Of a stretch of DNA of 64,000 bases, positions 1-64,000 are shown one piece after another. The stretch lies in NCBI RefSeq assembly GCF_002252565.1, contig NZ_NPML01000007.1, positions 248,001-312,000 of the forward strand. Direction: 5' to 3'. Source of the DNA: Petroclostridium xylanilyticum. Lineage in GTDB: Bacteria > Bacillota > Clostridia > SK-Y3. The translations under genes and the position numbers were made by a program. How positions within the stretch are numbered: position 1 is the first letter of the stretch; each line of letters opens with the position of its first letter. The notes beneath the pieces are model-generated. The model did not search any database. It was not told where the DNA came from and saw only the letters and a list, made by a program, of their open reading frames with translations.

Positions 1-2191
1 CAAAATCTTGTCTTTCTGGTATTATACTATCCAGAACTGTTTCACACCATTCAAATCCGCAATCACCAAACAAGGTGGTAACATTATTGTGCATTTGGCA
101 TATCTCGCGAAAAGTTTTGAAATTAAAACACGGATCATAGATATATACATAATCATAGTTATCAAAATTACACTGATCGGTCAATGGATTAATGATGATA
201 TCCAGTAAATTTTTTTTATTAATCACGTTAAAATGAACATTAAAATATACATCATCTAATCCAATTGCTTTAAGTTCTTTTATTACCTCCTGTATACCCG
301 GCAATGTATTTACTATAATAAGGCAGCTGTTGTTATTATTTAAATGTATTGCTATATCTGCTATATTACCTTTAAATAGGTTAAGATTATTTACTACATC
401 CATACCATTTTTATCGCTTTGGGCATTACCTATTATATCACTTCTAATGTACGAATCAAATGATTTATAATATTTATACTCAATTATTTTATTGTCAGGC
501 AGCTTTATATCTTTTAAAATCAACTGTACCCTTTTAAGTCCATTGTATAAATTAATATCTAAAGAACAAGCTATGTCTACAACGTCTCCTACAATGAATT
601 GTTCTGAATAATTTGCCATGTTAAATCCTATTGCATCAACAAAATTACCGTTCTTTTCTATCACCAATTTTAAATGTTTATTGTCCCCAACGGTTCGTAT
701 ATCGACAATAACCCCATTACAAAAAGAAAATACCGGCCCGGCATTTCCCATTCCAAAAGGCTCTAATATTTCCAACTGATTTACAGTATCAAAAGTAAGA
801 TCATCAGTATCTATCTCACAGTCTATATAAATTCGCGGCACCAGGTCATCGTCACTAAGTATTTCATTTGCGTAGTTATTAATATTTTCCAAAAAAGAAG
901 GTATTTTTTCCCTCTCAATACTTAAACCCGCAGCAAGTTCATGCCCTCCAAATTTAATAAGGTAATCTTTACACTCATGTAATGCCTTAAACAGGTTAAA
1001 GCCGCTTATACTTCTACCGGAGCCTTTTCCCTCATCCCCTTCCAGGGCTATGAGTATCGAAGGTCTATAGAACCTGTCTGTTATTCTTGATGCTACTATT
1101 CCAATGACACCATGATGCCAGTCTTCACCGGATAGAACGATTACTTTCTGACGTCCTAAATCAAATTCCTGTTCTATAATTTCCAACGCTTCCTGTAAAA
1201 TGCGTGCTTCAGTCGCCTGCCTGTTTTTATTTTCCTCATTTAATTCCTGTGCAATTTCATCAGCAATAAATTCATCATCAGTTAAAAATAACTGTACCGC
1301 CCTCAGGGCACTCCCAACTCTACCTGCAGCATTAATTCGGGGGGCAATGATAAAGCCGATTGTTCCCGTACTTATTTTGTTATCTTTAACCCCGGAAACA
1401 TTTATTAATGATTTTAAACCTACATTCTTAGTAGCTGCAATTGTTTTTAGCCCCCTGCTGACAATCAGCCTGTTCTCACCAAGCAATGGCACTACATCAG
1501 CAATGGTACCCAGGCAAACAATATCACAATAATGATCCACGATTGATAAAAAATTATCTTTGCCTGCCAGCGCCTGGATAAGTTTAAAAGCAACACCTAC
1601 CCCTGCCAGTTCTTTAAAAGGATAGCTACAATCCTTTTGCTTAGGATTTAGTACAGCAGTAGCTTTTGGTATTTCCTCCTTACACTCATGGTGATCGGTT
1701 ATGATTATATCAAGACCTAGCTGAATAGCATATTCAACCTCTTCCAATGCTGTAATACCCGAATCAACAGTTACGACAAGAGATGTTCCATTTTTTCGAA
1801 TCTTTTCCAAAGCCTGCTTGTTTATACCATATCCTTCATCTATTCTATCGGGAATATAATAATCAACGCATGCACCACATTGGGACAGGTATTTTGCTAA
1901 TATTGCAGTACTTGTTACGCCGTCTACATCATAATCCCCGTAAACTGTTATTTTTTCATTTTCAGCAATTGCCTTTTTTATCCTATCAACAGCCTTCCGC
2001 ATGCCCTTCATTAAAAACGGATCATGAAGACTATTTATGTCACTTTCCAAAAACATTTTTATATCTTCCGGCTCTTGAACACCACGGTTTAAAATGACAG
2101 TTGCAGTCAAGGGAGAAACTTTAAAGGTTTTGCAAATTTCCTGTACAATATATTTATCAGGCTTGCTATATATCCATTTTTTATTGTTCAT
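1..2191 (-). CDS. recJ: Single-stranded-DNA-specific exonuclease RecJ (3' end cut by the window edge)
   Basis: RecJ degrades single-stranded DNA 5'->3' in recombination and repair. The frame is open from an ATG at 2191 (GGTGG just upstream) to base 1, about 730 codons. The N-terminal third carries DHH-phosphoesterase motifs: VYGDYDVDGVTS near residue 85 and the ITDHHE signature near residue 155, followed by NPKQKDCSYPFKELAGVGV. Further on, GHELAAGL is the DHHA1-type motif. E. coli RecJ has about 580 residues, so this is the longer Firmicute form with an extra C-terminal region. The stop codon lies outside the window. It is the last gene of a minus-strand run from mutS2, 47 bp after lepB. The family call is firm; the true length is unknown. 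Confidence 0.93.
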   Translation of the reverse strand, partial: MNNKKWIYSKPDKYIVQEICKTFKVSPLTATVILNRGVQEPEDIKMFLESDINSLHDPFLMKGMRKAVDRIKKAIAENEKITVYGDYDVDGVTSTAILAKYLSQCGACVDYYIPDRIDEGYGINKQALEKIRKNGTSLVVTVDSGITALEEVEYAIQLGLDIIITDHHECKEEIPKATAVLNPKQKDCSYPFKELAGVGVAFKLIQALAGKDNFLSIVDHYCDIVCLGTIADVVPLLGENRLIVSRGLKTIAATKNVGLKSLINVSGVKDNKISTGTIGFIIAPRINAAGRVGSALRAVQLFLTDDEFIADEIAQELNEENKNRQATEARILQEALEIIEQEFDLGRQKVIVLSGEDWHHGVIGIVASRITDRFYRPSILIALEGDEGKGSGRSISGFNLFKALHECKDYLIKFGGHELAAGLSIEREKIPSFLENINNYANEILSDDDLVPRIYIDCEIDTDDLTFDTVNQLEILEPFGMGNAGPVFSFCNGVIVDIRTVGDNKHLKLVIEKNGNFVDAIGFNMANYSEQFIVGDVVDIACSLDINLYNGLKRVQLILKDIKLPDNKIIEYKYYKSFDSYIRSDIIGNAQSDKNGMDVVNNLNLFKGNIADIAIHLNNNNSCLIIVNTLPGIQEVIKELKAIGLDDVYFNVHFNVINKKNLLDIIINPLTDQCNFDNYDYVYIYDPCFNFKTFREICQMHNNVTTLFGDCGFEWCETVLDSIIPERQDF

Positions 2192-2238
2192 TTTTTCCAC
2201 CCAATACTTTTATAGTTCATAGTTCATGGTTCATCATT

Positions 2239-2754
2239 TTACTTCAATGCTCCAAATTTATAAACCGCTTTACCTATTATCATATCCCTGGTAATATACT
2301 TTTTTTCCCATTTCCTGCAATCATAAGAGTGGTTTCTATTATCCCCCATAACAAAATATCCGTCTTGAGGGACAGTATATGGACCAAAATCTTCCTTCAT
2401 TTTCTCATAGACATAGGGTTCCATATACAGCTTTCCATTAATATAAAGTTTCCCATCTTTGATAAGAATTGTCTCTCCTCCCATACCAACAACCCTTTTC
2501 ACCAACTGTACATTTTTTTCATTGGGAGACCTGAATACAACGATGTCTCCTCTTTTAACCGGCTGAAACCAGTAGCTGAATTTTAGAATAATAATCTTAT
2601 CTTTTATTTGAATAGTAGGTATCATAGAGCCGGTAGGGACAATGGAAAGATTAAAAATAAAAAAACGAATAAACAGTGCAATACCTACATATATAATAAT
2701 CGTTTTTATCCAATCCCACGCTTCTTTTACTATAACCTGCCTACTGATCTGCAT
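2239..2754 (-). CDS. lepB: Signal peptidase I
   Basis: This membrane-bound serine/lysine peptidase (family S26) removes signal peptides from Sec-exported proteins. The 171-residue protein has one N-terminal membrane segment (residues ~13-35, rich in I, F and V). The catalytic serine is in TGSMIPTI (near residue 42) and the general-base lysine in LVKRVVGMGGE (near residue 86). The conserved GDNRNHSYDCRKW box follows near residue 137. The length is normal for the short Gram-positive SipS type. The ATG at 2754 follows AGAGGT at a workable distance. It lies between the SLH-domain gene and recJ. Confidence 0.95.
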   Translation of the reverse strand: MQISRQVIVKEAWDWIKTIIIYVGIALFIRFFIFNLSIVPTGSMIPTIQIKDKIIILKFSYWFQPVKRGDIVVFRSPNEKNVQLVKRVVGMGGETILIKDGKLYINGKLYMEPYVYEKMKEDFGPYTVPQDGYFVMGDNRNHSYDCRKWEKKYITRDMIIGKAVYKFGALK

Positions 2755-2877
2755 TTATTTTACCTCTTCTCTTATATATAATTTAAAGGCTACAGCAATC
2801 TATAAAATTAGTTTATCCCTCTAGCCATAAGGTTGGACATAAAAAAATTATAGCATTTACATGTGGTATCTTCAACC

Positions 2878-4665
2878 TTAAAATAATAATTTTGAAATAC
2901 TTTCAAACAGCGGCCACAAGTTCAAATAATGCGGCTGCTCCTGCTGCTGTGAATCTTCAAAATCCGGCACTATACCTAAACGCCATACGGAAATTCCATT
3001 AATTCCAAATATTTTTGCCATTCGTATTTTTGCCTCTACACTCCTGTAATCCTCGTACCAGATCACTTTTTTCACTCCTGTATTGGGGTCAGTAAATGTA
3101 AAGGTTGGTGACTGCATGGTGTTTGAATATTTAAACTGTTTGTCTTTTATGCTTCCATCTGTCATCCTGTCTTTTAGAATCTGGTAGGAAGAAAGGGTAT
3201 AAGGCACGGTATTTTCCAACTTTCCATCTTTAAAATTCCACTGGGCGGTACCAAAGTTTATTTGAAGTACCAATTTATCCCTAGGGATACCCGTTTGCGG
3301 ATCAACAGCATATTTTAAAGCATAATAAATATCTTTTATAGGTGCAAGAGGAGTCGGCGTTTCAGAGGTAAAGTAACTTATTTCTTCTTCCCTTAACTTT
3401 TTAGGCTCATAGTCATGGGCCATTAAAATTACTTTATCAGCAATTTCTCCAATTGACTTAAAATCATATCCATCATAAAATACTTGCTCCGGCTGCCTTT
3501 TCGGGTTGACACTTACTATCAGCTCTTTATCTTTTTTGTCTAATTCCTGTTTAAGCTCAGATAAGAAATCAACAAATCTTTTTTTATCTTCTCCTGAATC
3601 CTTTAGAGCTTCAAAATCAACAACTACACCATCAAAATTAAGCGTAACGCCATCTTTTTGCATATTATTAACCAAATTAATGATACTCTCCTTAACATTT
3701 TGAATAGATTGATGGTTGCTTAGCAAAAGGGAAATTAATCCAATATTTTCATTATTTATGTTAACCTTATTCTCATTGGTAGCAAATACCATAATATACT
3801 TTTTTAAACGGTTCTTTTCAGCTTCTGCTATAGGCTCTTCAAATGCTTCAGGAATCCAAAAATCTTTATTAGTCTGGAAGTTTGTTGCCAGTTCCACCAG
3901 TCCGGTTTTAGCATTATACTCCAGCCTGCTCCAACCAAAACTAACGGTATCAAATACATTCATCTTATTGATTTGAGGATATGCCTTGATAGCATAAAAC
4001 CCATTCAGGCTCTGTATTTTATGATTTAATACATTATACATTCTTACGAGCATTGCAGCAGCTTCCTGTCTAAGAGCATTACCCTGCGGCGCAAAAGAAT
4101 GTGCATTTTTACCTGTAATAATACCAAAATCCTTTGCTACCGCAATATAACCTTTATATGATTGCACATCTTTAAATTGAATAATTTCCGGTTCTGCACC
4201 CAGAAGCTGTGCAAGGTAGTCGTATTGTAATGCTCTTACAATCATTACTGCCATTTCTTCACGGGTAATATCTTTGCCCGGTTCAAATTTATTTCCTAAA
4301 TATTCTTCTGCAACGATAATTGAATTTTTAAGGCCGGCATTCACATACGGATAGTACCAGTCCGTCAATTTTACATCACTAAATACATCTGATCTTTCCT
4401 GGTTATTTATATCTATACCTAAAATTCTGACCAAAAAAGTTAAAAATTCCGCACGGGTTATATGATCATCATATCCAAATATGCCGTTTCCTTTGCCGTT
4501 GGTAATATTTAGCTCTTTTAATTTATAAATATATTCTTTTGCCCAGCTGTCCCGTGGAACATCAATAAACTCTTCAGAGTTTTCCGGCTGTGCAAAGGTG
4601 TTGGATGCAAATGGCATTGTCAATAGCATGGATAATACAATTAACATTACTAAATATTTTTTCAT
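2878..4665 (-). CDS. Secreted S-layer-homology protein with a glycoside hydrolase family 18-like domain
   Basis: A signal peptide (MKKYLVMLIVLSMLLTMPFA) is followed by about three SLH repeats (residues ~30-215, e.g. ITRAEFLTFLVRILG and ITREEMAVMIVRAL) that tether proteins to the cell wall. The C-terminal ~370 residues resemble GH18 hydrolases: LNFDGVVVDFEAL has the D..xDxE-type catalytic strand with a likely acid Glu, and the end reads AKIFGINGISVWRLG, a typical last-strand motif. I infer a surface hydrolase acting on chitin-like or peptidoglycan glycans, akin to YaaH/SleL-type proteins. I start at the ATG at 4665 because GGAGGAG lies 8 nt upstream; the longer frame begins at a TTG overlapping that site. 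Substrate is not predictable from sequence. Confidence 0.82.
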   Translation of the reverse strand: MKKYLVMLIVLSMLLTMPFASNTFAQPENSEEFIDVPRDSWAKEYIYKLKELNITNGKGNGIFGYDDHITRAEFLTFLVRILGIDINNQERSDVFSDVKLTDWYYPYVNAGLKNSIIVAEEYLGNKFEPGKDITREEMAVMIVRALQYDYLAQLLGAEPEIIQFKDVQSYKGYIAVAKDFGIITGKNAHSFAPQGNALRQEAAAMLVRMYNVLNHKIQSLNGFYAIKAYPQINKMNVFDTVSFGWSRLEYNAKTGLVELATNFQTNKDFWIPEAFEEPIAEAEKNRLKKYIMVFATNENKVNINNENIGLISLLLSNHQSIQNVKESIINLVNNMQKDGVTLNFDGVVVDFEALKDSGEDKKRFVDFLSELKQELDKKDKELIVSVNPKRQPEQVFYDGYDFKSIGEIADKVILMAHDYEPKKLREEEISYFTSETPTPLAPIKDIYYALKYAVDPQTGIPRDKLVLQINFGTAQWNFKDGKLENTVPYTLSSYQILKDRMTDGSIKDKQFKYSNTMQSPTFTFTDPNTGVKKVIWYEDYRSVEAKIRMAKIFGINGISVWRLGIVPDFEDSQQQEQPHYLNLWPLFESISKLLF

Positions 4666-4685
4666 ACGTAACTCCTCCAAGTTCG

Positions 4686-7067
4686 TTATTTCAATTCTAC
4701 TATGGTAACCCCTGTCTCACCTTCTCCATATTTCCCCAGGCGGAAAGATTTTACATGGCTGTGTGTCTTCAACATATTGTGAATACCGTTTCTCAATGCC
4801 CCCGTACCTTTTCCGTGAATAATAGTTACCTGTTGCAGTCCGGCTAAAGCAGCGTCATCCAGATACTTATCCGTATTTAACAATGCTTCATCCAATGTTT
4901 GACCTCTCAAATCCAACTCAGTCGAAATATGTGCAGATTTAGCAATACTAATCTTCCCCGCACCCGTACTGCTCACCATTTGGTCTTTACTATCTTCTAT
5001 CAGCCTTAAATTAGATACATGCACATTTATTTTCATGATACCTACCTGCACCTGTGCCTCTCCATTTTCGTCAGGGATTGAAATAATATTTCCTTTCTGG
5101 TTTAAAGTAGTAATCAGCACGGAATCTCCAGGCTTAAGATTTTTAGGTGGGCTTGAATATTTATTTTTTGGAAGAATGGATTGAGCTAGAGAATCATCGA
5201 TTTGATCAAGCTTGCTTCGCAGTTTCATTCTTGCCTGCTCAATCGCCTTATTCCTTTCTTTCTCCTCTGTTTCTTCTTGTATTTTCCTTATTTCCCTAAT
5301 TATTTCTTCTGCATCTATTTTTGCCTGTTGTATAATTTTTCGAGCTTCCCGGCGGGCTTCCTCCAGCATCTTTTCTTTTTGTGCATGTAATTTTTCCTTT
5401 TGCCTTATCAGTTCATCTTTTAGGGCCTCTGCTTCCTGCTTGTAAAGTATGGCCTTTTCTTTTTCCCGTTCAGCCATCTGTCTGTTTTTCTCAAGGTTTG
5501 AAATGATGTCCTCAAATTTGACATCTTCCTGGGAAATAAACTCCTTTGCCCTTTCAATAATGTTTTGGTCCAGCCCTAATCTGCTTGATATTGCAAAAGC
5601 ATTGCTTTTTCCCGGAACCCCGATTAACAGCCGGTAAGTCGGTCTTAAAGTATCTACGTCAAACTCACAGGCTGCATTTTCCACCCCTTTGGTAGATAAA
5701 GCAAACAGTTTTAGTTCACTGTAATGGGTGGTAGCTGCTGTCCTGGCACCTATCTGGTAAAGGTATTCCAATATTGACATTGCAAGAGCAGCACCTTCTA
5801 CTGGGTCTGTTCCTGCTCCCAATTCATCAAATAATACCAAAGACTCATCATCTACTTCTTGCAGTATTTTTACAATGTTAGTCATATGTGATGAAAAAGT
5901 ACTTAAGCTCTGTTCAATACTCTGCTCATCTCCAATATCTGCAAACACTTTTTTAAATACGGCCAATTCCGTCCCATCGCTGGCCGGAACATGCAAACCG
6001 GACTGGGCCATCAAAGTGAATAACCCTATGGTCTTTAGGGTGACTGTTTTTCCACCGGTGTTTGGCCCGGTAATTACCAGCGTATTAAAATCTTTTCCCA
6101 AATAAATGTCTGTAGCAACGACCGCTTTTTGGTCCAACAAAGGATGTCTGGCCTTCTTGATATCAATATATCTTTGATCATTGATTTTGGGTTCAACAGC
6201 ATTCCACTCCAGGCTTAACTTAGCCTTTGCAAATATAAAATCCAGCGCTGTAATGATTTTTACATTATTTTTTATACCTTCAGCACATTCTTTTATCATA
6301 TAAGTTAGTTCTGATAAAATCCGTTCAATCTCATTTTTTTCTTTTATCTTTAATTGACGAAGTTCGTTATTTGCTTCTACAACAGCTATAGGTTCAATAA
6401 ACAGGGTAGCACCACTGGCCGATGAATCATGGACAAGGCCTGCTATATCTCCTTTATGTTCTGATTTAACAGGGACCACATACCTATCTCCTCGCACTGT
6501 AATAATAGGTTCTTGCAAATATTTTTGATACCTGGGAGAATGAATAATATCATTTAATATATCTTTTACTTTATTATTTACATTTCGAATGTGCCGTCTT
6601 ATATTACTTAATTCGGGACTTGCATTGTCCGAAATTTCATCCTCACTTATGATAGAGGTGGTAATGGCATCTTCCACCTTTTTATATATTTGCAATTCCT
6701 CAATCAAAGCGTCTAAGATAGGGTACACCTGTTCCCTCCGGTCTTCACCAGCGTACCTTTTCATATTACGTGAAATTCTTAAGGAATGGGCAATTTCCAG
6801 CAGTTCCTTAGGACTTAGAACTGCCCCAATTTCAGCTCTTTTTAATGAACCCCTGATATCACTTAAGCCATCAATAGGTGGACTCCCTTTCCGTATAACC
6901 ATACTTACGGCTTCACTTGTTTCTTTTTGCAAATGAATGACTTGATGAATATCTGTTACCGGACAAAGATTTAATGCTATTTCTTTGCTCAGAACAGAAG
7001 TTGTGAAGCCGGCTAATTTGTCTAATATTTTATTATACTCTAAAACTTTTAAAACTTTTTGATTCAT
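4686..7067 (-). CDS. mutS2: Endonuclease MutS2 (MutS family ATPase with Smr nuclease domain)
   Basis: MutS2 is a MutS-like ATPase without the mismatch-recognition domain. It acts on branched DNA and, in Bacillus, on collided ribosomes. The 793 residues match the family. Walker A is TGPNTGGKTVTLKT (near residue 335) and Walker B LVLFDELGAGTDP (near 415). A long charged coiled coil covers ~520-620, and the C-terminal Smr domain has LDLRGQTLDEAL and HGKGTGALRNGI (residues ~720-793). The ATG at 7067 follows GAGGT. It is the first gene of the minus-strand group and lies 20 bp before the SLH-protein gene. Confidence 0.96.
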   Translation of the reverse strand: MNQKVLKVLEYNKILDKLAGFTTSVLSKEIALNLCPVTDIHQVIHLQKETSEAVSMVIRKGSPPIDGLSDIRGSLKRAEIGAVLSPKELLEIAHSLRISRNMKRYAGEDRREQVYPILDALIEELQIYKKVEDAITTSIISEDEISDNASPELSNIRRHIRNVNNKVKDILNDIIHSPRYQKYLQEPIITVRGDRYVVPVKSEHKGDIAGLVHDSSASGATLFIEPIAVVEANNELRQLKIKEKNEIERILSELTYMIKECAEGIKNNVKIITALDFIFAKAKLSLEWNAVEPKINDQRYIDIKKARHPLLDQKAVVATDIYLGKDFNTLVITGPNTGGKTVTLKTIGLFTLMAQSGLHVPASDGTELAVFKKVFADIGDEQSIEQSLSTFSSHMTNIVKILQEVDDESLVLFDELGAGTDPVEGAALAMSILEYLYQIGARTAATTHYSELKLFALSTKGVENAACEFDVDTLRPTYRLLIGVPGKSNAFAISSRLGLDQNIIERAKEFISQEDVKFEDIISNLEKNRQMAEREKEKAILYKQEAEALKDELIRQKEKLHAQKEKMLEEARREARKIIQQAKIDAEEIIREIRKIQEETEEKERNKAIEQARMKLRSKLDQIDDSLAQSILPKNKYSSPPKNLKPGDSVLITTLNQKGNIISIPDENGEAQVQVGIMKINVHVSNLRLIEDSKDQMVSSTGAGKISIAKSAHISTELDLRGQTLDEALLNTDKYLDDAALAGLQQVTIIHGKGTGALRNGIHNMLKTHSHVKSFRLGKYGEGETGVTIVELK

Positions 7068-7103
7068 TCTTATACCTCATTCTAATAGTAATCAACTTTA
7101 TTT

Positions 7104-7112
7104 ATTATAACA
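7104..7112 (-). promoter_or_regulatory. Extended -10 promoter element upstream of mutS2
   Basis: The minus strand reads TGTTATAAT, an extended -10 (TGnTATAAT), about 37 nt upstream of the mutS2 ATG. No good -35 box lies 17 nt upstream, as tolerated for extended -10 promoters. Confidence 0.45.
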
Positions 7113-7153
7113 TATTTATTGTAAAAACACCTAATTTAAGATATAATTTAATA

Positions 7154-7412
7154 TTATATCGATAACCAATATTAAAGTTAAAAATAAATTAATGTAGTTA
7201 TCGATGAAATTAACCAATTTTAATATCTATATAAGTATTACTAAGTACTTTACATTGTCTATTTTAGTTCACAGTTCATGGTTCACAGGATTTTCTTGGC
7301 TAATTTCTGTGAACTGAGAACTGTGAACCGTGAACAAAATAACAATAATGTAACATACTTAGTGTTATATATATAAATATTTAATTTTAAAGTTGGTTAA
7401 TTGTAACAGTAA
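7154..7412. repeat. AT-rich foldback element, copy 1 (long version)
   Basis: It begins TTATATCGATAACCAATATT and carries ATCGATAAC/GTTATCGAT inverted arms (9 bp). A larger foldback follows, from AAATTAACCAATTTTAA to TTAAAGTTGGTTAATT. Its arms continue inward as an imperfect inverted repeat (TACTAAGTACTTTACATT against the reverse complement of AATGTAACATACTTAGTG) to a GTTCACA-type array at the tip (7263-7335). The same unit, without the long stem extension, occurs at 50395-50508. It fills the divergent mutS2/HAD gap. Confidence 0.8.
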
Positions 7413-7457
7413 TGCAAAATATTTATTGCGTTCCATATAAAAAGGGGAGAAGTTACC

Positions 7458-8111
7458 TTGCTAAAACATGTAATATTTGATTTTGACGGTACTCTTATTG
7501 ATACAAATGAATTAATTATTAACGCACTGTATGAAACCGTAAGAAATATCTTGAACCGTGAAATTAGCCGGCATGATTTGCTTGCTGTATTAGGGAAGTA
7601 TTTGGATGACCAGATGAAATATTTTAGTATAGAAAAGTATGAAGAAATGATGTTGTATTATAAAAATTATTATAGCATGCATCAAGATACTATGGTAAAA
7701 AAGTTTGAAGGAATTGATGAGCTTTTAAAGAAGTTAAAATCTCTGGGATGTAAAATAGCAATTACCTCAGCAAAGGGACGTAACGGTATCCTCCATGGAT
7801 TAGAATTATTTAACTTAAAACAGTACATTGACTTCATAGTAAGTGCTTATGACGTAGAAAATAAAAAACCTCACCCCGAGTGTATCTATAAGGCATTAGA
7901 ATATTTTAAATGTCAAAAGGAAGATATAATTATTATCGGCGATAGTCCTTATGATATCCTGTGCGGTATTAATGCAGGAATTAAAACTGCACTGGTGTCT
8001 TGGACAATTTTCCCTAAAGAGAAATTTGAGGGGATTGTACCTGATTATATAATTGACAAACCTTCTGATATTATTAATATTGTTCAAAGTCAGGCAGCTC
8101 AATATCAGTAA
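7458..8111 (+). CDS. HAD-superfamily hydrolase, PpaX/Gph-like phosphatase
   Basis: The 217-residue protein has the HAD motifs in order: DFDGTLIDTN at residues 7-16 (nucleophile Asp), ITSAKG near 100 (motif II), KPHPE near 137 (motif III Lys) and IIGDSPYDILCG near 155 (motif IV acids). A helical cap is inserted between motifs I and II. Relatives include pyrophosphatase PpaX and phosphoglycolate phosphatase; which substrate applies cannot be told. The start is a TTG at 7458 preceded by GGGGAG 8 nt upstream; no in-frame ATG fits. It is a single gene converging on the minus-strand gene at 8204. Confidence 0.82.
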   Translation: MLKHVIFDFDGTLIDTNELIINALYETVRNILNREISRHDLLAVLGKYLDDQMKYFSIEKYEEMMLYYKNYYSMHQDTMVKKFEGIDELLKKLKSLGCKIAITSAKGRNGILHGLELFNLKQYIDFIVSAYDVENKKPHPECIYKALEYFKCQKEDIIIIGDSPYDILCGINAGIKTALVSWTIFPKEKFEGIVPDYIIDKPSDIINIVQSQAAQYQ

Positions 8112-8117
8112 AAAAAA

Positions 8118-8198
8118 GATTGAGATTAAGATTGAGATTAACGATTTATATTCTTTTTGCTTAATCCCGATCTTAATCTTAATCTTAACCTCAACCTC
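8118..8198. terminator. Hexamer-repeat inverted repeat between convergent genes
   Basis: The left arm is built from GATTGA/GATTAA hexamers and the right arm from the complementary TCTTAA/CTCAAC units, with a short AT loop between. The fold would be a ~24-bp imperfect stem. It sits exactly between the convergent genes ending at 8111 and 8204, so a bidirectional transcription stop is likely. Confidence 0.55.
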
Positions 8199-8203
8199 AA
8201 AAA

Positions 8204-8533
8204 TCAAATTACTCCAATCATATCTTCCAATACATTGTTTAATGTCACTGGCGTAACAGTGTAATAAACCAACTTATCTATCAATTCCTTTGTCTTGCTC
8301 TCGCAGCAATAAATATTATCTATCAGCTTGTTTTCTATATATATATTATTGTTTACACCTAACTCCTTTTTTATTATTTCTACACCGTAGCTTTTTCCAT
8401 GAAAATTCTGTTCCTCATCTATTAATTCGCTTTCTATGATATAGTACTCAAGATAGAGTTCTTTTAAATCTACCGGTAAGAATGTGCCATCATTATTTAT
8501 ATTTACTGCAGCCTGAAGTTTTTTATTTAACAT
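8204..8533 (-). CDS. Conserved small clostridial protein (DUF6514-like)
   Basis: The product has about 109 residues if started at the ATG at 8533, which has AGGAGGGG upstream; the longer frame to 8596 lacks such a site. Visible features are LYLEYYIIESE in the first half, YGVEIIKKE in the middle and a C-terminal block KTKELIDKLVYYTVTPVTL followed by NVLEDMIG. This pattern is what I recall for the DUF6514 family of Clostridia, but no function is known. It is soluble, acidic and without membrane segments. It is a single gene converging on the HAD phosphatase. Confidence 0.6.
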   Translation of the reverse strand: MLNKKLQAAVNINNDGTFLPVDLKELYLEYYIIESELIDEEQNFHGKSYGVEIIKKELGVNNNIYIENKLIDNIYCCESKTKELIDKLVYYTVTPVTLNNVLEDMIGVI

Positions 8534-8876
8534 TAAAAACACCCCTCCTGAAAATTTTATATATACCTGATATGCTGCCAGGTATTGTCTTATCATGCCT
8601 TATTATATAAGAGGATAAACATTTTTTCTAGAAAAAAATATCGCAACTTTCAGTCAAATTCGGCATTTGATGACACTCTGCCGATAGATTAAACAATGAT
8701 TTTGTCGTATATTGTTATTTAGAAATGGAATATGTAAATAAAAAATTTGTACAACCACTATTTTCATACTACACTATGAAAATTTGGAAATCTTTTATGC
8801 TTGAAGATACCATCTGCTTTATGTTAACATATAGGGAGGCATTAGCGTTTGTTTTATAAAATGAAGGAGGGATATA
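8534..8876. other. Intergenic stretch with no recognisable gene
   Basis: AT-rich. The only structure I see is a weak inverted pair TCGGCA (8660) / TGCCGA (8679) and a TTTTGTCGTATA string (8700-8711) that faintly resembles a Spo0A box (TTTGTCRAA). No convincing promoter was found, although divergent genes start on both sides. Confidence 0.4.
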
Positions 8877-9137
8877 ATGAATAGTACTATCAAAAAAATA
8901 GTTACATCAATAAACAGTATAGGCAGCCTGTCAAGAAAAATAATAATACATGGGGTGCAGTTTGCTACCGGTTTGCTCACCATTGCCCTTGTTTTGTATT
9001 TTATAAATAACAGCCTCTATAATTTCGACTATAATATAGCTTTTATCACCTTCTCCATAGCAAAAACCGGCCTGACTATTTTTGCTGAAGCGGTTATAGG
9101 CGGCCTGGTAGTTGATCATTTTGTAAAAAAAATATAG
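8877..9137 (+). CDS. Small two-helix membrane protein of unknown function
   Basis: The 86-residue protein starts at an ATG with GAAGGAGGG 6 nt upstream, a strong site supporting real translation. It has a basic, Ser-rich N-terminus (MNSTIKKIVTSIN...), a hydrophobic segment at ~28-48 (FATGLLTIALVLYFI) and a second at ~55-80 (IAFITFSIAKTGLTIFAEAV), ending VDHFVKKI. I do not recognise the family. It is monocistronic, followed at once by a strong terminator. A role at the membrane is all that can be said. Confidence 0.68.
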   Translation: MNSTIKKIVTSINSIGSLSRKIIIHGVQFATGLLTIALVLYFINNSLYNFDYNIAFITFSIAKTGLTIFAEAVIGGLVVDHFVKKI

Positions 9138-9169
9138 CGATACACGCTGAAGTATCGCTATACTTTTTT
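9133..9169. terminator. Bidirectional intrinsic terminator
   Basis: TATAGCGATAC pairs perfectly with GTATCGCTATA (11 bp, 8-nt loop). A T run follows on both strands. It separates the small membrane protein gene from the end of secF. Confidence 0.9.
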
Positions 9170-9173
9170 ATAA

Positions 9174-10058
9174 TTACACTGCTTTTAATCTGGACTTTTT
9201 CTTAGCTTCCCATTCTCTCCACATTACCCAGATAGGACTTGCAATAAATATTGAAGAGTACGTACCGCTTACAATACCTACTATGAGAGGAAAGGCAAAG
9301 TCCTTTATAGATTGAACACCCAAAATGTATAGAACAGTAATTGTCAACAAGGTTGTCAGTGATGTATTGATAGAACGCGCCATGGTTTGCCATATACTCT
9401 TATTTACCACGTTGCTGAACTCTTCTTTTTTCATATACTTTCTATTTTCTCTTATTCTATCGAATACAATAATCGTATCATTAATTGAATAACCCAAAAT
9501 TGTCAGTATTGCCGCAATAAAGGAAGTATTGATGGGTATTCTAAAAACTGCATATACCGTAAGCATTACAAGTACATCATGAATCAGGGCGATAACTGCA
9601 GCAACCCCGGATTTAAATTCAAACCTGAAGGTAATGTATATCAACATCAATATAGAAGCAATTAAAGAGGCCATAAGAGCCTGGTATTTCAACTCATTAC
9701 CAATCGTAGGGTTAACATTATCTGTTGAAAATAAGTCCTTTTGATCTAACCCGTATTTTTGCTTCAAAGCTTGAAAAACCTTGTCCCTCTGGATAGTATC
9801 AATTTCTTTGGTTTTAATAATTACTTCGTCTCCTTCACCTACCTTCTGAATGGAAGAAGGGGCAATACCTATTGCGTCTGTAACAATCGCATTAATTTCA
9901 TTATTGTCAAACTGCTTACCTATCCGGACATGCATAGCCGTACCGCCTGCAAAGTCAATATCCTGGTTTAAGCCTGCAACCAATATTGTTGCTATACCAG
10001 CTAAAATAACTATTGCCGATACTATAAAAAATATCTTACTGCTTTTTATTAAATTCAT
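9174..10058 (-). CDS. secF: Protein translocase subunit SecF
   Basis: SecF works with SecD in the membrane to drive late steps of Sec export with the proton gradient. The 294 residues hold an N-terminal helix (~8-28), a periplasmic-side region starting with the family motif DFAGGTAMHVRIG (near residue 35), and five further helices. The helical part includes LTILGYSINDTIIVFDRIREN (residues ~185-205), the RND-type signature, and the SINTSLTTLLT box. The ATG at 10058 has AAGGAGGG upstream, overlapping the secD stop, so the two are translationally linked. Confidence 0.95.
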   Translation of the reverse strand: MNLIKSSKIFFIVSAIVILAGIATILVAGLNQDIDFAGGTAMHVRIGKQFDNNEINAIVTDAIGIAPSSIQKVGEGDEVIIKTKEIDTIQRDKVFQALKQKYGLDQKDLFSTDNVNPTIGNELKYQALMASLIASILMLIYITFRFEFKSGVAAVIALIHDVLVMLTVYAVFRIPINTSFIAAILTILGYSINDTIIVFDRIRENRKYMKKEEFSNVVNKSIWQTMARSINTSLTTLLTITVLYILGVQSIKDFAFPLIVGIVSGTYSSIFIASPIWVMWREWEAKKKSRLKAV

Positions 10059-10073
10059 CTTATATTACCCTCC

Positions 10074-11345
10074 TTATGCCCCATATAGTTTAGGATTCTT
10101 AATATTCATTCCAACCGTCTGTCTTAACAAGAACCTTGTTATCACAATTGCAGAAAACATGCTGGTAAGAATACCGATTGAAAGGGTTACAGCGAAACCT
10201 TTTATAGGGCCTGTACCAAATTTCCACAATACTGCCGCTGCAATAAGGGTGGTAATATTGGCATCAATAATGGCTGTAAATGCTCTGGAGAATCCGGCAT
10301 CAATAGCTGCTCTTAACGTCTTGCCAGCCCTTAATTCTTCCTTTATTCTCTCAAATATTACTACGTTGGCATCAACAGCCATACCTATTGAAAGAATAAT
10401 ACCTGCAATACCGGGAAGACTTAAGTTTACCCTGAATCCCGCCATTATAATAGCAACTATTGCAATATAGGCAATTAAAGCGATATCTGCCACTAAACCG
10501 GGAATTCTATAATAAATTAACATAAATATAAGAACCAGGATTACCCCAATTCCCCCGGCCATAAGGCTTGTCTCCAGAGCTTTTTCACCAAGGGTAGGAC
10601 CTACACTTCTTAACTCAACATCTTTAAGTGAAAACGGCAATTTTCCTGCCCGTATAAGATTGGCCAGCCATCCTGCAGATTCAGCAGTAAAAGATCCACT
10701 GATTACAACATCCTTAGTAGTTATTTCCTGGTCTACAAAAGGCTGTGAAATTATTTCCTGATCCAACTTGATTGCAATATAGTTTTTGCCTGCATCTTTG
10801 TTTTCGTTTTTACTAACTCTAGCGGTAGCATCTGCAAATTTTTTGGTGCCTTCTTCACTGATGGTTAATGAAACGAAGTTTCCGGCAGGCTTAGCCGGAT
10901 CATACTGTCCATATTGTGCTTTCGCGTCAACCACATCTTTTCCTGTTATAATAACCTTTCCATCTGGATCAACAAACTGCAATTCGGCAGTTGCACCCAG
11001 TTTTTGTACTGCTTCTTCAGGATTGGAAATAGCAGGTATTTCTATTCGTATTCTTTTCTCTCCCTGGCGGGTAATTGTAGCTTCAAAATAACCTAATGTA
11101 TCTAATCGCTGTCTTAACATGTCAATTGCTGTATTCATTTCTTCATCAGTAACAGTTTGTGCTTCTGCTTCATAAGTTATTACTGATCCGCCTGTTAAGT
11201 CCAGACCTCTTCGGATCCCATTTTCCGGGTCCAGCGCACTTGGAATTGTCTTTCCAAATAAAGTAATACCGTAAAATGCCACATAAGTTAAGGCTGCTAT
11301 TATAAGTGCGGTAATAATAAATTTAGTTAAGCTTTTGGCCATCAT
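10074..11345 (-). CDS. secD: Protein translocase subunit SecD
   Basis: Partner of SecF. The 423 residues show the SecD hallmarks: RRGLDLTGGSVITYE near residue 45, the extracytoplasmic P1 domain (~60-240), LRAGKLPFSL-type segment (here IRAGKLPFSLKDVELRSVGPTLG), and C-terminal helices with GMAVDANVVIFERIKEELRAG (RND motif). The length is normal for a split SecD. The first of two consecutive ATGs (11345) is 10 nt from AAGGAGG. A sigma-A promoter lies ~35-60 bp upstream, so secD-secF look like their own operon. Confidence 0.95.
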   Translation of the reverse strand: MMAKSLTKFIITALIIAALTYVAFYGITLFGKTIPSALDPENGIRRGLDLTGGSVITYEAEAQTVTDEEMNTAIDMLRQRLDTLGYFEATITRQGEKRIRIEIPAISNPEEAVQKLGATAELQFVDPDGKVIITGKDVVDAKAQYGQYDPAKPAGNFVSLTISEEGTKKFADATARVSKNENKDAGKNYIAIKLDQEIISQPFVDQEITTKDVVISGSFTAESAGWLANLIRAGKLPFSLKDVELRSVGPTLGEKALETSLMAGGIGVILVLIFMLIYYRIPGLVADIALIAYIAIVAIIMAGFRVNLSLPGIAGIILSIGMAVDANVVIFERIKEELRAGKTLRAAIDAGFSRAFTAIIDANITTLIAAAVLWKFGTGPIKGFAVTLSIGILTSMFSAIVITRFLLRQTVGMNIKNPKLYGA

Positions 11346-11379
11346 TAATATAATGCCTCCTTTGTAATAACATAAAGAT

Positions 11380-11408
11380 ATTATATCTCTACCCTATAGC
11401 ATAGTCAA
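11380..11408 (-). promoter_or_regulatory. Sigma-A promoter of secDF
   Basis: On the minus strand TTGACT is followed after exactly 17 nt by TATAAT, about 35 nt upstream of the secD start. Spacing and both boxes are near consensus. Confidence 0.85.
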
Positions 11409-11424
11409 TACTTTACAATTTGTT

Positions 11425-11741
11425 TTAAAGTAGTTTTGCCTCATTAATTACAAGCACAAATTTAACTTTCAAAAAATCTGCTGCTCTCCTGCACATTAAC
11501 ATACGTGCAAGAAATATTTCAAAATAGTCCATTAGTGACACTATTTTTGTATCAATGGTTAGATTTAACAATACAGATTTTTTTCCGCATTAACCTGAAT
11601 TTCAGAACTTTCAACAGCATAATTCACCCTATCATGGATATCAAAAGTAGCAAAATCATTATTCCTTACCCTGGTTCGTCTCACATCCGTTTTATCTGCT
11701 AAAATTAATGCAGATGAAATAGTAATTAAATTTTTTGTAAC
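11425..11741 (-). pseudogene. Remnant of an HD-domain phosphohydrolase-like gene (5' part lost, frameshifted)
   Basis: Two overlapping minus-strand frames encode one continuous protein tail. The first reads VTKNLITISSALILADKTDV...FDIHDRVNYAVES...EIQVNAEKNLYC then stops. A one-base shift then gives LNLTIDTKIVSLMDYFEIFL...MLMCRRAADFLKVKF...LLVINEAKLL-type sequence to a stop at 11425. LADKTDVRRTRVR and DIHDRVNYAV are typical of the C-terminal half of clostridial HD-superfamily proteins encoded next to secDF (from memory of that family). The HD motif itself and any start codon are absent: the preceding in-frame codon is a stop and the neighbouring gene begins 19 bp away. I infer a decaying gene. 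Confidence 0.72.
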
Positions 11742-11759
11742 TTAAATAGAAATTATTCA

Positions 11760-12260
11760 TTACTTGTACTCCCTGCCGTGATTGACATATCTTTGTGCGC
11801 TTTGGGCAATTGACTGTATTTCTTCTTGTGTCAATTCCCGGATAACTTTAGCAGGACTGCCCAAAACCAGCGAATTAGGAGGTATCTGTTTGCCTAATGT
11901 AATTAATGCTCCTGCACCTATAATACAGTTCTCTCCAATTTTTGCTTCATTAAGAACAATAGCTCCCATGCCAATCAAACAATTATCGCCAATCTGGCAT
12001 CCGTGCAACACCGCATTATGACCAACCACTACACCATCACCTACTACAGTATCTATTCCATAACCGCAGTGTATAATACAACCATCTTGAATATTTGTAT
12101 TTTTTCCAATGATAATAGAAGCTATATCTCCTCTTAATACGGCTTTAAACCAAATACTTGAGTTTTCACCTATTTCTACTTTCCCTATGATATCAGCACT
12201 GGGTGCAATGAAACATGATTCATGGATTTTGGGATTAATACCTTTGTACTTGATAATCAT
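11760..12260 (-). CDS. Gamma carbonic anhydrase family protein (left-handed beta-helix)
   Basis: The ~166-residue protein is built of hexapeptide repeats (IGKVEIGENSSIWF, VVGDGVVVGHNAVL, IGMGAIVLNEAKIG), the signature of a trimeric left-handed beta-helix. Likely zinc ligands are the His in IIHCGYG and the two His in GHNAVLHG. It resembles YrdA/PaaY/CaiE-type proteins, of which only some hydrate CO2, so activity is uncertain. The start is set at the ATG at 12260 because AGGAGGAAGG precedes it; the longer frame to 12314 has no site. It is a single gene. Confidence 0.85.
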   Translation of the reverse strand: MIIKYKGINPKIHESCFIAPSADIIGKVEIGENSSIWFKAVLRGDIASIIIGKNTNIQDGCIIHCGYGIDTVVGDGVVVGHNAVLHGCQIGDNCLIGMGAIVLNEAKIGENCIIGAGALITLGKQIPPNSLVLGSPAKVIRELTQEEIQSIAQSAQRYVNHGREYK

Positions 12261-12334
12261 ATACCTTCCTCCTTTACTTATTGTACAGGTATAGCCTGGA
12301 CCATTAGCACACATTCCCCCTTTCCTGCGCTTAC

Positions 12335-12367
12335 TGCAGTAGCCCAGGCTGAGCCTGGGCTACTGCA
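12335..12367. repeat. 33-bp palindromic repeat, copy A
   Basis: TGCAGTAGCCCAGGCT, one central G, then AGCCTGGGCTACTGCA: 16-bp perfect arms. A second copy with ACC as the centre lies at 30282-30316. Both lie upstream of minus-strand start codons, at about 75-110 nt. There is no T run, so a terminator is unlikely. Confidence 0.9.
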
Positions 12368-12592
12368 ATCATGCACCTTATTATTTCCCACATTTTTGAT
12401 CGGCTTATAATATAATAATTTTGCAAATATTTCTGCTCCTATATTCTCTCATATGAACCATAGTTATTATAACACATTATTTTTCTTATAAAAAGTATTT
12501 TTTTCAATAAACTGGTATGTTATTATCATTTTTATACTGCAAATGCTGCCTTCAGGATTAGTGCGTAAAAGCAGAATAATTAAAAACAACAT

Positions 12593-12644
12593 ACAGGTCA
12601 GGGCTAAGACCGGGAAAAACATCCCTTGACTCACCCTGACCTGT
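12593..12644 (-). terminator. Terminator of the liv operon
   Basis: ACAGGTCAGGG and CCCTGACCTGT form an 11-bp perfect outer stem with a smaller GGG/CCC stem inside. On the minus strand it is followed by a T-rich tract. It lies 60 bp past the livF stop. Confidence 0.75.
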
Positions 12645-12704
12645 AACCGTTATAACCGCTGAACATATTTTTAAAATCTTAATATCACAGCAATATTTAG
12701 CAAA

Positions 12705-13409
12705 TTATATACCAAGATATGCTTTTTTGATGTCTTGATTATTTAATAAATCTCTGCTTGGTCCCTCAATCACAACTCTCCCGGTTTCAAAAACATAGCC
12801 TCTATCTGCAACAGATAGTGCCTGCAGAAGATTTTGTTCTATTAACAGTATGGATACACCTTCGATCCTAATATTTCTGATTATATCAAAAACTTCCTCT
12901 ACTATTATAGGCGCAAGGCCTAAGGATGGTTCATCAAGTATTAACAACTTCGGTTCCATCATAAGTGCTCTTGCGATAGCAAGCATTTGCTGCTGTCCAC
13001 CGCTAAGAGTCCCTGCCATTTGATTAGCTCTTTCCCTTAATATAGGAAATAAATTTAATACATATTCAATACGTTCATTTCGTTTTGGTCTTGCATTTTT
13101 GATATATGCACCCATCAGCAGGTTTTCTTTGACCGTCAAAGTTCCTAATATACCTCTGCCCTGAGGGATATGCGCTATACCTAATTCAGGTCTTTTATAC
13201 GCGGGTATTTTGGATATGTCTTGATCATACCATAAAACTTCTCCTGATATGAGAGGAATAAGTCCTGAAATAACTCTTAAAAGAGTTGTTTTACCCGCTC
13301 CATTCGAACCAACAAGAGTAACAACTTCTCCCTCGTTTACTTCTATAGAAACATCAAACAATACCTTTAAGTCACCATAACCTGTATTTAAATTTTTAAT
13401 TTTTAGCAT
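12705..13409 (-). CDS. livF: ABC transporter ATP-binding protein LivF
   Basis: One of two cytoplasmic ATPases of a LIV (branched-chain amino acid type) importer. Walker A is GSNGAGKTTLL (near residue 36), the signature LSGGQQQMLAIARAL (near 137) and Walker B LLILDEPSLGLAP. The ending with ...NQDIKKAYLG is typical of LivF. The ATG at 13409 sits 8 nt after GGAGG; the upstream ATG (13415) is too close. It overlaps the livG 3' end, so the two are coupled. It is the last gene of the livKHMGF run. Confidence 0.93.
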   Translation of the reverse strand: MLKIKNLNTGYGDLKVLFDVSIEVNEGEVVTLVGSNGAGKTTLLRVISGLIPLISGEVLWYDQDISKIPAYKRPELGIAHIPQGRGILGTLTVKENLLMGAYIKNARPKRNERIEYVLNLFPILRERANQMAGTLSGGQQQMLAIARALMMEPKLLILDEPSLGLAPIIVEEVFDIIRNIRIEGVSILLIEQNLLQALSVADRGYVFETGRVVIEGPSRDLLNNQDIKKAYLGI

Positions 13410-14139
13410 TTGCATAACCTCCTCCCAGGTATGCCTTTATAACTGCTTCCTCCTGCATTACCTCTGACGGCATCCCCTGGCTTAATAATGAACCTTCATT
13501 TAATACAATTACCCTATGGCACAGCTTCATTACTGCCGTCATTACGTGTTCTATAAATATAATTGTTATCCCTTCACGATTTATCTTTTGGACAAGCTTT
13601 ATACTTTCTTCCATTTCCGACGGATTTAACCCTGCCATAACCTCATCAAGCATAATCAATTTTGGATGGATTGCCAATATCCTGGCAAGGTCCAGCCATT
13701 TTCTTTTCTCAATTGGCAGCTTACCGCTTTTTACGTCAGAAAGATTTGCAAGGCCTGTAAGTTCCAAAATCTCTTTAGTCTTTTTTACTGCATCTTTCAT
13801 ATGTTTATGATGAAGAAGTGCTATTGTAAAAACACTGTCGTAAACTGTTAAGTTTGTAAAAGGCTTTGGAGACTGAAATGTCCTTCCTATGCCTATATCA
13901 GCCCTATTTGGTACTGGCATTTTTGTAATATTTTGCCCATTGAATATAACTTCACCGGAATCCGGGGTGTATACTCCACTTATTAAATTAACGCATGTAG
14001 ATTTTCCTGAACCGTTGGGCCCGATTAACCCCAAAATTTCTCCTTCTTCAACTTCAAAGCTCACATTATTTACTGCATGTACACCACCAAAAGACTTATC
14101 AAGATTATTTATCTTTAAAATTTTTTTCAATTCTATCAC
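13396..14139 (-). CDS. livG: ABC transporter ATP-binding protein LivG
   Basis: Second ATPase of the LIV-type importer. Walker A is GPNGSGKSTCV (near residue 40), Walker B KLIMLDEVMAGLNPSE, and the switch His is in IFIEHVM. The ABC signature is degenerate (KSGKLPIEKRKWLDLARILA), with LPIEKRK in place of the usual LSGGQ-type sequence; LivG proteins often have LPYGQQR here, so this copy is divergent. Start: the frame opens at a GTG (14139), but a TTG three codons later (14130) is better spaced from GGGGTG. It is 6 bp from livM. Confidence 0.9.
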   Translation of the reverse strand: MIELKKILKINNLDKSFGGVHAVNNVSFEVEEGEILGLIGPNGSGKSTCVNLISGVYTPDSGEVIFNGQNITKMPVPNRADIGIGRTFQSPKPFTNLTVYDSVFTIALLHHKHMKDAVKKTKEILELTGLANLSDVKSGKLPIEKRKWLDLARILAIHPKLIMLDEVMAGLNPSEMEESIKLVQKINREGITIIFIEHVMTAVMKLCHRVIVLNEGSLLSQGMPSEVMQEEAVIKAYLGGGYANAKN

Positions 14140-14144
14140 CCCAT

Positions 14145-15137
14145 TTACATTGAAGTTTTAACCGGTGTACTTTTTGCTGCTTTTCTTTTATTATTTAAAA
14201 ATGCCATCAGGCCATTGGGCTGGAATATTACTACAATCATCAGTATTAATCCATAAATTGCAGTACTTGCACCGCCTCTTGTGCTTCCTAATAATGCATT
14301 TGTAATTTCAGTAAGCGGTATGATAAGAAATGCTCCCAAAACAGGTCCCCATAATGTTCCGATACCACCTATAATCGCTATTACTCCAAGTTTGATAGAT
14401 AAATCAAGATGCGCCACACTGATAGGGTCTATATAGGCAATATTAAATGCATATATTGTACCTACCACTGCCATCATTGCTGCGCTTATCATAAACGTGA
14501 TTAATTTAATTTTATACGCCTTAATACCCAAAGATTCCGCAGCATCTTCATCTTCTTTTATTGCCTTTAGGAAATATCCCAACTTGGAATTTTCTAATTT
14601 CCATGTTAGAAATATTATAATTACCATTAAAAACAGACTAATATAATAGTAGGGTGTTTCTGAATAAAACTGCAGATACAACGGTTTCTGACCGGTGAAA
14701 GTTATCATTAAACCATTTGCACCTCCAGTAAAATCACTAAAATATAAGAGTAAAAGTTTTACTATTTCAGCAAATGCAATGGTAGCCAGTGAAAAAAATA
14801 CACCTCTTAACCTGAATGACGGATATCCAATAATAAAAGCCACAATTACGGATACTATCATTCCGAGAAATATACTAACAAGGGGAGAAATATTAAACTT
14901 TAAAAATAAGAGAAAACTTGTATAAGCGCCTATGGCGAAAAAAGAAGCATGTCCCCATGAGATCTGCGCTCCATAGCCTCCAATGATGTTCCACGCCACG
15001 CCCATGGACGCAAACATGAAGATCAGTACCATAACATGAACAATATACCTGGAACTGATAAATAGAGGAAACAAAAGTAACGCTATTGATGCCAGCGAAA
15101 GCAACTTGTTTTTCAAAAGAAATTTTAAAATATTCAT
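14145..15137 (-). CDS. livM: ABC transporter permease LivM
   Basis: Membrane permease of the LIV-type importer. The 330 residues contain about eight to ten hydrophobic segments. The BPD-type cytoplasmic loop is AAESLGIKAYKIKLITFMISA (residues ~200-220), and GVAWNIIGGYGAQISWGHASFFAIGAYTS near residue 45 matches the LivM N-terminal motif. It starts with ATG overlapping the livH stop (ATGA), so translation is coupled. Its C-terminus is basic (NNKRKAAKSTPVKTSM). Confidence 0.93.
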   Translation of the reverse strand: MNILKFLLKNKLLSLASIALLLFPLFISSRYIVHVMVLIFMFASMGVAWNIIGGYGAQISWGHASFFAIGAYTSFLLFLKFNISPLVSIFLGMIVSVIVAFIIGYPSFRLRGVFFSLATIAFAEIVKLLLLYFSDFTGGANGLMITFTGQKPLYLQFYSETPYYYISLFLMVIIIFLTWKLENSKLGYFLKAIKEDEDAAESLGIKAYKIKLITFMISAAMMAVVGTIYAFNIAYIDPISVAHLDLSIKLGVIAIIGGIGTLWGPVLGAFLIIPLTEITNALLGSTRGGASTAIYGLILMIVVIFQPNGLMAFLNNKRKAAKSTPVKTSM

Positions 15138-16009
15138 GCTTTACGTGTACCTCCCCCAAAAAGACCCTCAGGTTTTAAAAGTAATGCTAATAAAAATACT
15201 ACAAATGTGCCTACAGGTGCCAAATCAAGAGCAATGAAACTTCCGGTGAAGGCCTCAACCAAACCTATTAATAGACCTCCCAAAAGGGCGCCAGTTATAT
15301 TACCCATTCCTCCCAGTACAACTACGACAAAGGCTGTTGTTGTAAATAATGCTCCAACTCTCGGAAAAACATAAAACATAGGTGTTAACAAAACACCTGC
15401 CAGGCCTGCCAACACAGCACCTATGGAAAAAGCGATTGCATAAGTAACAACAGGGTTTATACCAAGCATGGATGCAATCTGACTATTTTCTGCTGTAGCC
15501 CTCATTGCACGGCCTATATCGGTTTTCTTCAAGAATATATGAATTACAGCAACTAAAACAATAGCTACTAGAAATGCTATCAGCCTAGGAGTTAAAATAG
15601 AAAGTTCACCCAATTGTATAGAATGGCCTTTGATTGTTGTTTCTACAGTATGATAATCCGCAGTCCATATCAATTGGGCTGCATTTTGTAAAAAAAACGA
15701 TAATCCGACAGTTAGCAATATATATGCAGTATCCCCTTTACCTACTACAGGGTTTATTAATATTTTGTAAACTAACCAGCCAAATATAAACATAATGAAA
15801 GCTACAGGTATAATTAGCAAGTATGGGCTGCCGCCTATGGCAGAATACAACAACCACGTAGCGTACATACCCACCATCAAAAATTCACCTTGGGCGAAAT
15901 TAACGATTTTCATAACTCCAAATATAATGGTCAGGCTTACTGCAATTAATGCATATACGCCTCCAATTAATAATCCGTTAATAATCGATTGACCTATTAA
16001 CCAGGACAT
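15134..16009 (-). CDS. livH: ABC transporter permease LivH
   Basis: Second permease of the LIV-type importer. It has about 291 residues and eight membrane segments. Family motifs are NGLLIGGVYALIAVSLTIIFGVM at the N-terminus, NFAQGEFLMVG, and the transmembrane coupling segment AENSQIASMLGINP. It ends LLLKPEGLFGGG, as LivH proteins usually do. The start is the ATG at 16009, which has AAGGGG upstream and gives the expected N-terminus MSWLIGQ; the frame extends to 16072 without support. Confidence 0.93.
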   Translation of the reverse strand: MSWLIGQSIINGLLIGGVYALIAVSLTIIFGVMKIVNFAQGEFLMVGMYATWLLYSAIGGSPYLLIIPVAFIMFIFGWLVYKILINPVVGKGDTAYILLTVGLSFFLQNAAQLIWTADYHTVETTIKGHSIQLGELSILTPRLIAFLVAIVLVAVIHIFLKKTDIGRAMRATAENSQIASMLGINPVVTYAIAFSIGAVLAGLAGVLLTPMFYVFPRVGALFTTTAFVVVVLGGMGNITGALLGGLLIGLVEAFTGSFIALDLAPVGTFVVFLLALLLKPEGLFGGGTRKA

Positions 16010-16045
16010 CCTGTCACCCCTTCTATTTTTTTCATTTAATAATGA

Positions 16046-16066
16046 GGGCAGGCATAAGACCTGCCC
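16046..16066. terminator. Intercistronic hairpin between livK and livH
   Basis: GGGCAGG and CCTGCCC form a 7-bp perfect stem with a 7-nt loop. There is no good T run, so it may act as an mRNA-stabilising or attenuating stem that lets the binding protein be made in excess, as is common for such operons. Confidence 0.55.
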
Positions 16067-16130
16067 CTGCAATTTTAAAATAATGCGATATACTTAGCTT
16101 TAAAGCTAGATGTCTATAAGTAATTGACAG

Positions 16131-17438
16131 TTATTTATTAGGAACCATAATCTTAGAAGATGCATCTTCTAGCGGGAATACCGTCCTCGGTTTGTTATTC
16201 TGCCATTGAATCATGACAGGACGAACATGTTGGTTCCAGCCAGTTGAATCAAATTTTAGTTTTCCGGGTTGCATTAAGGATGCAGGTCCTGATGTGATTT
16301 CTATTTCTGCCAGAGTATCCCTGATCTTCTTAGGGTCTGTTGATGCTGTTTTTTCCATCGCTTCTTTTAATAACATTACTGCCACATAAGTCGGACCAGC
16401 ATGTTCAGTCATAAATTCACCGAATTCCTTTTCATAGTCCTCGGTTATTTTTAACAGCTCGGGGTTTTGGCTTATATTTTTGCTATCCCAGTTCCAGGAT
16501 GCTACTGAAACCAATCCATTAATGTTTTCTCCCAATTCCTTACCCATGGCCGGCCATAAGAACCCTGCACCACCGCCAATAATGAGCGGGTTATAATTCA
16601 TACTCTTCATGGTATTGATAATTAATTTTGCATCGGTTGTATATGCAACCGGGAATACTGCTTGAGCCCCTGAACGTTTCAATGCTGTTACCAGTGAAGA
16701 CGCATCGGTGAAACCCTGTGGATAGGATTGGTCCAGAACCACTTCCAAACCAGCCTTTTCTGCTATACCTTTGACTCCTTTTGCTGTTGAAACGCCATAG
16801 GCAGAATTTTCATAAACAACAGCCACTTTTTTAATACCTAGATTAAAGTCTGTGTTAAGGGCTGTTAAGAATGCCACTTGAGTTTCTCCAAACATACTGC
16901 CTTTTGGTACCGGCTCAAAAACATATTTATATCCCTGTTTTGTAATATCGTTACTGATGGAATTTGTGATGATTGGAATCTGATGCTTTTCTGCAACCGG
17001 AAGGATTGGTAAAGTTAATGCACTAATACCTGTACCAACAGCTCCCACTACTTTGTTACTGCTGAATGTACGCTCTGCTACTGATTGGGCTTGAGTTGGA
17101 TCACTGGTTGTATCGGAAACAACCAATTCTACTTTAGCTCCGCCTAATGCCTTTATTCCTCCTGCATCATTAATATGCTTCACCGCAAGCTTTGCAGCAT
17201 TTAAATCCTGTTGTCCTGCATCGGCATTATGCCCGGAAAGAGGATTTAAGAAAGCAATCTTTATTACCTGTTGAGTATCTTTCTGTTGTGCGTCTTTTTG
17301 TTGTATTTCTTTTTTGTCTCCTGTGTCTTTCTTATCCGACGGACTATTCACTTGTTTTGAGGCACAGCCACTGAAAACTACAGATACCATAAAGGTTAAT
17401 AAAACCACCAGAGCAAGTAATTTAAAAGTTTTTCGCAT
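16131..17438 (-). CDS. livK: ABC transporter substrate-binding lipoprotein LivK
   Basis: The 435-residue protein has a lipoprotein signal peptide with lipobox FSGC (Cys ~25), then a Lys/Gln/Asp-rich linker (DKKDTGDKKEIQQKDAQ...). The periplasmic-binding-protein type I fold follows: IKIAFLNPLSGHNADAGQQ (ligand-binding loop near residue 62), VVGAVGTGISALTLPI, and KKVAVVYENSAYG. It captures substrate outside the cell for LivHMGF. Amino acids are the default guess, but the adjoining short-chain acyl-CoA genes make a short hydroxy- or keto-acid possible. The ATG follows AAGGAGG. It lies 40 bp after the thiolase gene. Confidence 0.92.
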   Translation of the reverse strand: MRKTFKLLALVVLLTFMVSVVFSGCASKQVNSPSDKKDTGDKKEIQQKDAQQKDTQQVIKIAFLNPLSGHNADAGQQDLNAAKLAVKHINDAGGIKALGGAKVELVVSDTTSDPTQAQSVAERTFSSNKVVGAVGTGISALTLPILPVAEKHQIPIITNSISNDITKQGYKYVFEPVPKGSMFGETQVAFLTALNTDFNLGIKKVAVVYENSAYGVSTAKGVKGIAEKAGLEVVLDQSYPQGFTDASSLVTALKRSGAQAVFPVAYTTDAKLIINTMKSMNYNPLIIGGGAGFLWPAMGKELGENINGLVSVASWNWDSKNISQNPELLKITEDYEKEFGEFMTEHAGPTYVAVMLLKEAMEKTASTDPKKIRDTLAEIEITSGPASLMQPGKLKFDSTGWNQHVRPVMIQWQNNKPRTVFPLEDASSKIMVPNK

Positions 17439-17478
17439 TTTAATTCCTCCTTGTTTACTTGTTTATTTTGTTTGTCTT

Positions 17479-18672
17479 TTATAACAGGTTGTTTTCAAAG
17501 ATCATTGATATCCCCTGACCACCTCCTATACACATAGTCACCAGACCTAATTTTGCATTTCGCCTTCTCATCTCATACATTAATTTAACTGGTAAGATAG
17601 TACCGGTTGCACCTACAGGATGCCCCAGCGCTATTGCGCCTCCATTTACATTGACTTTATTTATATCCAGGCCTAAATCCCTTACAACTGCCACTGCTTG
17701 AGATGCAAAAGCCTCATTTAATTCAATCAGGTCTATATCTTCAACTTTTAGATGTAACTTTTCTAAAAGTTTCTTTGTTGACAGTGCCGGTGCAAATCCC
17801 ATAATTTCAGCTTCGTTTCCTGCTACTGCAAATCCTTTGACCGTTAATACCGGCTTTAATCCAAGCTGTTCGGCTTTTTCCCTGGACATCAACACTACTG
17901 CTGCGGCTCCATCATTTATACCTGAAGAGTTACCTGCCGTTACAGACCCTCCCTGTTTAAAAGCAGGCTTTAATTTTGCAAGCTTATCCATGGTTAAGCC
18001 TCTTCTCGGATGCTCATCGGTATCAAATATGGCTGTCTGCCCTTTTCCTAAGGAAATCTCCACAGGAAGAATCTCTTCTTTAAATTTTCCTTCATCGATT
18101 GCTTTGATTGCTTTTTCCTGGCTGGATAACGCAAATGCATCCTGCTCTTCTCTTGTTACGTTAAATCTTTCTGCTACATTTTCCGCTGTGATTCCATTGT
18201 GATAGGGACCCATCGGCCAGGTTAAAATGGTAAGTAATCCATCTTCAAACTGTCCATGGCCCATTTTGTATCCAAATCTTGCCCCCTTGACATAGTAGGG
18301 CAATTGGCTCATGTTTTCTGTACCGCAGGCTACTACCACCTCGGCGTTCCCGGTTTGAATTTCCATTACTGCATCTGCTACCGCCTGCAATCCCGACCCG
18401 CACTGCCTGTTAACAGAATAAGCTGTTGTTTCCAGCGGCAGTCCTGCTTTTAGGGAGCACATGCGTCCTATAAATCCATTTTCTGCAATCTGCCCCACAT
18501 TTCCTACTATCACTTCATCAACCAGTTTATCTTCTATTCCTGCCCTTTTAACCGCTTCTCTTATTACAAGGCCGGCCAAATCCGTTTGGTGTATATCTTT
18601 TAAACTTCCACCAAAGGCCCCTATAGCTGTTCTAACTCCGCTTACAATGACTACCTCCTTTAAATTACTCAC
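17479..18672 (-). CDS. Acetyl-CoA C-acetyltransferase (thiolase)
   Basis: This enzyme condenses two acetyl-CoA to acetoacetyl-CoA or runs the reverse thiolysis. The 397 residues are standard. The nucleophilic Cys is in SVNRQCGSGLQAV (near residue 88), the His in ALGHPVGATG (near 353), and the second Cys in MCIGGGQG (near 383). The start is a GTG at 18672 with GGGGG 7 nt upstream; there is no nearby ATG in frame. It lies between hbd and livK in a single-direction cluster. Confidence 0.94.
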   Translation of the reverse strand: MSNLKEVVIVSGVRTAIGAFGGSLKDIHQTDLAGLVIREAVKRAGIEDKLVDEVIVGNVGQIAENGFIGRMCSLKAGLPLETTAYSVNRQCGSGLQAVADAVMEIQTGNAEVVVACGTENMSQLPYYVKGARFGYKMGHGQFEDGLLTILTWPMGPYHNGITAENVAERFNVTREEQDAFALSSQEKAIKAIDEGKFKEEILPVEISLGKGQTAIFDTDEHPRRGLTMDKLAKLKPAFKQGGSVTAGNSSGINDGAAAVVLMSREKAEQLGLKPVLTVKGFAVAGNEAEIMGFAPALSTKKLLEKLHLKVEDIDLIELNEAFASQAVAVVRDLGLDINKVNVNGGAIALGHPVGATGTILPVKLMYEMRRRNAKLGLVTMCIGGGQGISMIFENNLL

Positions 18673-18693
18673 TTTACATCCCCCCAGTGTTCA

Positions 18694-19542
18694 TTATTTA
18701 TATTCATAAAATCCCTTACCACTTTTTCTTCCAAGGTGACCGGCATTCACCAAAGTTTTGATTAGAGGGCACGGCCTGTATTTTGAATCGGCAAAGCCCT
18801 GGTATAAGCCTTCCATGGTGGCAAGCATAACGTCAAGTCCAACAAAATCCGCTAGTTCCAGTGGACCCATAGGAAGGTTCGCCCCAAGCTTCATTGCTTT
18901 ATCCACATCCTCGGGTTTTGCGCCTTCCATCACACAAAAGGCTCCTTCATTCATCATTGGTACCAGTATCCTGTTAACAAGAAAACCCGGCAATTCCGGT
19001 GCTTCCACCGGTTCTTTATTGATTTTTAATGAAAATTCCTTTACTATATTAAAAGTCTCATCGGATGTTCCCAGTCCCCTGATTAGTTCCACCAATTTCA
19101 TAATGGGGGCTGGGTAAAAGAAATGTACTCCCATTATCTTATCAACTCTTGTAGTAACTGATGCCATTTCAGATATACTAAGACCTGATGTGTTTGAAAC
19201 AATGATTGTATTTTCATCTGCTAATTTATCTAATTCACTAAATACCTTTTTCTTCAAATCCATTTTTTCGGGTACTGCTTCTATGATTAAGTTGGCTCCC
19301 TTGACACCCTCATAGCTGTTGCTGTAACTTAACTTGTCTAATATGTTATTTATCGTTTCAAACGTCATCTTACCCTTTTGTAACAATTTATCCAAATTTG
19401 CAGCTATCTTATCCCTGGCATTTTTTATCTGCTCGTTGGAAATGTCTATATTGATTACTTCAATTCCTGCCTGGGCTACCGTCTGGGCTATCCCGCTGCC
19501 CATTAAGCCGGCTCCTACGACAGCAACCTTTTTAATTTCCAT
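18694..19542 (-). CDS. hbd: 3-hydroxybutyryl-CoA dehydrogenase
   Basis: This NAD(P)-dependent enzyme interconverts (S)-3-hydroxybutyryl-CoA and acetoacetyl-CoA. The Rossmann motif VAVVGAGLMGSGIAQ is at residues ~6-20. MGVHFFYPAPIMKLVELI near 135 contains the catalytic His, and PGFLVNRIL plus the conserved GPLELADFVGLD follow. The length (282) is typical of Hbd. The ATG at 19542 follows a G-rich site (AAAGGGGGG); the GTG six bases upstream overlaps that site. It lies in the same transcription unit as the thiolase and SDR genes. Confidence 0.94.
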   Translation of the reverse strand: MEIKKVAVVGAGLMGSGIAQTVAQAGIEVINIDISNEQIKNARDKIAANLDKLLQKGKMTFETINNILDKLSYSNSYEGVKGANLIIEAVPEKMDLKKKVFSELDKLADENTIIVSNTSGLSISEMASVTTRVDKIMGVHFFYPAPIMKLVELIRGLGTSDETFNIVKEFSLKINKEPVEAPELPGFLVNRILVPMMNEGAFCVMEGAKPEDVDKAMKLGANLPMGPLELADFVGLDVMLATMEGLYQGFADSKYRPCPLIKTLVNAGHLGRKSGKGFYEYK

Positions 19543-19562
19543 TTTCACCCCCCCTTTCTGAT

Positions 19563-20300
19563 TTATAAGACCATTCCACCACCTACATTAATGACTTCAC
19601 CGGTAATGTATGATGCTTCATCTGAAGCTAAAAAGGCTACAAGATTCGCAACATCCTCCGGTTTTCCGGCTCTCCCTGCAGGTATTTTACTGATCATAAT
19701 ATCCCATACTTTCGGAGGCACTCCCCTTGTCATATCCGTATCTATAAAGCCGGGACATATAGCATTTACAGTTACATTTTTTGCTGCCAGTTCCCTTGCA
19801 GCAGTCTTTGTAAGACCTACCACCCCTGCTTTGGATGCAGCATAATTGGCCTGTCCAATGTTGCCTAACCAGCTGGCAGATGCTATATTTATAATCCTTC
19901 CATACTGCCTTTCTCTCATTAATTTTGCTGCCGTTTGGGTACAATAAAATGTGCCGGTTAAGTTTACTGCTATTACCTGGTCCCACTGTTCCTGGGTCAT
20001 TTTGTGCAGCATACTGTCTCTATTGATACCAGCATTATTTACCAATATATCAACGTCGCCAAACTTTTCTGCTGTTTCCTTAAATAATTTATCAACATCT
20101 TCTTTTACAGCTATATTGGTCCGTACTGCTATGGCTGTACCGCCAAATTCCTGGATTTCCTTGCAGGTGTTATTGGCATTTTCAACATCAATATCACTTA
20201 CTACAGCCTTGGCTCCTTCTCTGGCCAATTTTAAAGCGATTCCTTTTCCCAGCCCCCGGCCTGCTCCTGTAATAATGGCAATTTTATCTTTTAACCTCAT
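19563..20300 (-). CDS. Short-chain dehydrogenase/reductase, FabG/acetoacetyl-CoA reductase type
   Basis: The 245-residue classical SDR has the cofactor motif TGAGRGLGKG (residues ~11-20), NNAG near 88, a catalytic Ser in INIASAS, and YAASK near 152. It probably reduces a 3-oxoacyl thioester, or oxidises 3-hydroxybutyrate or its CoA ester. In this cluster, an (R)-specific partner of the (S)-specific Hbd is the likeliest role (inference). The ATG at 20300 is 8 nt from AAGG. Confidence 0.88.
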   Translation of the reverse strand: MRLKDKIAIITGAGRGLGKGIALKLAREGAKAVVSDIDVENANNTCKEIQEFGGTAIAVRTNIAVKEDVDKLFKETAEKFGDVDILVNNAGINRDSMLHKMTQEQWDQVIAVNLTGTFYCTQTAAKLMRERQYGRIINIASASWLGNIGQANYAASKAGVVGLTKTAARELAAKNVTVNAICPGFIDTDMTRGVPPKVWDIMISKIPAGRAGKPEDVANLVAFLASDEASYITGEVINVGGGMVL

Positions 20301-20327
20301 CAATAAACCCTTCTTTCTATTTTTAAT

Positions 20328-21899
20328 TTATTTTAATAAATCTTTTAAACCAAAACTTCCTTCCTGAAAAATCCTTGAATCCATTATCTTCAAATCTTTA
20401 TCAATGATAGGCTTAAACTCCATTTGATCAAGTATATCTCTTTTTAAATCTACACCGGGTGCAATTTCTATTAGAACCGGTCCTTCTTTTCTCAATTCAA
20501 ATACCGCCCTTTCTGTAACAAAATGCATTCTCTGTCCTTTTTCCCTGGCTAGCAATCCATTATAGGATATTTGACCAACTTTACTAACTAATTTTTTTAC
20601 TGAGCCTTCTTGCACTATATTCAGTTTTCCACCATCAAAATTAATTTCCAAACCTTTTGCGGTAAACGTAGAGCAGAAAATAACGTGTTTAGCATTCTGC
20701 GTAATATCTATAAACCCACCGGCTCCTGTGCACCGGTTACCCATTTTGGTAGAGTTGACATTTCCTTCAATATCCATCTCACCTGCACCCATAAAGGTAA
20801 AATCAACCCCAGCTCCGTTATAGAAATCCATCTGAGCATGATGTTCAATCATGGCATATAAATTTTTTCCTATCCCAAAATCTATACCCCCTTCTTGAAC
20901 ACCTCCATATATGCCTGATTCGACCGTTATCATAATATCATCGGATATACCCTCTTCTGCGGCGATTGAGCCTATTACATCATTGGGTATTCCTGTGCCA
21001 AGATTAATGATAGTATCCTTTTTAAGTTCCATCATAGCCCTTCTTCCAATTACCTTTCTGATAGACATTGGCAGTGGTTTGATGCTGCTCACAGGGACTC
21101 TTATATCACCACAGTATGCGGGGTCAAAGTACCATGAAGAGGTTTGCCTGTGATCTTCCATTGGATTTTCACAAACTACGATTGCATCCACAAAAACTCC
21201 CGGGACAACAACCTGTTTAGGATGAAGCGTCCCTATTTGTGCCACTCTCTTCACCTGGGCTATAACCTTCCCCCCAAAACGCTTAGCTGCTAAAACCGCA
21301 GGAAGGACTTCAAGTTTCATGGCTTCTTCTTCGGTAGTAATATTTCCCATTTCATCGGCAGTAGTCCCCCTGATTATGACAAAATCAAGCGGTATTGCAT
21401 TGTAAAATAGATATTCTTCTCCTTTGAAATTTACAACTTCAACCAGGTCAGGCAGGTCTTTGGTCCTTTCATTCATCTTACCACCTTCTAACCTTGGGTC
21501 AATAAATGTTCTTAAGCCCACTTTAGATAATTTTCCCGGTAGCCCGCATGCCATTGACCTGTATAGTTGTGCAATTTGTCCCTGGGGCATGCAATATGCC
21601 TCCACCTTATTATTTGCTATCATCTCCATCCATCTTGGCTGAAGTCCCCAGTGAGAACCAATGATTCTTGTCACCAATCCTTCATGGGCAAGATGCTGTA
21701 TTCCACGGACTCTGTCACTTTGACCGGCAGAATGTAGTAAAGTTAGATTTTTGGGTCTTCCTGTCTCTAGAAAACTATTCTCTATTGCTTTTAACACAGA
21801 TTCAGATGCACTTATCAACGTCATGGCAACAGTAGCAATGGTAGCACCATCTTTTATCATTGCAGCTGCTTCTTTACTGCTAATAAATTTTGCTTTCAT
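20328..21899 (-). CDS. Family I CoA-transferase (acetate/propionate/acetoacetate type, YdiF/Pct-like)
   Basis: It moves CoA between acetyl-CoA and a short-chain acid. The protein is a fused alpha-beta form of about 523 residues. The N-terminal half has KDGATIATVAM and GLQPRWMEMI. The C-terminal half has NLGTGIPNDV, the catalytic glutamate in TVESGIYGG (near residue 330), then GAGEMDIEGNVN. Start chosen at the ATG at 21899 with AGGGGTGA upstream rather than the longer frame to 21920. It opens the five-gene metabolic/liv run. A LacI-type palindrome lies ~95 bp upstream. Confidence 0.92.
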   Translation of the reverse strand: MKAKFISSKEAAAMIKDGATIATVAMTLISASESVLKAIENSFLETGRPKNLTLLHSAGQSDRVRGIQHLAHEGLVTRIIGSHWGLQPRWMEMIANNKVEAYCMPQGQIAQLYRSMACGLPGKLSKVGLRTFIDPRLEGGKMNERTKDLPDLVEVVNFKGEEYLFYNAIPLDFVIIRGTTADEMGNITTEEEAMKLEVLPAVLAAKRFGGKVIAQVKRVAQIGTLHPKQVVVPGVFVDAIVVCENPMEDHRQTSSWYFDPAYCGDIRVPVSSIKPLPMSIRKVIGRRAMMELKKDTIINLGTGIPNDVIGSIAAEEGISDDIMITVESGIYGGVQEGGIDFGIGKNLYAMIEHHAQMDFYNGAGVDFTFMGAGEMDIEGNVNSTKMGNRCTGAGGFIDITQNAKHVIFCSTFTAKGLEINFDGGKLNIVQEGSVKKLVSKVGQISYNGLLAREKGQRMHFVTERAVFELRKEGPVLIEIAPGVDLKRDILDQMEFKPIIDKDLKIMDSRIFQEGSFGLKDLLK

Positions 21900-21990
21900 T
21901 TTCTCACCCCTATGTATCAAGTTAATAATGAATGTATAATAAAAATTATTGCAATACTCTTTTCTAGACTTTTCAGCACATTAATAATTA

Positions 21991-22007
21991 ATGGAATCGT
22001 TCCCAAA
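21991..22007. promoter_or_regulatory. LacI-type operator, site 1
   Basis: ATGGAATCGTTCCCAAA is an imperfect palindrome centred on CG, upstream of the CoA-transferase gene. It shares the pattern TTGGAAYCGWTYCCAAA with sites at 23824 and 24569. It probably binds the LacI-family protein encoded at 25869. Confidence 0.6.
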
Positions 22008-22039
22008 TTTCTATAAAACCCTTCGTTTGTACTTAAATG

Positions 22040-23671
22040 TCAACCATAAATTTCCCGAATTAGCTTTTTACTTATCTTACCGTTATCGGTACGCGGCATA
22101 TCATCAATAAATTGAATATATTGGGGAATTTTATATTTAGCCAGCCTTTTACTCATCCATTCCCTAATTTCTTTTTCTGTAAGTGTACATCCTTTATTGA
22201 GAACTATAACCGCTTTCACCACTTCCCCATATACAGAATCCGGTACTCCTATGACCGCAACCTCCTTAATGGCAGGATGGTCATATAAAACATTTTCAAC
22301 TTCAAGACAATAAACTTTTTCTCCACCACGATTGATCATGTCCTTTTTCCTATCTAAAATGTATATATACCCGTCATCATCAATTTTCGCCAGGTCTCCC
22401 GTTTTAAACCATCCATCCTTTATGCTATTGGCAGTGGCTTCAGTATTATTCCAGTACTTTTCCAAAACCACCGGTCCCTTTACCAGGAGCTCACCAACTT
22501 CATTAGGAGAAAGTTGATTTCCCTGCTCATCAACAATTTTTATTTCAAGTCCAGGGATAGGTAACCCCGATGAGCCAATTTTGCTGCTGCTGTAGACATC
22601 TGTTGGAAAAACAGTAGCAGGAGAGCTTGTTTCCGTAAGACCATAAACGGTATGAAAATCCATATGTGTCAACCATCTTTTGATTTTAGCTAAAACTTCA
22701 GGGGGCATATTGGCACTGCCACATGCAGCTTTTTTCAAACTTTTTAATTCTCCAAAATTTCTAGACTGTTCAAGAAGAAGTATAAATACTGTTGGTGAAC
22801 CATGTAGAAAGGTTATATGATTGGTTTTAATTACATCAAGCACTTTTTGAGCATCAAAATACGGTAAAAGATATATCGTCCCTCCAATATGAACAAATAA
22901 AGCTAAAAGTGCGGCAAGTCCCGTGATATGAAATATTGGAATAGCAATAATTGTACTATCATCAGAGCTTAAATTAAAAATTCTTTTGTAACTGATAACG
23001 CCATGTAAAATATTAAAATGTGAGAGTAATGCGCCTTTTGGTGATCCCGTTGTACCTGAAGTATACATAATAACAGCAGGATCATGAGCTTTTGGTAAAT
23101 CGTACTCTATACCAATGCCAGCTTCTTCTTTTTTATATAATGTCTCCATTACCTTTCCATTAATATTTCTGCAGCATTTACTACCTGATATTATACAATA
23201 TTCTATCGAGGTTAAATGAATAATATCTTTAACATTTTTCCACCATTGTTCATTTAAGATCAAAATTTTTGCCCCCGAATCCTTCAAAGGATGGATTAAT
23301 TCTGTACTTTTAGACTTTGTACTTAAAGGTACTGAGATCGATCCCAATTTCGCTAAAGCATAAAAAGATACACAAAAATCTATGCTGTTAACCATTAATA
23401 AAGCTACTCTATCACCTTTTCTTACATCATAAATGGAATAAAGATTTGAAGCAACTATATCCACCAATTCCTTAAATTCTCTAAAAGTCACTTTTCTATT
23501 CTGCTCTATAAGTGCCAGTTTATCTGGATATAAATTTGCCGTATTGACGAGACTCATATATAGGTTATCCGGCTTTTCCTCAAAAACATCATATTCTATA
23601 TTGTTATAAACCTCTTTTATCATACCTTGTACGATGTTGAGCGGCCAAACACCAATATCTGTTGAATTCAT
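22040..23671 (-). CDS. AMP-dependent acyl-CoA synthetase/ligase
   Basis: It activates a carboxylic acid with ATP and CoA through an acyl-adenylate. The 543-residue protein has the P-loop-like motif YTSGTTGSPKGALLSH (near residue 185), VYGLTETSSPATVF (near 330), TGDLAKIDDDGYIYILDRKKD (near 410) and the catalytic-lysine tail motif DNGKISKK. The substrate is unknown; a short or medium chain acid is likely from its neighbours. The ATG at 23671 has GAAGGAAGG upstream, better than the TTG-type frame to 23698. It is separated by 140 bp from the CoA-transferase gene, with its own upstream operator. Confidence 0.9.
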   Translation of the reverse strand: MNSTDIGVWPLNIVQGMIKEVYNNIEYDVFEEKPDNLYMSLVNTANLYPDKLALIEQNRKVTFREFKELVDIVASNLYSIYDVRKGDRVALLMVNSIDFCVSFYALAKLGSISVPLSTKSKSTELIHPLKDSGAKILILNEQWWKNVKDIIHLTSIEYCIISGSKCCRNINGKVMETLYKKEEAGIGIEYDLPKAHDPAVIMYTSGTTGSPKGALLSHFNILHGVISYKRIFNLSSDDSTIIAIPIFHITGLAALLALFVHIGGTIYLLPYFDAQKVLDVIKTNHITFLHGSPTVFILLLEQSRNFGELKSLKKAACGSANMPPEVLAKIKRWLTHMDFHTVYGLTETSSPATVFPTDVYSSSKIGSSGLPIPGLEIKIVDEQGNQLSPNEVGELLVKGPVVLEKYWNNTEATANSIKDGWFKTGDLAKIDDDGYIYILDRKKDMINRGGEKVYCLEVENVLYDHPAIKEVAVIGVPDSVYGEVVKAVIVLNKGCTLTEKEIREWMSKRLAKYKIPQYIQFIDDMPRTDNGKISKKLIREIYG

Positions 23672-23823
23672 AAGGATTACCTTCCTTCTATAAAACATAA
23701 AAACATATAATTGCTAATAAACCGCCTGGAACTAATATTACTGAAAATAAAACATCGAAAACGTTTTTCCCTAGTAGACCAACAAGGTTGTAAAAGAATC
23801 AAAAATATCTCTATGCTAGACTA

Positions 23824-23840
23824 TTGGAACCGATCCCAAA
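23824..23840. promoter_or_regulatory. LacI-type operator, site 2
   Basis: TTGGAACCGATCCCAAA, near-perfect palindrome around CG, about 150 bp upstream of the acyl-CoA ligase start. It is the best of the three sites. Confidence 0.65.
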
Positions 23841-23974
23841 TTTATTTAAAATACATTCTTGAAATTATTACCTGGAACACAATTGATTGCTGAACCTAAC
23901 AATCAATAAAAGATAATTAATTTCTAAGATTATATCTATAAAAATACTGCAAAGAATATCGTATTGTTGTAATA

Positions 23975-24341
23975 ATTATACTTTCTGCATATACGTTTTT
24001 GCAAATAGCAAAATTCTCGGGTCTTTGACAGTTGCAACTTTTCAAACAGTGCTCAAAGCCTTGAAAATAGCACATTTTTGTGTCAAATTTGATTTTCTAA
24101 AAGTGCGTATTTTCTAGTGATTTTATTATTTTAATCTTAATTTTCAAATCATATCTGCCGATTTGTTAAATGACAGCAAATGCAGCATTAGCAAGAATTT
24201 TAAAAAACTACGCAAATTTTTTATTTAATCAAAAGCCTGAAACCCTTTAATATCAAGCCTTATCAGGCTTTTTGTATTCGTCAAGTGTCAAATATGGGAT
24301 TATACTTTCTGCATATACGTTTTTGCAAATAGCAAAATTCT
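23975..24341. repeat. Miniature element (24018-24298) between 43-bp direct repeats
   Basis: The same 43 bases, starting ATTATACTTTCTGCATATAC, occur at 23975-24017 and 24299-24341. Between them lie 281 bp whose ends look like short terminal inverted repeats: GGTCTTTGACAGTTG at the left, and ATTTGACACTTG on the opposite strand at the right. Inside are several hairpins, including an AGCCTGA/TCAGGCT stem followed by TTTTTG (24233-24275). There is no coding frame. It resembles a non-autonomous element or the remains of an ISL3-like insertion. Confidence 0.65.
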
Positions 24342-24568
24342 GTATTAAGCTTATTTATGTATCATTTCCATTGATTTGCTCTGAAAATCTTATTCACATT
24401 AAAAATTTAACAATTTTATAGCACGATTCTTCTTCAAATTTGTCTATAATTGCTATTGCATTACTTTTTGACTTTGTAAAAATTAAATGTATGATAAATT
24501 ATTAATATGTTTATTGAATTACTCAGATAAAATGTGTTATTATTTCAGTAAAGGAATTAGCTTGAATA

Positions 24569-24585
24569 TTGAAATCGATTCCAAA
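24569..24585. promoter_or_regulatory. LacI-type operator, site 3
   Basis: TTGAAATCGATTCCAAA, matching the other two sites in the central CG and the CCAAA end. It lies in the mobile-element-rich gap with no gene immediately next to it; it may once have belonged to the lacI-family gene's own promoter. Confidence 0.5.
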
Positions 24586-24751
24586 CCATAACCTACTTTA
24601 TATTTTAGAGCTTTCTTGCCATTTTATTAAACTAAATTTAAATTAGGGATAATTCTATAAATATATTGGTTTAGAAGGGGTTGAGCTACCAATAATAACA
24701 AAAATTGTAATGTTGCACTTTGAGATTTAAATACTGAAGATTTGCACGAAG

Positions 24752-24920
24752 AAGGAATGTGCCATGGCATGTTCCTGAATGGCGAGGCACTATCTAATAG
24801 ACCTATGGAGTTTATGGATAACCCGCCCGGGGCATGGATAACCTGTGCACAAAGCATTGACAACGAAAAGCATGTTGCCAACACTTTGCACACAGGTTAC
24901 CCACAAACTCCACAGATCCG
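24752..24920. repeat. Foldback region with DnaA-box-like nonamers
   Basis: The left part (CTATGGAGTTTATGGATAACC, then TGGATAACCTGTGCACAAAG) is matched on the opposite strand by CTGTGGAGTTTGTGGGTAACC continuing to GTGTGCAAAG, giving a long imperfect stem (~24786-24919). Three nonamers resemble DnaA boxes: TTATCCATA and TTATCCATG on the minus strand, TTACCCACA on the plus strand. At 24757 a near-perfect 22-bp palindrome (GGAATGTGCCATGGCATGTT...) sits at the left edge. No gene is seen; it is probably the non-coding end of a mobile element. Confidence 0.55.
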
Positions 24921-24968
24921 GTGACTACTGCTATATCATTTTTTGATTTATTTATATAGAGAAAATGA

Positions 24969-25652
24969 TTAAGCTGATTGTTGTGTTTCAATATAGGCCT
25001 GTGGCATCTTAATAAGTATCTGCCATCTGGCAGGCATATTGGGAAGTGCAGATAGTTCTTCCAATACTACTGGAACTTTACCTTCCAATGTTGAGTGTGG
25101 CCTTAGAAAATTAAAATAGGCAACAAAAGAGATTGAGTTAAGTTTGTTAAGGTAATATGGACATTTAGGATTCTTACACTTATGGATATTAAAGTCCTTA
25201 CGCTGCTTTTGTTGAGTAAGAACCTTACCACAGTGAGGGCAGCAGAATAAAAGGTTTTTGAGATAGTAGTTCTTCTTATTGAAGGTACACTCACAAACCT
25301 TGCATAAATACTGACCTCTGCCGCCTGTATTATCGTACAGGTAATCATGAGAGGCATTACACCTGGGGCAGGTTATAGTTTCAGGGACAGTAGAAGGTTT
25401 CCTTCTCTTCACTGGGGTAATGAGTTTGCCAGTAGCTTTAAGCTGATCAGCAATAAGCTTTTTGTAATCAAGTTTCTCAAGGGTTTTAATAATAGGCATT
25501 TCATCTACCACAAGCTTACGGTAGGTTTTTTTAACAGGCTCATCGTAATACTTGCGGGGAGAGTGTTTGCCAAGAACGCAACACATAAGATATATAATAA
25601 TTTGATATTGTAATTGAATGTATAGTAGTAAAACTGATATAATGTTGTTCAA
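24969..25652 (-). pseudogene. Internally deleted DDE transposase with zinc-ribbon N-terminus
   Basis: The 227-residue product has a hydrophobic start (MNNIISVLLLYIQLQYQIII), paired zinc-ribbon motifs (CPRCNASHDYLYDN...CKVCECTF, then CCPHCGKVL...CKNPKCPYY), and a transposase tail (FVAYFNFLRPHSTLEG...PNMPARWQ). In relatives I remember, some 250-300 residues with the DDE catalytic triad lie between CPYYLNKL and FVAYFNFL; here the two are joined directly, keeping the frame. The gene therefore cannot encode an active transposase, but could make a DNA-binding fragment. Start: TTG at 25652 after AAAGGAG. Family assignment (IS6/IS240-like) is tentative. Confidence 0.72.
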
Positions 25653-25726
25653 AGGTACTTATCTCCTTTCTGGGGTGTTAGTCTTCACAACAACATTATA
25701 CCAGATAAAAGGGGGAAAGTACCTTT
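25638..25726 (-). promoter_or_regulatory. Interleaved inverted repeats over the transposase promoter and start
   Basis: Two inverted repeats interlock: TATAATGTTGTT (25638) with AACAACATTATA (25689), and AAAGGTACTT (25651) with AAGTACCTTT (25717). On the minus strand one arm contains the TATAAT -10 and its partner covers the TTG start codon. This order (A-B-A'-B') permits alternative stems or a pseudoknot, a plausible device to limit transposase expression. Confidence 0.5.
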
Positions 25727-25868
25727 CTCTTTTCAAATCTATACATTCTCAATTTCCAATTTTATAGGGGTAAGATAAATTTTAAATAAAAGTCAATAAA
25801 ATCAAAGGGTACAGGTCAAAAGTTGATAAAATTTTTGACACTACCTTAGAAGGAAAGGAGGCGCTTTA

Positions 25869-26879
25869 ATGAAAAAAAACACTATCAATGATATCGCAAA
25901 AATAGCCGGTGTATCAAGGTCAACAGTATCAAGAGTACTCACTAATAACCCTAACGTTAACCCGATTACTAGGGAAAAAGTAAAAAAAATAATAGACATC
26001 TATAACTATCAACCTAATTCTCTTGCCAGAGGATTAGTGCTTGGACGGATAGATATTATTGCCTTGATCATTGGAGATATTAGAAACCCATTTTATTCTG
26101 AATTGACATGGGTTATAGAAAATATATTAAGTCAAAATGGCTATATGGTTGTTTTGTGCGATAGCGAGTATAGTACAGAAAAAGAAGAATTATATCTCAA
26201 AGCTGCAAAACAATATGGCTTTGCAGGTGTTGTTATGACATCAGCTATGGAAAGTGACAATCTTAATTCTGTTTTAAAATCCATGAATTGTCCAGTCGTA
26301 CTTTTAAATAGATATCTTAAATCCTTTGAAGGTGATGTAGTAATACTTGATAATTTTCAGGCAGGTTATATAGCAACAAGACATTTAATAGAACTGGGAC
26401 ACAGCAAAATAGCAATTTTAACCGGTCCAGTCAATTCTACATCAAGCGTGGAACGGTTTAACGGATATAAAAATGCACTAGAAAACTTTGGTATTGAATA
26501 CCGCGAAGATTTTGTAACCCACGGAGATTTAAAAATGGAGACAGGGTATGAATATGGGCTATCATTGCTTAAAAGAAAAGAAAATAAACCTACTGCAGTA
26601 GTGGCAGGAAACGATCTTATGGCTATCGGAATCATCGAAGCATACAAAAAAATGAAGATGAGAATTCCAGAGGACTTAAGTATAATAGGATTTGACGATA
26701 TACCTATATCATCAACAGCCAGCATTAACCTGACCACTATAAGGCAACCATTTTATGAAATGGGAAAGATGGTTGCAGAACTCCTATTAAAACGTATTAA
26801 TAATGAACAGTGCGAATATAGAAAAATTATTTTGAATCCCCAATTAGTAGTTAGAGAGACTACCAGATCAATCCATTGA
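25869..26879 (+). CDS. LacI family transcriptional regulator
   Basis: The 336-residue protein has the classic N-terminal helix-turn-helix TINDIAKIAGVSRSTVSRVLTN (residues ~4-26), a hinge helix NSLARGLVLG, and a periplasmic-binding-like effector domain (RNPFYSELTWVIE, SIIGFDDIPISS, TIRQPFYEMG). The ATG has AGGAAAGGAGG upstream. It probably binds the three TTGGAAYCGWTYCCAAA palindromes at 21991, 23824 and 24569 and controls the acyl-CoA/transport cluster (inference from proximity and site type). It is isolated between two mobile-element remnants. Confidence 0.9.
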   Translation: MKKNTINDIAKIAGVSRSTVSRVLTNNPNVNPITREKVKKIIDIYNYQPNSLARGLVLGRIDIIALIIGDIRNPFYSELTWVIENILSQNGYMVVLCDSEYSTEKEELYLKAAKQYGFAGVVMTSAMESDNLNSVLKSMNCPVVLLNRYLKSFEGDVVILDNFQAGYIATRHLIELGHSKIAILTGPVNSTSSVERFNGYKNALENFGIEYREDFVTHGDLKMETGYEYGLSLLKRKENKPTAVVAGNDLMAIGIIEAYKKMKMRIPEDLSIIGFDDIPISSTASINLTTIRQPFYEMGKMVAELLLKRINNEQCEYRKIILNPQLVVRETTRSIH

Positions 26880-27012
26880 AATCACATGTGCTATATCAAA
26901 CTCGTTGTGCTATATAAGTTGCATTAAAAATGTGGTTCAACCACGAATTTTGTGAAACGATAGATTCACCATAAATTACATTACCAGTCCACTGGTAAAA
27001 AGAGTACAAAAA

Positions 27013-27073
27013 ATCCGATACATCCCTTATGATTTTAAGTGCAATCCAAAATAGAAAAGGGGGTGTATCGGAT
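27013..27073 (+). promoter_or_regulatory. Leader hairpin masking the ISL3 transposase ribosome binding site
   Basis: ATCCGATACA (27013) pairs perfectly with TGTATCGGAT (27064), extended by TCCCTT against AAGGGGG. The right arm contains the Shine-Dalgarno sequence and ends at the ATG. Such stems reduce translation of transposases from readthrough transcripts. Confidence 0.6.
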
Positions 27074-28279
27074 ATGAATACCAATTATGATATTATCCGA
27101 AAACTAATTGGATTGCAAGGGATAGAGGTAATCTATTCCAATGTAAATAATGGTATATTTGAAGTATTTGCAATATCTGCGTTTGATTTTGCCGTGTGTC
27201 CCCATTGTGGTCGTATCACGTATACCGTGCATGACAAAAGGTATCAGACATATAAGCATCTGCCTATATGGGGCATGGATACGGTTATCATGCTTGAGAA
27301 AAAGCGTTATGTCTGCGATTGTAACCCAGAACATCCATTTGATGAATACTTTGCTTTTATCAGAAAATATCAGCGTTATACTATTGCCTATGAGTAATAT
27401 ATCTTTACGCTAGCCCATAAAAACACTATTAAAAATGTCAGTAATATTGTAGGCGCTAGTGAAGGCGCATGCCAAAGGATATACAGCCATTATGCAAAAG
27501 AATCCCTTGCAGCATGTAAGCCTGGGCCACTTAGACTTTTAGGTATTGATGATATCGCCACTAGAAAAGGCCATAACTATGATACGATCATCTATAATCA
27601 GGAAACCGGTAAGGTAGTTGCTATTCTCTCCGGTAGAAAGAAGGAAGATGTAGTATCCTACCTTAAAAGTTTACCGGAAGATGTAAGGCTTGGAATTGAA
27701 GCAATTTCTATGGACATGAGCAAAAGCTACTGCTATTCGGTATTAGAATGCCTGCCCAATGCAAAGCCGGTTATAGATAGATTCCATATATCACAACATC
27801 TTCATAACTGTGTAGATGATGAAAGAAAGCATATTCAAAATCATGCACGTAAGCATGGCGAAAAAGGTGAAGTATTTAAAATACGCTGGGCTATATTAAA
27901 AAACATAGAAGACCTTAGCGCTGAGGAATATAACAATCTGCTGATGGCTTTTTCAAAATATGAGGAGTTAGAAAATCTTCATTACCTCAAAGAAGAATTC
28001 AGGATCTTCTTTGATATTACAACCAAGGAAGATGCTTTAGCATTCTTATCATATTACAAAGACCTGGTAGCAGAGTATGATATTCCTAAGCTAAAGGAAT
28101 TCATAAAAACTCTTGATAACTGGATGCCATATATCCTAAATTATTACGACTATCCGATATCTAATGGCACTACAGAAGGCAATAACCATAAGGTTAAAAA
28201 CATTAAGCGTAGAGCCTATGGATATCGTAACCGTGATAATTGGGAAATTAGAGTAAAATACGAATTTGAATGTGCTTAA
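27074..28279 (+). pseudogene. ISL3 family transposase interrupted by one in-frame stop codon
   Basis: The frame runs from ATG 27074 (AGGGGGTG upstream) to 28279, about 400 codons, with a single TAA at 27395-27397 in the sequence IAYE*YIFTLAHKNT. The N-terminal part has the zinc-finger CPHCG...YVCDCNPEHPF. The catalytic part has LLGIDDIATRKGH (first Asp), AISMDMSKSYC and VIDRFHISQHL (second Asp), and a late Glu in SNGTTEGNNHKVKNIKRRAYGYRN. The remaining sequence is uninterrupted, so one base change (for example CAA to TAA) would explain the defect and the loss looks recent. Terminal repeats were not identified. Confidence 0.85.
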
Positions 28280-28516
28280 ATTTTTAGTTTTCAAGGTGCT
28301 TAGGATACATATAACTACTGTTATTGCTATAATTATCCTATATAGGGATAATAGCTATACATAGGAAAATATACGGAATGTAGGAAAACTTATGTTTCCA
28401 ATTTACAGGAAGATATATCAATAATTTTCCTGTAGACTATCTCTTGACAGAGTAGGTGTGCTATCTATCACAAAATTTATCGTTGAACCAAAAATGTTAC
28501 ATAAAAGCACGTAAGA

Positions 28517-28658
28517 AGGAATGTGACTTGCCGGACGAGTATCACGTACATTTGTAAAAACCACACAAGACAAGAGGTCCAGTCCCCGAGTCTTGCCTCT
28601 TCTTCCTGCCAAATCGAACTTTTTCAGTGGTTTCAAACCTTCCTCATGTCACGTTCCT
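28517..28658. other. Structured non-coding segment with nested and interleaved inverted repeats
   Basis: AGGAATGTGAC (28517) faces GTCACGTTCCT (28648), a 10/11 outer pair. Inside, CAAGAC (28566) / GTCTTG (28590) interlocks with AAGAGG (28572) / CCTCTT (28596), a pseudoknot-type order. The outer ends share GAAGGAATGTG and GTTCCTGAA with 24754-24780, suggesting a repeated element, possibly deleted there. It lies past the ISL3 remnant; no coding role is evident. Confidence 0.45.
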
Positions 28659-28692
28659 GAACGATTCTGTAAAATCTTTTTTGCAACATATA

Positions 28693-28771
28693 TAGTTTAA
28701 ATATGATTCCAAGAACGAAGCTACAAGGCTTAGAGCCTTTCCGCAACGTTCTTTCCACCATATTTAAACTA
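28693..28771. terminator. Triple-nested hairpin downstream of scfB
   Basis: Three perfectly nested stems share one axis: TAGTTTAAATATG/CATATTTAAACTA (13 bp), AAGAACG/CGTTCTT (7 bp) and AAGGCT/AGCCTT (6 bp), with symmetric small internal loops. It begins 78 bp beyond the scfB stop. It could end transcription or protect the mRNA 3' end, but the regular architecture is unusual for a simple terminator. Confidence 0.6.
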
Positions 28772-28848
28772 ACACAATAGGTTATATTAGTATTAATTAA
28801 AACCAGCTCCACATTTTTTACCTGTAGCTGTTGTTTTAAGGTATAAGA

Positions 28849-30198
28849 CTATAGTGCAAGTGCAGCCTGTATCATTAATGCGCATTCAACACGCTTTCTC
28901 TCCAGCTCACATCCAATTGAATAGGGTTCATTAATATCTCCGTTAAACTGGTATGCGTTTGCCGGACATCCTCCACTGCAATAAAATTTGGCCCAGCAAT
29001 CTTTGCATTTTTCTTTAGTATAAACATTAGATTTCCGGAAACTATTCTGAATATTTGTATTAAATTCTCCAGACATTACATTACCCATTTTAAAATCCGG
29101 ATTTCCTACAAATTGGTGGCAGGGATATATATCCCCTTCCGGCGTTACAGCAAGATACTCATATCCGGAACCGCATCCGGAAAGTCTTTTGGCTACACAT
29201 GGTCCCTGTGTTAAGTCAATCATAAAATGAAAAAAATTAAATCCTTTTTGTTGTTTTTTCCTATTAAGATACTCTATCGCCAGCTTTTCATACTCTTTAA
29301 ATAATACAGGCAGGTCTTCTTCCTTCAATGCGTACCCTTCACTTTCTGGCGCAACCACAGGTTCTACAGAAATTTGTTTAAAACCCAAATCTGCGAGGTG
29401 CAGCACATCTTTTGCAAAATCAAGATTTTTTCTTGTAAATGTACCTCTTACATAATAATTATCCTGTCCCCTGGAATCTGCCATATCAATAAATTTAGGG
29501 ACAATATCGTCATAACAACCTCTACCATCAACCCTGACTCTCATCTCATCATTTACTTCTTTTGTCCCATCCAGGCTTAAAACAATATTAGACATATTCT
29601 CATTTATATATTTTTTTATCTCTTCATTGAGCAGCAATCCATTGGTAGTAATGGTAAAACGGAACTCTTTTCCATATTTTGCTCCTTGAGCCTTTGCGTA
29701 TTCAACAACATCCTTCACTACATTGAAATTCATCAATGGTTCCCCGCCAAAAAAATCAATTTCAATATTTCGACGTTTCCCAGAATTATTTATTACAAAA
29801 TCTATTGCCTTTTTCCCCACTTCACTGCTCATCAGCAACCTATCACCATGGAAGCTGCCGGTAGAAGCAAAACAATACTGACATCTCAAATTACAATCGT
29901 GGGATACATGCAGACATAGGGCTTTTACAACCGACTGTTTGTCCCAAAAATTTATATATTCCTGGTATGGGTCATGGGTAAACAGTAACCCTTTCTCCTG
30001 AAGTTCAGCAATTTCATTGTACGCTTCTTCTAATTGTTCAACCGAATATTTGTTTCCTAGTATTTTTATAATATCGTTCCTACTATTTTGAATATAGTGG
30101 TCCAACACCTCATAGACAATATCATCTACTATATGCACTGCTCCACTATAGACATCCAGTACGATATTAATACCATTCATTGAAAATTTGTGCATCAT
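28849..30198 (-). CDS. scfB: SCIFF peptide maturase (radical SAM-SPASM thioether synthase)
   Basis: This enzyme installs Cys-to-Thr thioether links in the SCIFF peptide. The 449-residue protein has an N-terminal peptide-recognition region (HKFSMNGINIVLDVYSGAVH), the radical SAM cluster motif CNLRCQYC (near residue 95), and C-terminal auxiliary-cluster cysteines in CVAKRLSGCGSGYEY, CHQF and CKDCWAKFYCSGGC. I start at the ATG at 30198, preceded by GAGGGAAAG, because it gives the usual N-terminus; the frame opens at 30243. It lies downstream of scfA with a 33-35 bp palindrome in the gap. Confidence 0.95.
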   Translation of the reverse strand: MMHKFSMNGINIVLDVYSGAVHIVDDIVYEVLDHYIQNSRNDIIKILGNKYSVEQLEEAYNEIAELQEKGLLFTHDPYQEYINFWDKQSVVKALCLHVSHDCNLRCQYCFASTGSFHGDRLLMSSEVGKKAIDFVINNSGKRRNIEIDFFGGEPLMNFNVVKDVVEYAKAQGAKYGKEFRFTITTNGLLLNEEIKKYINENMSNIVLSLDGTKEVNDEMRVRVDGRGCYDDIVPKFIDMADSRGQDNYYVRGTFTRKNLDFAKDVLHLADLGFKQISVEPVVAPESEGYALKEEDLPVLFKEYEKLAIEYLNRKKQQKGFNFFHFMIDLTQGPCVAKRLSGCGSGYEYLAVTPEGDIYPCHQFVGNPDFKMGNVMSGEFNTNIQNSFRKSNVYTKEKCKDCWAKFYCSGGCPANAYQFNGDINEPYSIGCELERKRVECALMIQAALAL

Positions 30199-30281
30199 TG
30201 AACTTTCCCTCACTAATCTAATTTGCAGGAGTTTATCTCCCATTTACTGAGTAACCCCTTATCGTTTAATTCCCCTACTCA

Positions 30282-30316
30282 TTGCAGTAGCCCAGGCACC
30301 GCCTGGGCTACTGCAA
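30282..30316. repeat. 35-bp palindromic repeat, copy B
   Basis: TTGCAGTAGCCCAGGC, ACC, GCCTGGGCTACTGCAA: 16-bp perfect arms. Same element as 12335-12367, here between scfA and scfB. Confidence 0.9.
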
Positions 30317-30401
30317 ATTATATAGATCTAAGGTGCGAAGACACACCTCTCCTGCGCCGAGGAATGTCCCCGATTATGTACTTTACCAAGAAATTTTTTA
30401 A

Positions 30402-30539
30402 TTATTTCTCGCATTTTTGATTTGCTACAGTACACGAAGTTTTGCAAGCTGACTGGCATGAAGTCTGGCATTCGCCGCATCCGCCATGAGCTGCACTATC
30501 TTTCAGTGTAGCACCGCTAAGCGTTTTTATATGTTTCAT
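30402..30539 (-). CDS. scfA: SCIFF peptide precursor (six cysteines in forty-five residues)
   Basis: This 45-residue peptide begins MKHIKTLSGATLKDSAAHGG. Its six cysteines are at 21, 24, 28, 32, 36 and 43 in the pattern CGECQTSCQSACKTSC...C, exactly the SCIFF family signature. It is the substrate of the radical SAM maturase encoded next. The ATG at 30539 follows AGGGGG. A TATAAT -10 lies about 30 nt further upstream. SCIFF is nearly universal in Clostridia but its role is not known. Confidence 0.96.
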   Translation of the reverse strand: MKHIKTLSGATLKDSAAHGGCGECQTSCQSACKTSCTVANQKCEK

Positions 30540-30615
30540 TAAGACTTCCCCCTCTACTTTTTGTCAAATGGTATTATAGCATATTATTTTTTTTATGAAA
30601 AGTATTTTTTATTTC

Positions 30616-31053
30616 TCACTTTTTTATTCTTGAACTGCTCTCCTTAAGGTTAATACCTATAATACCTCCGAAAGCACCAGTAAATAATCCTAAAATTAGC
30701 ATATAGATTACATATTTGTCAAAAACAAAGCCTGTAAGAGCAAGACAACTTATAAAATATAATATTATCATATAAGTAATACCTGCTATTGCTCCGTTAA
30801 GCCAGCCCTTGCTTTTTGCCCTCTTTGCAACTCCGGCACCTGCAATAATTAGACTTACTACCGTTGTAGCTACAACAACAGTTGGTATTGCACTTTCCGG
30901 GAAATTGGTATAAGTAATAAATACTGCAAATATCAAGAAAATTAATAACGTAATAATATATGCTAAAATTACTCCTCTTAAAATAGTACTTATACTTACC
31001 CCATTTTCTGAAGTTAGATTTTGAAAAGAAAAATCAGCCTTTCCCACCATCAT
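30616..31053 (-). CDS. TIGR04086 family membrane protein
   Basis: The ~145-residue protein has four hydrophobic segments (ILRGVILAYIITLLIFLIFAVFI-type first helix, then VVVATTVVSLIIAG, MIILYFISCLAL, and a glycine-rich last helix LGLFTGAFGGIIGINL). This architecture and its position between yajC and the SCIFF genes are characteristic of TIGR04086, whose function is unknown. The exact start is unclear: two ATGs (31053, 31050) crowd the GGAGGG, while a GTG at 31047 is better spaced. A stem that includes this site lies just upstream. Confidence 0.85.
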   Translation of the reverse strand: MMVGKADFSFQNLTSENGVSISTILRGVILAYIITLLIFLIFAVFITYTNFPESAIPTVVVATTVVSLIIAGAGVAKRAKSKGWLNGAIAGITYMIILYFISCLALTGFVFDKYVIYMLILGLFTGAFGGIIGINLKESSSRIKK

Positions 31054-31054
31054 C

Positions 31055-31094
31055 CCTCCGAATAATTATTCCGTACTATAAATTTATTCGGAGG
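31055..31094 (-). promoter_or_regulatory. Intercistronic stem sequestering a ribosome binding site
   Basis: CCTCCGAATAA (31055) and TTATTCGGAGG (31084) are perfect 11-bp inverted arms with an 18-nt loop. On the minus-strand mRNA the 3' arm contains the GGAGG of the TIGR04086 gene, so folding would block its translation unless ribosomes arrive from yajC. Confidence 0.6.
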
Positions 31095-31110
31095 AATTCA
31101 ATTTATGACT

Positions 31111-31392
31111 TTATTGTGCAGAATTTTCTACACTTCTTACTGCCCAACGGGCAATTCTTAGCTTTGTTTTATCAGCACCTACCTCTATTGTAAGAATATC
31201 ATCTTTAATATTTACAATCTTACCATAGATTCCTCCGATGGTTAGAACCTCATCTCCCACCTTCAAAGCAGCAAGCATGGCCTTAATCTTCTTATCTTTT
31301 TTTCTCTGGGGCAGAATTAATATAAAATAGAACACGGCAAAAATAATGATGTACGGTATTAAGATTGCAAAAATATTAGTTTCTTGTGGCAT
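31111..31392 (-). CDS. yajC: Preprotein translocase subunit YajC
   Basis: This small single-span accessory to the SecDF complex has 93 residues. The transmembrane helix is IPYIIIFAVFYFILILPQ followed by the conserved QRKKDKKIKAMLAAL stretch. The C-terminal domain has VGDEVLTIGGIYGKIVNI, the YajC signature. The ATG at 31392 follows GGAGGTGTAATGA. In this genome it is 20 kb from secDF but beside tgt, as in many bacteria. Confidence 0.95.
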   Translation of the reverse strand: MPQETNIFAILIPYIIIFAVFYFILILPQRKKDKKIKAMLAALKVGDEVLTIGGIYGKIVNIKDDILTIEVGADKTKLRIARWAVRSVENSAQ

Positions 31393-31492
31393 TCATTACA
31401 CCTCCGTTTCATATTTTTTTATGCTAAATTAACAGCCTTAATTTATTATAGCTTTTCTATGCTGTTCCTTCAAGTACAAATGCTAAATAAAC

Positions 31493-31999
31493 CTAAATAT
31501 AAATTTCTTCAATGTATTTTTTGGCTCCTTCAATAAGCATATGTCCCACAGTTTGATCTTCCAGCTGCTTTGCTATTTTTGCGATTACATCATCACAGGC
31601 ATATACCTCTACATTCCCTATCTTGGGTTCTAATCGACTCAAGTTTTTCTCATCCTCGATAAATATTCTTAAATACCAGTCCAGTTTTTCACTGAATAGT
31701 CCTACTTTCATCCAGGCATGCTCATTCCCAAAGTTATATAGCAATTGTTCGTCATCAAATATGGTTTTTAGTTCCGATAATGTCAATTCTTTATATCCTT
31801 TGCACGCCCTACCGTCATACTCCAACCTGTCCTGGGATTTGCATATAATATCCAGGTTGTAACTCTGGTCTATTATTTCAACAATGGTCTTCAATATTTC
31901 TTTCAATTGTTCTAACGGCAGATCATAATTAAATCTCAATACCTTATGGTGAAAAGGACTCATACATCTTAACAATCTTCCATACACTTTGTCATACAT
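31493..31999 (-). CDS. Hypothetical protein
   Basis: The 168-residue soluble protein is not one I recognise. It starts MYDKVYGRLLRCMSPFHHKV at an ATG with TAGGAGAA upstream, so translation is credible. The middle has the acidic/aromatic stretch LLYNFGNEHAWMKVGLFSEK and the end is a helix (AKQLEDQTVGHMLIEGAKK). There is no membrane segment, metal motif or repeat. It sits between tgt and yajC, about 95 bp from each, in the same direction. Confidence 0.7.
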   Translation of the reverse strand: MYDKVYGRLLRCMSPFHHKVLRFNYDLPLEQLKEILKTIVEIIDQSYNLDIICKSQDRLEYDGRACKGYKELTLSELKTIFDDEQLLYNFGNEHAWMKVGLFSEKLDWYLRIFIEDEKNLSRLEPKIGNVEVYACDDVIAKIAKQLEDQTVGHMLIEGAKKYIEEIYI

Positions 32000-32026
32000 A
32001 TCATGTTCTCCTACTTCTATAAGAAG

Positions 32027-32084
32027 TTCACAGTTAATGATATCAAGTAATAACTCCCTGAACTACAAACTGTGAACAGCGGAC
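32027..32084. repeat. GTTCACA-type heptad array with inverted partner
   Basis: AGTTCACAGTTAAT on the left and GAACTACAAACTGTGAAC on the right can pair imperfectly. The same 7-nt-phased motif recurs in several other intergenic gaps of this window. Confidence 0.55.
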
Positions 32085-32094
32085 AATAAAATTA

Positions 32095-33237
<1,143 letters not shown>

Positions 33238-33264
33238 TTAACTTTTTTAATCTAAATCTTAATA

Positions 33265-33282
33265 TATAAACATCGCATCACC
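33265..33282. repeat. Near-copy of the queA 3' end at the tgt-side island border
   Basis: TATAAACATCGCATCACC matches TATGAGCATTGCATCACC, codons in the 3' end of queA (40702-40719), at 15 of 18 positions and in the same orientation. Read on the minus strand it would still encode GDAMFIY. It could be an old attachment-site or duplication scar of the island. Confidence 0.5.
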
Positions 33283-33308
33283 CATGCTCACGGGAAGCAG
33301 GATAGGCG

Positions 33309-33623
33309 CTATAATATGCTTTCCCAATCACGTCTACCATGCAGAACACGGACAATGTTAACTGTATTTGTGCTTTTGTTCACGGTATAAAATATCAGGT
33401 AATTATCTATCGGCAGCTTTCTTATTCCTTTCGCTGCCAAGTATTTATCTTGCACAAGGCTATGACGTTCCGGTAATTCTTCCAAAGTCGCCATAGCCTC
33501 CTGTATTCTTGCAAGCTGTTTTAAAGCCGTAGTTGGCTCTTTTAACTCATATGAAATATAGTCCACAATTTCATCAAGGTCCGCTTCGGCAGCTTCCGCA
33601 ATAACCAGATTATACTTTAGCAT
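33309..33623 (-). CDS. RelE/ParE family toxin
   Basis: The 104-residue protein has the ParE/RelE-type order: an N-terminal strand YNLVIAEAAEADLDEIVDYIS, a helical hairpin with ALKQLARIQEAMATLEELPERH, and C-terminal strands RKLPIDNYLIFYTVNKSTNTVNIVRVLHGRRDW. The ending with the Tyr and the HGRRD motif is typical. It could act as an mRNA interferase or gyrase poison; sequence does not decide. Its start overlaps the antitoxin 3' end by 14 bp, the usual antitoxin-first arrangement. Confidence 0.88.
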   Translation of the reverse strand: MLKYNLVIAEAAEADLDEIVDYISYELKEPTTALKQLARIQEAMATLEELPERHSLVQDKYLAAKGIRKLPIDNYLIFYTVNKSTNTVNIVRVLHGRRDWESIL

Positions 33624-33882
33624 TTCGCAACCTGCTTTCTATCCGTGCAAATACTTCATTTGCAGGTTTTACGCGCCCATGTTTAATATCGTCCAATCCC
33701 TTTTCAAGCATAGTATATAACTCAAATTTTCCGACAAGCATTTCATATGTTTCAATACTCATAACCGCAAGGTCTCCCGTACCATTCTTTGTGATATATA
33801 CCGGTTCTTTGTATTTATGGCAAAACTCCGAAATCTCGTTATAGTTGTTTCTTAAGTCTGAGCTTGGTCTAATAATCGGCAT
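33610..33882 (-). CDS. Phd/YefM family antitoxin
   Basis: The ~90-residue protein starts MPIIRPSSDLRNNYNEISEF, the Phd/YefM DNA-binding fold, followed by YITKNGTGDLAVMSIETYEML, a family hallmark. Its C-terminal tail would neutralise the toxin. The ATG at 33882 follows GGAGGTGG; the frame opens 10 codons earlier without support. It probably represses its own promoter just upstream. Confidence 0.88.
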   Translation of the reverse strand: MPIIRPSSDLRNNYNEISEFCHKYKEPVYITKNGTGDLAVMSIETYEMLVGKFELYTMLEKGLDDIKHGRVKPANEVFARIESRLRNAKV

Positions 33883-33912
33883 TTTATCCACCTCCACATT
33901 TATTATATTCAA

Positions 33913-33941
33913 ATTTTATCGAAATATTGATATGCTGTCAA
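33913..33941 (-). promoter_or_regulatory. Sigma-A promoter of the toxin-antitoxin pair
   Basis: On the minus strand TTGACA, a 17-nt spacer and TAAAAT, about 30 nt upstream of the antitoxin ATG. The spacer holds the dyad ATATCAATATT, a possible operator. Confidence 0.75.
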
Positions 33942-33996
33942 GAAAAGAGCTATACACTTATTACCAATTTGACATTTATTTTTTATTAAACAAAAA

Positions 33997-34020
33997 AGGC
34001 CATATACGGCCTATTTTTTC
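33997..34020 (-). terminator. Intrinsic terminator of the island's minus-strand genes
   Basis: AGGCC ATATAC GGCCT with T runs on both strands; it follows the stop at 34073 on the minus strand. Confidence 0.75.
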
Positions 34021-34072
34021 TTGAACAGGTATTAAATATCGTCAGTGCAAAATAAAACGCTGCTTGGCGGTC

Positions 34073-34375
34073 TTAAATCGATTTGAAGGGCATATAATGA
34101 ATTCCCATATCATGACACATAATAGACCGTCCGTCCACTTCCTCAAATTCCAAAAGCATTGCAGACTTCTTACAATTTGGGGTCATCTGTACTTTTGCAA
34201 CGGCCCAACCTGCGTAACCTATATTTGGCCCTTGCAGGTCTATCCAAAGGCATGAATATTTCATGTCCTGGTAAATGCTTATGATTTTTGCATCTTGAAA
34301 TTTATTTTCGCCAATCCGTTTGGCAAGAAACGGATAAAGCGTCTCAACCTTTGCATAATCAATGGCTCTTATCAT
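34073..34375 (-). CDS. Hypothetical protein of the island
   Basis: The 100-residue protein starts MIRAIDYAKVETLYPFLAKR and has CLWIDLQGPNIGYAGWAVAK in the middle and a Met- and His-containing end (SIMCHDMGIHYMPF). I do not recognise it. It overlaps the upstream gene by 4 bp (ATGA), so the two are co-translated. Confidence 0.6.
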   Translation of the reverse strand: MIRAIDYAKVETLYPFLAKRIGENKFQDAKIISIYQDMKYSCLWIDLQGPNIGYAGWAVAKVQMTPNCKKSAMLLEFEEVDGRSIMCHDMGIHYMPFKSI

Positions 34376-34581
34376 CGCGCTGCCTCCCTACTCATCTTTA
34401 TAAGATGTTGTATAGGAATATCTCCATAAATACAAACCGCCTTAATGATGTTCTTGTATCCGTGCGGGTCAGTATCTTTAATCCTCTTAAGAACGGTCAA
34501 AAGTGCTTCTGGAGACACTTTGTATTCTTTGCTGCGCCTTTCCGATGTTTTAACTGTACAAAGATTAATAATCTTTGCCAT
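34372..34581 (-). CDS. Small hypothetical protein of the island
   Basis: The 69-residue basic protein has no recognised domain: it begins MAKIINLCTVKTSERRSK and its middle (SPEALLTVLKRIKDTDP) is helical. It has a good site (AAGGGGGCAGC). It is coupled to the next gene by a 4-bp overlap. Confidence 0.58.
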   Translation of the reverse strand: MAKIINLCTVKTSERRSKEYKVSPEALLTVLKRIKDTDPHGYKNIIKAVCIYGDIPIQHLIKMSREAAR

Positions 34582-34801
34582 TTTGCTGCCCCCTTTTACC
34601 TTACCATAATTGAATTTTCAAAGAACAATCTATATAAAAGAGGCGGCATCTTTCCCCCTGTGCCGACGGGCTCCCGTTAATTTCATTCTATCCTGTGGTT
34701 TCTATGATGTAAATTAAAGTTACCCATTTTACAATCTAACTTACGCAAATTACAATTTTTCTTGCTTTATTGGTAAGAATGACAGTTATGAATATAAAAA
34801 A

Positions 34802-34821
34802 AGCGGGGAAACTGTCCCGCT
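34802..34821 (-). terminator. Intrinsic terminator after the glycosyltransferase gene
   Basis: AGCGGG/CCCGCT stem followed on the minus strand by a T run; starts 14 bp after the stop codon. Confidence 0.8.
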
Positions 34822-34834
34822 CCTGTTAATTACA

Positions 34835-35668
34835 TTATTTTATACACTGTCGGTTTTCGCGTTTATCCGCGAATAACCTTATTATACCGCTCGTTTTTAT
34901 CATCCATTGAAAAAACTCGCATTCTCCCCCGGCTTCAGGAAAATATTTTTCCTTTGTAGTGCCAATTAGGTCGGAAACTAAAAATACTTGTGATATTTCT
35001 TGAAATGTGTAATTTGAATGTATAGAACTTCCTTTTCGCATCCTGTAAAAGTATTTTGCTTTTCCCTCAAATACTGCTTTTTTTGTCTTAGGTAAAATTC
35101 GTAACAATACTTCGGTATCTTCCCCCTTTGAAATTGCCTCATTAAATCTCGTATTGTAAAATAGCGAATTCCGGAAAAGCTTATCACAGCAACTCCCTGC
35201 AATTTCACCTTTCATTAAGGCTCTAAATATATCGGATCCGGCATAGCTTTCTCTTGATTGTGCCTTTGTTTGTTCAAAAAAAGCTATTGCAAAACCATTT
35301 TTATTTATCACGTTTACATCGCTTATAGATATATCCGCGCCGCTGCTCTCTATCCTATGCAATAACTTTTCGTAAAAATCATGACTTATAAAGTCGTCCG
35401 GGTCTACAAATCCTATAAATTCCCCCTGGGCTATATCTAATCCCATGTTACGGGCAGACGAAACGCCGCCGTTACTTTTATGTATGACTTTAAAACGCTT
35501 GTATTTGCTGGCATACCAATCGCAAATTTGCCCACTGCCGTCCGTGCTGCCATCATCGACAAGAATCGCCTCAAAATCTTTGAATGTCTGCTCTTGGATA
35601 CTCTCTAAGCATTCTCTAAGGTATGGAGCAACATTATAAACGGGTATTATAATACTTATCTTTGGCAT
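34835..35668 (-). CDS. Family 2 glycosyltransferase (GT-A fold)
   Basis: The 277-residue protein has the full GT2 N-terminal domain: ISIIIPVYNVAPYLRECLESI (residues 4-24), ILVDDGSTDGSG (near 36), SNGGVSSARNMGLDIAQGEFIGFVDPDD with the metal-binding DPDD (near 85-95). The C-terminal part is shorter and less typical, without membrane anchors. It would transfer a sugar from a nucleotide donor to an unknown acceptor. Its start overlaps the SprT-like gene by 35 bp. A glycosyltransferase among phage-like regulators suggests surface or DNA-modification cargo. Confidence 0.85.
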   Translation of the reverse strand: MPKISIIIPVYNVAPYLRECLESIQEQTFKDFEAILVDDGSTDGSGQICDWYASKYKRFKVIHKSNGGVSSARNMGLDIAQGEFIGFVDPDDFISHDFYEKLLHRIESSGADISISDVNVINKNGFAIAFFEQTKAQSRESYAGSDIFRALMKGEIAGSCCDKLFRNSLFYNTRFNEAISKGEDTEVLLRILPKTKKAVFEGKAKYFYRMRKGSSIHSNYTFQEISQVFLVSDLIGTTKEKYFPEAGGECEFFQWMIKTSGIIRLFADKRENRQCIK

Positions 35669-36104
35669 TTTCTCGCCCCCCTATAGCCTTTATTTCCTTA
35701 CCGGTTTCGCGGTTGTATTGGTCTATAAGCTCATTCAATTTTAAATAAAATTCCTTTGTGTGGCCTTGGCTTGTTATCATGTGTGCCAATTCATGCAAAA
35801 AAACCGCTATGGAATAATTTTCCCCTCTTTCCAGGGCTTCTATTGCTATTCCTATTGTGTAACCTCCGGTTTTAAATTTGCTACATATCCCCAATAGATT
35901 ATTAAATTGCTTATGCTGCCTTTTCATTGAGTACAAATAAACAAGCTTTAACCTTACGGCTTTAACCCGGCTACGAAAAATTGAAATGCAACTATGCACA
36001 ATGTTATTAAGCTGGGCATTATATTTTAAATCTGGGTATTCCTCCGGAATAATGCCTTTTTGCCTAAGCCTTTTATAATATTGGTTTCCATCTCTCCATA
36101 ACAT
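35634..36104 (-). CDS. SprT-like zinc metalloprotein
   Basis: The 156-residue protein has HELAH (in AVFLHELAHMITSQGHTKEFY, near residue 112) with a downstream His, the SprT/WLM-type zinc protease arrangement. The N-terminal half is basic (YYKRLRQKG, KLVYLYSMKRQHK). Family members in phages and plasmids are of unknown use; cellular SprT/Spartan proteins cleave proteins bound to DNA. The ATG follows AGAGGG. It lies in the island between the ArpU-like gene and the glycosyltransferase. Confidence 0.72.
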   Translation of the reverse strand: MLWRDGNQYYKRLRQKGIIPEEYPDLKYNAQLNNIVHSCISIFRSRVKAVRLKLVYLYSMKRQHKQFNNLLGICSKFKTGGYTIGIAIEALERGENYSIAVFLHELAHMITSQGHTKEFYLKLNELIDQYNRETGKEIKAIGGRENAKDKYYNTRL

Positions 36105-36191
36105 CCTATAAACCCTCTTTAAGTCAATTTATAGCCGTCTGGCATCGTTTTATTTGACATAGACAGACAATATAATATAGGCTAAGCATAT

Positions 36192-36224
36192 AATGACGCT
36201 TAAAAAGGCTTTTAAAGCGTCATT
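36192..36224 (-). terminator. Hairpin overlapping the ArpU-like stop codon
   Basis: AATGACGCTT/AAGCGTCATT, 10-bp perfect stem with a 13-nt loop. One arm overlaps the TGA stop; T-rich sequence in the loop but little after it, so termination may be partial. Confidence 0.55.
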
Positions 36225-36531
36225 CAAATAAAATACCGTCCACGCCGTAAACAATGGGCATCAGGTCATGTAATACTTTATCAATATGTTTATATACCGT
36301 CCTGGGATTAATATTGCATTCTTCGGAAATCTGGCGAACAGAAACGCCAGACCGCTCAATATAAAATTTCCTGAATGTGTTGTAAGGCACGGAATCAGGA
36401 TAAAAAGAATTATAAATCTTTAATGCCTGGTCAATTATCCTTTTTGCCTGTTCGTTTGTGTGATAGTCGGCCATAAGCTTTTTAAGACTCTGAAAACGCA
36501 TTTCATATGCTTTCGTTAAATTGGTTGTCAT
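36220..36531 (-). CDS. ArpU/sigma-region-4-like phage transcriptional regulator
   Basis: The 103-residue protein has a C-terminal helix-turn-helix, RSGVSVRQISEECNINPRTVYKHIDKV, resembling sigma region 4 and ArpU-type late regulators of phages. Its N-terminal half is helical (MRFQSLKKLMADYHTNEQAKRIIDQAL). The ATG at 36531 follows AAAGGAGAA; the frame opens six codons earlier. It overlaps the sigma-factor gene by 29 bp, so the two are a coupled regulatory pair. Confidence 0.65.
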   Translation of the reverse strand: MTTNLTKAYEMRFQSLKKLMADYHTNEQAKRIIDQALKIYNSFYPDSVPYNTFRKFYIERSGVSVRQISEECNINPRTVYKHIDKVLHDLMPIVYGVDGILFE

Positions 36532-37297
36532 GGGCTTTTCTCCTTTCATATGCCATATGCTTTATACTTGTTCTTTCGGTTGAGCTTTCCCAATGTTCCC
36601 GGAAAGGCTTTAGTCCTGTTCCCTTTAATGCCTCTGAATATAAATCAAATTCGCTTAAGTCATTTAAAACGGTTTTTAGTCTATCGGCTGCGCTGCTGTT
36701 CCTGATTTTTCGCAAGGCGTTATAATGCGCTTGCTCCGCTGCCTGCCGTGAAGAATATCCCGCTATACTTGCCGCTTCCGTTAGGCTTTTCCCCTCAAAA
36801 TAGATTAGTATTATAAGCTGCCGGGCTTGCTCGTTTACCCTCTCCAGTGCCTTTTCTATGATTTTCCTTGCCTCGTTAAGAGAATCCCGCTCCATAAGCT
36901 TATAAAATGGGGCTTGCGCGGCGGTATCCTCAATAAGGTCAATTCTCCTTATGTCGTTATCATCCGGCCCTATGAGCTCATCCAGGCTAACCGCTAAAAG
37001 TGCCGCATCCCTGCGGCTGCTCTCAATTCCCGCAACCTGTCTAAATGCTTTTTTTAATGTAAAATCCAAGTATGTAATGAATTTATATCCCTTTTCAGGA
37101 CTATAGTATTTTACGGCTTCCATCATGGCAAAATATCCGGACTGCTGGAGGTCCTCCCCATCGGCGGCGCATCCGGATAAATGCTTTTCGTATTGTCCCG
37201 CCTTCATGAAAACAAAGCGTTTAACCTGGGTCCATAACTGCGGTATGTATTCCCGGCATCCGCTTTGTATAAGCAAAGCCAATTCTTCATTTGTCAC
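36503..37297 (-). CDS. Sigma-70 family RNA polymerase sigma factor of the island
   Basis: The ~264-residue protein shows region 2 (DGEDLQQSGYFAMMEAVKYYSPEKGYKFITYLDFTLKKAF, residues ~45-85; DLxQxG and the FxTY motif) and region 4 (QARQLIILIYFEGKSLTEAASIAGYSSRQAAEQAHYNALRKIRN). A linker of ~70 residues lies between. A GTG at 37297, 8 nt from GGGAGG, is the best start; the frame extends to 37339. It probably redirects polymerase to island promoters. The region looks more GC-rich than its chromosomal neighbours, consistent with transfer. Confidence 0.85.
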   Translation of the reverse strand: MTNEELALLIQSGCREYIPQLWTQVKRFVFMKAGQYEKHLSGCAADGEDLQQSGYFAMMEAVKYYSPEKGYKFITYLDFTLKKAFRQVAGIESSRRDAALLAVSLDELIGPDDNDIRRIDLIEDTAAQAPFYKLMERDSLNEARKIIEKALERVNEQARQLIILIYFEGKSLTEAASIAGYSSRQAAEQAHYNALRKIRNSSAADRLKTVLNDLSEFDLYSEALKGTGLKPFREHWESSTERTSIKHMAYERRKAHDNQFNESI

Positions 37298-37363
37298 TTG
37301 TAGCACCTCCCGCCCTGCGTTATAATGGAATAAATCCATATAATTAAGCCATTAAGCACAGGG

Positions 37364-37389
37364 CAGGAGCGGGGGCTCCTGTTTTTTTT
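37364..37389 (+). terminator. Intrinsic terminator reading rightward
   Basis: CAGGAGC gggg GCTCCTG then eight T on the plus strand. No plus-strand gene ends here; on the minus strand the stem separates the 37388 gene from the sigma-factor gene. Confidence 0.65.
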
Positions 37390-37699
37390 ATTCGTTCATT
37401 ATGTCCCGTAAAATAACGGATACCCTTTTCCGTGACAGTTCGTCATCTTCATTTTCTTGCAAAAGCCTTTCTATAGCCTCCCGGCCAACCCTGGAGACGG
37501 CATCTTTAATAAAGCTGCTGCATATCCTTATGGCCTTATATCGTAAATCGTCCAGCTCATCAAATTTTAAATCTATTTCCTCAATGGCAAGTGCAATTTT
37601 TTTAACGTCCTCTGAGGTTTTCAAAGTGGATATTTCCGGGGTAAATGATTGGCTAATCTTGTAAGCTTCTTCAGAAATTTCTCTTAGCCTGTTTTCCAT
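37388..37699 (-). CDS. Small helical hypothetical protein of the island
   Basis: The 103-residue charged protein is predicted mostly helical (IALAIEEIDLKFDELDDLRYKAIRI; GREAIERLLQENEDDELSRKR). The ATG follows AAGGGAGGG. I do not recognise the family. It is the third gene of a run with the coiled-coil and RMI-repeat proteins. Confidence 0.62.
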   Translation of the reverse strand: MENRLREISEEAYKISQSFTPEISTLKTSEDVKKIALAIEEIDLKFDELDDLRYKAIRICSSFIKDAVSRVGREAIERLLQENEDDELSRKRVSVILRDIMNE

Positions 37700-37781
37700 G
37701 GATTTTCCCTCCCTTTTATTGTCTTATCGCCTGAAAAATGCTCTTCCTGCCCCTTTTTTATGGTGTGACATTTACTCGGAA

Positions 37782-38183
37782 TTATTTCCCGCCCGGTATC
37801 CTGTCCGGGCAGTTTCCGCTCATGCGCTCTATCATGGCAGCCCTGGCCTCGTCTGCGGTCCGCTGCTGTTGTCTTTCCGGTTTCTCTTGTGCGTTACTGC
37901 CGCCGTATATGTCCTTATAGGCTCGTTTGAACATCTCGTCAAGTGTCGCTTCTATCTCCAGCCCTTCAATAGCTGCGCGGTATTCTTCATCTGTAACGGT
38001 CCGCATAGAATCAGCAATCGCCTTTTGTGTGTCCTCGGCTGCGGTTCCATCATGCCGGGCAATCATTCGTTTTCTTGCCTCCTCTGCTGTGGTCCTATGA
38101 GCATTTCTCCCATCATGGCGGGTAATCATGCGCTCCCTTGCTTTGTCTGCCATTGACTGGCGAACATTAGTTTTTCTTTTCAT
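37782..38183 (-). CDS. Hypothetical island protein with three ARxRMIxRHDG-type repeats
   Basis: The 133-residue, strongly basic protein carries a repeated motif: MADKARERMITRHDGR (near residue 11), TAEEARKRMIARHDGT (near 32) and a degenerate TADEARAAMIERMSGN near the C-terminus. The central part is acidic (TVTDEEYRAAIEGLEIEATL). The spacing suggests a small tandem domain or a nucleic-acid-binding element; the function is unknown. Start chosen at the ATG at 38183 with AAAGGGG upstream; the frame runs on to 38210, into the upstream gene. Confidence 0.65.
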   Translation of the reverse strand: MKRKTNVRQSMADKARERMITRHDGRNAHRTTAEEARKRMIARHDGTAAEDTQKAIADSMRTVTDEEYRAAIEGLEIEATLDEMFKRAYKDIYGGSNAQEKPERQQQRTADEARAAMIERMSGNCPDRIPGGK

Positions 38184-38187
38184 GGTT

Positions 38188-38781
38188 TTATTCCCCTTTC
38201 TGTAATTCATATATTTTATTGCTTGCGCTGCTTAAAGCCTTTTCGTAAGAAAAACCGCCCTCATTCCAAACAGAAGCTTGAAATTGGTCATTTATTACAG
38301 TAAAAACCTTCTTAATCTCCGGAAATCTTTGTTTCATCGCTTCATTGGTTTCCTGTCCTTTTCCCCTGGCTATGTCGTATAGCTCGTTATATCTTTCCCT
38401 TTCTTCTGATGATACCTTAATTTCTTCCAAAAGCTCTTTTAATGCCTCCTGCTCCTGCGGAATCTCCGATATTCGCGCCTTGACTGTTTGAAGCTCTCCT
38501 TCATCATCAAAGGCGGTGTTGCGTAAGGACGCTTCAAGCTTTTTCTTTGTTATTTCCCGTATTATCTCTTGAAGCTCCTTTTCTTCCCGGTCAAGCTCAA
38601 ACAACCTATTTTTAATAGTCTCTCGTTCCTGGTTAATCCTCGTCTCAACTCTTAAGACATGCTTATTGAGCTTATTAACTGCTTGTTGAAATTCTGCCTT
38701 TTTGTTATTTGCCTGTTCCTCCAATTCCAACAATGGAGAAAACAAGTCATGCGTTAGTGGGACAATTTCCGGTATTCTCAT
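38188..38781 (-). CDS. Coiled-coil hypothetical protein of the island
   Basis: The 197-residue protein is dominated by a long coiled coil (residues ~20-135, heptad-rich with many E, K, L and R; e.g. LFELDREEKELQEIIREITK). A short C-terminal domain follows (FTVINDQFQASVWNEGGFSYEKAL). The ATG has TGGAGGG upstream. No homologous family comes to mind; phage scaffolds and recombination helpers often look like this. It lies just left of the repeat-rich region. Confidence 0.65.
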   Translation of the reverse strand: MRIPEIVPLTHDLFSPLLELEEQANNKKAEFQQAVNKLNKHVLRVETRINQERETIKNRLFELDREEKELQEIIREITKKKLEASLRNTAFDDEGELQTVKARISEIPQEQEALKELLEEIKVSSEERERYNELYDIARGKGQETNEAMKQRFPEIKKVFTVINDQFQASVWNEGGFSYEKALSSASNKIYELQKGE

Positions 38782-38821
38782 TTCAAACCCTCCATAATTG
38801 TTATTTTTGGTTTATTAATAC

Positions 38822-38990
38822 CCACAAACCGCTAAAACCGCATTCATTAGAGGAGACAACCGGTAAATCAATCAAAACCCGGTAAAATGAACGTCCGGAC
38901 CAGTTTTAGCGGCTTGTGGCTGTTAATTAAATTTTGTCCTATGGACAATCCTAAGGACAGTCCGTAGGACATTCCTGGGACTGTCACAAA
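38822..38990. repeat. Left repeat region: long inverted repeat plus GGAC palindromes
   Basis: CCACAAACCGCTAAAAC (38822) and GTTTTAGCGGCTTGTGG (38903) are 17-bp arms with one mismatch, enclosing CCGGTAAA repeats. Next to it (38936-38988) is a run of short units of the type GTCCTATGGACAATCC and GGACAGTCCGTAGGAC. The same units fill 40276-40536. No gene is present in the 335-bp gap. An origin or partition-like site of a former plasmid or phage is possible. Confidence 0.7.
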
Positions 38991-39082
38991 GCACCTCCCC
39001 CCTATAACCCCCCTTATCTGTGCCATTTTCTTTATCTTTATCCGTATCATTATAAATATCAGTATCGGTACATTTAGTATAG

Positions 39083-39120
39083 AGTGGTATACGCTGGTAT
39101 ACGTTCCTATACGTTTCTAT
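39083..39120. repeat. Tandem 12-bp repeat (GTATACG type)
   Basis: Units GTATACGCTG, GTATACGTTC, CTATACGTTT and CTATGCC succeed each other with 12-bp spacing at the 3' end of the DUF6291 gene. Confidence 0.65.
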
Positions 39121-39383
39121 GCCTCGGCATCTTCTTTTTTCCATCTCCGTTGTATGTTTTCCCGGTTTTTCTCACATACGGCAGCATATTTAGCCGCATC
39201 TCGGTCAATCTGTGCTTTAATAAAAGAGAAGGCCATTTTCAACATACCGTTGAAATTGGGAAGTATTCCGGCCTCAGAATAATCAAACAATGCCATGAGC
39301 AATTTTCCTTTTTCCTCATCGGAAAGCAATTCTAAATGCTGTCGGTAATCATGGTAAAGAATAAAACTCTTTTTTGTGCTCAC
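39117..39383 (-). CDS. DUF6291-like phage replication-associated protein, probably frameshifted
   Basis: The 88-residue product begins STKKSFILYHDYRQHLELLS and has GKLLMALFDYSEAGILP, FSFIKAQIDRDAAKYAAVCEKNRENIQRRW, which fits the DUF6291 N-terminal domain found in phage replication proteins. It stops at 39117, but the adjacent frame (39144 down to 38923) continues with NVYQRIPLYTKCTDTDIYND and TDKDKEN, the Asp/Thr-rich tail usual in these proteins. A one-base frameshift in the repeat tract is therefore likely. Start is a GTG with AGGAGGGGG upstream. Confidence 0.65.
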   Translation of the reverse strand: MSTKKSFILYHDYRQHLELLSDEEKGKLLMALFDYSEAGILPNFNGMLKMAFSFIKAQIDRDAAKYAAVCEKNRENIQRRWKKEDAEA

Positions 39384-39509
39384 GTTTTTAATTCCCCCTC
39401 CTCATGGCCTATTTGTATGTTGCAGTTTCTTTCCTGCAATAAAAATAGATGTTTTTGATTCTAATCATCAACTATACTCTATTTCACTTACGGCTCTTGT
39501 TAGCTACAA

Positions 39510-39761
39510 TTAGGTTATGGGAGGGGTAATTACGCAATCGTACTTACGCAACGGTAAGTTGCCATCAAAAAAAATATCGTTAATTTGTTCGGCTGTGAGT
39601 CCCAAACTCAAAGAAATAGTGACGATTTCATCAAGGGAAAACGCAACTTCGCCCCGCTCCTTCATTGCGTATGTATTAAGCGATTTCCCGATAATATCGG
39701 CCATTTCTTTTTGTGTTCTGCACTTTCTCTGTCGGGCAAATTTAAGCTCTATGCTATTCAT
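39510..39761 (-). CDS. XRE-type helix-turn-helix regulator (Cro-like)
   Basis: The 83-residue protein has a helix-turn-helix: RTQKEMADIIGKSLNTYAMKERGEVAFSLDEIVTISLSLGL. It ends with a short tail overlapping two palindromes that look like its own or its partner's operators. The ATG has TAGGAGGTG upstream. Divergent from the repressor-like gene at 39893, in the classical Cro/CI arrangement of a phage or conjugative element switch. Confidence 0.85.
   Translation of the reverse strand: MNSIELKFARQRKCRTQKEMADIIGKSLNTYAMKERGEVAFSLDEIVTISLSLGLTAEQINDIFFDGNLPLRKYDCVITPPIT
39529..39560. promoter_or_regulatory. Tandem operator-like palindromes within the XRE gene 3' end
   Basis: TTACGCAATCGTA and ACTTACGCAACGGTAAGT lie side by side. 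Both match the pattern CTTACG-4-CGTAAG of the site at 39797. Confidence 0.6.
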
Positions 39762-39796
39762 TTTAACACCTCCTATACGTCTTTATTATGATTTTA

Positions 39797-39814
39797 ACTT
39801 ACGTAATCGTAAGT
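39797..39814. promoter_or_regulatory. Operator between the divergent XRE genes
   Basis: ACTTACG TAAT CGTAAGT has perfect 7-bp arms around a 4-bp centre. It sits in the 131-bp divergent promoter region. Confidence 0.7.
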
Positions 39815-39845
39815 GTCAATAAGGTTATTAAAAAACATAAAAATA

Positions 39846-39874
39846 TTGATAAGTATGTAAGCAAATAATATAAT
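39846..39874 (+). promoter_or_regulatory. Sigma-A promoter of the CI-like gene
   Basis: TTGATA, 17-nt spacer, TATAAT, ending 19 nt before the ATG at 39893. Confidence 0.8.
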
Positions 39875-39892
39875 TCAATTGGAGGGATAAAT

Positions 39893-40258
39893 ATGCTCAC
39901 ATTCAGCGAAAACCTAAAACATATTATGAGCGTGCGCGGGGTAAATCAAAAATGGCTTGCGGACGAATCCAATATACCAGAGGCTACTATTTCCAGATAT
40001 GTAAACGGCGTTCACATGCCTACAATAAGCCTTATTATCAAAATTGCAAAAGCTCTTAATGTTTCCGTTGATTATCTTTTAGGTCTTGCGCCTTATTCCA
40101 CTATATCAATAGAAACGGACCCAGAAATAAATGTTCTTATATCTGGTTACTGTAAAGCATCTGAAAGAGACCGTAAGCTTATATGGGGCTTGCTTGAAGA
40201 CTATATAAGCGCAGAGGAAAGAAATTGCATTTCTTACCTAAGCAATATAAAAGAATAG
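39893..40258 (+). CDS. XRE-type repressor (CI-like) of the island
   Basis: The 121-residue protein has an N-terminal helix-turn-helix (HIMSVRGVNQKWLADESNIPEATISRYVNG, residues ~10-40) followed by MPTISLIIKIAKALNVSVDYLLG, standard for XRE/SinR-type repressors. The C-terminal half is helical (CKASERDRKLIWGLLEDYI). The ATG follows TTGGAGGG. It is the only plus-strand gene in the island, as expected of a maintenance repressor. Confidence 0.88.
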   Translation: MLTFSENLKHIMSVRGVNQKWLADESNIPEATISRYVNGVHMPTISLIIKIAKALNVSVDYLLGLAPYSTISIETDPEINVLISGYCKASERDRKLIWGLLEDYISAEERNCISYLSNIKE

Positions 40259-40275
40259 CATTGGATTATTCAAGG

Positions 40276-40536
40276 ATTATCTATAGGACAGTCCCAGGAC
40301 TGTCCTATGGACTGTCCGTAGGACTGTCACGGGGACAATACATAGGACAGTCCAACGGTCTGTATCTCGATAGGGTATTAATAAGGTATCGGATAGGTTT
40401 CTATATTCATTGGCATACATATCGATACGCTTTAAATTTCTATTGTATAACGCATCTTATGGACTGTCCAAGGATTTTCCTATGTATTGTCTATAGGATA
40501 GTCCTGCGGATTGTCCGGCGGACAGTCCATAGGACA
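40276..40536. repeat. Right repeat region: array of GGACWGTCC palindromes
   Basis: Units such as GGACAGTCC, GGACTGTCC and GGACAATAC recur about every 12 bp (40287-40355), then again at 40459-40536. Orientation alternates. The frame through it codes only repeat peptides (YGLSVGLSRGQ), so no gene is claimed. The units match those at 38936-38988. Confidence 0.75.
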
Positions 40537-40632
40537 CATTAAAAACTTTTGTATAAAAAACGGCAAAATCGTATCAATTCGCTTCAAAAATGGTCTTGAA
40601 CACAGATTTTTATACAAATCAGAAGAATAACA

Positions 40633-40666
40633 GAAAGCCCCTATACCGCTTGGTATAAGGGCTTTC
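40633..40666. terminator. Strong hairpin downstream of queA
   Basis: GAAAGCCC-C-TATACC and GGTATA-A-GGGCTTTC form a 14-bp stem with one opposed mismatch and a 4-nt loop. It is 30 bp past the queA stop, at the island border. There are no long T runs. Confidence 0.7.
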
Positions 40667-40695
40667 GAGCTTTTGTGTTTCCTGAAAAAAATCTG

Positions 40696-41721
40696 TTAAA
40701 CTATGAGCATTGCATCACCAAAACTGAAAAATCTATATTTCTCATTTACAGCAGTATTATATGCGTCTAAAATATTTTCTCTTCCCGCAAACGCACTAAC
40801 CAACATTAATAGAGTAGATTCCGGCAGGTGGAAATTAGTGATTAAAGCATCAACAATCTTAAACTGGTATCCCGGATAAATAAAGATATCAGTCCATCCG
40901 CTACTGCCAACAACGAAGCCATCCTGGCCCGCGGCTGTTTCCAGCGTCCTGCAGCTGGTTGTCCCGACAGCAATGATTCTACCGCCGCTTTGTCTGCATG
41001 TATTAATTCTTTTGGCAGCTTCATCGCTTATTATATAAAATTCAGAATGCATTTTATGTTCGAGGATATTCTCCACTTTTACAGGCCTGAAGGTTCCTAA
41101 TCCGACATGAAGGGTAATAAAAACTACTTCTACCCCCTTCTGTTTAATCTCCTCCAGCAGTTCACGTGTAAAGTGCAGCCCTGCAGTGGGTGCAGCAGCT
41201 GATCCCTTATGTTTTGAATAAACTGTCTGGTAACGCTCCTTGTCTTCAAGCTTTTTTGTAATATAGTGAGGTAAAGGCATTTCTCCCAACCTGTCTAATA
41301 CTTCTTCAAAAATTCCATCATACTCAAACTTCACAATACGATTTCCGTCGTTTACAATCTTTTTTATTTCTGCCTGTAGTTCGCCATTCCCAAATACAAA
41401 TCTTGAACCTACTTTTGCTCTTCTTCCGGGTTTTAATATAACTTCCCATTCATCTTTACTGATTTGATGAAGCAATACAAATTCTATTTTTCCTCCTGTA
41501 TCTTCTTTAGTTCCATACAATCTTGCAGGAATCACCCTGGTATCATTTAATACCAGACAGTCTCCAGGATTCAGATATTCAATAATATTTTTGAAAATAT
41601 CATGGCTTACTTGTCCAGTTTTTTTATTTACCAGCATAAGGCGTGACATTTGTCTGTCACTTAAAGGTTCCTGCGCAATTAATTCTTGCGGTAAATGATA
41701 ATAAAAGTCTTTTAGCTTCAT
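40696..41721 (-). CDS. queA: S-adenosylmethionine:tRNA ribosyltransferase-isomerase
   Basis: QueA builds epoxyqueuosine on preQ1-tRNA using SAM. The 341 residues include [20 protein letters not shown] at the start, [15 protein letters not shown] (near residue 55), [16 protein letters not shown] (near 170), [10 protein letters not shown] and [18 protein letters not shown] near the end. Complete and typical. Its last codons (GDAMLIV) have a near-copy 7.4 kb away at 33265, just upstream of tgt. The ATG is 11 nt from AGGAG. Confidence 0.96.
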
Positions 41722-41738
41722 TTAAACGTCGTCTCCTA

Positions 41739-41801
41739 TACAGTTTATAGTTTATAGTTCACAGAAATTTACCATATCTGGAATCGATATGCTGTGAACT
41801 C
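41739..41801. repeat. AGTTTATAGTTCACAG heptad array with inverted partner
   Basis: CAGTTTATAGTTTATAGTTC and CTGTGAACTC (41792-41801) flank a short spacer, upstream of queA. Confidence 0.5.
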
Positions 41802-41943
41802 TTTATTATTATAATACATAATGCACTAATGATTTTGCAACATATAGGTCAATAGTAAATATAAAATCTTTATCGCAACTTATATAGTAATATTGTTTCC
41901 ACACAGCAATAAATATTACATCAAATATTTTATAAAATCAACG

Positions 41944-43617
41944 CTATTCTACCTGTGTTCCGGGAAAATAATGGGTAAGAATTTCATCATACTTAAATCC
42001 TGCTTCAGCCATCCCCCTTGCTCCCCACTGGCTTAAGCCTACACCATGTCCCCATCCTTTACCATTAAAAGTGTACAACTGCGGAGTTATGGCATAACTT
42101 TTTTTAGTATTTGCACCTTTAGTATAAAGTCTTCCTATAGACGGGTTAATGGAAGTAACTCCTTTGCTGCTTATAACCTTAATTTCAGATCCTGTGGTGA
42201 GTGTCGGATTCTTTACATTTTTTCCGGCAGCATAGATGTCACTGTCGGTGCTAATGGTATAGTACTGGCTGTTTACAAAGTTCGCTCCAAAAATGGTTCT
42301 TGTCTTATCCCTTTCAAAAGTGTGTTCCCCTTTGGTACCCGTTATTCTCAGTTTTATTACACGCCCGGCTGCAGAATATTCAATAGGCTTAATAGATATA
42401 ATTTTTCCCAAATCATAATTTTGTGCCTTCAACAGCTCTTCTACTTTTTCAGGTGTCATCTCAATTTTCCAGATCCCTCTATCTGCCTTTTCGGTAGGCT
42501 CATATTTATCTTCAACACCTACAAGATAAGGAACCCCAGGACCTCCCCAAACATTTCTTATATCCTCGGTATAACCTCCACTGGTAGAAAAATAATAAAT
42601 ATAGGCAGGTTTTCCATTATAAGTAAGGATTTTCCCTCTGGTTTCTTCTACAGCTTTCGTACAATTGGGCTGCTCCCCCTTATATCCGCCATATACTTGA
42701 CTTGCTGTGGTAGAACACAGATTAAAACCATATTTTGCATACTTATTCATGTGTAAAGCTGCATATGTCCTGGCTGCAACCGCTTGTGCCTTTAGTGCTT
42801 CCAACGGCCAGCTTCCTCCCATCTCATATGGTAATACGCCATACAGATATTCCTCAAAGTTTACCACATTGATTACAGTCATATCACTATCGCTAAATCT
42901 TTTGAATTCTACTCCGCCTCGATAATCTTTCCCATTTATATTCACCAATGGTATTTGTCCTTTACCGGGCAGTGGTTGTACTAAAAGTGAAAACGGATTA
43001 TTTTCAAATATAAGTTCCGGTTCTTCTTTTCCTGGTAAAAGTATCTGGATTCTGGAAGAATTCGGCGTAATCACACTACAATTTTTCCCTTCTGCAAGCC
43101 TTTGGACCTGTTCCAAAGCATCCTGGGCCTCCTGTTGAGATGTATACAGTCCTGTCCAGACCTTAAAAGAACCGCCAGTAAAAGCCGGAAATGCTTTCAA
43201 GCCCTTCTGACCTAGTGAATCAACTTGTTGCATAGCTGAATCATAATTAGAATAATTACCTTCTAATTGTATATGGTAAGGACCATATTTTTTCCCCTGG
43301 GGAATATTTGGACCGTTTAGAGAATATTCCTGCATTTGATCTCCGTTTTTAGCAAAAAAAGTATCTTTACGTACTACTAAAGCCTTGACAGCTGCATCAC
43401 TGAATAAACTTACAAATTGTCCGTCTTTTTCGTATCCTATTTCAAAGCCGGTTTGTGAACCGATAGTTGTACTTGCAACAGCTGACCTCTCAAAATAAAT
43501 ACCTATTCTTATATCTTCTGGTAAATCCTTATATGCATAGCCATGTATAGCTGAAATATTCATTATTAACATAACACTCACTAAAAAAACAACTGCTAAT
43601 TTTTTCTTAAATCCCAT
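41944..43617 (-). CDS. spoIID: SpoIID/LytB domain sporulation protein
   Basis: SpoIID is a lytic transglycosylase active during engulfment. The 557-residue protein has a signal/anchor (residues ~5-25, KKLAVVFLVSVMLIMNI), a SPOR-like segment (GPYHIQLEGNYSNYDSAMQQV...VWTGLYTSQQEAQDAL) and the C-terminal SpoIID domain. Conserved there are VLPYEMGGSWPLEALKAQAV with the catalytic Glu, SQVYGG, FSTSGGYTE and GWGHGVGLSQWGARGMAE. The extra N-terminal part is longer than Bacillus SpoIID (~340 residues), so it may be a LytB-like relative. The ATG at 43617 follows AAGGGAG; the frame runs to 43683. Confidence 0.85.
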   Translation of the reverse strand: MGFKKKLAVVFLVSVMLIMNISAIHGYAYKDLPEDIRIGIYFERSAVASTTIGSQTGFEIGYEKDGQFVSLFSDAAVKALVVRKDTFFAKNGDQMQEYSLNGPNIPQGKKYGPYHIQLEGNYSNYDSAMQQVDSLGQKGLKAFPAFTGGSFKVWTGLYTSQQEAQDALEQVQRLAEGKNCSVITPNSSRIQILLPGKEEPELIFENNPFSLLVQPLPGKGQIPLVNINGKDYRGGVEFKRFSDSDMTVINVVNFEEYLYGVLPYEMGGSWPLEALKAQAVAARTYAALHMNKYAKYGFNLCSTTASQVYGGYKGEQPNCTKAVEETRGKILTYNGKPAYIYYFSTSGGYTEDIRNVWGGPGVPYLVGVEDKYEPTEKADRGIWKIEMTPEKVEELLKAQNYDLGKIISIKPIEYSAAGRVIKLRITGTKGEHTFERDKTRTIFGANFVNSQYYTISTDSDIYAAGKNVKNPTLTTGSEIKVISSKGVTSINPSIGRLYTKGANTKKSYAITPQLYTFNGKGWGHGVGLSQWGARGMAEAGFKYDEILTHYFPGTQVE

Positions 43618-43800
43618 TACTTTCAACTCCCTTACATTTACTTCTTGATGTGCGCTTTTTATACAATAGAACTTATTCGACATATTTCGCTTTTTTCCTC
43701 CATAATTATATGTAAATTTTTCAGGCTCTTAGCCTTATAGCTTAAGTGTAGGAATAATATTCATCAACTAAAAAATATACACCCCATAATAAAAAAAAGT

Positions 43801-43829
43801 TTGACACCATTAAATATAAGTGGTATGAT
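43801..43829 (+). promoter_or_regulatory. Sigma-A promoter of the dapA operon
   Basis: TTGACA, exactly 17 nt, TATGAT; the lysine aptamer begins about 24 nt downstream. Confidence 0.88.
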
Positions 43830-43852
43830 ATTTTAAAAAATGAATATGATTT

Positions 43853-44020
43853 AGATAGAGGCGCACTTTTTATAAGTATGTACAATGAGAAAGCCGGTTT
43901 TCAATGATTTGTATTGAAAGGAAAAAGTGCCGAAGGATTTAACTGATCGGTAAGTTGGGTCCTGGTTGTACAGTTAAGAACTGTCCGACTGTCATCAATA
44001 TTTTTGATGGAGAGCTATCT
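43853..44020 (+). ncRNA. Lysine riboswitch (L-box)
   Basis: The conserved L-box core is present in order: AGAGGCGC, AGTATG, GAAAGGAAAAAGTGCCGAAGG (in two parts), GGGTCCTGG, AACTGTCC, ACTGTCATC and GATGGAGAGCTATC. The closing stem pairs AGATAG (43853) with CTATCT (44015). Lysine binding would favour the terminator that follows and so shut down lysine/diaminopimelate synthesis. Confidence 0.93.
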
Positions 44021-44085
44021 GTAATTGAAATTATAATTGCGCTAAGTCATATACATATAAGTGCATGTATATAATGTTCAAAAGC

Positions 44086-44116
44086 AGCTGGTTTTCCTAA
44101 CCAGTTATTTTTATTT
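44086..44116 (+). terminator. Riboswitch expression-platform terminator
   Basis: CTGGTT/AACCAG (extended by A-T and G-T pairs) followed by TATTTTTATTT, between the lysine aptamer and dapA. Confidence 0.82.
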
Positions 44117-44185
44117 ATACCTAAAAATTATGTCATTCTTACAGCCTTTTGGACTGAAGTAAAAATTATTTTAGGAGGTCGTTTT

Positions 44186-45076
44186 ATGAAAAAAACATTG
44201 TTTACCGGTTCTGGAGTTGCGATTATTACTCCGTTTACCGATGATGGGGTGGATTTTGAAAAATTGGGGGAATTATTAGAATTCCAGATAGCTGAAAAGA
44301 CCGATGCTATCATAATATGTGGAACCACTGGCGAGGCCTCTACAATGCCCGATGAGGAGCATAAGGCAGCAATTAAATATACTGTTGAAAAAGTTGCCGG
44401 AAGAATACCTGTAATTGCAGGAACCGGTAGTAATGATACAAAGCACGGTATTGAACTAAGCCAGTACGCAGAACAAGTTGGTGCTGATGGCCTCCTGCTT
44501 GTAACCCCTTATTATAATAAAACTACTCAGAAAGGCCTGATCGAACATTTTACTGCAATTGCAAACAGCGTAAAAATTCCTATCATATTATATAATGTTC
44601 CCGGTAGGACTGGACTAAATATCACTCCTGAAACGCTTAAGACTCTTTCTAAAGTTGAGAATATTGTGGGTATTAAAGAGGCAAGCGGTAATATTTCTCA
44701 GGTTGCTCAAATGGCTGCTCTTTGCGGAGATGATATAGCCATATATTCCGGTAATGATGATATGATTGTACCTCTTCTTTCTTTAGGTGGGAAAGGTGTT
44801 ATTTCTGTGGTAGCAAATATTGCACCAAGAGACACCCATGATATGGTAGAAAAATATTTAAAAGGTGACGTAACAGGAAGTAAAGACCTTCAGCTTAAAA
44901 TGTTAAACTTGATCAATACATTATTTATTGAAGTTAATCCTATACCTATAAAAACTGCAATGAATCTTCTGGGATATAATGTAGGTAAATTAAGAATGCC
45001 ATTAACCGATATGTCGGAAAAAAACCTGGAGATTTTGAAAAAAGCGCTTGTTGACTATGGGTTTACTCTTAAATAG
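44186..45076 (+). CDS. dapA: 4-hydroxy-tetrahydrodipicolinate synthase
   Basis: DapA condenses pyruvate with aspartate semialdehyde, the first step toward diaminopimelate and lysine. The 296 residues contain [20 protein letters not shown] (near residue 45), the YNVPGRTG loop with the catalytic Tyr (near 135), and the Schiff-base Lys in [10 protein letters not shown] (near 163). The ATG has TAGGAGG upstream. It is under the lysine riboswitch. The 150-bp gap to dapB contains a perfect 12-bp hairpin. Confidence 0.97.
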
Positions 45077-45148
45077 TCAACTATGAATAAAATTTATAGA
45101 ATTGACCAGCATATACAAATAAAAAACTCACAAATAATAATGAAAAAT

Positions 45149-45180
45149 GTTCGTAGTAAAATTAATACTTTACTACGAAC
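45149..45180. repeat. Hairpin between dapA and dapB
   Basis: GTTCGTAGTAAA and TTTACTACGAAC form a perfect 12-bp stem with an 8-nt loop, followed by CATGAACTA; it resembles the heptad GTTC arrays elsewhere. It may tune dapB expression. Confidence 0.6.
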
Positions 45181-45222
45181 CATGAACTATTTTTACACTA
45201 ATCCAGAAGGATGTGCAAACCA

Positions 45223-45981
45223 ATGATAAAGCTAATTATGAGTGGCTGCAATGGAAAAATGGGAAGAGTTATAACCAGGCTTGTATCTGAAAATGAGGAG
45301 TTTAAAATCGTAGCAGGTTTTGATATTGTCGATACAGTAAGTAATGATTACCCGGTATATAAGAATCCGAATGATTCAACGGAAAAGGCTGATGTCATTA
45401 TAGATTTTTCCCATCCTAATTCCCTTGAAAAATTATTACCCTTTGCAGTATCGAGAAAATTACCCATTGTAGTTGCAACTACAGGACTATCTCACCAGCA
45501 AATATCCAAACTTCGTGAAACTGCAAGCAATATACCGGTATTCTTTTCAGCAAATATGTCGCTGGGTGTTAACCTCTTAATTGATCTGGTTTCACGGGCT
45601 GCTAAACTTTTAGAGGATTCTTTTGATATAGAAATCATAGAAAAACACCATAACCAGAAGATAGACGCTCCAAGTGGAACGGCACTGGCTATAGCCGATG
45701 CAATATCCTCAAGCCTTACACAGACCCGTGACTATGTTTACGACCGGCATTCTGTCCGCAAAAAAAGAGGCAAAAATGAAATAGGCATCCATGCCGTGAG
45801 AGGCGGAACGATAGTTGGAGAGCATTCAGTCATTTTTGCTGGCAATGATGAAATTATTGAAATCAACCACAGTGCCATGTCAAAAGAAATATTTGCTGTT
45901 GGCGCATTGAAAGCTGCAAAATTCCTTATAGGGAAAAAGCCGGGTATGTATAATATGAAAGACCTTGTAAACAGCCTATGA
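45223..45981 (+). CDS. dapB: 4-hydroxy-tetrahydrodipicolinate reductase
   Basis: DapB reduces the DapA product with NAD(P)H. The ~252-residue protein has the nucleotide motif SGCNGKMGRV at the N-terminus, VVATTGL near residue 85, SANMSLGVNLL, the catalytic EKHHNQKIDAPSGTA (near 150) and GEHSVIFAG. I favour the ATG at 45223 for its family-typical N-terminus; the ATG at 45211 abuts GAAGG. Same operon as dapA and the ACT protein. Confidence 0.95.
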   Translation: MIKLIMSGCNGKMGRVITRLVSENEEFKIVAGFDIVDTVSNDYPVYKNPNDSTEKADVIIDFSHPNSLEKLLPFAVSRKLPIVVATTGLSHQQISKLRETASNIPVFFSANMSLGVNLLIDLVSRAAKLLEDSFDIEIIEKHHNQKIDAPSGTALAIADAISSSLTQTRDYVYDRHSVRKKRGKNEIGIHAVRGGTIVGEHSVIFAGNDEIIEINHSAMSKEIFAVGALKAAKFLIGKKPGMYNMKDLVNSL

Positions 45982-45997
45982 AGGAAGGTGTTTTATC

Positions 45998-46468
45998 ATG
46001 AATCAAAATGCCATAACCAATTTAACAGTGATGAGCGACGTCAGCTTAATTACTTTAGACAACATCCCTAACAAAATACAGGTCCTTTCAAATATTTTTA
46101 CTGCTATTGCAGGTGAAGGTATAAATATTGATATGATTAGCCAGACTGCCCCTTACAGGGGGATAGTGAATGTTTCCTTTACCCTGCCCGATAATGACCT
46201 GGTAAAGGCAATTAATGTACTGGGAAAATTCAAAAAAGATATACCTCAATTGAGAGTAGAAGTTAATTCGAATAATAGCAAAATCTCGGTATATGGTGAA
46301 GCAATGAGAGATATTCCAGGGGTTGCCGCAAAACTGTTTACTGTTTTATCGGCAAATGATATTGAAATAAAGTTAGTTACAACTTCAGAAGTTGATATTT
46401 CATGTCTTGTTTATGAAAAAGACGTTGATAGAGCTGTAGATGCTATTAAGAAAGAATTTAATCTTTAA
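45998..46468 (+). CDS. Stand-alone ACT-domain protein, aspartokinase regulatory-subunit-like
   Basis: The 156-residue protein has two ACT domains matching the C-terminal third of aspartate kinase: SLITLDNIPNKIQVLSNIFTAIAGEGINIDMISQ, then KISVYGEAMRDIPGVAAKLFTVLSANDIEIKLVTTSEVDISCLV. There is no kinase domain. It resembles the beta subunit made by internal start in Bacillus lysC, here as a separate gene in the lysine operon. I infer it confers lysine (or threonine) sensing on an aspartokinase encoded elsewhere. It follows dapB by 17 bp with AAGGAAGG. Confidence 0.85.
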   Translation: MNQNAITNLTVMSDVSLITLDNIPNKIQVLSNIFTAIAGEGINIDMISQTAPYRGIVNVSFTLPDNDLVKAINVLGKFKKDIPQLRVEVNSNNSKISVYGEAMRDIPGVAAKLFTVLSANDIEIKLVTTSEVDISCLVYEKDVDRAVDAIKKEFNL

Positions 46469-46490
46469 ATTTTAATGACTAACTGCCAAT

Positions 46491-46527
46491 AAAAAGAAGC
46501 GTACCGGTCTAAGCACGCTTCTTTTTT
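46491..46527. terminator. Bidirectional terminator at the end of the dap operon
   Basis: AAAAAGAAGCGT/ACGCTTCTTTTT, 12-bp stem flanked by A and T runs, between convergent genes. Confidence 0.92.
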
Positions 46528-46530
46528 CTT

Positions 46531-47292
46531 TTAGGCTTGCACATTTGCATCTATATCTTCAATATCTTCGACTTTCTCTGTATTTTCAACTTCTTCGACA
46601 GCCTGGATCTTATCAATCATATATTTTTGCAGGATAGGATAAACGTAAAAATTGATCATAAGTCCTAAAGTGCTTAACACAATAAAAGGTGTCAGTAAAA
46701 TACCTATCATATAGTAATAATAGAATCCTAAAGCTACTATAGCGCATAAAAACAACATACCGATATTTTGAGGAAGCTTTAAAATAGCAAAAATAAAAGC
46801 ATTTTTGAAAATCTGCTTTACGGTTAATTTAAAAGTAACCAACATCGGGTATATATATAAATGCATGATTATAAATATTATTCCCATAGCAGCAATTACA
46901 TATTTTAAATAACCTAACAGAACATTCTGAGTTCCTATTTGAGAATAAAACTGAAAATTGACATACCCTATAACCAGCGCAAATAAATCAATAACACTGA
47001 TAATAAATGCCTGTTTAAAATTCCTTAACGCATGCTCTTTAAAGTCACTCCACACCCAGGCATGCTCTTCCCTAGAAAAGTTTCTTAAAACATAGGTAAA
47101 CCCTGCGGTAGCAGGCCCTATGGTGATAATTGGTATACAAGCAATAAAATAAATTATATTGAGGGTCACCAATCTCCAAAACTTTCTAAGAAATACTTCA
47201 AAGAACACTATAAACCGGCTTTTCGGTGGAGCATCCTTTGGTACGCCCGGGCCTGGTTTCGTATAATCAAAAAAGCCAAAAAATCCTGCCAT
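46531..47292 (-). CDS. DUF624 (YesL-like) membrane protein
   Basis: The 253-residue protein has about five membrane segments. The family motif is in LRKFWRLVTLNIIYFIACIPIITIGPATAGFTYVLRNF (residues ~35-75). The C-terminal tail is acidic and repetitive (VEEVENTEKVEDIEDIDANV). DUF624 proteins often accompany carbohydrate ABC transporters, which are not present here; function is unknown. AAGGGGG lies 11 nt before the ATG. It ends facing the dap operon. Confidence 0.85.
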   Translation of the reverse strand: MAGFFGFFDYTKPGPGVPKDAPPKSRFIVFFEVFLRKFWRLVTLNIIYFIACIPIITIGPATAGFTYVLRNFSREEHAWVWSDFKEHALRNFKQAFIISVIDLFALVIGYVNFQFYSQIGTQNVLLGYLKYVIAAMGIIFIIMHLYIYPMLVTFKLTVKQIFKNAFIFAILKLPQNIGMLFLCAIVALGFYYYYMIGILLTPFIVLSTLGLMINFYVYPILQKYMIDKIQAVEEVENTEKVEDIEDIDANVQA

Positions 47293-47308
47293 TTCATTTA
47301 TAACCCCC

Positions 47309-47839
47309 TTAATATTCTATCCCTTTCCTTGCTCCTATCCCCTTTTCCATAGGATGTTTTACAGGAACAATTTCAGAAACATAATCAGCCAGATCTATTA
47401 TGCACTGCGGCGCATTTCGCCCTGTTAGAATTATTTCAACGTGTGCAGGCTTTTTTTGAATAAAGTCACATACCAGTTTTTCATCAATCAGTTTATTATG
47501 AATTGCTCCCATAATTTCATCTAAAATTAGAATATCACATTCCCCATTTTGAATAACATTTTGTGCAAACTCGAAGGCCTCATGAACTTCTTTCTTCAGT
47601 TCCATTTTTTCCTCTTCATTAAGATTCCAGAAAAAACCTCTTTCTTTTTCAAACCTGAAAATTTTAAAAATTTCGCCCAGTTTCTTAGCTGAATGCAATT
47701 CTCCTGTATCTGAGCTTTTAAGAAACTGAATCATATAAACCTTTAAACCTCTTCCTGCACTCCTGAAGCCCTGCCCAATTGCTGCTGTAGTCTTACCCTT
47801 TCCGTTTCCAGTATAGACCTGTACTAAACCCTTTAACAT
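47309..47839 (-). CDS. cobO: Cob(I)yrinic acid a,c-diamide adenosyltransferase
   Basis: It transfers adenosyl from ATP to the cobalt of corrinoids. The 176-residue protein has the P-loop VYTGNGKGKTTAAIG (residues ~7-21), VYMIQFLKSSDTGE, the Walker-B-like CDILILDEIMGAI (near 115) and VEIILTGRNAP. Complete. ATG at 47839 chosen (GGAGG upstream); the TTG-started frame at 47863 precedes that site. No other cobalamin genes are nearby. Confidence 0.93.
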   Translation of the reverse strand: MLKGLVQVYTGNGKGKTTAAIGQGFRSAGRGLKVYMIQFLKSSDTGELHSAKKLGEIFKIFRFEKERGFFWNLNEEEKMELKKEVHEAFEFAQNVIQNGECDILILDEIMGAIHNKLIDEKLVCDFIQKKPAHVEIILTGRNAPQCIIDLADYVSEIVPVKHPMEKGIGARKGIEY

Positions 47840-47924
47840 AGAACATAGCAACCTCCAGTCCAATAGTTGTCCCTTATATTTTAACAGTAAAAAGGTGTAA
47901 ATTCAATAAATATATTATTGTAAA

Positions 47925-48569
47925 TTATTGTTTATTCAAATCATTTTCTATAATAGACGGCATACTGTATTTTGTAAGGTAATTCTTCAGCTCCATGATC
48001 TGGGTCGTCAACAGTGCAATATCTGTCTTTGTAGCAGGCTGATCATATTGTGAGTACATATCGCTTACAGATTGAAGATGGGAAGTTCCTAAATGCAGAC
48101 CAAGATAATGCTGCTTAACAATTTGTGCATTTTTTATATGTTTATATGCCGTTGCGTAGCTTACCATACATTTTATACGAATTTTATTTTCTAAAACAAT
48201 TTCAACACAGTTATTTTCTTTTGCCTTTTCAACTACCTGAATGGATACAAGGTTAATATAACCCAGGCTTCCATCATTTTCTGCTATAGGCTTTCTCATT
48301 TTAAACGGAATTAGTATCATGTGTTCACTAAATGGAATAGGTATGACATTTCGCTGACCTATAATAGAAGCATACTTGCGGCGTGACGCTGTGAGGTCAA
48401 GCGCATATATATGTGCAAGTCTTATCAATACGGTTTTTATTTTTTTCTTTGCTATATATTCATCACCATTTCTATTAATAATTTTTGTTACGTCCCCTAC
48501 ATTCGGCTCATAAGCAGGTATAATTGCCGCTATACTCCCGGCTAGCATTTCTTCTGTATTGTCCACCAT
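47925..48569 (-). CDS. ComK-like regulatory protein
   Basis: The 214-residue protein lines up in outline with the competence master regulator ComK. It has an N-terminal region ending RNGDEYIAKKKIKTVLIRL, then YALDLTASRRKYASIIGQ (compare SSYAGRKAGTYEVT in Bacillus), NVIPIPFSEHMILIPF, and a conserved GYINLVSIQVV where ComK has a GWISHVHV-type strand. VSYATAYKHIKNAQIVKQH follows. A further ~60 residues form a helical C-terminus. The comparison is from memory, not computed. The ATG at 48569 follows GGGAGG. It lies directly after a sigma factor gene, suggesting one regulatory unit. Confidence 0.55.
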   Translation of the reverse strand: MVDNTEEMLAGSIAAIIPAYEPNVGDVTKIINRNGDEYIAKKKIKTVLIRLAHIYALDLTASRRKYASIIGQRNVIPIPFSEHMILIPFKMRKPIAENDGSLGYINLVSIQVVEKAKENNCVEIVLENKIRIKCMVSYATAYKHIKNAQIVKQHYLGLHLGTSHLQSVSDMYSQYDQPATKTDIALLTTQIMELKNYLTKYSMPSIIENDLNKQ

Positions 48570-48605
48570 GATTACCTCCCGGCTTACCAACAAAATCTTA
48601 ATTCC

Positions 48606-49187
48606 TCATCTTCCTTCTCTTTTTAACAGATTCCTAAGTTTTTGTATTGCTCTTTGTTTTAGCTTTACGACACTCATATAGTGCATATTCATTTTTCTTG
48701 CAATTGCGGTCATAGGCATCTTGCTATAATAGCACAAATAGATGATTTCCCGCTGTTTAGGAGTTAATTGTTTAATGGCAGCTGATAATTCTTCATAGGA
48801 TTCCTGCACCACATATTGTTCCAATGGAGTCGGAGAATCATCATGAATAAAATCGATCTTTGAAACCTTGTCATCCCCAATACTTACATCTTGATCCAGG
48901 GAATCGTACACTATCTTCATACCTCTAAAATAGTTCATAAAAAAGTAATTTAGATATGCTTTTACATATCCTAGAAAAGGAATTCCTTTACTTTCATCAT
49001 AATCATAAGTTAAACGAAGTACTTCCAGATACCCTTCTTGCAGCAGTTCATCGCGGTCAATGCCGATGCTTGCATATTTCTTGATACTTGATAAAATCAG
49101 AGGTTTTAGTTTTAACAAGAGCTGTTCGGCTGCTTGATCATCGCCTTTTTTGGTCCTTTGCACCAATTCCTTTAGCTTATATTGCAT
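48606..49187 (-). CDS. Sigma-70 family RNA polymerase sigma factor
   Basis: The 193-residue alternative sigma factor has region 2 (DRDELLQEGYLEVLRLTYDYDESKGIPFLGYVKAYLNYFFMNYFRG, residues ~44-90) and region 4 (QLTPKQREIIYLCYYSKMPMTAIARKMNMHYMSVVKLKQRAIQKL). It is SigH-like in size. The ATG at 49187 has a weak AGGAG 10 nt upstream. It is transcribed with the ComK-like gene, 36 bp away. Its ~400-nt leader contains a terminator/antiterminator-like pair. Confidence 0.88.
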   Translation of the reverse strand: MQYKLKELVQRTKKGDDQAAEQLLLKLKPLILSSIKKYASIGIDRDELLQEGYLEVLRLTYDYDESKGIPFLGYVKAYLNYFFMNYFRGMKIVYDSLDQDVSIGDDKVSKIDFIHDDSPTPLEQYVVQESYEELSAAIKQLTPKQREIIYLCYYSKMPMTAIARKMNMHYMSVVKLKQRAIQKLRNLLKREGR

Positions 49188-49270
49188 TTATTTATCTCCT
49201 CACTTTTTTGTGAGGGTCGACCCTGACAATGTAGCGCTAAAGAAATTATACAGAGAGTTAGCAATAAATA

Positions 49271-49317
49271 CAAAAACCCACTAAAGCTTACTGGGTATAC
49301 CAATAAAAGCTAGTAAG
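49271..49317 (-). terminator. Candidate attenuator in the sigma-factor leader
   Basis: On the minus strand CCCAGTAAGCTTTAGTGGG (one mismatch) is followed by TTTTTG, about 85 nt upstream of the sigma ATG. AGTAAG in its 5' arm can instead pair with CTTACT 25 nt earlier (plus-strand 49312-49317), a mutually exclusive antiterminator. The rest of the 400-bp gap holds no gene. Confidence 0.5.
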
Positions 49318-49542
49318 TTATCTTTTGAAACACCTCCATATGTTCTTTATGAGCTATTAAGCCGGTTAAATTTACGAAATATAATTATGTCAACCATTAA
49401 TAGCATATGTTGATTGTATAAGTTTTGTGACCATCAAAAACGACTATTTAGAAAATTGTTTCCACTTCAACAAAATCTTTTTTTGATTTTCTTTATTCAA
49501 AAATAATAGGCAATGTACCATAATATAAAATAGCAAAATAAA

Positions 49543-49570
49543 AGGTTGTTGAGTATTTCATCAACAACCT
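49543..49570 (-). terminator. Terminator downstream of the SSB-like gene
   Basis: AGGTTGTTGA/TCAACAACCT, 10-bp stem, T-rich tail on the minus strand. Confidence 0.88.
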
Positions 49571-49585
49571 ATGAAAAAGTTTGGT

Positions 49586-50278
49586 TTAGCAGGAAGAAGG
49601 TTGAAAAGTCTCATTGCTCTCATTTTCAATATAGCGCTCAGTGTCATTATTTCTATTAACCACTTCCATTTTTGAAATAGATACCTCATATGCTATCTTG
49701 CTAACAGTCTCTGTATCATTGACCTTTTTCTGATATTCTCTACTCTGGATTCTACCCCATACTTTTATATTCTCACCTACTTTAAGGGTTTCGGAATAGC
49801 GGGCGTTTCTGCCCCATGCTATGCAGGGAATATAATCGGACTTATTATAAGACCTGTTAACCGCCAGCAAGATATCAGATATTTCCCGGCCAAAGGGTGT
49901 TGTCCTGTATACAGGTTCCTTGCATATATATCCGTTTAAGTAGATATAATTAGGATTTTTTACTTTTTTATCATCTTGCAAATATTTTATATCTTTAGCA
50001 AATACTGTTAGTATCAGTTTGTTTCCCTCACTATTGTAGTTATTATAAGAACGAAACTGTCCCGAGATTTCTACTTGATCTCCTGCTTTCAATTTCATAT
50101 TCTTTAATAACCTCTCTGAAACAGTAATCGGAATAAGATCTACCATATCACTAAGCCTGGGAACTTTTAAAATAAAGTTATAAAATCCTTCACCATATAC
50201 CTCGTGACTAAAAGTTAATTGGCTATCAATTGTCCCTACAATCTCCACTTCATTATTATCTAAAGTGTTTTCCACCAT
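49586..50278 (-). CDS. Single-stranded DNA-binding protein-like, two OB folds
   Basis: The 230-residue protein contains two SSB-like segments. The first (residues ~10-100) has VEIVGTIDSQLTFSHEVYGEGFYNFILKV. The second (~110-205) has NYIYLNGYICKEPVYRTTPFGREISDILLAVNRSYNKSDYIPCIAWGRNARYSE, which matches the SSB core closely. It ends with an acidic/Asn-rich tail without the usual DDDIPF. The tandem arrangement differs from the main SSB; a role in recombination or competence-like DNA uptake is conceivable. Confidence 0.72.
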   Translation of the reverse strand: MVENTLDNNEVEIVGTIDSQLTFSHEVYGEGFYNFILKVPRLSDMVDLIPITVSERLLKNMKLKAGDQVEISGQFRSYNNYNSEGNKLILTVFAKDIKYLQDDKKVKNPNYIYLNGYICKEPVYRTTPFGREISDILLAVNRSYNKSDYIPCIAWGRNARYSETLKVGENIKVWGRIQSREYQKKVNDTETVSKIAYEVSISKMEVVNRNNDTERYIENESNETFQPSSC

Positions 50279-50394
50279 TGACCCCCCACTCTCCTCTCAA
50301 ATTTATTCTTATGTGCATTAGGGTTTCCTTTATCATATATTTATTCAGACAAACCTAATTTTAGAAGTATTTTTTATGTTCAAACTGAATTCTT

Positions 50395-50508
50395 TTATAT
50401 CGATAACCAATATTAAAATTAAAAAATAAATTAATGTAGTTATCGATGAAATTAACCAACTTTAAAATCACAATATTTACTTTTAAAGTTGGTTAATTAT
50501 AACACTAA
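50395..50508. repeat. AT-rich foldback element, copy 2 (short version)
   Basis: Same start (TTATATCGATAACCAATATTAAA) and the same ATCGATAAC/GTTATCGAT pair as 7154-7412. A perfect 18-bp stem follows, AATTAACCAACTTTAAAA/TTTTAAAGTTGGTTAATT. The right end overlaps the stop and last codons of the Mur-ligase-like gene. Confidence 0.85.
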
Positions 50509-51165
50509 CTCTTTAAATAATTCTGCATCTATATCACAAATCAAAGCTACAGTGACTGCTGCAAGTGCATCATAAATACTGTTACCCAACGAAGGAACAA
50601 CTTTAATAGGAAACTCCTGTGGCTCAACATTCTTATTTTCAAGGGTAGTAATATTTCTTTGCAAGCAATATATAAAAGTGCTGCTATGAGCATCTTCTTC
50701 AATACTTGATGCTGTTATTGTAACTTTAGAAGCAAGTCCATAAGTAATTACACACATCTTGCTGCCTTTTAGCAGTTCAAATACCGTCTCATCATCTATA
50801 TTTACAACTGCAATATCATCTTTCCGCATCTTGTCAAATATTCTCTTTTGATATTTTAACAAATCTTTTTCTAATAGTTGATCATCGTCTTCTTTAACAC
50901 TGTCATATACCAAAATATTAAACCCTATATCGTTGTATATCCCCTTAGAAATCTTTTCGGGTATAACCTTAATAATAACTATATCAACACCATTTTTCCC
51001 AAGTTCTTCAATATAACTTTTAAAAGTAGTACCAGGCGGAGTTGAAGAGTGAAAATCATAAGTTTCAATCACATTTAACCTTTTACCTGATCTGCTGAAG
51101 ATTTTTCGAAGCATATTAATAATTGCTGAGTTTTGATGAACTCCTGATATTGCAACAGTTATCAC
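50497..51165 (-). CDS. Mur-ligase-like protein lacking the ATP loop
   Basis: The 222-residue protein begins MITVAISGVHQNSAIINMLRKIF, where Mur ligases have an ATP-binding GTNGKT loop, here replaced by SGVHQNS. The middle is MurE-like: VAVVNIDDETVFELLKG, MCVITYGLASKVTITASSI, and VVPSLGNSIYDALAAVTVALI, matching the N-y-NALAA pattern of Mur central domains. It is probably not an active ligase. Its last codons lie inside the foldback repeat, which may have supplied the stop. I cannot assign a function. Confidence 0.6.
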   Translation of the reverse strand: MITVAISGVHQNSAIINMLRKIFSRSGKRLNVIETYDFHSSTPPGTTFKSYIEELGKNGVDIVIIKVIPEKISKGIYNDIGFNILVYDSVKEDDDQLLEKDLLKYQKRIFDKMRKDDIAVVNIDDETVFELLKGSKMCVITYGLASKVTITASSIEEDAHSSTFIYCLQRNITTLENKNVEPQEFPIKVVPSLGNSIYDALAAVTVALICDIDAELFKELVL

Positions 51166-51262
51166 TTTTTCAACTCCTATCGCTAATTATATTAATACTT
51201 TTATGTTTTACACATTCTTATTGTATTATGTAATATGACTTATGAATTTATTTATTAATATT

Positions 51263-52072
51263 TTAGCTGTCAACTTTTATATGCTTGTCAACTGAAGTTT
51301 TATCTTTATTATTTGGTATCTGTTTCCCTGTATGATCAATATGGTAATTGTCCCTGTAAATTAATTCCGAAATAGGTACTATTTTATAGCCTTCTTTTTG
51401 TAATGTATCAAGAATTTTGGGTAATGCTGCAGGAGTATATTTAGCTGCATTATGGAATAGTACAATAGATCCGCTTTTCACTCTTTTAGTCACTCTTTCA
51501 ACAATAGCATCTACCCCCAACTCTTTCCAATCCAGTGAATCCACATCCCATTGGATAGTATAATGCCCCATCTCTCTACACGCTTGAACCACTTTATCAT
51601 TATAGTCTCCATAAGGCGGTCTAAATAGGAAAGGTCTTTTTCCTGTAATAGCCTCAATCTTGTCATCACATTTCTTTATTTCTTCCTTCATTTTTTCAAC
51701 GGACAACTGTGTCATATGCGGGTGAGTGTTGGAATGGTTCATGATTTCATGTCCGGCGTCACTTAATGCTTTAACAGATTCAGGGTATTTATCAACCCAT
51801 CCACCTACGACAAAAAATGTAGTCTTTACCTTATATTGCTCCAAGATATTGATCAGGTCTTGTGTATCTTCATTACCCCATGCAGCATCAAAGGAAATGG
51901 ATATTGCTTTATCCTGTCTATCTACGTAATAGATAGGTAGATCTCTCTTAAGTGATAATGCAGAAAAGACACTTATTGTTGTATCCCAGTTAAAAGTTAA
52001 TACTCCACAGATAAGAATAATTGCAAGTCCATAAATGATAAGTGTATTTTTATGAATCACAAACACTTTCAT
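51263..52072 (-). CDS. Polysaccharide deacetylase, PdaB-type
   Basis: The ~269-residue protein has an N-terminal anchor (residues ~8-30) and a NodB domain. SISFDAAWGNED (catalytic Asp, with AAWG as in PdaB), the zinc His pair in HSNTHPHMTQ, FRPPYGDYNDKV, and the final IVLFHNAAKYT are all present. PdaB-type enzymes act on spore cortex or wall glycans. The ATG at 52072 follows AAAGGAG; the frame opens at 52105. It ends with a charged tail. Confidence 0.88.
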   Translation of the reverse strand: MKVFVIHKNTLIIYGLAIILICGVLTFNWDTTISVFSALSLKRDLPIYYVDRQDKAISISFDAAWGNEDTQDLINILEQYKVKTTFFVVGGWVDKYPESVKALSDAGHEIMNHSNTHPHMTQLSVEKMKEEIKKCDDKIEAITGKRPFLFRPPYGDYNDKVVQACREMGHYTIQWDVDSLDWKELGVDAIVERVTKRVKSGSIVLFHNAAKYTPAALPKILDTLQKEGYKIVPISELIYRDNYHIDHTGKQIPNNKDKTSVDKHIKVDS

Positions 52073-52142
52073 AGAAATGCATCTCCTTTTTATAGTTTTC
52101 TTCATTTAATTCTATTCTGAAATGAACTGATTATGACAAAAA

Positions 52143-52172
52143 AAAGATAGTATAATTGGATATACTATCTTT
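52143..52172 (-). terminator. Terminator of yjbQ
   Basis: AAAGATAGTATA/TATACTATCTTT, 12-bp perfect stem, eight T on the minus strand. Confidence 0.9.
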
Positions 52173-52187
52173 CCAGGGTGCCTGCTT

Positions 52188-52586
52188 TTATCCCTCTATA
52201 ATTTTAACATATACTTTCCTATGTCTTGGACCATCAAATTCTGTGAAATAAATGCCTTGCCAGGTTCCCAGCATTAACTTCCCATTATTAATAATGATAT
52301 ACTGGTTAAAGCCCATCATACTTGCTTTAATATGGGCTGCAGAGTTACCTTCCGCATGCCTGTAGTTATCATCAAAGGGGATAACCTTATTGAGCCGGAC
52401 TAATATATCGTGCACAACATCGGGATCAGCATTTTCATTTATAGTTAATCCAGCCGTAGTATGAGGCACGTAAATGTAACAAATTCCATTTTTTACTCCA
52501 CTTTCAAAAACCAACTCGCTTATTTTTCTAGTAATATCTATAAATTCAGTGCTTCTATTTGTCTTTACAGGCACTTCATAAAACAT
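52188..52586 (-). CDS. YjbQ/UPF0047 family protein
   Basis: The 132-residue protein shows ICYIYVPHTTAGLTINENADPDV (residues ~40-62, the family signature with a metal-binding His), DNYRHAEGNSAAHIKAS (further His residues) and LGTWQGIYFTEFDGPRHRKVYV. YjbQ proteins have weak thiamine-phosphate synthase activity; the true role is unsettled. The ATG has TAGGAGG upstream. Confidence 0.9.
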   Translation of the reverse strand: MFYEVPVKTNRSTEFIDITRKISELVFESGVKNGICYIYVPHTTAGLTINENADPDVVHDILVRLNKVIPFDDNYRHAEGNSAAHIKASMMGFNQYIIINNGKLMLGTWQGIYFTEFDGPRHRKVYVKIIEG

Positions 52587-52868
52587 CCATCAATACCTCC
52601 TATTTTATTTAATATAGCATTCTTTAATCCGATCATCAAAAATACAATTTTGCTAACTCAACAATCAATTTATTATTTGTTCTGAAAATTTCAGTTTTTT
52701 TCATTTTGGATATTGCCATCAATATATTGTTTGTAAATATAATAACATATTTTATGTAGGTAAATAAGTCCTTTTTATATAAAAAACGACTTGAAAAAGA
52801 TTAGATATAATTTATTCGATTTAAATTTTAAAAAATAAAAAATCACCCCGACTGATAAGGCATAAAAT
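52587..52868. other. Intergenic stretch without a recognised feature
   Basis: AT-rich, between the yjbQ start and the tRNA terminator. I see only a short CTGAAAATTTCAG palindrome near 52682; no frame with a ribosome binding site. Confidence 0.45.
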
Positions 52869-52870
52869 AA

Positions 52871-52908
52871 AAAACCCATTGAAATATTTATATTTCAATG
52901 GGTTTTTA
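52871..52908 (-). terminator. Terminator of the tRNA operon
   Basis: AACCCATTGAAATA/TATTTCAATGGGTT, 14-bp stem, 4-nt loop, T run on both strands, just past tRNA-Gln. Confidence 0.93.
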
Positions 52909-52915
52909 TTTAAAT

Positions 52916-52989
52916 TGGCTGCGGGACTAGGATTCGAACCCAGACAAAGTGAGTCAGAGTCACTCGTGCTACCCTTACACAATCCCGCA
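52916..52989 (-). tRNA. tRNA-Gln (anticodon CTG)
   Basis: 74 nt with encoded CCA. The acceptor pairs TGCGGGA with TCCCGCA (U1-A72 as in Gln tRNAs). The anticodon stem is AGTGA/TCACT with loop CTCTGAC, so anticodon CTG reads CAG. T arm CTGGG TTCGAAT CCTAG. Confidence 0.93.
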
Positions 52990-52996
52990 ATATCCA

Positions 52997-53081
52997 TGGT
53001 GCAGGAGGCGGGATTTGAACCCGCACACACGTTGTGCACTACCCCCTCAAGATAGCGTGTCTGCCGTTCCACCACTCCTGC
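52997..53081 (-). tRNA. tRNA-Leu (anticodon GAG)
   Basis: 85 nt with encoded CCA. GCAGGAG at the 5' end pairs with CTCCTGC. The long variable arm marks a class II tRNA; the anticodon loop is TTGAGGG, anticodon GAG, reading CTC/CTT. T arm GCGGG TTCAAAT CCCGC. Confidence 0.93.
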
Positions 53082-53111
53082 TTATAATACTTATTTTTTC
53101 CGACAAAGAGT

Positions 53112-53140
53112 ATTATAGCAGGTTCATTATATATTGTCAA
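53112..53140 (-). promoter_or_regulatory. Consensus promoter of the tRNA operon
   Basis: Minus strand TTGACA, 17-nt spacer, TATAAT: both boxes perfect, 31 nt upstream of tRNA-Leu. Confidence 0.95.
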
Positions 53141-53256
53141 CACTTTTTTTAATTATATACACATAAATAATTAAATATATTTTAGATCGACTTTTCAGCA
53201 GTTTCGACCCGTCCCCTAGTTCATGTGTAAAAGTTTCGATACTGCAGCTTTTTACT

Positions 53257-54894
53257 CTATTCCTTTAGCAAATACCACTTGTGAATATTGTTATATATAT
53301 TGGTCCCAATAGGGTTTACATCGCCCCGTAATCTATCATTATACAAAACTGCTGAAGTTCTAAAGTAAAGGCTTATATAGGGTAATTCTTCTGCTATCTG
53401 CTTTTGCAAAAGGGAGTAGGCCTGCCTTCTTTGTTCTTTATCTACTGCTTTAAAAGCTTGTTGCAGAAGTTCATCCATTTGCGGATTATTATAGGAAATA
53501 AAATTGGTTCCCCTTTCAATTTCTGATGAATGGAATGCAAAGGATAAGTCACTATTTGGAAAAAGATTCAATCCACTCAATACTGCATCAAAATTTTTTG
53601 AGTTTAGAATAGAATTCAACTCATTCCAGGCAACTTTTTTTACAGTTACATTCATTCCTACAGCCTTCAACTGGTTTTCTATGATTGTGGCAGCCTTGTC
53701 TCTTATAACATTGTCATTGTTCGTAATAATTTCAAAAGAAAGAGACATATTAACACCATCAATCACCTTATCCAGGACTCCATCATTGTTTAAATCATTC
53801 CAACCTGCCCCGTTAAGTATTTCTTTAGCTTTCTGGATATCATAATCATAAATCTGTGAGGAAGGATCATATAACCATGATTCAGGATTAACAGGCACAT
53901 CGGACTTTTTAGCATGATTTAATAGTACCTCATTTATAATTTTGTTTCTATCAATGGCATAAGCAATTGCTTTACGTACAGCTTTATCACTTAGAACTTT
54001 ATTATTAAAATTAACTGCTATAAATTCATAATAATTGGTAATAAACTCTTTAATCTTGATATTTCCTTTTCCGCTGTATTTTTCCCAGTCTACAACATTG
54101 GTGGGAACCAAATCTATCTCTTTCGCCTCAAGCGCATACAAAGCCGTATTATTATCCGGAACTAATTTGACAATAATATCTTCAATATACGGCACATTTT
54201 CCCCCCACCATGCAGTATTAACCTTTAATCTTAACTCTTTTAGCGGGTCATATTTAACAAACTTAAAAGGCCCGGTACCGATGGGTTTAAAATCCGGAGT
54301 ATTTCCGTCCAACTCTTTTCCCTGAAATTGATGCTTGGCCACAATTGGAAAAGTCATCATTTCCAAAAAATTGCCATAGGGTTGAGTCAAAACCACCTTA
54401 AATGTGTATTCGTCTACAACACTAAAATAAGAAACAAATTGTATATTAAACTTATATATCGAATCGTATTTACTGCTAGAAAGAACTTTAAAGGTATAAT
54501 CCACATCATTTGCAGTAAACTGGGCATTGTCATGCCATTTAACATCCTTTCTGAGAAAGAATGTCCAAGTCATCCCATCAGGGGAAACTTCCCATCTTTC
54601 GGCTAAAGATGGGAATACATTCATATTTTTATCATATATGATTAGACTATTAAAAACCAGATTTAAAATTTCTGCATTCGACTTGCTTTTTGTAAACAAA
54701 GGGTTTAAAGTATCCGGATTTAAAGAATAAAGGTTTAACGTCCCACCTTTTACCGGCCCGGTATCTTGAATATCTTTTCTTTGCTCCGGCTGAATATTAT
54801 CATCCAAACTCTGTTCACCCTGTTGATAGTTACAAGAGCTTAATAGCAATAATATCAATAAAAAAATGCAAACTACGCTAATTATTTTTTTCAA
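53257..54894 (-). CDS. Oligopeptide/nickel-type ABC transporter substrate-binding lipoprotein (SBP family 5)
   Basis: The ~545-residue protein has a lipoprotein signal (FLLILLLLSSC, Cys near residue 20). The SBP_bac_5 core follows: GGTLNLYSLNPDTLNPLFTKS, LAERWEVSPDGMTWTFFLRKDVKWHDNAQFTANDV (the family signature), and LSDKAVRKAIAYAIDRNKII. It binds peptides or a similar ligand outside the cell. No permease or ATPase genes adjoin, so it must use a transporter encoded elsewhere. A TTG at 54894 (AAGGGAGC upstream) fits better than the TTG at 54915. Confidence 0.88.
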   Translation of the reverse strand: MKKIISVVCIFLLILLLLSSCNYQQGEQSLDDNIQPEQRKDIQDTGPVKGGTLNLYSLNPDTLNPLFTKSKSNAEILNLVFNSLIIYDKNMNVFPSLAERWEVSPDGMTWTFFLRKDVKWHDNAQFTANDVDYTFKVLSSSKYDSIYKFNIQFVSYFSVVDEYTFKVVLTQPYGNFLEMMTFPIVAKHQFQGKELDGNTPDFKPIGTGPFKFVKYDPLKELRLKVNTAWWGENVPYIEDIIVKLVPDNNTALYALEAKEIDLVPTNVVDWEKYSGKGNIKIKEFITNYYEFIAVNFNNKVLSDKAVRKAIAYAIDRNKIINEVLLNHAKKSDVPVNPESWLYDPSSQIYDYDIQKAKEILNGAGWNDLNNDGVLDKVIDGVNMSLSFEIITNNDNVIRDKAATIIENQLKAVGMNVTVKKVAWNELNSILNSKNFDAVLSGLNLFPNSDLSFAFHSSEIERGTNFISYNNPQMDELLQQAFKAVDKEQRRQAYSLLQKQIAEELPYISLYFRTSAVLYNDRLRGDVNPIGTNIYNNIHKWYLLKE

Positions 54895-54981
54895 ATAAAG
54901 TAAAGCTCCCTTCAATCTTTTTGATTCAATAATACACTATTAATATAAATTACATTAAAGTTTTTACATAACTGGCCAAAT

Positions 54982-56016
54982 TTATTTAATCTTCACTAAC
55001 TTAGGATTGGCTATTAAACCTGGTATTCTTCCCCTTTTAGCAACTGGTCTTCCATTTACTTCTTTCAAATCCATCGTCATTTCTATTGCCGGTGCGCCGG
55101 AAATATAGCTGCCAACTCCAAATGCATCCACTCCACAATTTGAAAGAAGTCTAATCCTCTCCGGAGTTAGTCCTCCTGAGACAAATATTTTAACATGGGT
55201 GTATCCTGCCATGTCTAATCTTGCTCTTACCTCTTGAACTAAAGCAGGGGTAACACCACCTCTTTCACTGGGAGTATCAAGCCTTATTCCTGCAAGCTTA
55301 TCTTTCAAGAATTCTGCTACTCTTAAACTCTCTTCTACTTCATCTTTATACGTATCAATCAGAATAATTCTTGGATCCTCGTCTGGCATACATTCATCAT
55401 ACGCTTGGGCAATCGTCAGGGTATCTCCGGCAATCAAAAAAGCGGCATGAGGTACAGTTCCCGAAGGTTCCTTTCCCATCATCTTTGCTGCTAAAATATT
55501 ACTTGCATTATTGGCTCCTCCGATAATAGCTGCTCTTTCCATTACCGGGGCTACAGCTGGATGAATGTGCCTGGAACCAAAACATATAAATGGTTTATCT
55601 CCACACGCTTCCCTGCATTCCCTTGCAGCCGTTGCCCATCCCGAAGAGCTTGCAAGACATCCCAGGATTACTGTTTCAAACATGCCGAATTCACTGTAAA
55701 TTCCTTTGATTCTAACCAGAGTCTCTTTAGGTTGAAAAGTATCCCCTTCTTCTATTGCCCAAATCTCTATATTTTTATCCTTTAAAAGATTAATTACTTC
55801 CCCTATTCCGCTAAACATACCACTTTGACGGGCAAAAATCTCTGCTGTAACAATAGTATTCTCCAAATTTAAGTGCTTTAATATTTCCAAGGTCCTGATA
55901 AAATAAATATCCGTTGTTGCTCCAGATGCGATCTCATCGTGGTTCGCAGAATAAAATAGTCTTTCCTGTTCAGGAGAATAGTTTTTTACATCTTCTAGTG
56001 TCTTAAGTTGCTTCAT
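54982..56016 (-). CDS. Nicotinate phosphoribosyltransferase family protein
   Basis: The 344-residue protein begins a NAPRTase-like fold: NHDEIASGATTDIYFIRT (phosphoribosyl pocket), VTAEIFARQSGMFSGIGEV, RHIHPAVAPVMERAAIIGGANNAS, LIDTYKDEVEESLRV, and the C-terminal GVDAFGVGSYISGAP. It would make nicotinate mononucleotide for NAD salvage. It is shorter than E. coli PncB (400) and resembles the second clostridial/archaeal group. The ATG follows AGGAGG. A heptad repeat lies upstream. Confidence 0.85.
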   Translation of the reverse strand: MKQLKTLEDVKNYSPEQERLFYSANHDEIASGATTDIYFIRTLEILKHLNLENTIVTAEIFARQSGMFSGIGEVINLLKDKNIEIWAIEEGDTFQPKETLVRIKGIYSEFGMFETVILGCLASSSGWATAARECREACGDKPFICFGSRHIHPAVAPVMERAAIIGGANNASNILAAKMMGKEPSGTVPHAAFLIAGDTLTIAQAYDECMPDEDPRIILIDTYKDEVEESLRVAEFLKDKLAGIRLDTPSERGGVTPALVQEVRARLDMAGYTHVKIFVSGGLTPERIRLLSNCGVDAFGVGSYISGAPAIEMTMDLKEVNGRPVAKRGRIPGLIANPKLVKIK

Positions 56017-56037
56017 AGAATTTGTGCCTCCTATTTA

Positions 56038-56125
56038 GTTCTTAATTAATAGTTCGTTGTTTATAGTTAGTAGTTTGTAGTTCATGGTTTGTAGTTCTTA
56101 AAATTAATGTTTTACCATGAACTAT
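56038..56125. repeat. Heptad TAGTTnn array with inverted end
   Basis: Units TAGTTCG, TTGTTTA, TAGTTAG, TAGTTTG, TAGTTCA, TGGTTTG and TAGTTCT follow in 7-nt register. The complementary ACCATGAACTAT lies at 56113-56124. Same class as the GTTCACA arrays elsewhere. Confidence 0.65.
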
Positions 56126-56127
56126 TT

Positions 56128-56949
56128 CTATACTAGTTGCATTATTGCTGCCAAACTGCCTGTTTTCCCTTTATCCCGCCTATGTGAAAAATATAACTTT
56201 TCATTGCAGTAGGTACATTCTTGTGCGACAGTAATATGTTCATCTTTTATGCCTGCTTGTTGAAACTGCAACACATTCGCCCTCCAGAGGTCTATATGGT
56301 ATTTCTTATTTTTCTTCTCTTCAATGAATTCTTCAGCATTTTTACCGAAGGACTTAAAAAATTGTCCTACCACTGGCTCATCTACTTCAAAATGACATTT
56401 ACCAATTGAAGGGCCTATTGCTGTAAGAATATTATCGACACAGCACCCATATTCATTTATCATCTTATATATAGTCTTTTCTCCAATTTTTTTTACTGTT
56501 CCTCTCCAACCGGAGTGGGAAAGGGCAATAACTCCTTTTATCGGATCAAGAAAAAACAATGGAACACAATCGGCGTAAAATGTGACAAGAGGTACTCCTC
56601 TTTCGCTGGTAATAAGACCATCTACACCTCTTATATCGCTTTCAACAGTTATACCTTTTCCACCATCTTGCATTGTTATACTTGCGATATTGTCTTCATG
56701 AACTTGATTGGAAAACACAAGGTTTCTGTAATCAACGTTTATTTGCTGAGTAATAATTCTAAAATTGTTGAGTACATTTTCCCGTGTATCATTTCTATTA
56801 AATCCAAGATTAAGCGCTTGACATTCACCGCTGCTGGTTCCACCTGTCCTGGAAGTAAAGCAGTGGGTTACAACTCCTGTTTCATCAAAACAGGGAATAG
56901 TAAGATACTCCAGATTGCCAACAATATGGTGCTTAAATCCTATATTCAT
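56128..56949 (-). CDS. pgeF: Peptidoglycan editing factor / purine nucleoside phosphorylase (YfiH/LACC1 family)
   Basis: The 273-residue protein has FSNQVHEDNIASI (first His), LVTFYADCVPLFFLDP (Cys), ALSHSGWRGTVKKIG (second His), GPSIGKCHFEV and a CTYC motif near the end. These match the multicopper-like fold of YfiH, known as a nucleoside phosphorylase/adenosine deaminase and linked to peptidoglycan quality control. The length is slightly above E. coli YfiH (243). Confidence 0.92.
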   Translation of the reverse strand: MNIGFKHHIVGNLEYLTIPCFDETGVVTHCFTSRTGGTSSGECQALNLGFNRNDTRENVLNNFRIITQQINVDYRNLVFSNQVHEDNIASITMQDGGKGITVESDIRGVDGLITSERGVPLVTFYADCVPLFFLDPIKGVIALSHSGWRGTVKKIGEKTIYKMINEYGCCVDNILTAIGPSIGKCHFEVDEPVVGQFFKSFGKNAEEFIEEKKNKKYHIDLWRANVLQFQQAGIKDEHITVAQECTYCNEKLYFSHRRDKGKTGSLAAIMQLV

Positions 56950-57028
56950 CTGACACCTCTTCTATAATAACCTACTTTTTTCATTTCTCCGCACTGATTA
57001 TACCATATAAATTACAAGAATAAAAGAG

Positions 57029-57063
57029 AAGTGCAAAAAATCCCCACCAGACTTTTTGCACTT
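57029..57063 (-). terminator. Terminator downstream of spoVS
   Basis: AAGTGCAAAAA/TTTTTGCACTT, 11-bp stem, T-rich tail on the minus strand. Confidence 0.82.
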
Positions 57064-57094
57064 AACAGTTCCTTGCCAATTATCGATTTTTTGT

Positions 57095-57355
57095 CTACCT
57101 TGGCTCTACGATGAGCTTTATAGCTGTCCTTTCTTCTCCATCAATCACAATATCAGTAAATGCCGGAATGCATATCAAGTCAATTCCGGAAGGAGCTACA
57201 AATCCCCTTGCAATTGCTACTGCTTTTATAGCCTGGTTTAATGCCCCCGCGCCTATTGCTTGTATCTCCGCAACCCCTTTTTCACGAATTACACCAGCTA
57301 ATGCTCCTGCAATAGAATTTGGACTGGATTTAGATGAAACTTTAAGTACCTCCAT
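57095..57355 (-). CDS. spoVS: Stage V sporulation protein S
   Basis: The 86-residue protein MEVLKVSSKSSPNSIAGALA... is nearly identical in length and pattern to Bacillus SpoVS. It includes EIQAIGAGALNQAIKAVAIARG, IDLICIPAFTDIVIDGEERTAIKL and the ending VEPR. SpoVS is a small Alba-like protein needed for spore coat and core maturation. The ATG at 57355 follows GGTGGAGG. It comes after ymdB in the order rny-ymdB-spoVS, which is conserved in Firmicutes. Confidence 0.96.
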   Translation of the reverse strand: MEVLKVSSKSSPNSIAGALAGVIREKGVAEIQAIGAGALNQAIKAVAIARGFVAPSGIDLICIPAFTDIVIDGEERTAIKLIVEPR

Positions 57356-57448
57356 CGCTGCTACCTCCACCTATTTAATTTATATACATATATTCTACAC
57401 AAACCAGGAAAATCCTTCTTTTTTTTATATTTTTTTCAGAGGTTATAC

Positions 57449-58222
57449 TTATTTAATAACTATTCTATTAATACTTGTCGTTTTTCCAGTTACTTCATCA
57501 ATCTCCAGGATAATTCCGTTAAATTGTGCCGGCCCATCAGCTATTTCAAATTTTTCCGGGAAATGAGTAATGAAACGGTTAATGATTATTTCTTTTTGTA
57601 CTCCTAAAATAGAATCGTATGGCCCGGTCATACCAATATCAGTAATATATCCGGTACCTTTAGGTAGTATTCTTTCGTCAGCAGTTTGGACATGCGTATG
57701 TGTTCCGAAAACTGCACTTACTTTCCCATCTAAATACCAACCCATGGCAACTTTCTCGGAGGTCGCTTCTGCATGAAAATCTACTATAATAATATTTGTG
57801 ATTTTCTTAATCAGTTTTAACTCATTTTCAATTACCCTAAAAGGGCAATCCAAATTTTCAAGATAAACTCTTCCAGAAATATTCACTATTGCCGCTTTGC
57901 TATTCTTTACACCTACTACGATATGACCACTACCAGGAGTTCCAGGAGGATAATTTGCAGGTCTAATGATTTTTAAATTTTCTTCAAATAGCCTTACTAT
58001 CTCTTTCTTACTCCATACATGATTTCCCATAGTAATTACATCAACACCATGATTAAACAGCTCATAAGCAATATGACGTGTAATTCCATTACCTGCAGCA
58101 GAATTTTCCCCATTAGCTATACATAGATCTACTTCTAATTCTTTTTTTACCTTACCTAAAAAATCTTTAATCATTGCACGGCCTGAATTACCTACAATAT
58201 CTCCAATAGCTAAAACCCTCAA
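57449..58222 (-). CDS. ymdB: YmdB/TIGR00282 family metallophosphoesterase
   Basis: The 257-residue protein shows VLAIGDIVGNSGR at the start, IANGENSAAGNGIT (near residue 36), VDVITMGNHVWSKKEI (near 60), VDFHAEATSEKVAMGWYLDGKVSAVFGTHTHVQTAD and GYITDIGMTGPYDSI. YmdB hydrolyses cyclic nucleotides and influences sporulation versus biofilm in Bacillus. The start is a TTG at 58222, 7 nt after AGGAGG. It is next to rny, as in Bacillus. Confidence 0.93.
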   Translation of the reverse strand: MRVLAIGDIVGNSGRAMIKDFLGKVKKELEVDLCIANGENSAAGNGITRHIAYELFNHGVDVITMGNHVWSKKEIVRLFEENLKIIRPANYPPGTPGSGHIVVGVKNSKAAIVNISGRVYLENLDCPFRVIENELKLIKKITNIIIVDFHAEATSEKVAMGWYLDGKVSAVFGTHTHVQTADERILPKGTGYITDIGMTGPYDSILGVQKEIIINRFITHFPEKFEIADGPAQFNGIILEIDEVTGKTTSINRIVIK

Positions 58223-58241
58223 TCAATTTCCTCCTGTCAGA

Positions 58242-58270
58242 ACAAGATTGACTAAAATCAATCCTTGTTT
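58242..58270. terminator. Hairpin in the rny-ymdB gap, near the ymdB start
   Basis: AACAAGATTGA and TCAATCCTTGTT pair with one bulged base. On the minus strand it lies about 20 nt upstream of ymdB, so it could terminate or stabilise the upstream transcript. Confidence 0.5.
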
Positions 58271-58386
58271 TCATTAGGAAACCTCTCCGTTTCCTGCCTC
58301 CCATATTATCATAATTTACCTATATATAATACACTTAATATATTACATTATTCCAAATCTATCCACATATTCCATGTTTTACTGTC

Positions 58387-58492
58387 GGCTTATACCGGCA
58401 TCCGTGTCGGGATAAGCCTAAAATCACCCTCCATGGTGGTTTTCCGGCTGCAACATTCCATACATGATGCGACTTGCCCGTCACAATGTATG
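58387..58492. other. Three consecutive hairpins in the rny-ymdB intergenic region
   Basis: GGCTTAT/ATAAGCC (58387-58418), AAAATCACC/GGTGGTTTT (58420-58443, one mismatch) and CATACAT/ATGTATG (58459-58492), the last with a GCGACTTGCCCG loop. There is no coding frame. It is markedly more GC-rich than its flanks. It could be a structured RNA in the rny 3' region or a repeat element. Confidence 0.5.
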
Positions 58493-58533
58493 TAATGTAT
58501 TTAGTGTTTTTTATATAATATTTAAATAGTGGG

Positions 58534-58597
58534 TAGAAAATAGCGGACCGTGGACTGTAACAACACTACCCACTAACCACTACTCACTACCCACTCG
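58534..58597. repeat. Heptad GTGGGTA/ACTACCC array
   Basis: GTGGGTAG at the left faces repeated CTACCCAC, CTAACCAC, CTACTCAC units at the right. Phase 7 and the inverted layout resemble the GTTCACA arrays. Confidence 0.6.
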
Positions 58598-58603
58598 TAT
58601 TAT

Positions 58604-60169
58604 CTATCTTGCATACTCAATTGCCCTGGTTTCCCTTATGACATTTACCTTAATTTGACCAGGATATTCCAGTTCACTTTCTATTTTTTTAACAATATCT
58701 CTAGCTATTAATACAGCATTTTCATCACTTACATCTTCAGGCTTAACCATAATTCTTATTTCTCTACCTGCTTGAATAGCAAAAGATTTATCTACACCAT
58801 TAAATGAATTAGCAATTTCCTCAAGTTTTTCAAGTCTCTTTATATAAGTTTCAAGATTCTCCCGTCTAGCTCCAGGTCTTGCAGCTGAAATTGTATCAGC
58901 CGCCTGGACAAGGCAAGCAATAATGGTCTCAGGTTGGACATCGCCGTGATGAGCCATAATGGCATGTATAACTTCTTGACTTTCCCTGTACTTTTTAGCA
59001 ATATCAGCGCCAATCGTTACATGGGAACCTTCAACCTCATGGTCTACAGCCTTCCCAATATCATGAAGTAATCCTGCCCTCTTTGCAATATTAACATCTG
59101 CCCCCAGCTCTCCTGCCATAATACCGGCTAGGTGCGCCACTTCAATAGAATGCCTTAGTACATTCTGACCATAGCTGGTCCTGAATTTCAATTTTCCCAG
59201 TAATTTTATTAACTCAGGATGCAAACCATGCACGCCTGTTTCAAAAGTCGCATGCTCACCTTCCTGCCTGATAGTATTTTCCACTTCTTTCCTGGACCGT
59301 TCAACAGTCTCTTCAATCCGCGCAGGATGAATACGACCGTCTATAATAAGCTTTTCCAGGGCTACGCGGGCAACTTCCCTTCTTATAGGATCAAAGCCTG
59401 ATAAAATTACTGCTTCAGGAGTATCATCAATAATTAAATCTATTCCGGTTAAGGTTTCCAGTGTCCTGATATTTCTTCCTTCTCTACCGATGATTCTTCC
59501 TTTCATTTCATCATTTGGTAAAGGTACAACTGACACTGTAGCTTCAGCTACATGATCTGCAGCACATTTTTGTATCGCCGCACTTATAATATCTTTAGCT
59601 TTTTTCTCAGCCTCTTCCTTAGTCTTAGCTTCAATGTCTTTAATCATGATTGCAGCTTCATGTTTAACCTCATTCTCTATATTTTTCAAAAGATAATTCT
59701 TTGCCTCTTCTACGGTCAGGCCAGATATTCTTTCCAGTTCTTCAAGCTGCTTTCTTTGAATTTCCAAAGTTTCTTCCTGCAGAGCTTGTATTTCCTTACT
59801 TTTTCTATTCAGCATATCTTCCTTTGCTTCAAGAGATTCAACTTTTCTGTCCAAAGTTTCTTCTTTTTGTTGAATTCTTCTCTCTTGACGCTGAAGTTCA
59901 TTTCTTCTTTCCTTTATTTCTCTGTCAAACTCGATTCTATTTTTATGAATCTCTTCTTTTGCTTCCAATAAAGCTTCTCTCTTCTTATTCTCAGCAGTCT
60001 TACAAGCATCACTGATAATTCGTTTCGCTTCTTCTTCTGCACTGCCTATCTCAGCTTCAGCAATCTTTTTTCTATATGCAATTCCAAAACGGAAAGCGAA
60101 TATACCCGAAAATATTGCTGCACCAAGTGCAACGGCAATTAATATGATTATTTCTCCAAATGTAATAAT
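58604..60169 (-). CDS. rny: Ribonuclease Y
   Basis: Rny is the membrane-anchored endonuclease that starts mRNA decay in Firmicutes. The protein has a single N-terminal helix ([21 protein letters not shown]), a coiled coil of ~150 residues, a KH domain ([22 protein letters not shown], near residue 220), and the HD domain ([31 protein letters not shown], near 345-375). The ending is RAIEYAR, with Rny-typical [12 protein letters not shown] before it. The strong AAGGGAGGTG (60182-60173) is followed at normal distance only by ATT codons (60169, 60166). The sole GTG (60175) overlaps the site, and a TTG (60190) precedes it. I tentatively start at the ATT. Confidence 0.92.
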
Positions 60170-60344
60170 GTGCACCTCCCTTATTATCAAAATAATTTCG
60201 GAAACTCACTCTTCTCTTGTCATTGAAGGTACAACGTCGCAGTCTTCTACTGCACTTTAACTTTACAACAGCAGGCTCGCCACGCTGCTGTAACTCCTTA
60301 CCATGACAAAAAAATATTCCATAAAATGGTTTCCAGATACCTTC

Positions 60345-60480
60345 TTGAACCTCCCACAACTAAAGCCGCAGGATTCCTAATTCATCGACTGCTTTGCAGT
60401 CTTCAAAGGCTTAACTTCGGGTAGTCCCTACCCTAGTTCGAGTCCTTAACTCTACTGAAGTCACGAGTGTGCGGACGCTA
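60345..60480 (-). ncRNA. Omega-RNA/right-end-like remnant of an IS200/IS605 tnpB element
   Basis: On the minus strand the segment runs from GCGTCCGCACACTCGTGAC through AAGGACTCGAAC, AGGGTAGGGACTACCCGAAG and GAAGACTGCAAAGCAGTCG to GGAATCCTGCGGCTTTAGTT, then GTGGGAGGTTCAA. This order matches, as I remember it, the 3' end of clostridial tnpB elements: the omega-RNA scaffold with the terminal hairpin and TTCAA end. The final stem (60353-60372) pairs fully with G-U allowed. No tnpB or tnpA coding sequence is present upstream; only a promoter. If transcribed, the bases after 60345 would take the guide position. Confidence 0.6.
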
Positions 60481-60589
60481 TTCATCAATAGCATTATCTT
60501 TCATTTTCTTCTATTAATGCAAAACTTTTCCTGAGGAACTTGCAAACTTAAACAAAATATATATATTTGGTGTATAAATATATATGATA

Positions 60590-60618
60590 ATTGTAAACTT
60601 TTTTAAAATTACTGTCAA
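60590..60618 (-). promoter_or_regulatory. Sigma-A promoter reading into the omega-RNA-like segment and rny
   Basis: Minus strand TTGACA, 17-nt spacer, TACAAT. No gene other than rny lies downstream; the leader to rny would be about 400 nt and would contain the tnpB-element remnant. Confidence 0.82.
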
Positions 60619-60646
60619 GAATCAATTAATACCGTGCCTGATTGAA

Positions 60647-61489
60647 TTATTGTTGTGCAGCTTTTACGGTATTTTTCATAAGCATTGCAATGGTCATAGG
60701 TCCAACGCCTCCAGGCACAGGGGTAATAGCTCCTGCAACCTCCACCGCACTGTCAAAATCAACATCTCCTGCTAACTTCTTATTTTCCAGCCTATTTACA
60801 CCGACGTCTATCACAACTGCACCTGGCTTTATCATATCACCTGTAATGATATGCGGTTTTCCAACTGCTACTACCAATATATCTGCTCTCCTGCACACAT
60901 CTTTAAGATTTCTTGTCCTTGAATGGCATATCGTAACCGTCCCATGCTGTTCCAATAGAAGTATGGATTGCGGTTTTCCTACAATATTGCTCCTTCCCAC
61001 CACAACACATTCTTTTCCTTCTACATCAAAGCCTGACTGTTTAATAAGTTCCATTACTCCCGCAGGCGTACAGGGTAAAAAGACAGGATTGCCTAATATA
61101 ATTCTTCCAACATTCACAGGATGAAAAGCGTCCACATCTTTATTAGGATTGATCGTATTTATTACCTCTTCTTCATTTAAATGTTTAGGAAGAGGAAGCT
61201 GTACCAGTATCCCGTGAACTTCTTTCTTTTTATTGAGCGTCCTGACTAAATCCAAAAGTTCCTGCTGTGTTGTTTCTTCGGGTAAGGCATACTCTTCAGA
61301 ATATATGCCAATCTCTTCACATGCTTTCTTTTTCGCATTTACATATACTCTTGATGCCGGATTATTACCTACTATCACAACAGCTAAACCAGGAAAAATT
61401 CCTTTCAATTTGAGCTGGTCAACTTCATTTTTTAATTCATTTTTAATTTTTGATGCAATTTGTTTTCCGTCGATAATTTTTGCTGCCAA
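60647..61489 (-). CDS. folD: Bifunctional methylenetetrahydrofolate dehydrogenase/cyclohydrolase
   Basis: FolD interconverts methylene-, methenyl- and formyl-tetrahydrofolate. The 280-residue protein has [26 protein letters not shown] (catalytic Lys and Tyr region, near residue 35-60), [57 protein letters not shown] (NADP site) and the end [21 protein letters not shown] at 61489, 8 nt after AAAGGAGG, gives the usual length; the ATG at 61525 precedes that site. Confidence 0.94.
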
Positions 61490-61531
61490 AATATTGTCCT
61501 CCTTTCCATTATTTGCACTATTCATTTTATG

Positions 61532-63370
61532 TTATCTCTTTCGTCTTGTCAATGCATTTTCATTTCTACCTTTCCTGGGACGAATAAGGCATTTAGGACC
61601 AAAACCAATCAGGTCCCTTCTTCCCGCCTTAACAAGCGCCTCATATACCAGTTCATAGTTTTCCGGCTTCCTATATTGGAGCAGCGCCCTTTGCATCGCC
61701 TTTTCCTTTGGAGAGCGTGGTACATATACTTTCTCCATGGTCCTTGGATCCAACCCTGTATAAAACATACATGTGGCCAATGTTCCAGGTGTGGGATAGA
61801 AGTCTTGCACCTGCTCCGGGCTGTATTTAATATCCCGTAAATATTCTGCCAGTTCAATTGCTTCTTTCAGGCTGCTTCCCGGATGACTGGACATCAGATA
61901 GGGAACCAGATATTGTTCCTTTCCTATTTTTCTATTGATTTCATAAAATTTATCTGCAAATTTCTGATACACCTGCCTAGAAGGTTTTCCCATTCTTTTA
62001 AGAACCTCTGATGAAACATGCTCCGGAGCCACTTTTAACTGCCCGCTGATATGATGCTGGCATAATTCCCAAAAAAACTCTTCGTTCCGGTCGTTAATCA
62101 AATAATCATATCTTATGCCTGAACGGATAAATACTTTCTTTACGCCTTCAATATCCCTCAGTTCTTTTAGTAAGTCCAGGTACTCTTTATGGGATATGTT
62201 GAGATTTTTACACGGATGCGGATAGAGACACTGCCTGGTTTTGCATGCACCATGCTTTATTTGCTTCTCACAGGCCTCATTTCTAAAATTAGCAGTGGGA
62301 CCCCCTACATCATGTATATATCCTTTGAAATCAGGATGCCATGTCATGTTTCTTGCTTCATTAATAATTGAAGCTTTGCTCCGGCTTTGTACCGTCCTAC
62401 CCTGGTGGAATGTTAAAGCACAAAAGGTACAAGAACCATAACACCCTCTAGAACTGGTAATACTAAATTGAACCTCTTTTATTGCTGGAACCCCGCCTTG
62501 TTCTTCATATATGGGATGGTAAGTCCTCTGATACGGAAGTGAATAAACTGTATCCAGTTCATTTCTGTTAAGAGGCATCATTGGTGGATTTTGTACAAGA
62601 TATTTATCTCCATGCGGCTGGATGATAATTTTGCCTCTTATTGGATCCTGTTCTTCATATTGAATTTTACAAGCTTCAGCATATCTCTTTTTACTATCTC
62701 TTACTTCTTCATAGGACGGAACAAGCATTGATTTTGATTTTAAATCTTCGATATTATCTGTCAGATATGCGGTTCCGGCAATCCAAGTTATTTCATTTAC
62801 GCTTTTACCTTCGTTTAAAGCATTAGCTACCTCAACAATTTGTTTTTCTCCCATTCCGTATATCAGGAGATCAGCACGGGAATCTGCCAGTATGGACCTT
62901 CTCACTTTATTATCCCAATAATCATAATGTGCAAACCTTCTTAAACTTGCTTCAATACCTCCAATAATAATGGGTACATCCTTGTAAGCCTCCCGAGCAC
63001 GGTTACAATATACAATTACCGCCCTATCAGGCCGGTATCCGGCTTTCCCTCCAGGAGAATAAGCGTCATCACTGCGAGGCTTTTTACTGGCCGTATAATG
63101 GTTTACCATTGAATCCAGGTTCCCGGAAGATATAAGAATTGCCAGCCTTGGCTTTCCAAGCTTCATAAAGTCATCCGTATTACGCCAGTTGGGCTGTGCA
63201 ACAATTCCTATTTTATATCCTTTACTCTCCAGGACACGGGTGATGATTGCATGTCCAAAACTGGGGTGATCCACATAAGCATCTCCGCTGATATATAAAA
63301 AATCAAGCTGTTCCCAGCCCCGTCTTTGCATATCTTCTTTTGTTGTCGGTAGAAAATCGTTTATCGCCAT
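61532..63370 (-). CDS. YgiQ family radical SAM protein
   Basis: The 612-residue protein has an N-terminal B12-binding-like region (residues ~20-200, including [28 protein letters not shown]), then the radical SAM motif GCYGSCTFC (near residue 315), [27 protein letters not shown] and [17 protein letters not shown]. This is the YgiQ layout (UPF0313). The reaction is unknown. The ATG follows GAAGGAGAATG. It lies 18 bp after ftsK and 42 bp before folD. Confidence 0.93.
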
Positions 63371-63387
63371 TTTTACATTCTCCTTCG

Positions 63388-64000
63388 TTAATCACCGCTA
63401 TTCATAAGCATCTCATGATATTGCTGCCGAGTAATGAGCACTTGCCGGGGTTTACTGCCTTCAAATCCTCCTACGATTCCCCGCGTCTCCATCTGGTCAA
63501 TTAATCTTGCTGCCCGGGCATAACCTACTTTTAACCGTCTTTGAAGCATGGAAACAGATGCCTGTCCGCTATCTACTACCAGTTCTATAGCCTGGGGGAG
63601 TAATTCATCATTGTCTCCAGGGTCCATTTCTTCTACTTCATTTTCTTTTTCTATCTGCTCAATAATATCTTCATGGTAATTTGCGCCCGAATGGCCTTTA
63701 ATATACTCAACAATGTTCTCAACTTCTTTATCGGATATAAACGCTCCCTGCAATCTTATTGGCTTTGCTGCTCCCACGGGATAAAACAACATATCTCCTT
63801 TGCCCAGTAACTTTTCTGCTCCTGCCATATCCAGGATCGTCCTTGAATCCACCTGTGAAGATACGGCAAAAGAAATTCTTGAAGGAATATTAGCCTTTAT
63901 AACCCCTGTAATAACATCAACCGAAGGCCGCTGTGTAGCAATTACAAGGTGCATTCCGGCAGCTCTGGCCATCTGAGCTAAACGGCAAATGGAATCTTCA
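63388..64000 (-). CDS. DNA translocase FtsK/SpoIIIE, C-terminal part (cut by the window edge)
   Basis: Only the last ~204 codons lie in the window; the frame continues past base 64000 ([15 protein letters not shown]...). [55 protein letters not shown] is the conserved end of the motor domain. The C-terminal gamma domain, a winged helix that reads oriented DNA sequences, follows: [25 protein letters not shown]. It ends normally with a stop at 63388. Confidence 0.95.

Follow-up and report, generated by a model that had tools for sequence, protein, structure and literature searches.

The 5′ leader of rny, the gene for RNase Y, in Petroclostridium xylanilyticum contains a sequence that reads like the 3′ end of a tnpB unit and its guide RNA scaffold, with no tnpB beside it. 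What is such a sequence doing in front of an RNase gene? The original prediction, made from the letters alone, described an orphan right end with a promoter of its own and offered three options for it: a domesticated guide RNA, a cis-acting leader structure or just a scar. We analyzed the locus within a window of 64,000 nt, which is the whole stretch of DNA under study. On sequence comparison the segment, 139 nt long, is with high probability a non-autonomous derivative of an ISDra2-like IS200/IS605 element, in which the left end (LE, ∼48 nt) was fused to the right end (RE, ∼91 nt) with loss of the tnpB core, and which entered the rny 5′ UTR on the 3′ side of a TTGAT. This ends-only reading follows from the homology of both ends to tnpB-carrying elements, from a second near-identical copy behind a TTGAT and from the empty site in related genera.

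Extent and parts of the element

The ends-only IS200/IS605 element occupies 139 nt of the minus strand (60483–60345 of the window) within the rny 5′ UTR, with the end of folD upstream and rny downstream. Read from 60488 to 60345, this strand gives TTGAT followed by the element itself, GAATAGCGTCCGCACACTCGTGACTTCAGTAGAGTTAAGGACTCGAACTAGGGTAGGG...GGGAGGTTCAA, whose TTCAA end is adjoined by the 3′ flank GAAGGTATC. Much of what had been described from the letters was confirmed: the stretch GCGTCCGCACAC...GGGAGGTTCAA on the minus strand, the terminal hairpin and the GGTTCAA end are all present within 60483–60345, the TTGACA-17-TACAAT promoter lies at 60618–60590 with rny downstream, and neither tnpB nor tnpA adjoins the element. 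No open reading frame of at least 60 amino acids is contained in the 139 nt; one merely overlaps the last bases of the element. The coordinates are collected in Table 1.

Table 1. Features of the folD–rny region of P. xylanilyticum, in window coordinates
Feature	Position	Strand	Evidence and remarks
TTGAT target/TAM pentanucleotide	60484..60488	-	Directly 5′ of the element; same pentamer 5′ of the C19 copy and of the C18 left-end half copy, flanks different
Left end (LE), ∼48 nt, weakened hairpin	60436..60483	-	Alignment to two tnpB elements of Caloramator fervidus (LE of L059 and of L065)
Right end (RE), ∼91 nt	60345..60435	-	Alignment to the non-coding stretch right after Caloramator tnpB; also to plasmid sequence linked to tnpB (C. 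difficile, Helicobacter)
Terminal RE hairpin CCTGCGGC-TTTA-GTTGTGGG	60353..60372	-	Compared with Caloramator CCCGCGAC-TTTA-GTCGTGGG: three sites differ
rny promoter TTGACA-17-TACAAT	60590..60618	-	Near-identical in four other genera whose folD–rny gap lacks the element
rny (RNase Y)	58604..60166	-	83–89% identical to rny of four relatives
Second insert, ∼135 nt, GGAAAC...GTTTCC ends, strong fold	60200..60334	-	Unrelated to the element; not present in four related genera; occurs once in the genome

The RE consists, in this order, of a AGGGTAGGGACTACCC stem, a variable stem, GAATC, the terminal hairpin and the GGTTCAA end, and alignment identifies it as the counterpart of the 3′ part of the TnpB reRNA scaffold. 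In ISDra2, too, a terminal hairpin is followed by a TTCAA-type end. At every site where the terminal hairpin differs from that of Caloramator a G-U pair is possible; these differences, being only three, are too few for arguing selection on the RNA. The LE hairpin is predicted at −9.2 kcal/mol, as compared to −24.6 and −27.3 kcal/mol in relatives. A comparison with RNA family models, which had been proposed as a check, gave no Rfam match above any family's cut-off in the segment, at gathering as well as at loose thresholds.

Comparison of both ends with tnpB-carrying elements

When the last 33 nt of the element were used to scan GTDB genomes, 15 loci were obtained. In Caloramator australicus and C. 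fervidus, tnpB ends ∼75 nt before the 33-nt pattern and the sequence between them, AGGGTAGGGACTACCCGAA..., is the same as in the window; the exception is L065, where the reading frame continues past the usual tnpB end point. Since the loci had been picked by the last 33 nt, we ran the right-end test on the remaining upstream part only: this part scored 29–32 when aligned with the right ends from Caloramator, whereas 1000 shuffles that preserved base composition alone and not dinucleotides reached at most 15–17. The resemblance to an IS605 right end is real.

Aligned with the left ends of the C. fervidus loci L059 and L065, the 5′ half of the element scored 34 and 31, respectively, with maxima of 16 and 15 for shuffles of the same kind. 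These left ends lie beyond tnpB, >1 kb upstream, and the match is independent of the 33-nt right-end pattern by which the loci were found. The stretch GCGTCCGCACAC, which had been taken for scaffold, therefore belongs to the left end. All in all, the Caloramator elements (L058, L059, L061, L063, L064, L065 and L070) have the RE AGGGTAGGGACTACCCGAA...GGGAGGTTCAA in common with the element at rny, and in L059 and L065 a near-identical LE start, CGTCCGCACACTCGTGACTT, was seen with TTGAT before it; unlike the element at rny, they contain tnpB within these ends, and their LE hairpin is strong.

Plasmid BLAST searches returned weak, consistent right-end matches directly after or within annotated tnpB in C. 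difficile and Helicobacter. Compared as DNA, plasmids gave no match at 1e-5 and, at E up to 1, short right-end stretches only, none of them full-length; phages gave no match to the element. Viral contigs contained no match to the RE pattern and four to the LE–RE pattern, which are without features of the element and were read as chance. In a class-wide pattern scan an LE near an RE occurred in one out of 391 genomes, namely twice in the present one; no fused LE–RE element was found in the 390 other genomes of the class.

Copies of the element within the genome

A second full copy is located on contig C19 upstream of an ABC-transporter ATPase gene; the two are 99% identical over 144 nt aligned and have the identical weakened form of the LE hairpin. 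In addition, the genome contains two half copies: a right end that lies upstream of rpsL, and a left end situated between rplA and rplJ on contig C18. TTGAT precedes both full copies as well as the left-end half copy, TTCAA ends both full copies as well as the right-end half copy, and the sequences outside the copies differ from one another. On the other side of the copies no duplicate of the TTGAT target was found (three copies with differing flanks). A preceding TTGAT, the lack of a duplication and the differing flanks form the pattern expected when an element inserts on the 3′ side of TTGAT. The same pentanucleotide is target and TAM of ISDra2 from Deinococcus radiodurans, which inserts 3′ of it without target duplication (PMC8612924).

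The near-identity of the two full copies points to recent movement, which would have taken place as a single-stranded circle by means of a Y1 transposase acting in trans. The weakened left-end hairpin might hinder transposition, yet it is shared by both full copies. Y1 genes are present in the assembly; none was found with ends matching the element, and a search for an intact Y1 transposase with matching ends in the assembly (41 contigs, with gaps) found none. The sole small TnpA that is intact (L040) is part of an element whose ends are different. The parental element could sit in one of the gaps between the contigs.

The right-end and left-end half copies (L003 and L004, at 33.5 and 42.8 kb on contig C18) are situated ∼9 kb apart in the same rpl–rpo region, and the right-end half adjoins a AATTAACAATTAACAATG-type stretch.

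Promoter and leader of rny

We also located rny in four genera besides this one, all from the same family. In their folD–rny gaps the TTCTTGACAG...TTTACAAT promoter is kept nearly letter for letter and the element is absent. A promoter that is conserved where the element is absent must be rny's own and older than the insertion, rather than one belonging to the right end as had been proposed. The earlier account of the origin was correct in deriving the segment, including its right end, from a tnpB-type IS200/IS605 unit, but both the orphan status and the private promoter have to be given up: an LE is fused to the RE, downstream of a pre-existing promoter. The divergence of the leaders at this point, together with a second insert that comes next, hides the exact ancestral junction at rny. 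The borders of this second insert are a reading of the alignment; in phages, plasmids and viral contigs it had no match. The probable start codon of rny is AUU at 60166–60164 of the minus strand: in each of the five genera GGAGGTG is followed by an ATT at this same position, and the sole other shared in-frame candidate is a GTG inside the ribosome-binding site.

Could the insertion have been kept because its RNA structure alters the translation of rny or the stability of its mRNA? The element does lie between the rny promoter and start, in the 5′ UTR, and the whole leader folds better than shuffles (z = −3.49). However, the element alone is only modestly above shuffles (z = −1.63) and the strong fold of the leader is owed mostly to the second insert (z = −4.05 for 60190–60344); moreover, four relatives do without the element, and the same element is also found before the unrelated ABC-transporter gene. 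We consider such a cis-acting role unlikely. Most likely the element in the rny leader is a transcribed passenger: it would now be transcribed passively together with the rest of the leader and exert at most a minor effect in cis, owing to a longer and more structured leader.

An AT-rich stem-loop at ∼60553–60586 of the minus strand, at the expected transcription start of rny, is kept in five genera with 89.7% of cells paired; its covariation is barely above shuffles (27 of 500 shuffles reach it).

The question of a guide RNA

A domesticated guide RNA would consist of the transcribed right end working in trans with a TnpB, which might be nuclease-dead (TldR-like), and with GAAGGTATCTGGAAACC as the guide. 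The right end retains the stems and the GGTTCAA end of an reRNA scaffold, it sits downstream of a strong, conserved promoter, and ∼16 tnpB genes are present in the genome. Nevertheless, several results make this role very improbable. The scaffold kept in the element amounts to ∼91 nt, so that ∼25 nt, the 5′ part, of the 116-nt ISDra2 reRNA scaffold (PMC10097598) are missing. A tnpB with the same right end elsewhere in the genome, which the original prediction suggested looking for, was not among the resident genes with readable 3′ ends; the types seen there are TTCAC or ...ACGG. The nearest resident TnpB is only 49–52% identical to Caloramator TnpB and its own right end finishes in TTCAC. The candidate guide had also been proposed for a search next to a TAM: over the whole genome, allowing ≤3 mismatches over the TAM plus 16 nt, no TTGAT-flanked target of GAAGGTATCTGGAAACC was found, the matches within 3 mismatches being its own locus and one chance-like site with 3 mismatches and TGGAT in place of TTGAT. 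No tnpB-like gene adjoins the element as in a TldR-type setup, where a nuclease-dead TnpB lies beside the RNA. Finally, the element is absent from relatives, and its second copy would have an unrelated guide. Among the three options first offered, 'just a scar' comes close and the domesticated guide finds no support.

The TnpBs examined keep their RuvC motifs, apart from a 427-aa TnpB group of three copies (L010, L011 and L012) in the same genome: here no E-D/N-L alignment is obtained at the second RuvC motif, although the glutamate may lie a few residues further on.

A related idea, to which we assign very little probability, is that the miniature element, keeping most of the scaffold and borrowing host promoters, might load a TnpB in trans with guides against its own empty sites, by which a gene-less passenger would be preserved. 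If such elements were shown to feed guides to TnpB in trans, this would be a new mode of persistence for elements without genes. Hardly credible, finally, is an orphan right end left as a scar by a tnpA/tnpB deletion at the rny site: right-end homology and the lack of a nearby tnpB would fit, but a left end is present, and the near-identical LE–RE fusion at a second site with other flanks implies that the fusion predates the spread of the elements.

Relation to known elements

The ends-only derivative that we favor is a MITE-like element of a known kind. Palindrome-associated transposable elements (PATEs) are IS605-type ends-only derivatives of Haloquadratum walsbyi (PMC3119063), a PATE-like sequence has been reported in Halanaerobium hydrogeniformans (PMC7290912), and a transposase acting in trans is described as able to move ends-only IS605 elements (PMC3119063, PMC7290912). 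Like PATEs, the element at rny has a fused LE and RE of IS605 type, no genes and no terminal inverted repeats, and it occurs in several copies with different flanks and without visible target duplication. Unlike PATEs, it belongs to another host and parental group, measures 139 nt, keeps ∼91 nt of the RE including most of the reRNA scaffold region and has a weakened LE hairpin. ISDra2 differs from it in carrying tnpA and tnpB and in its working scaffold of ∼116 nt. What looks like a guide RNA scaffold within the leader of a gene can be the right half of an IS605 element that has lost its genes, and looking for both a matching left end and an empty site in relatives settles such cases.

In a related genus, the locus L055 (G002:C39:18968-18994) is a right-end-like scar with no detectable tnpB. 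Three loci from Oscillospiraceae MAGs (L062, L068 and L069) were considered as further miniatures of the present type and rejected, as no match to the element was seen in their upstream parts. They share its terminal IS605 hairpin and its GGTTCAA end, with no tnpB evident among the listed upstream open reading frames, and are possibly other gene-less derivatives.
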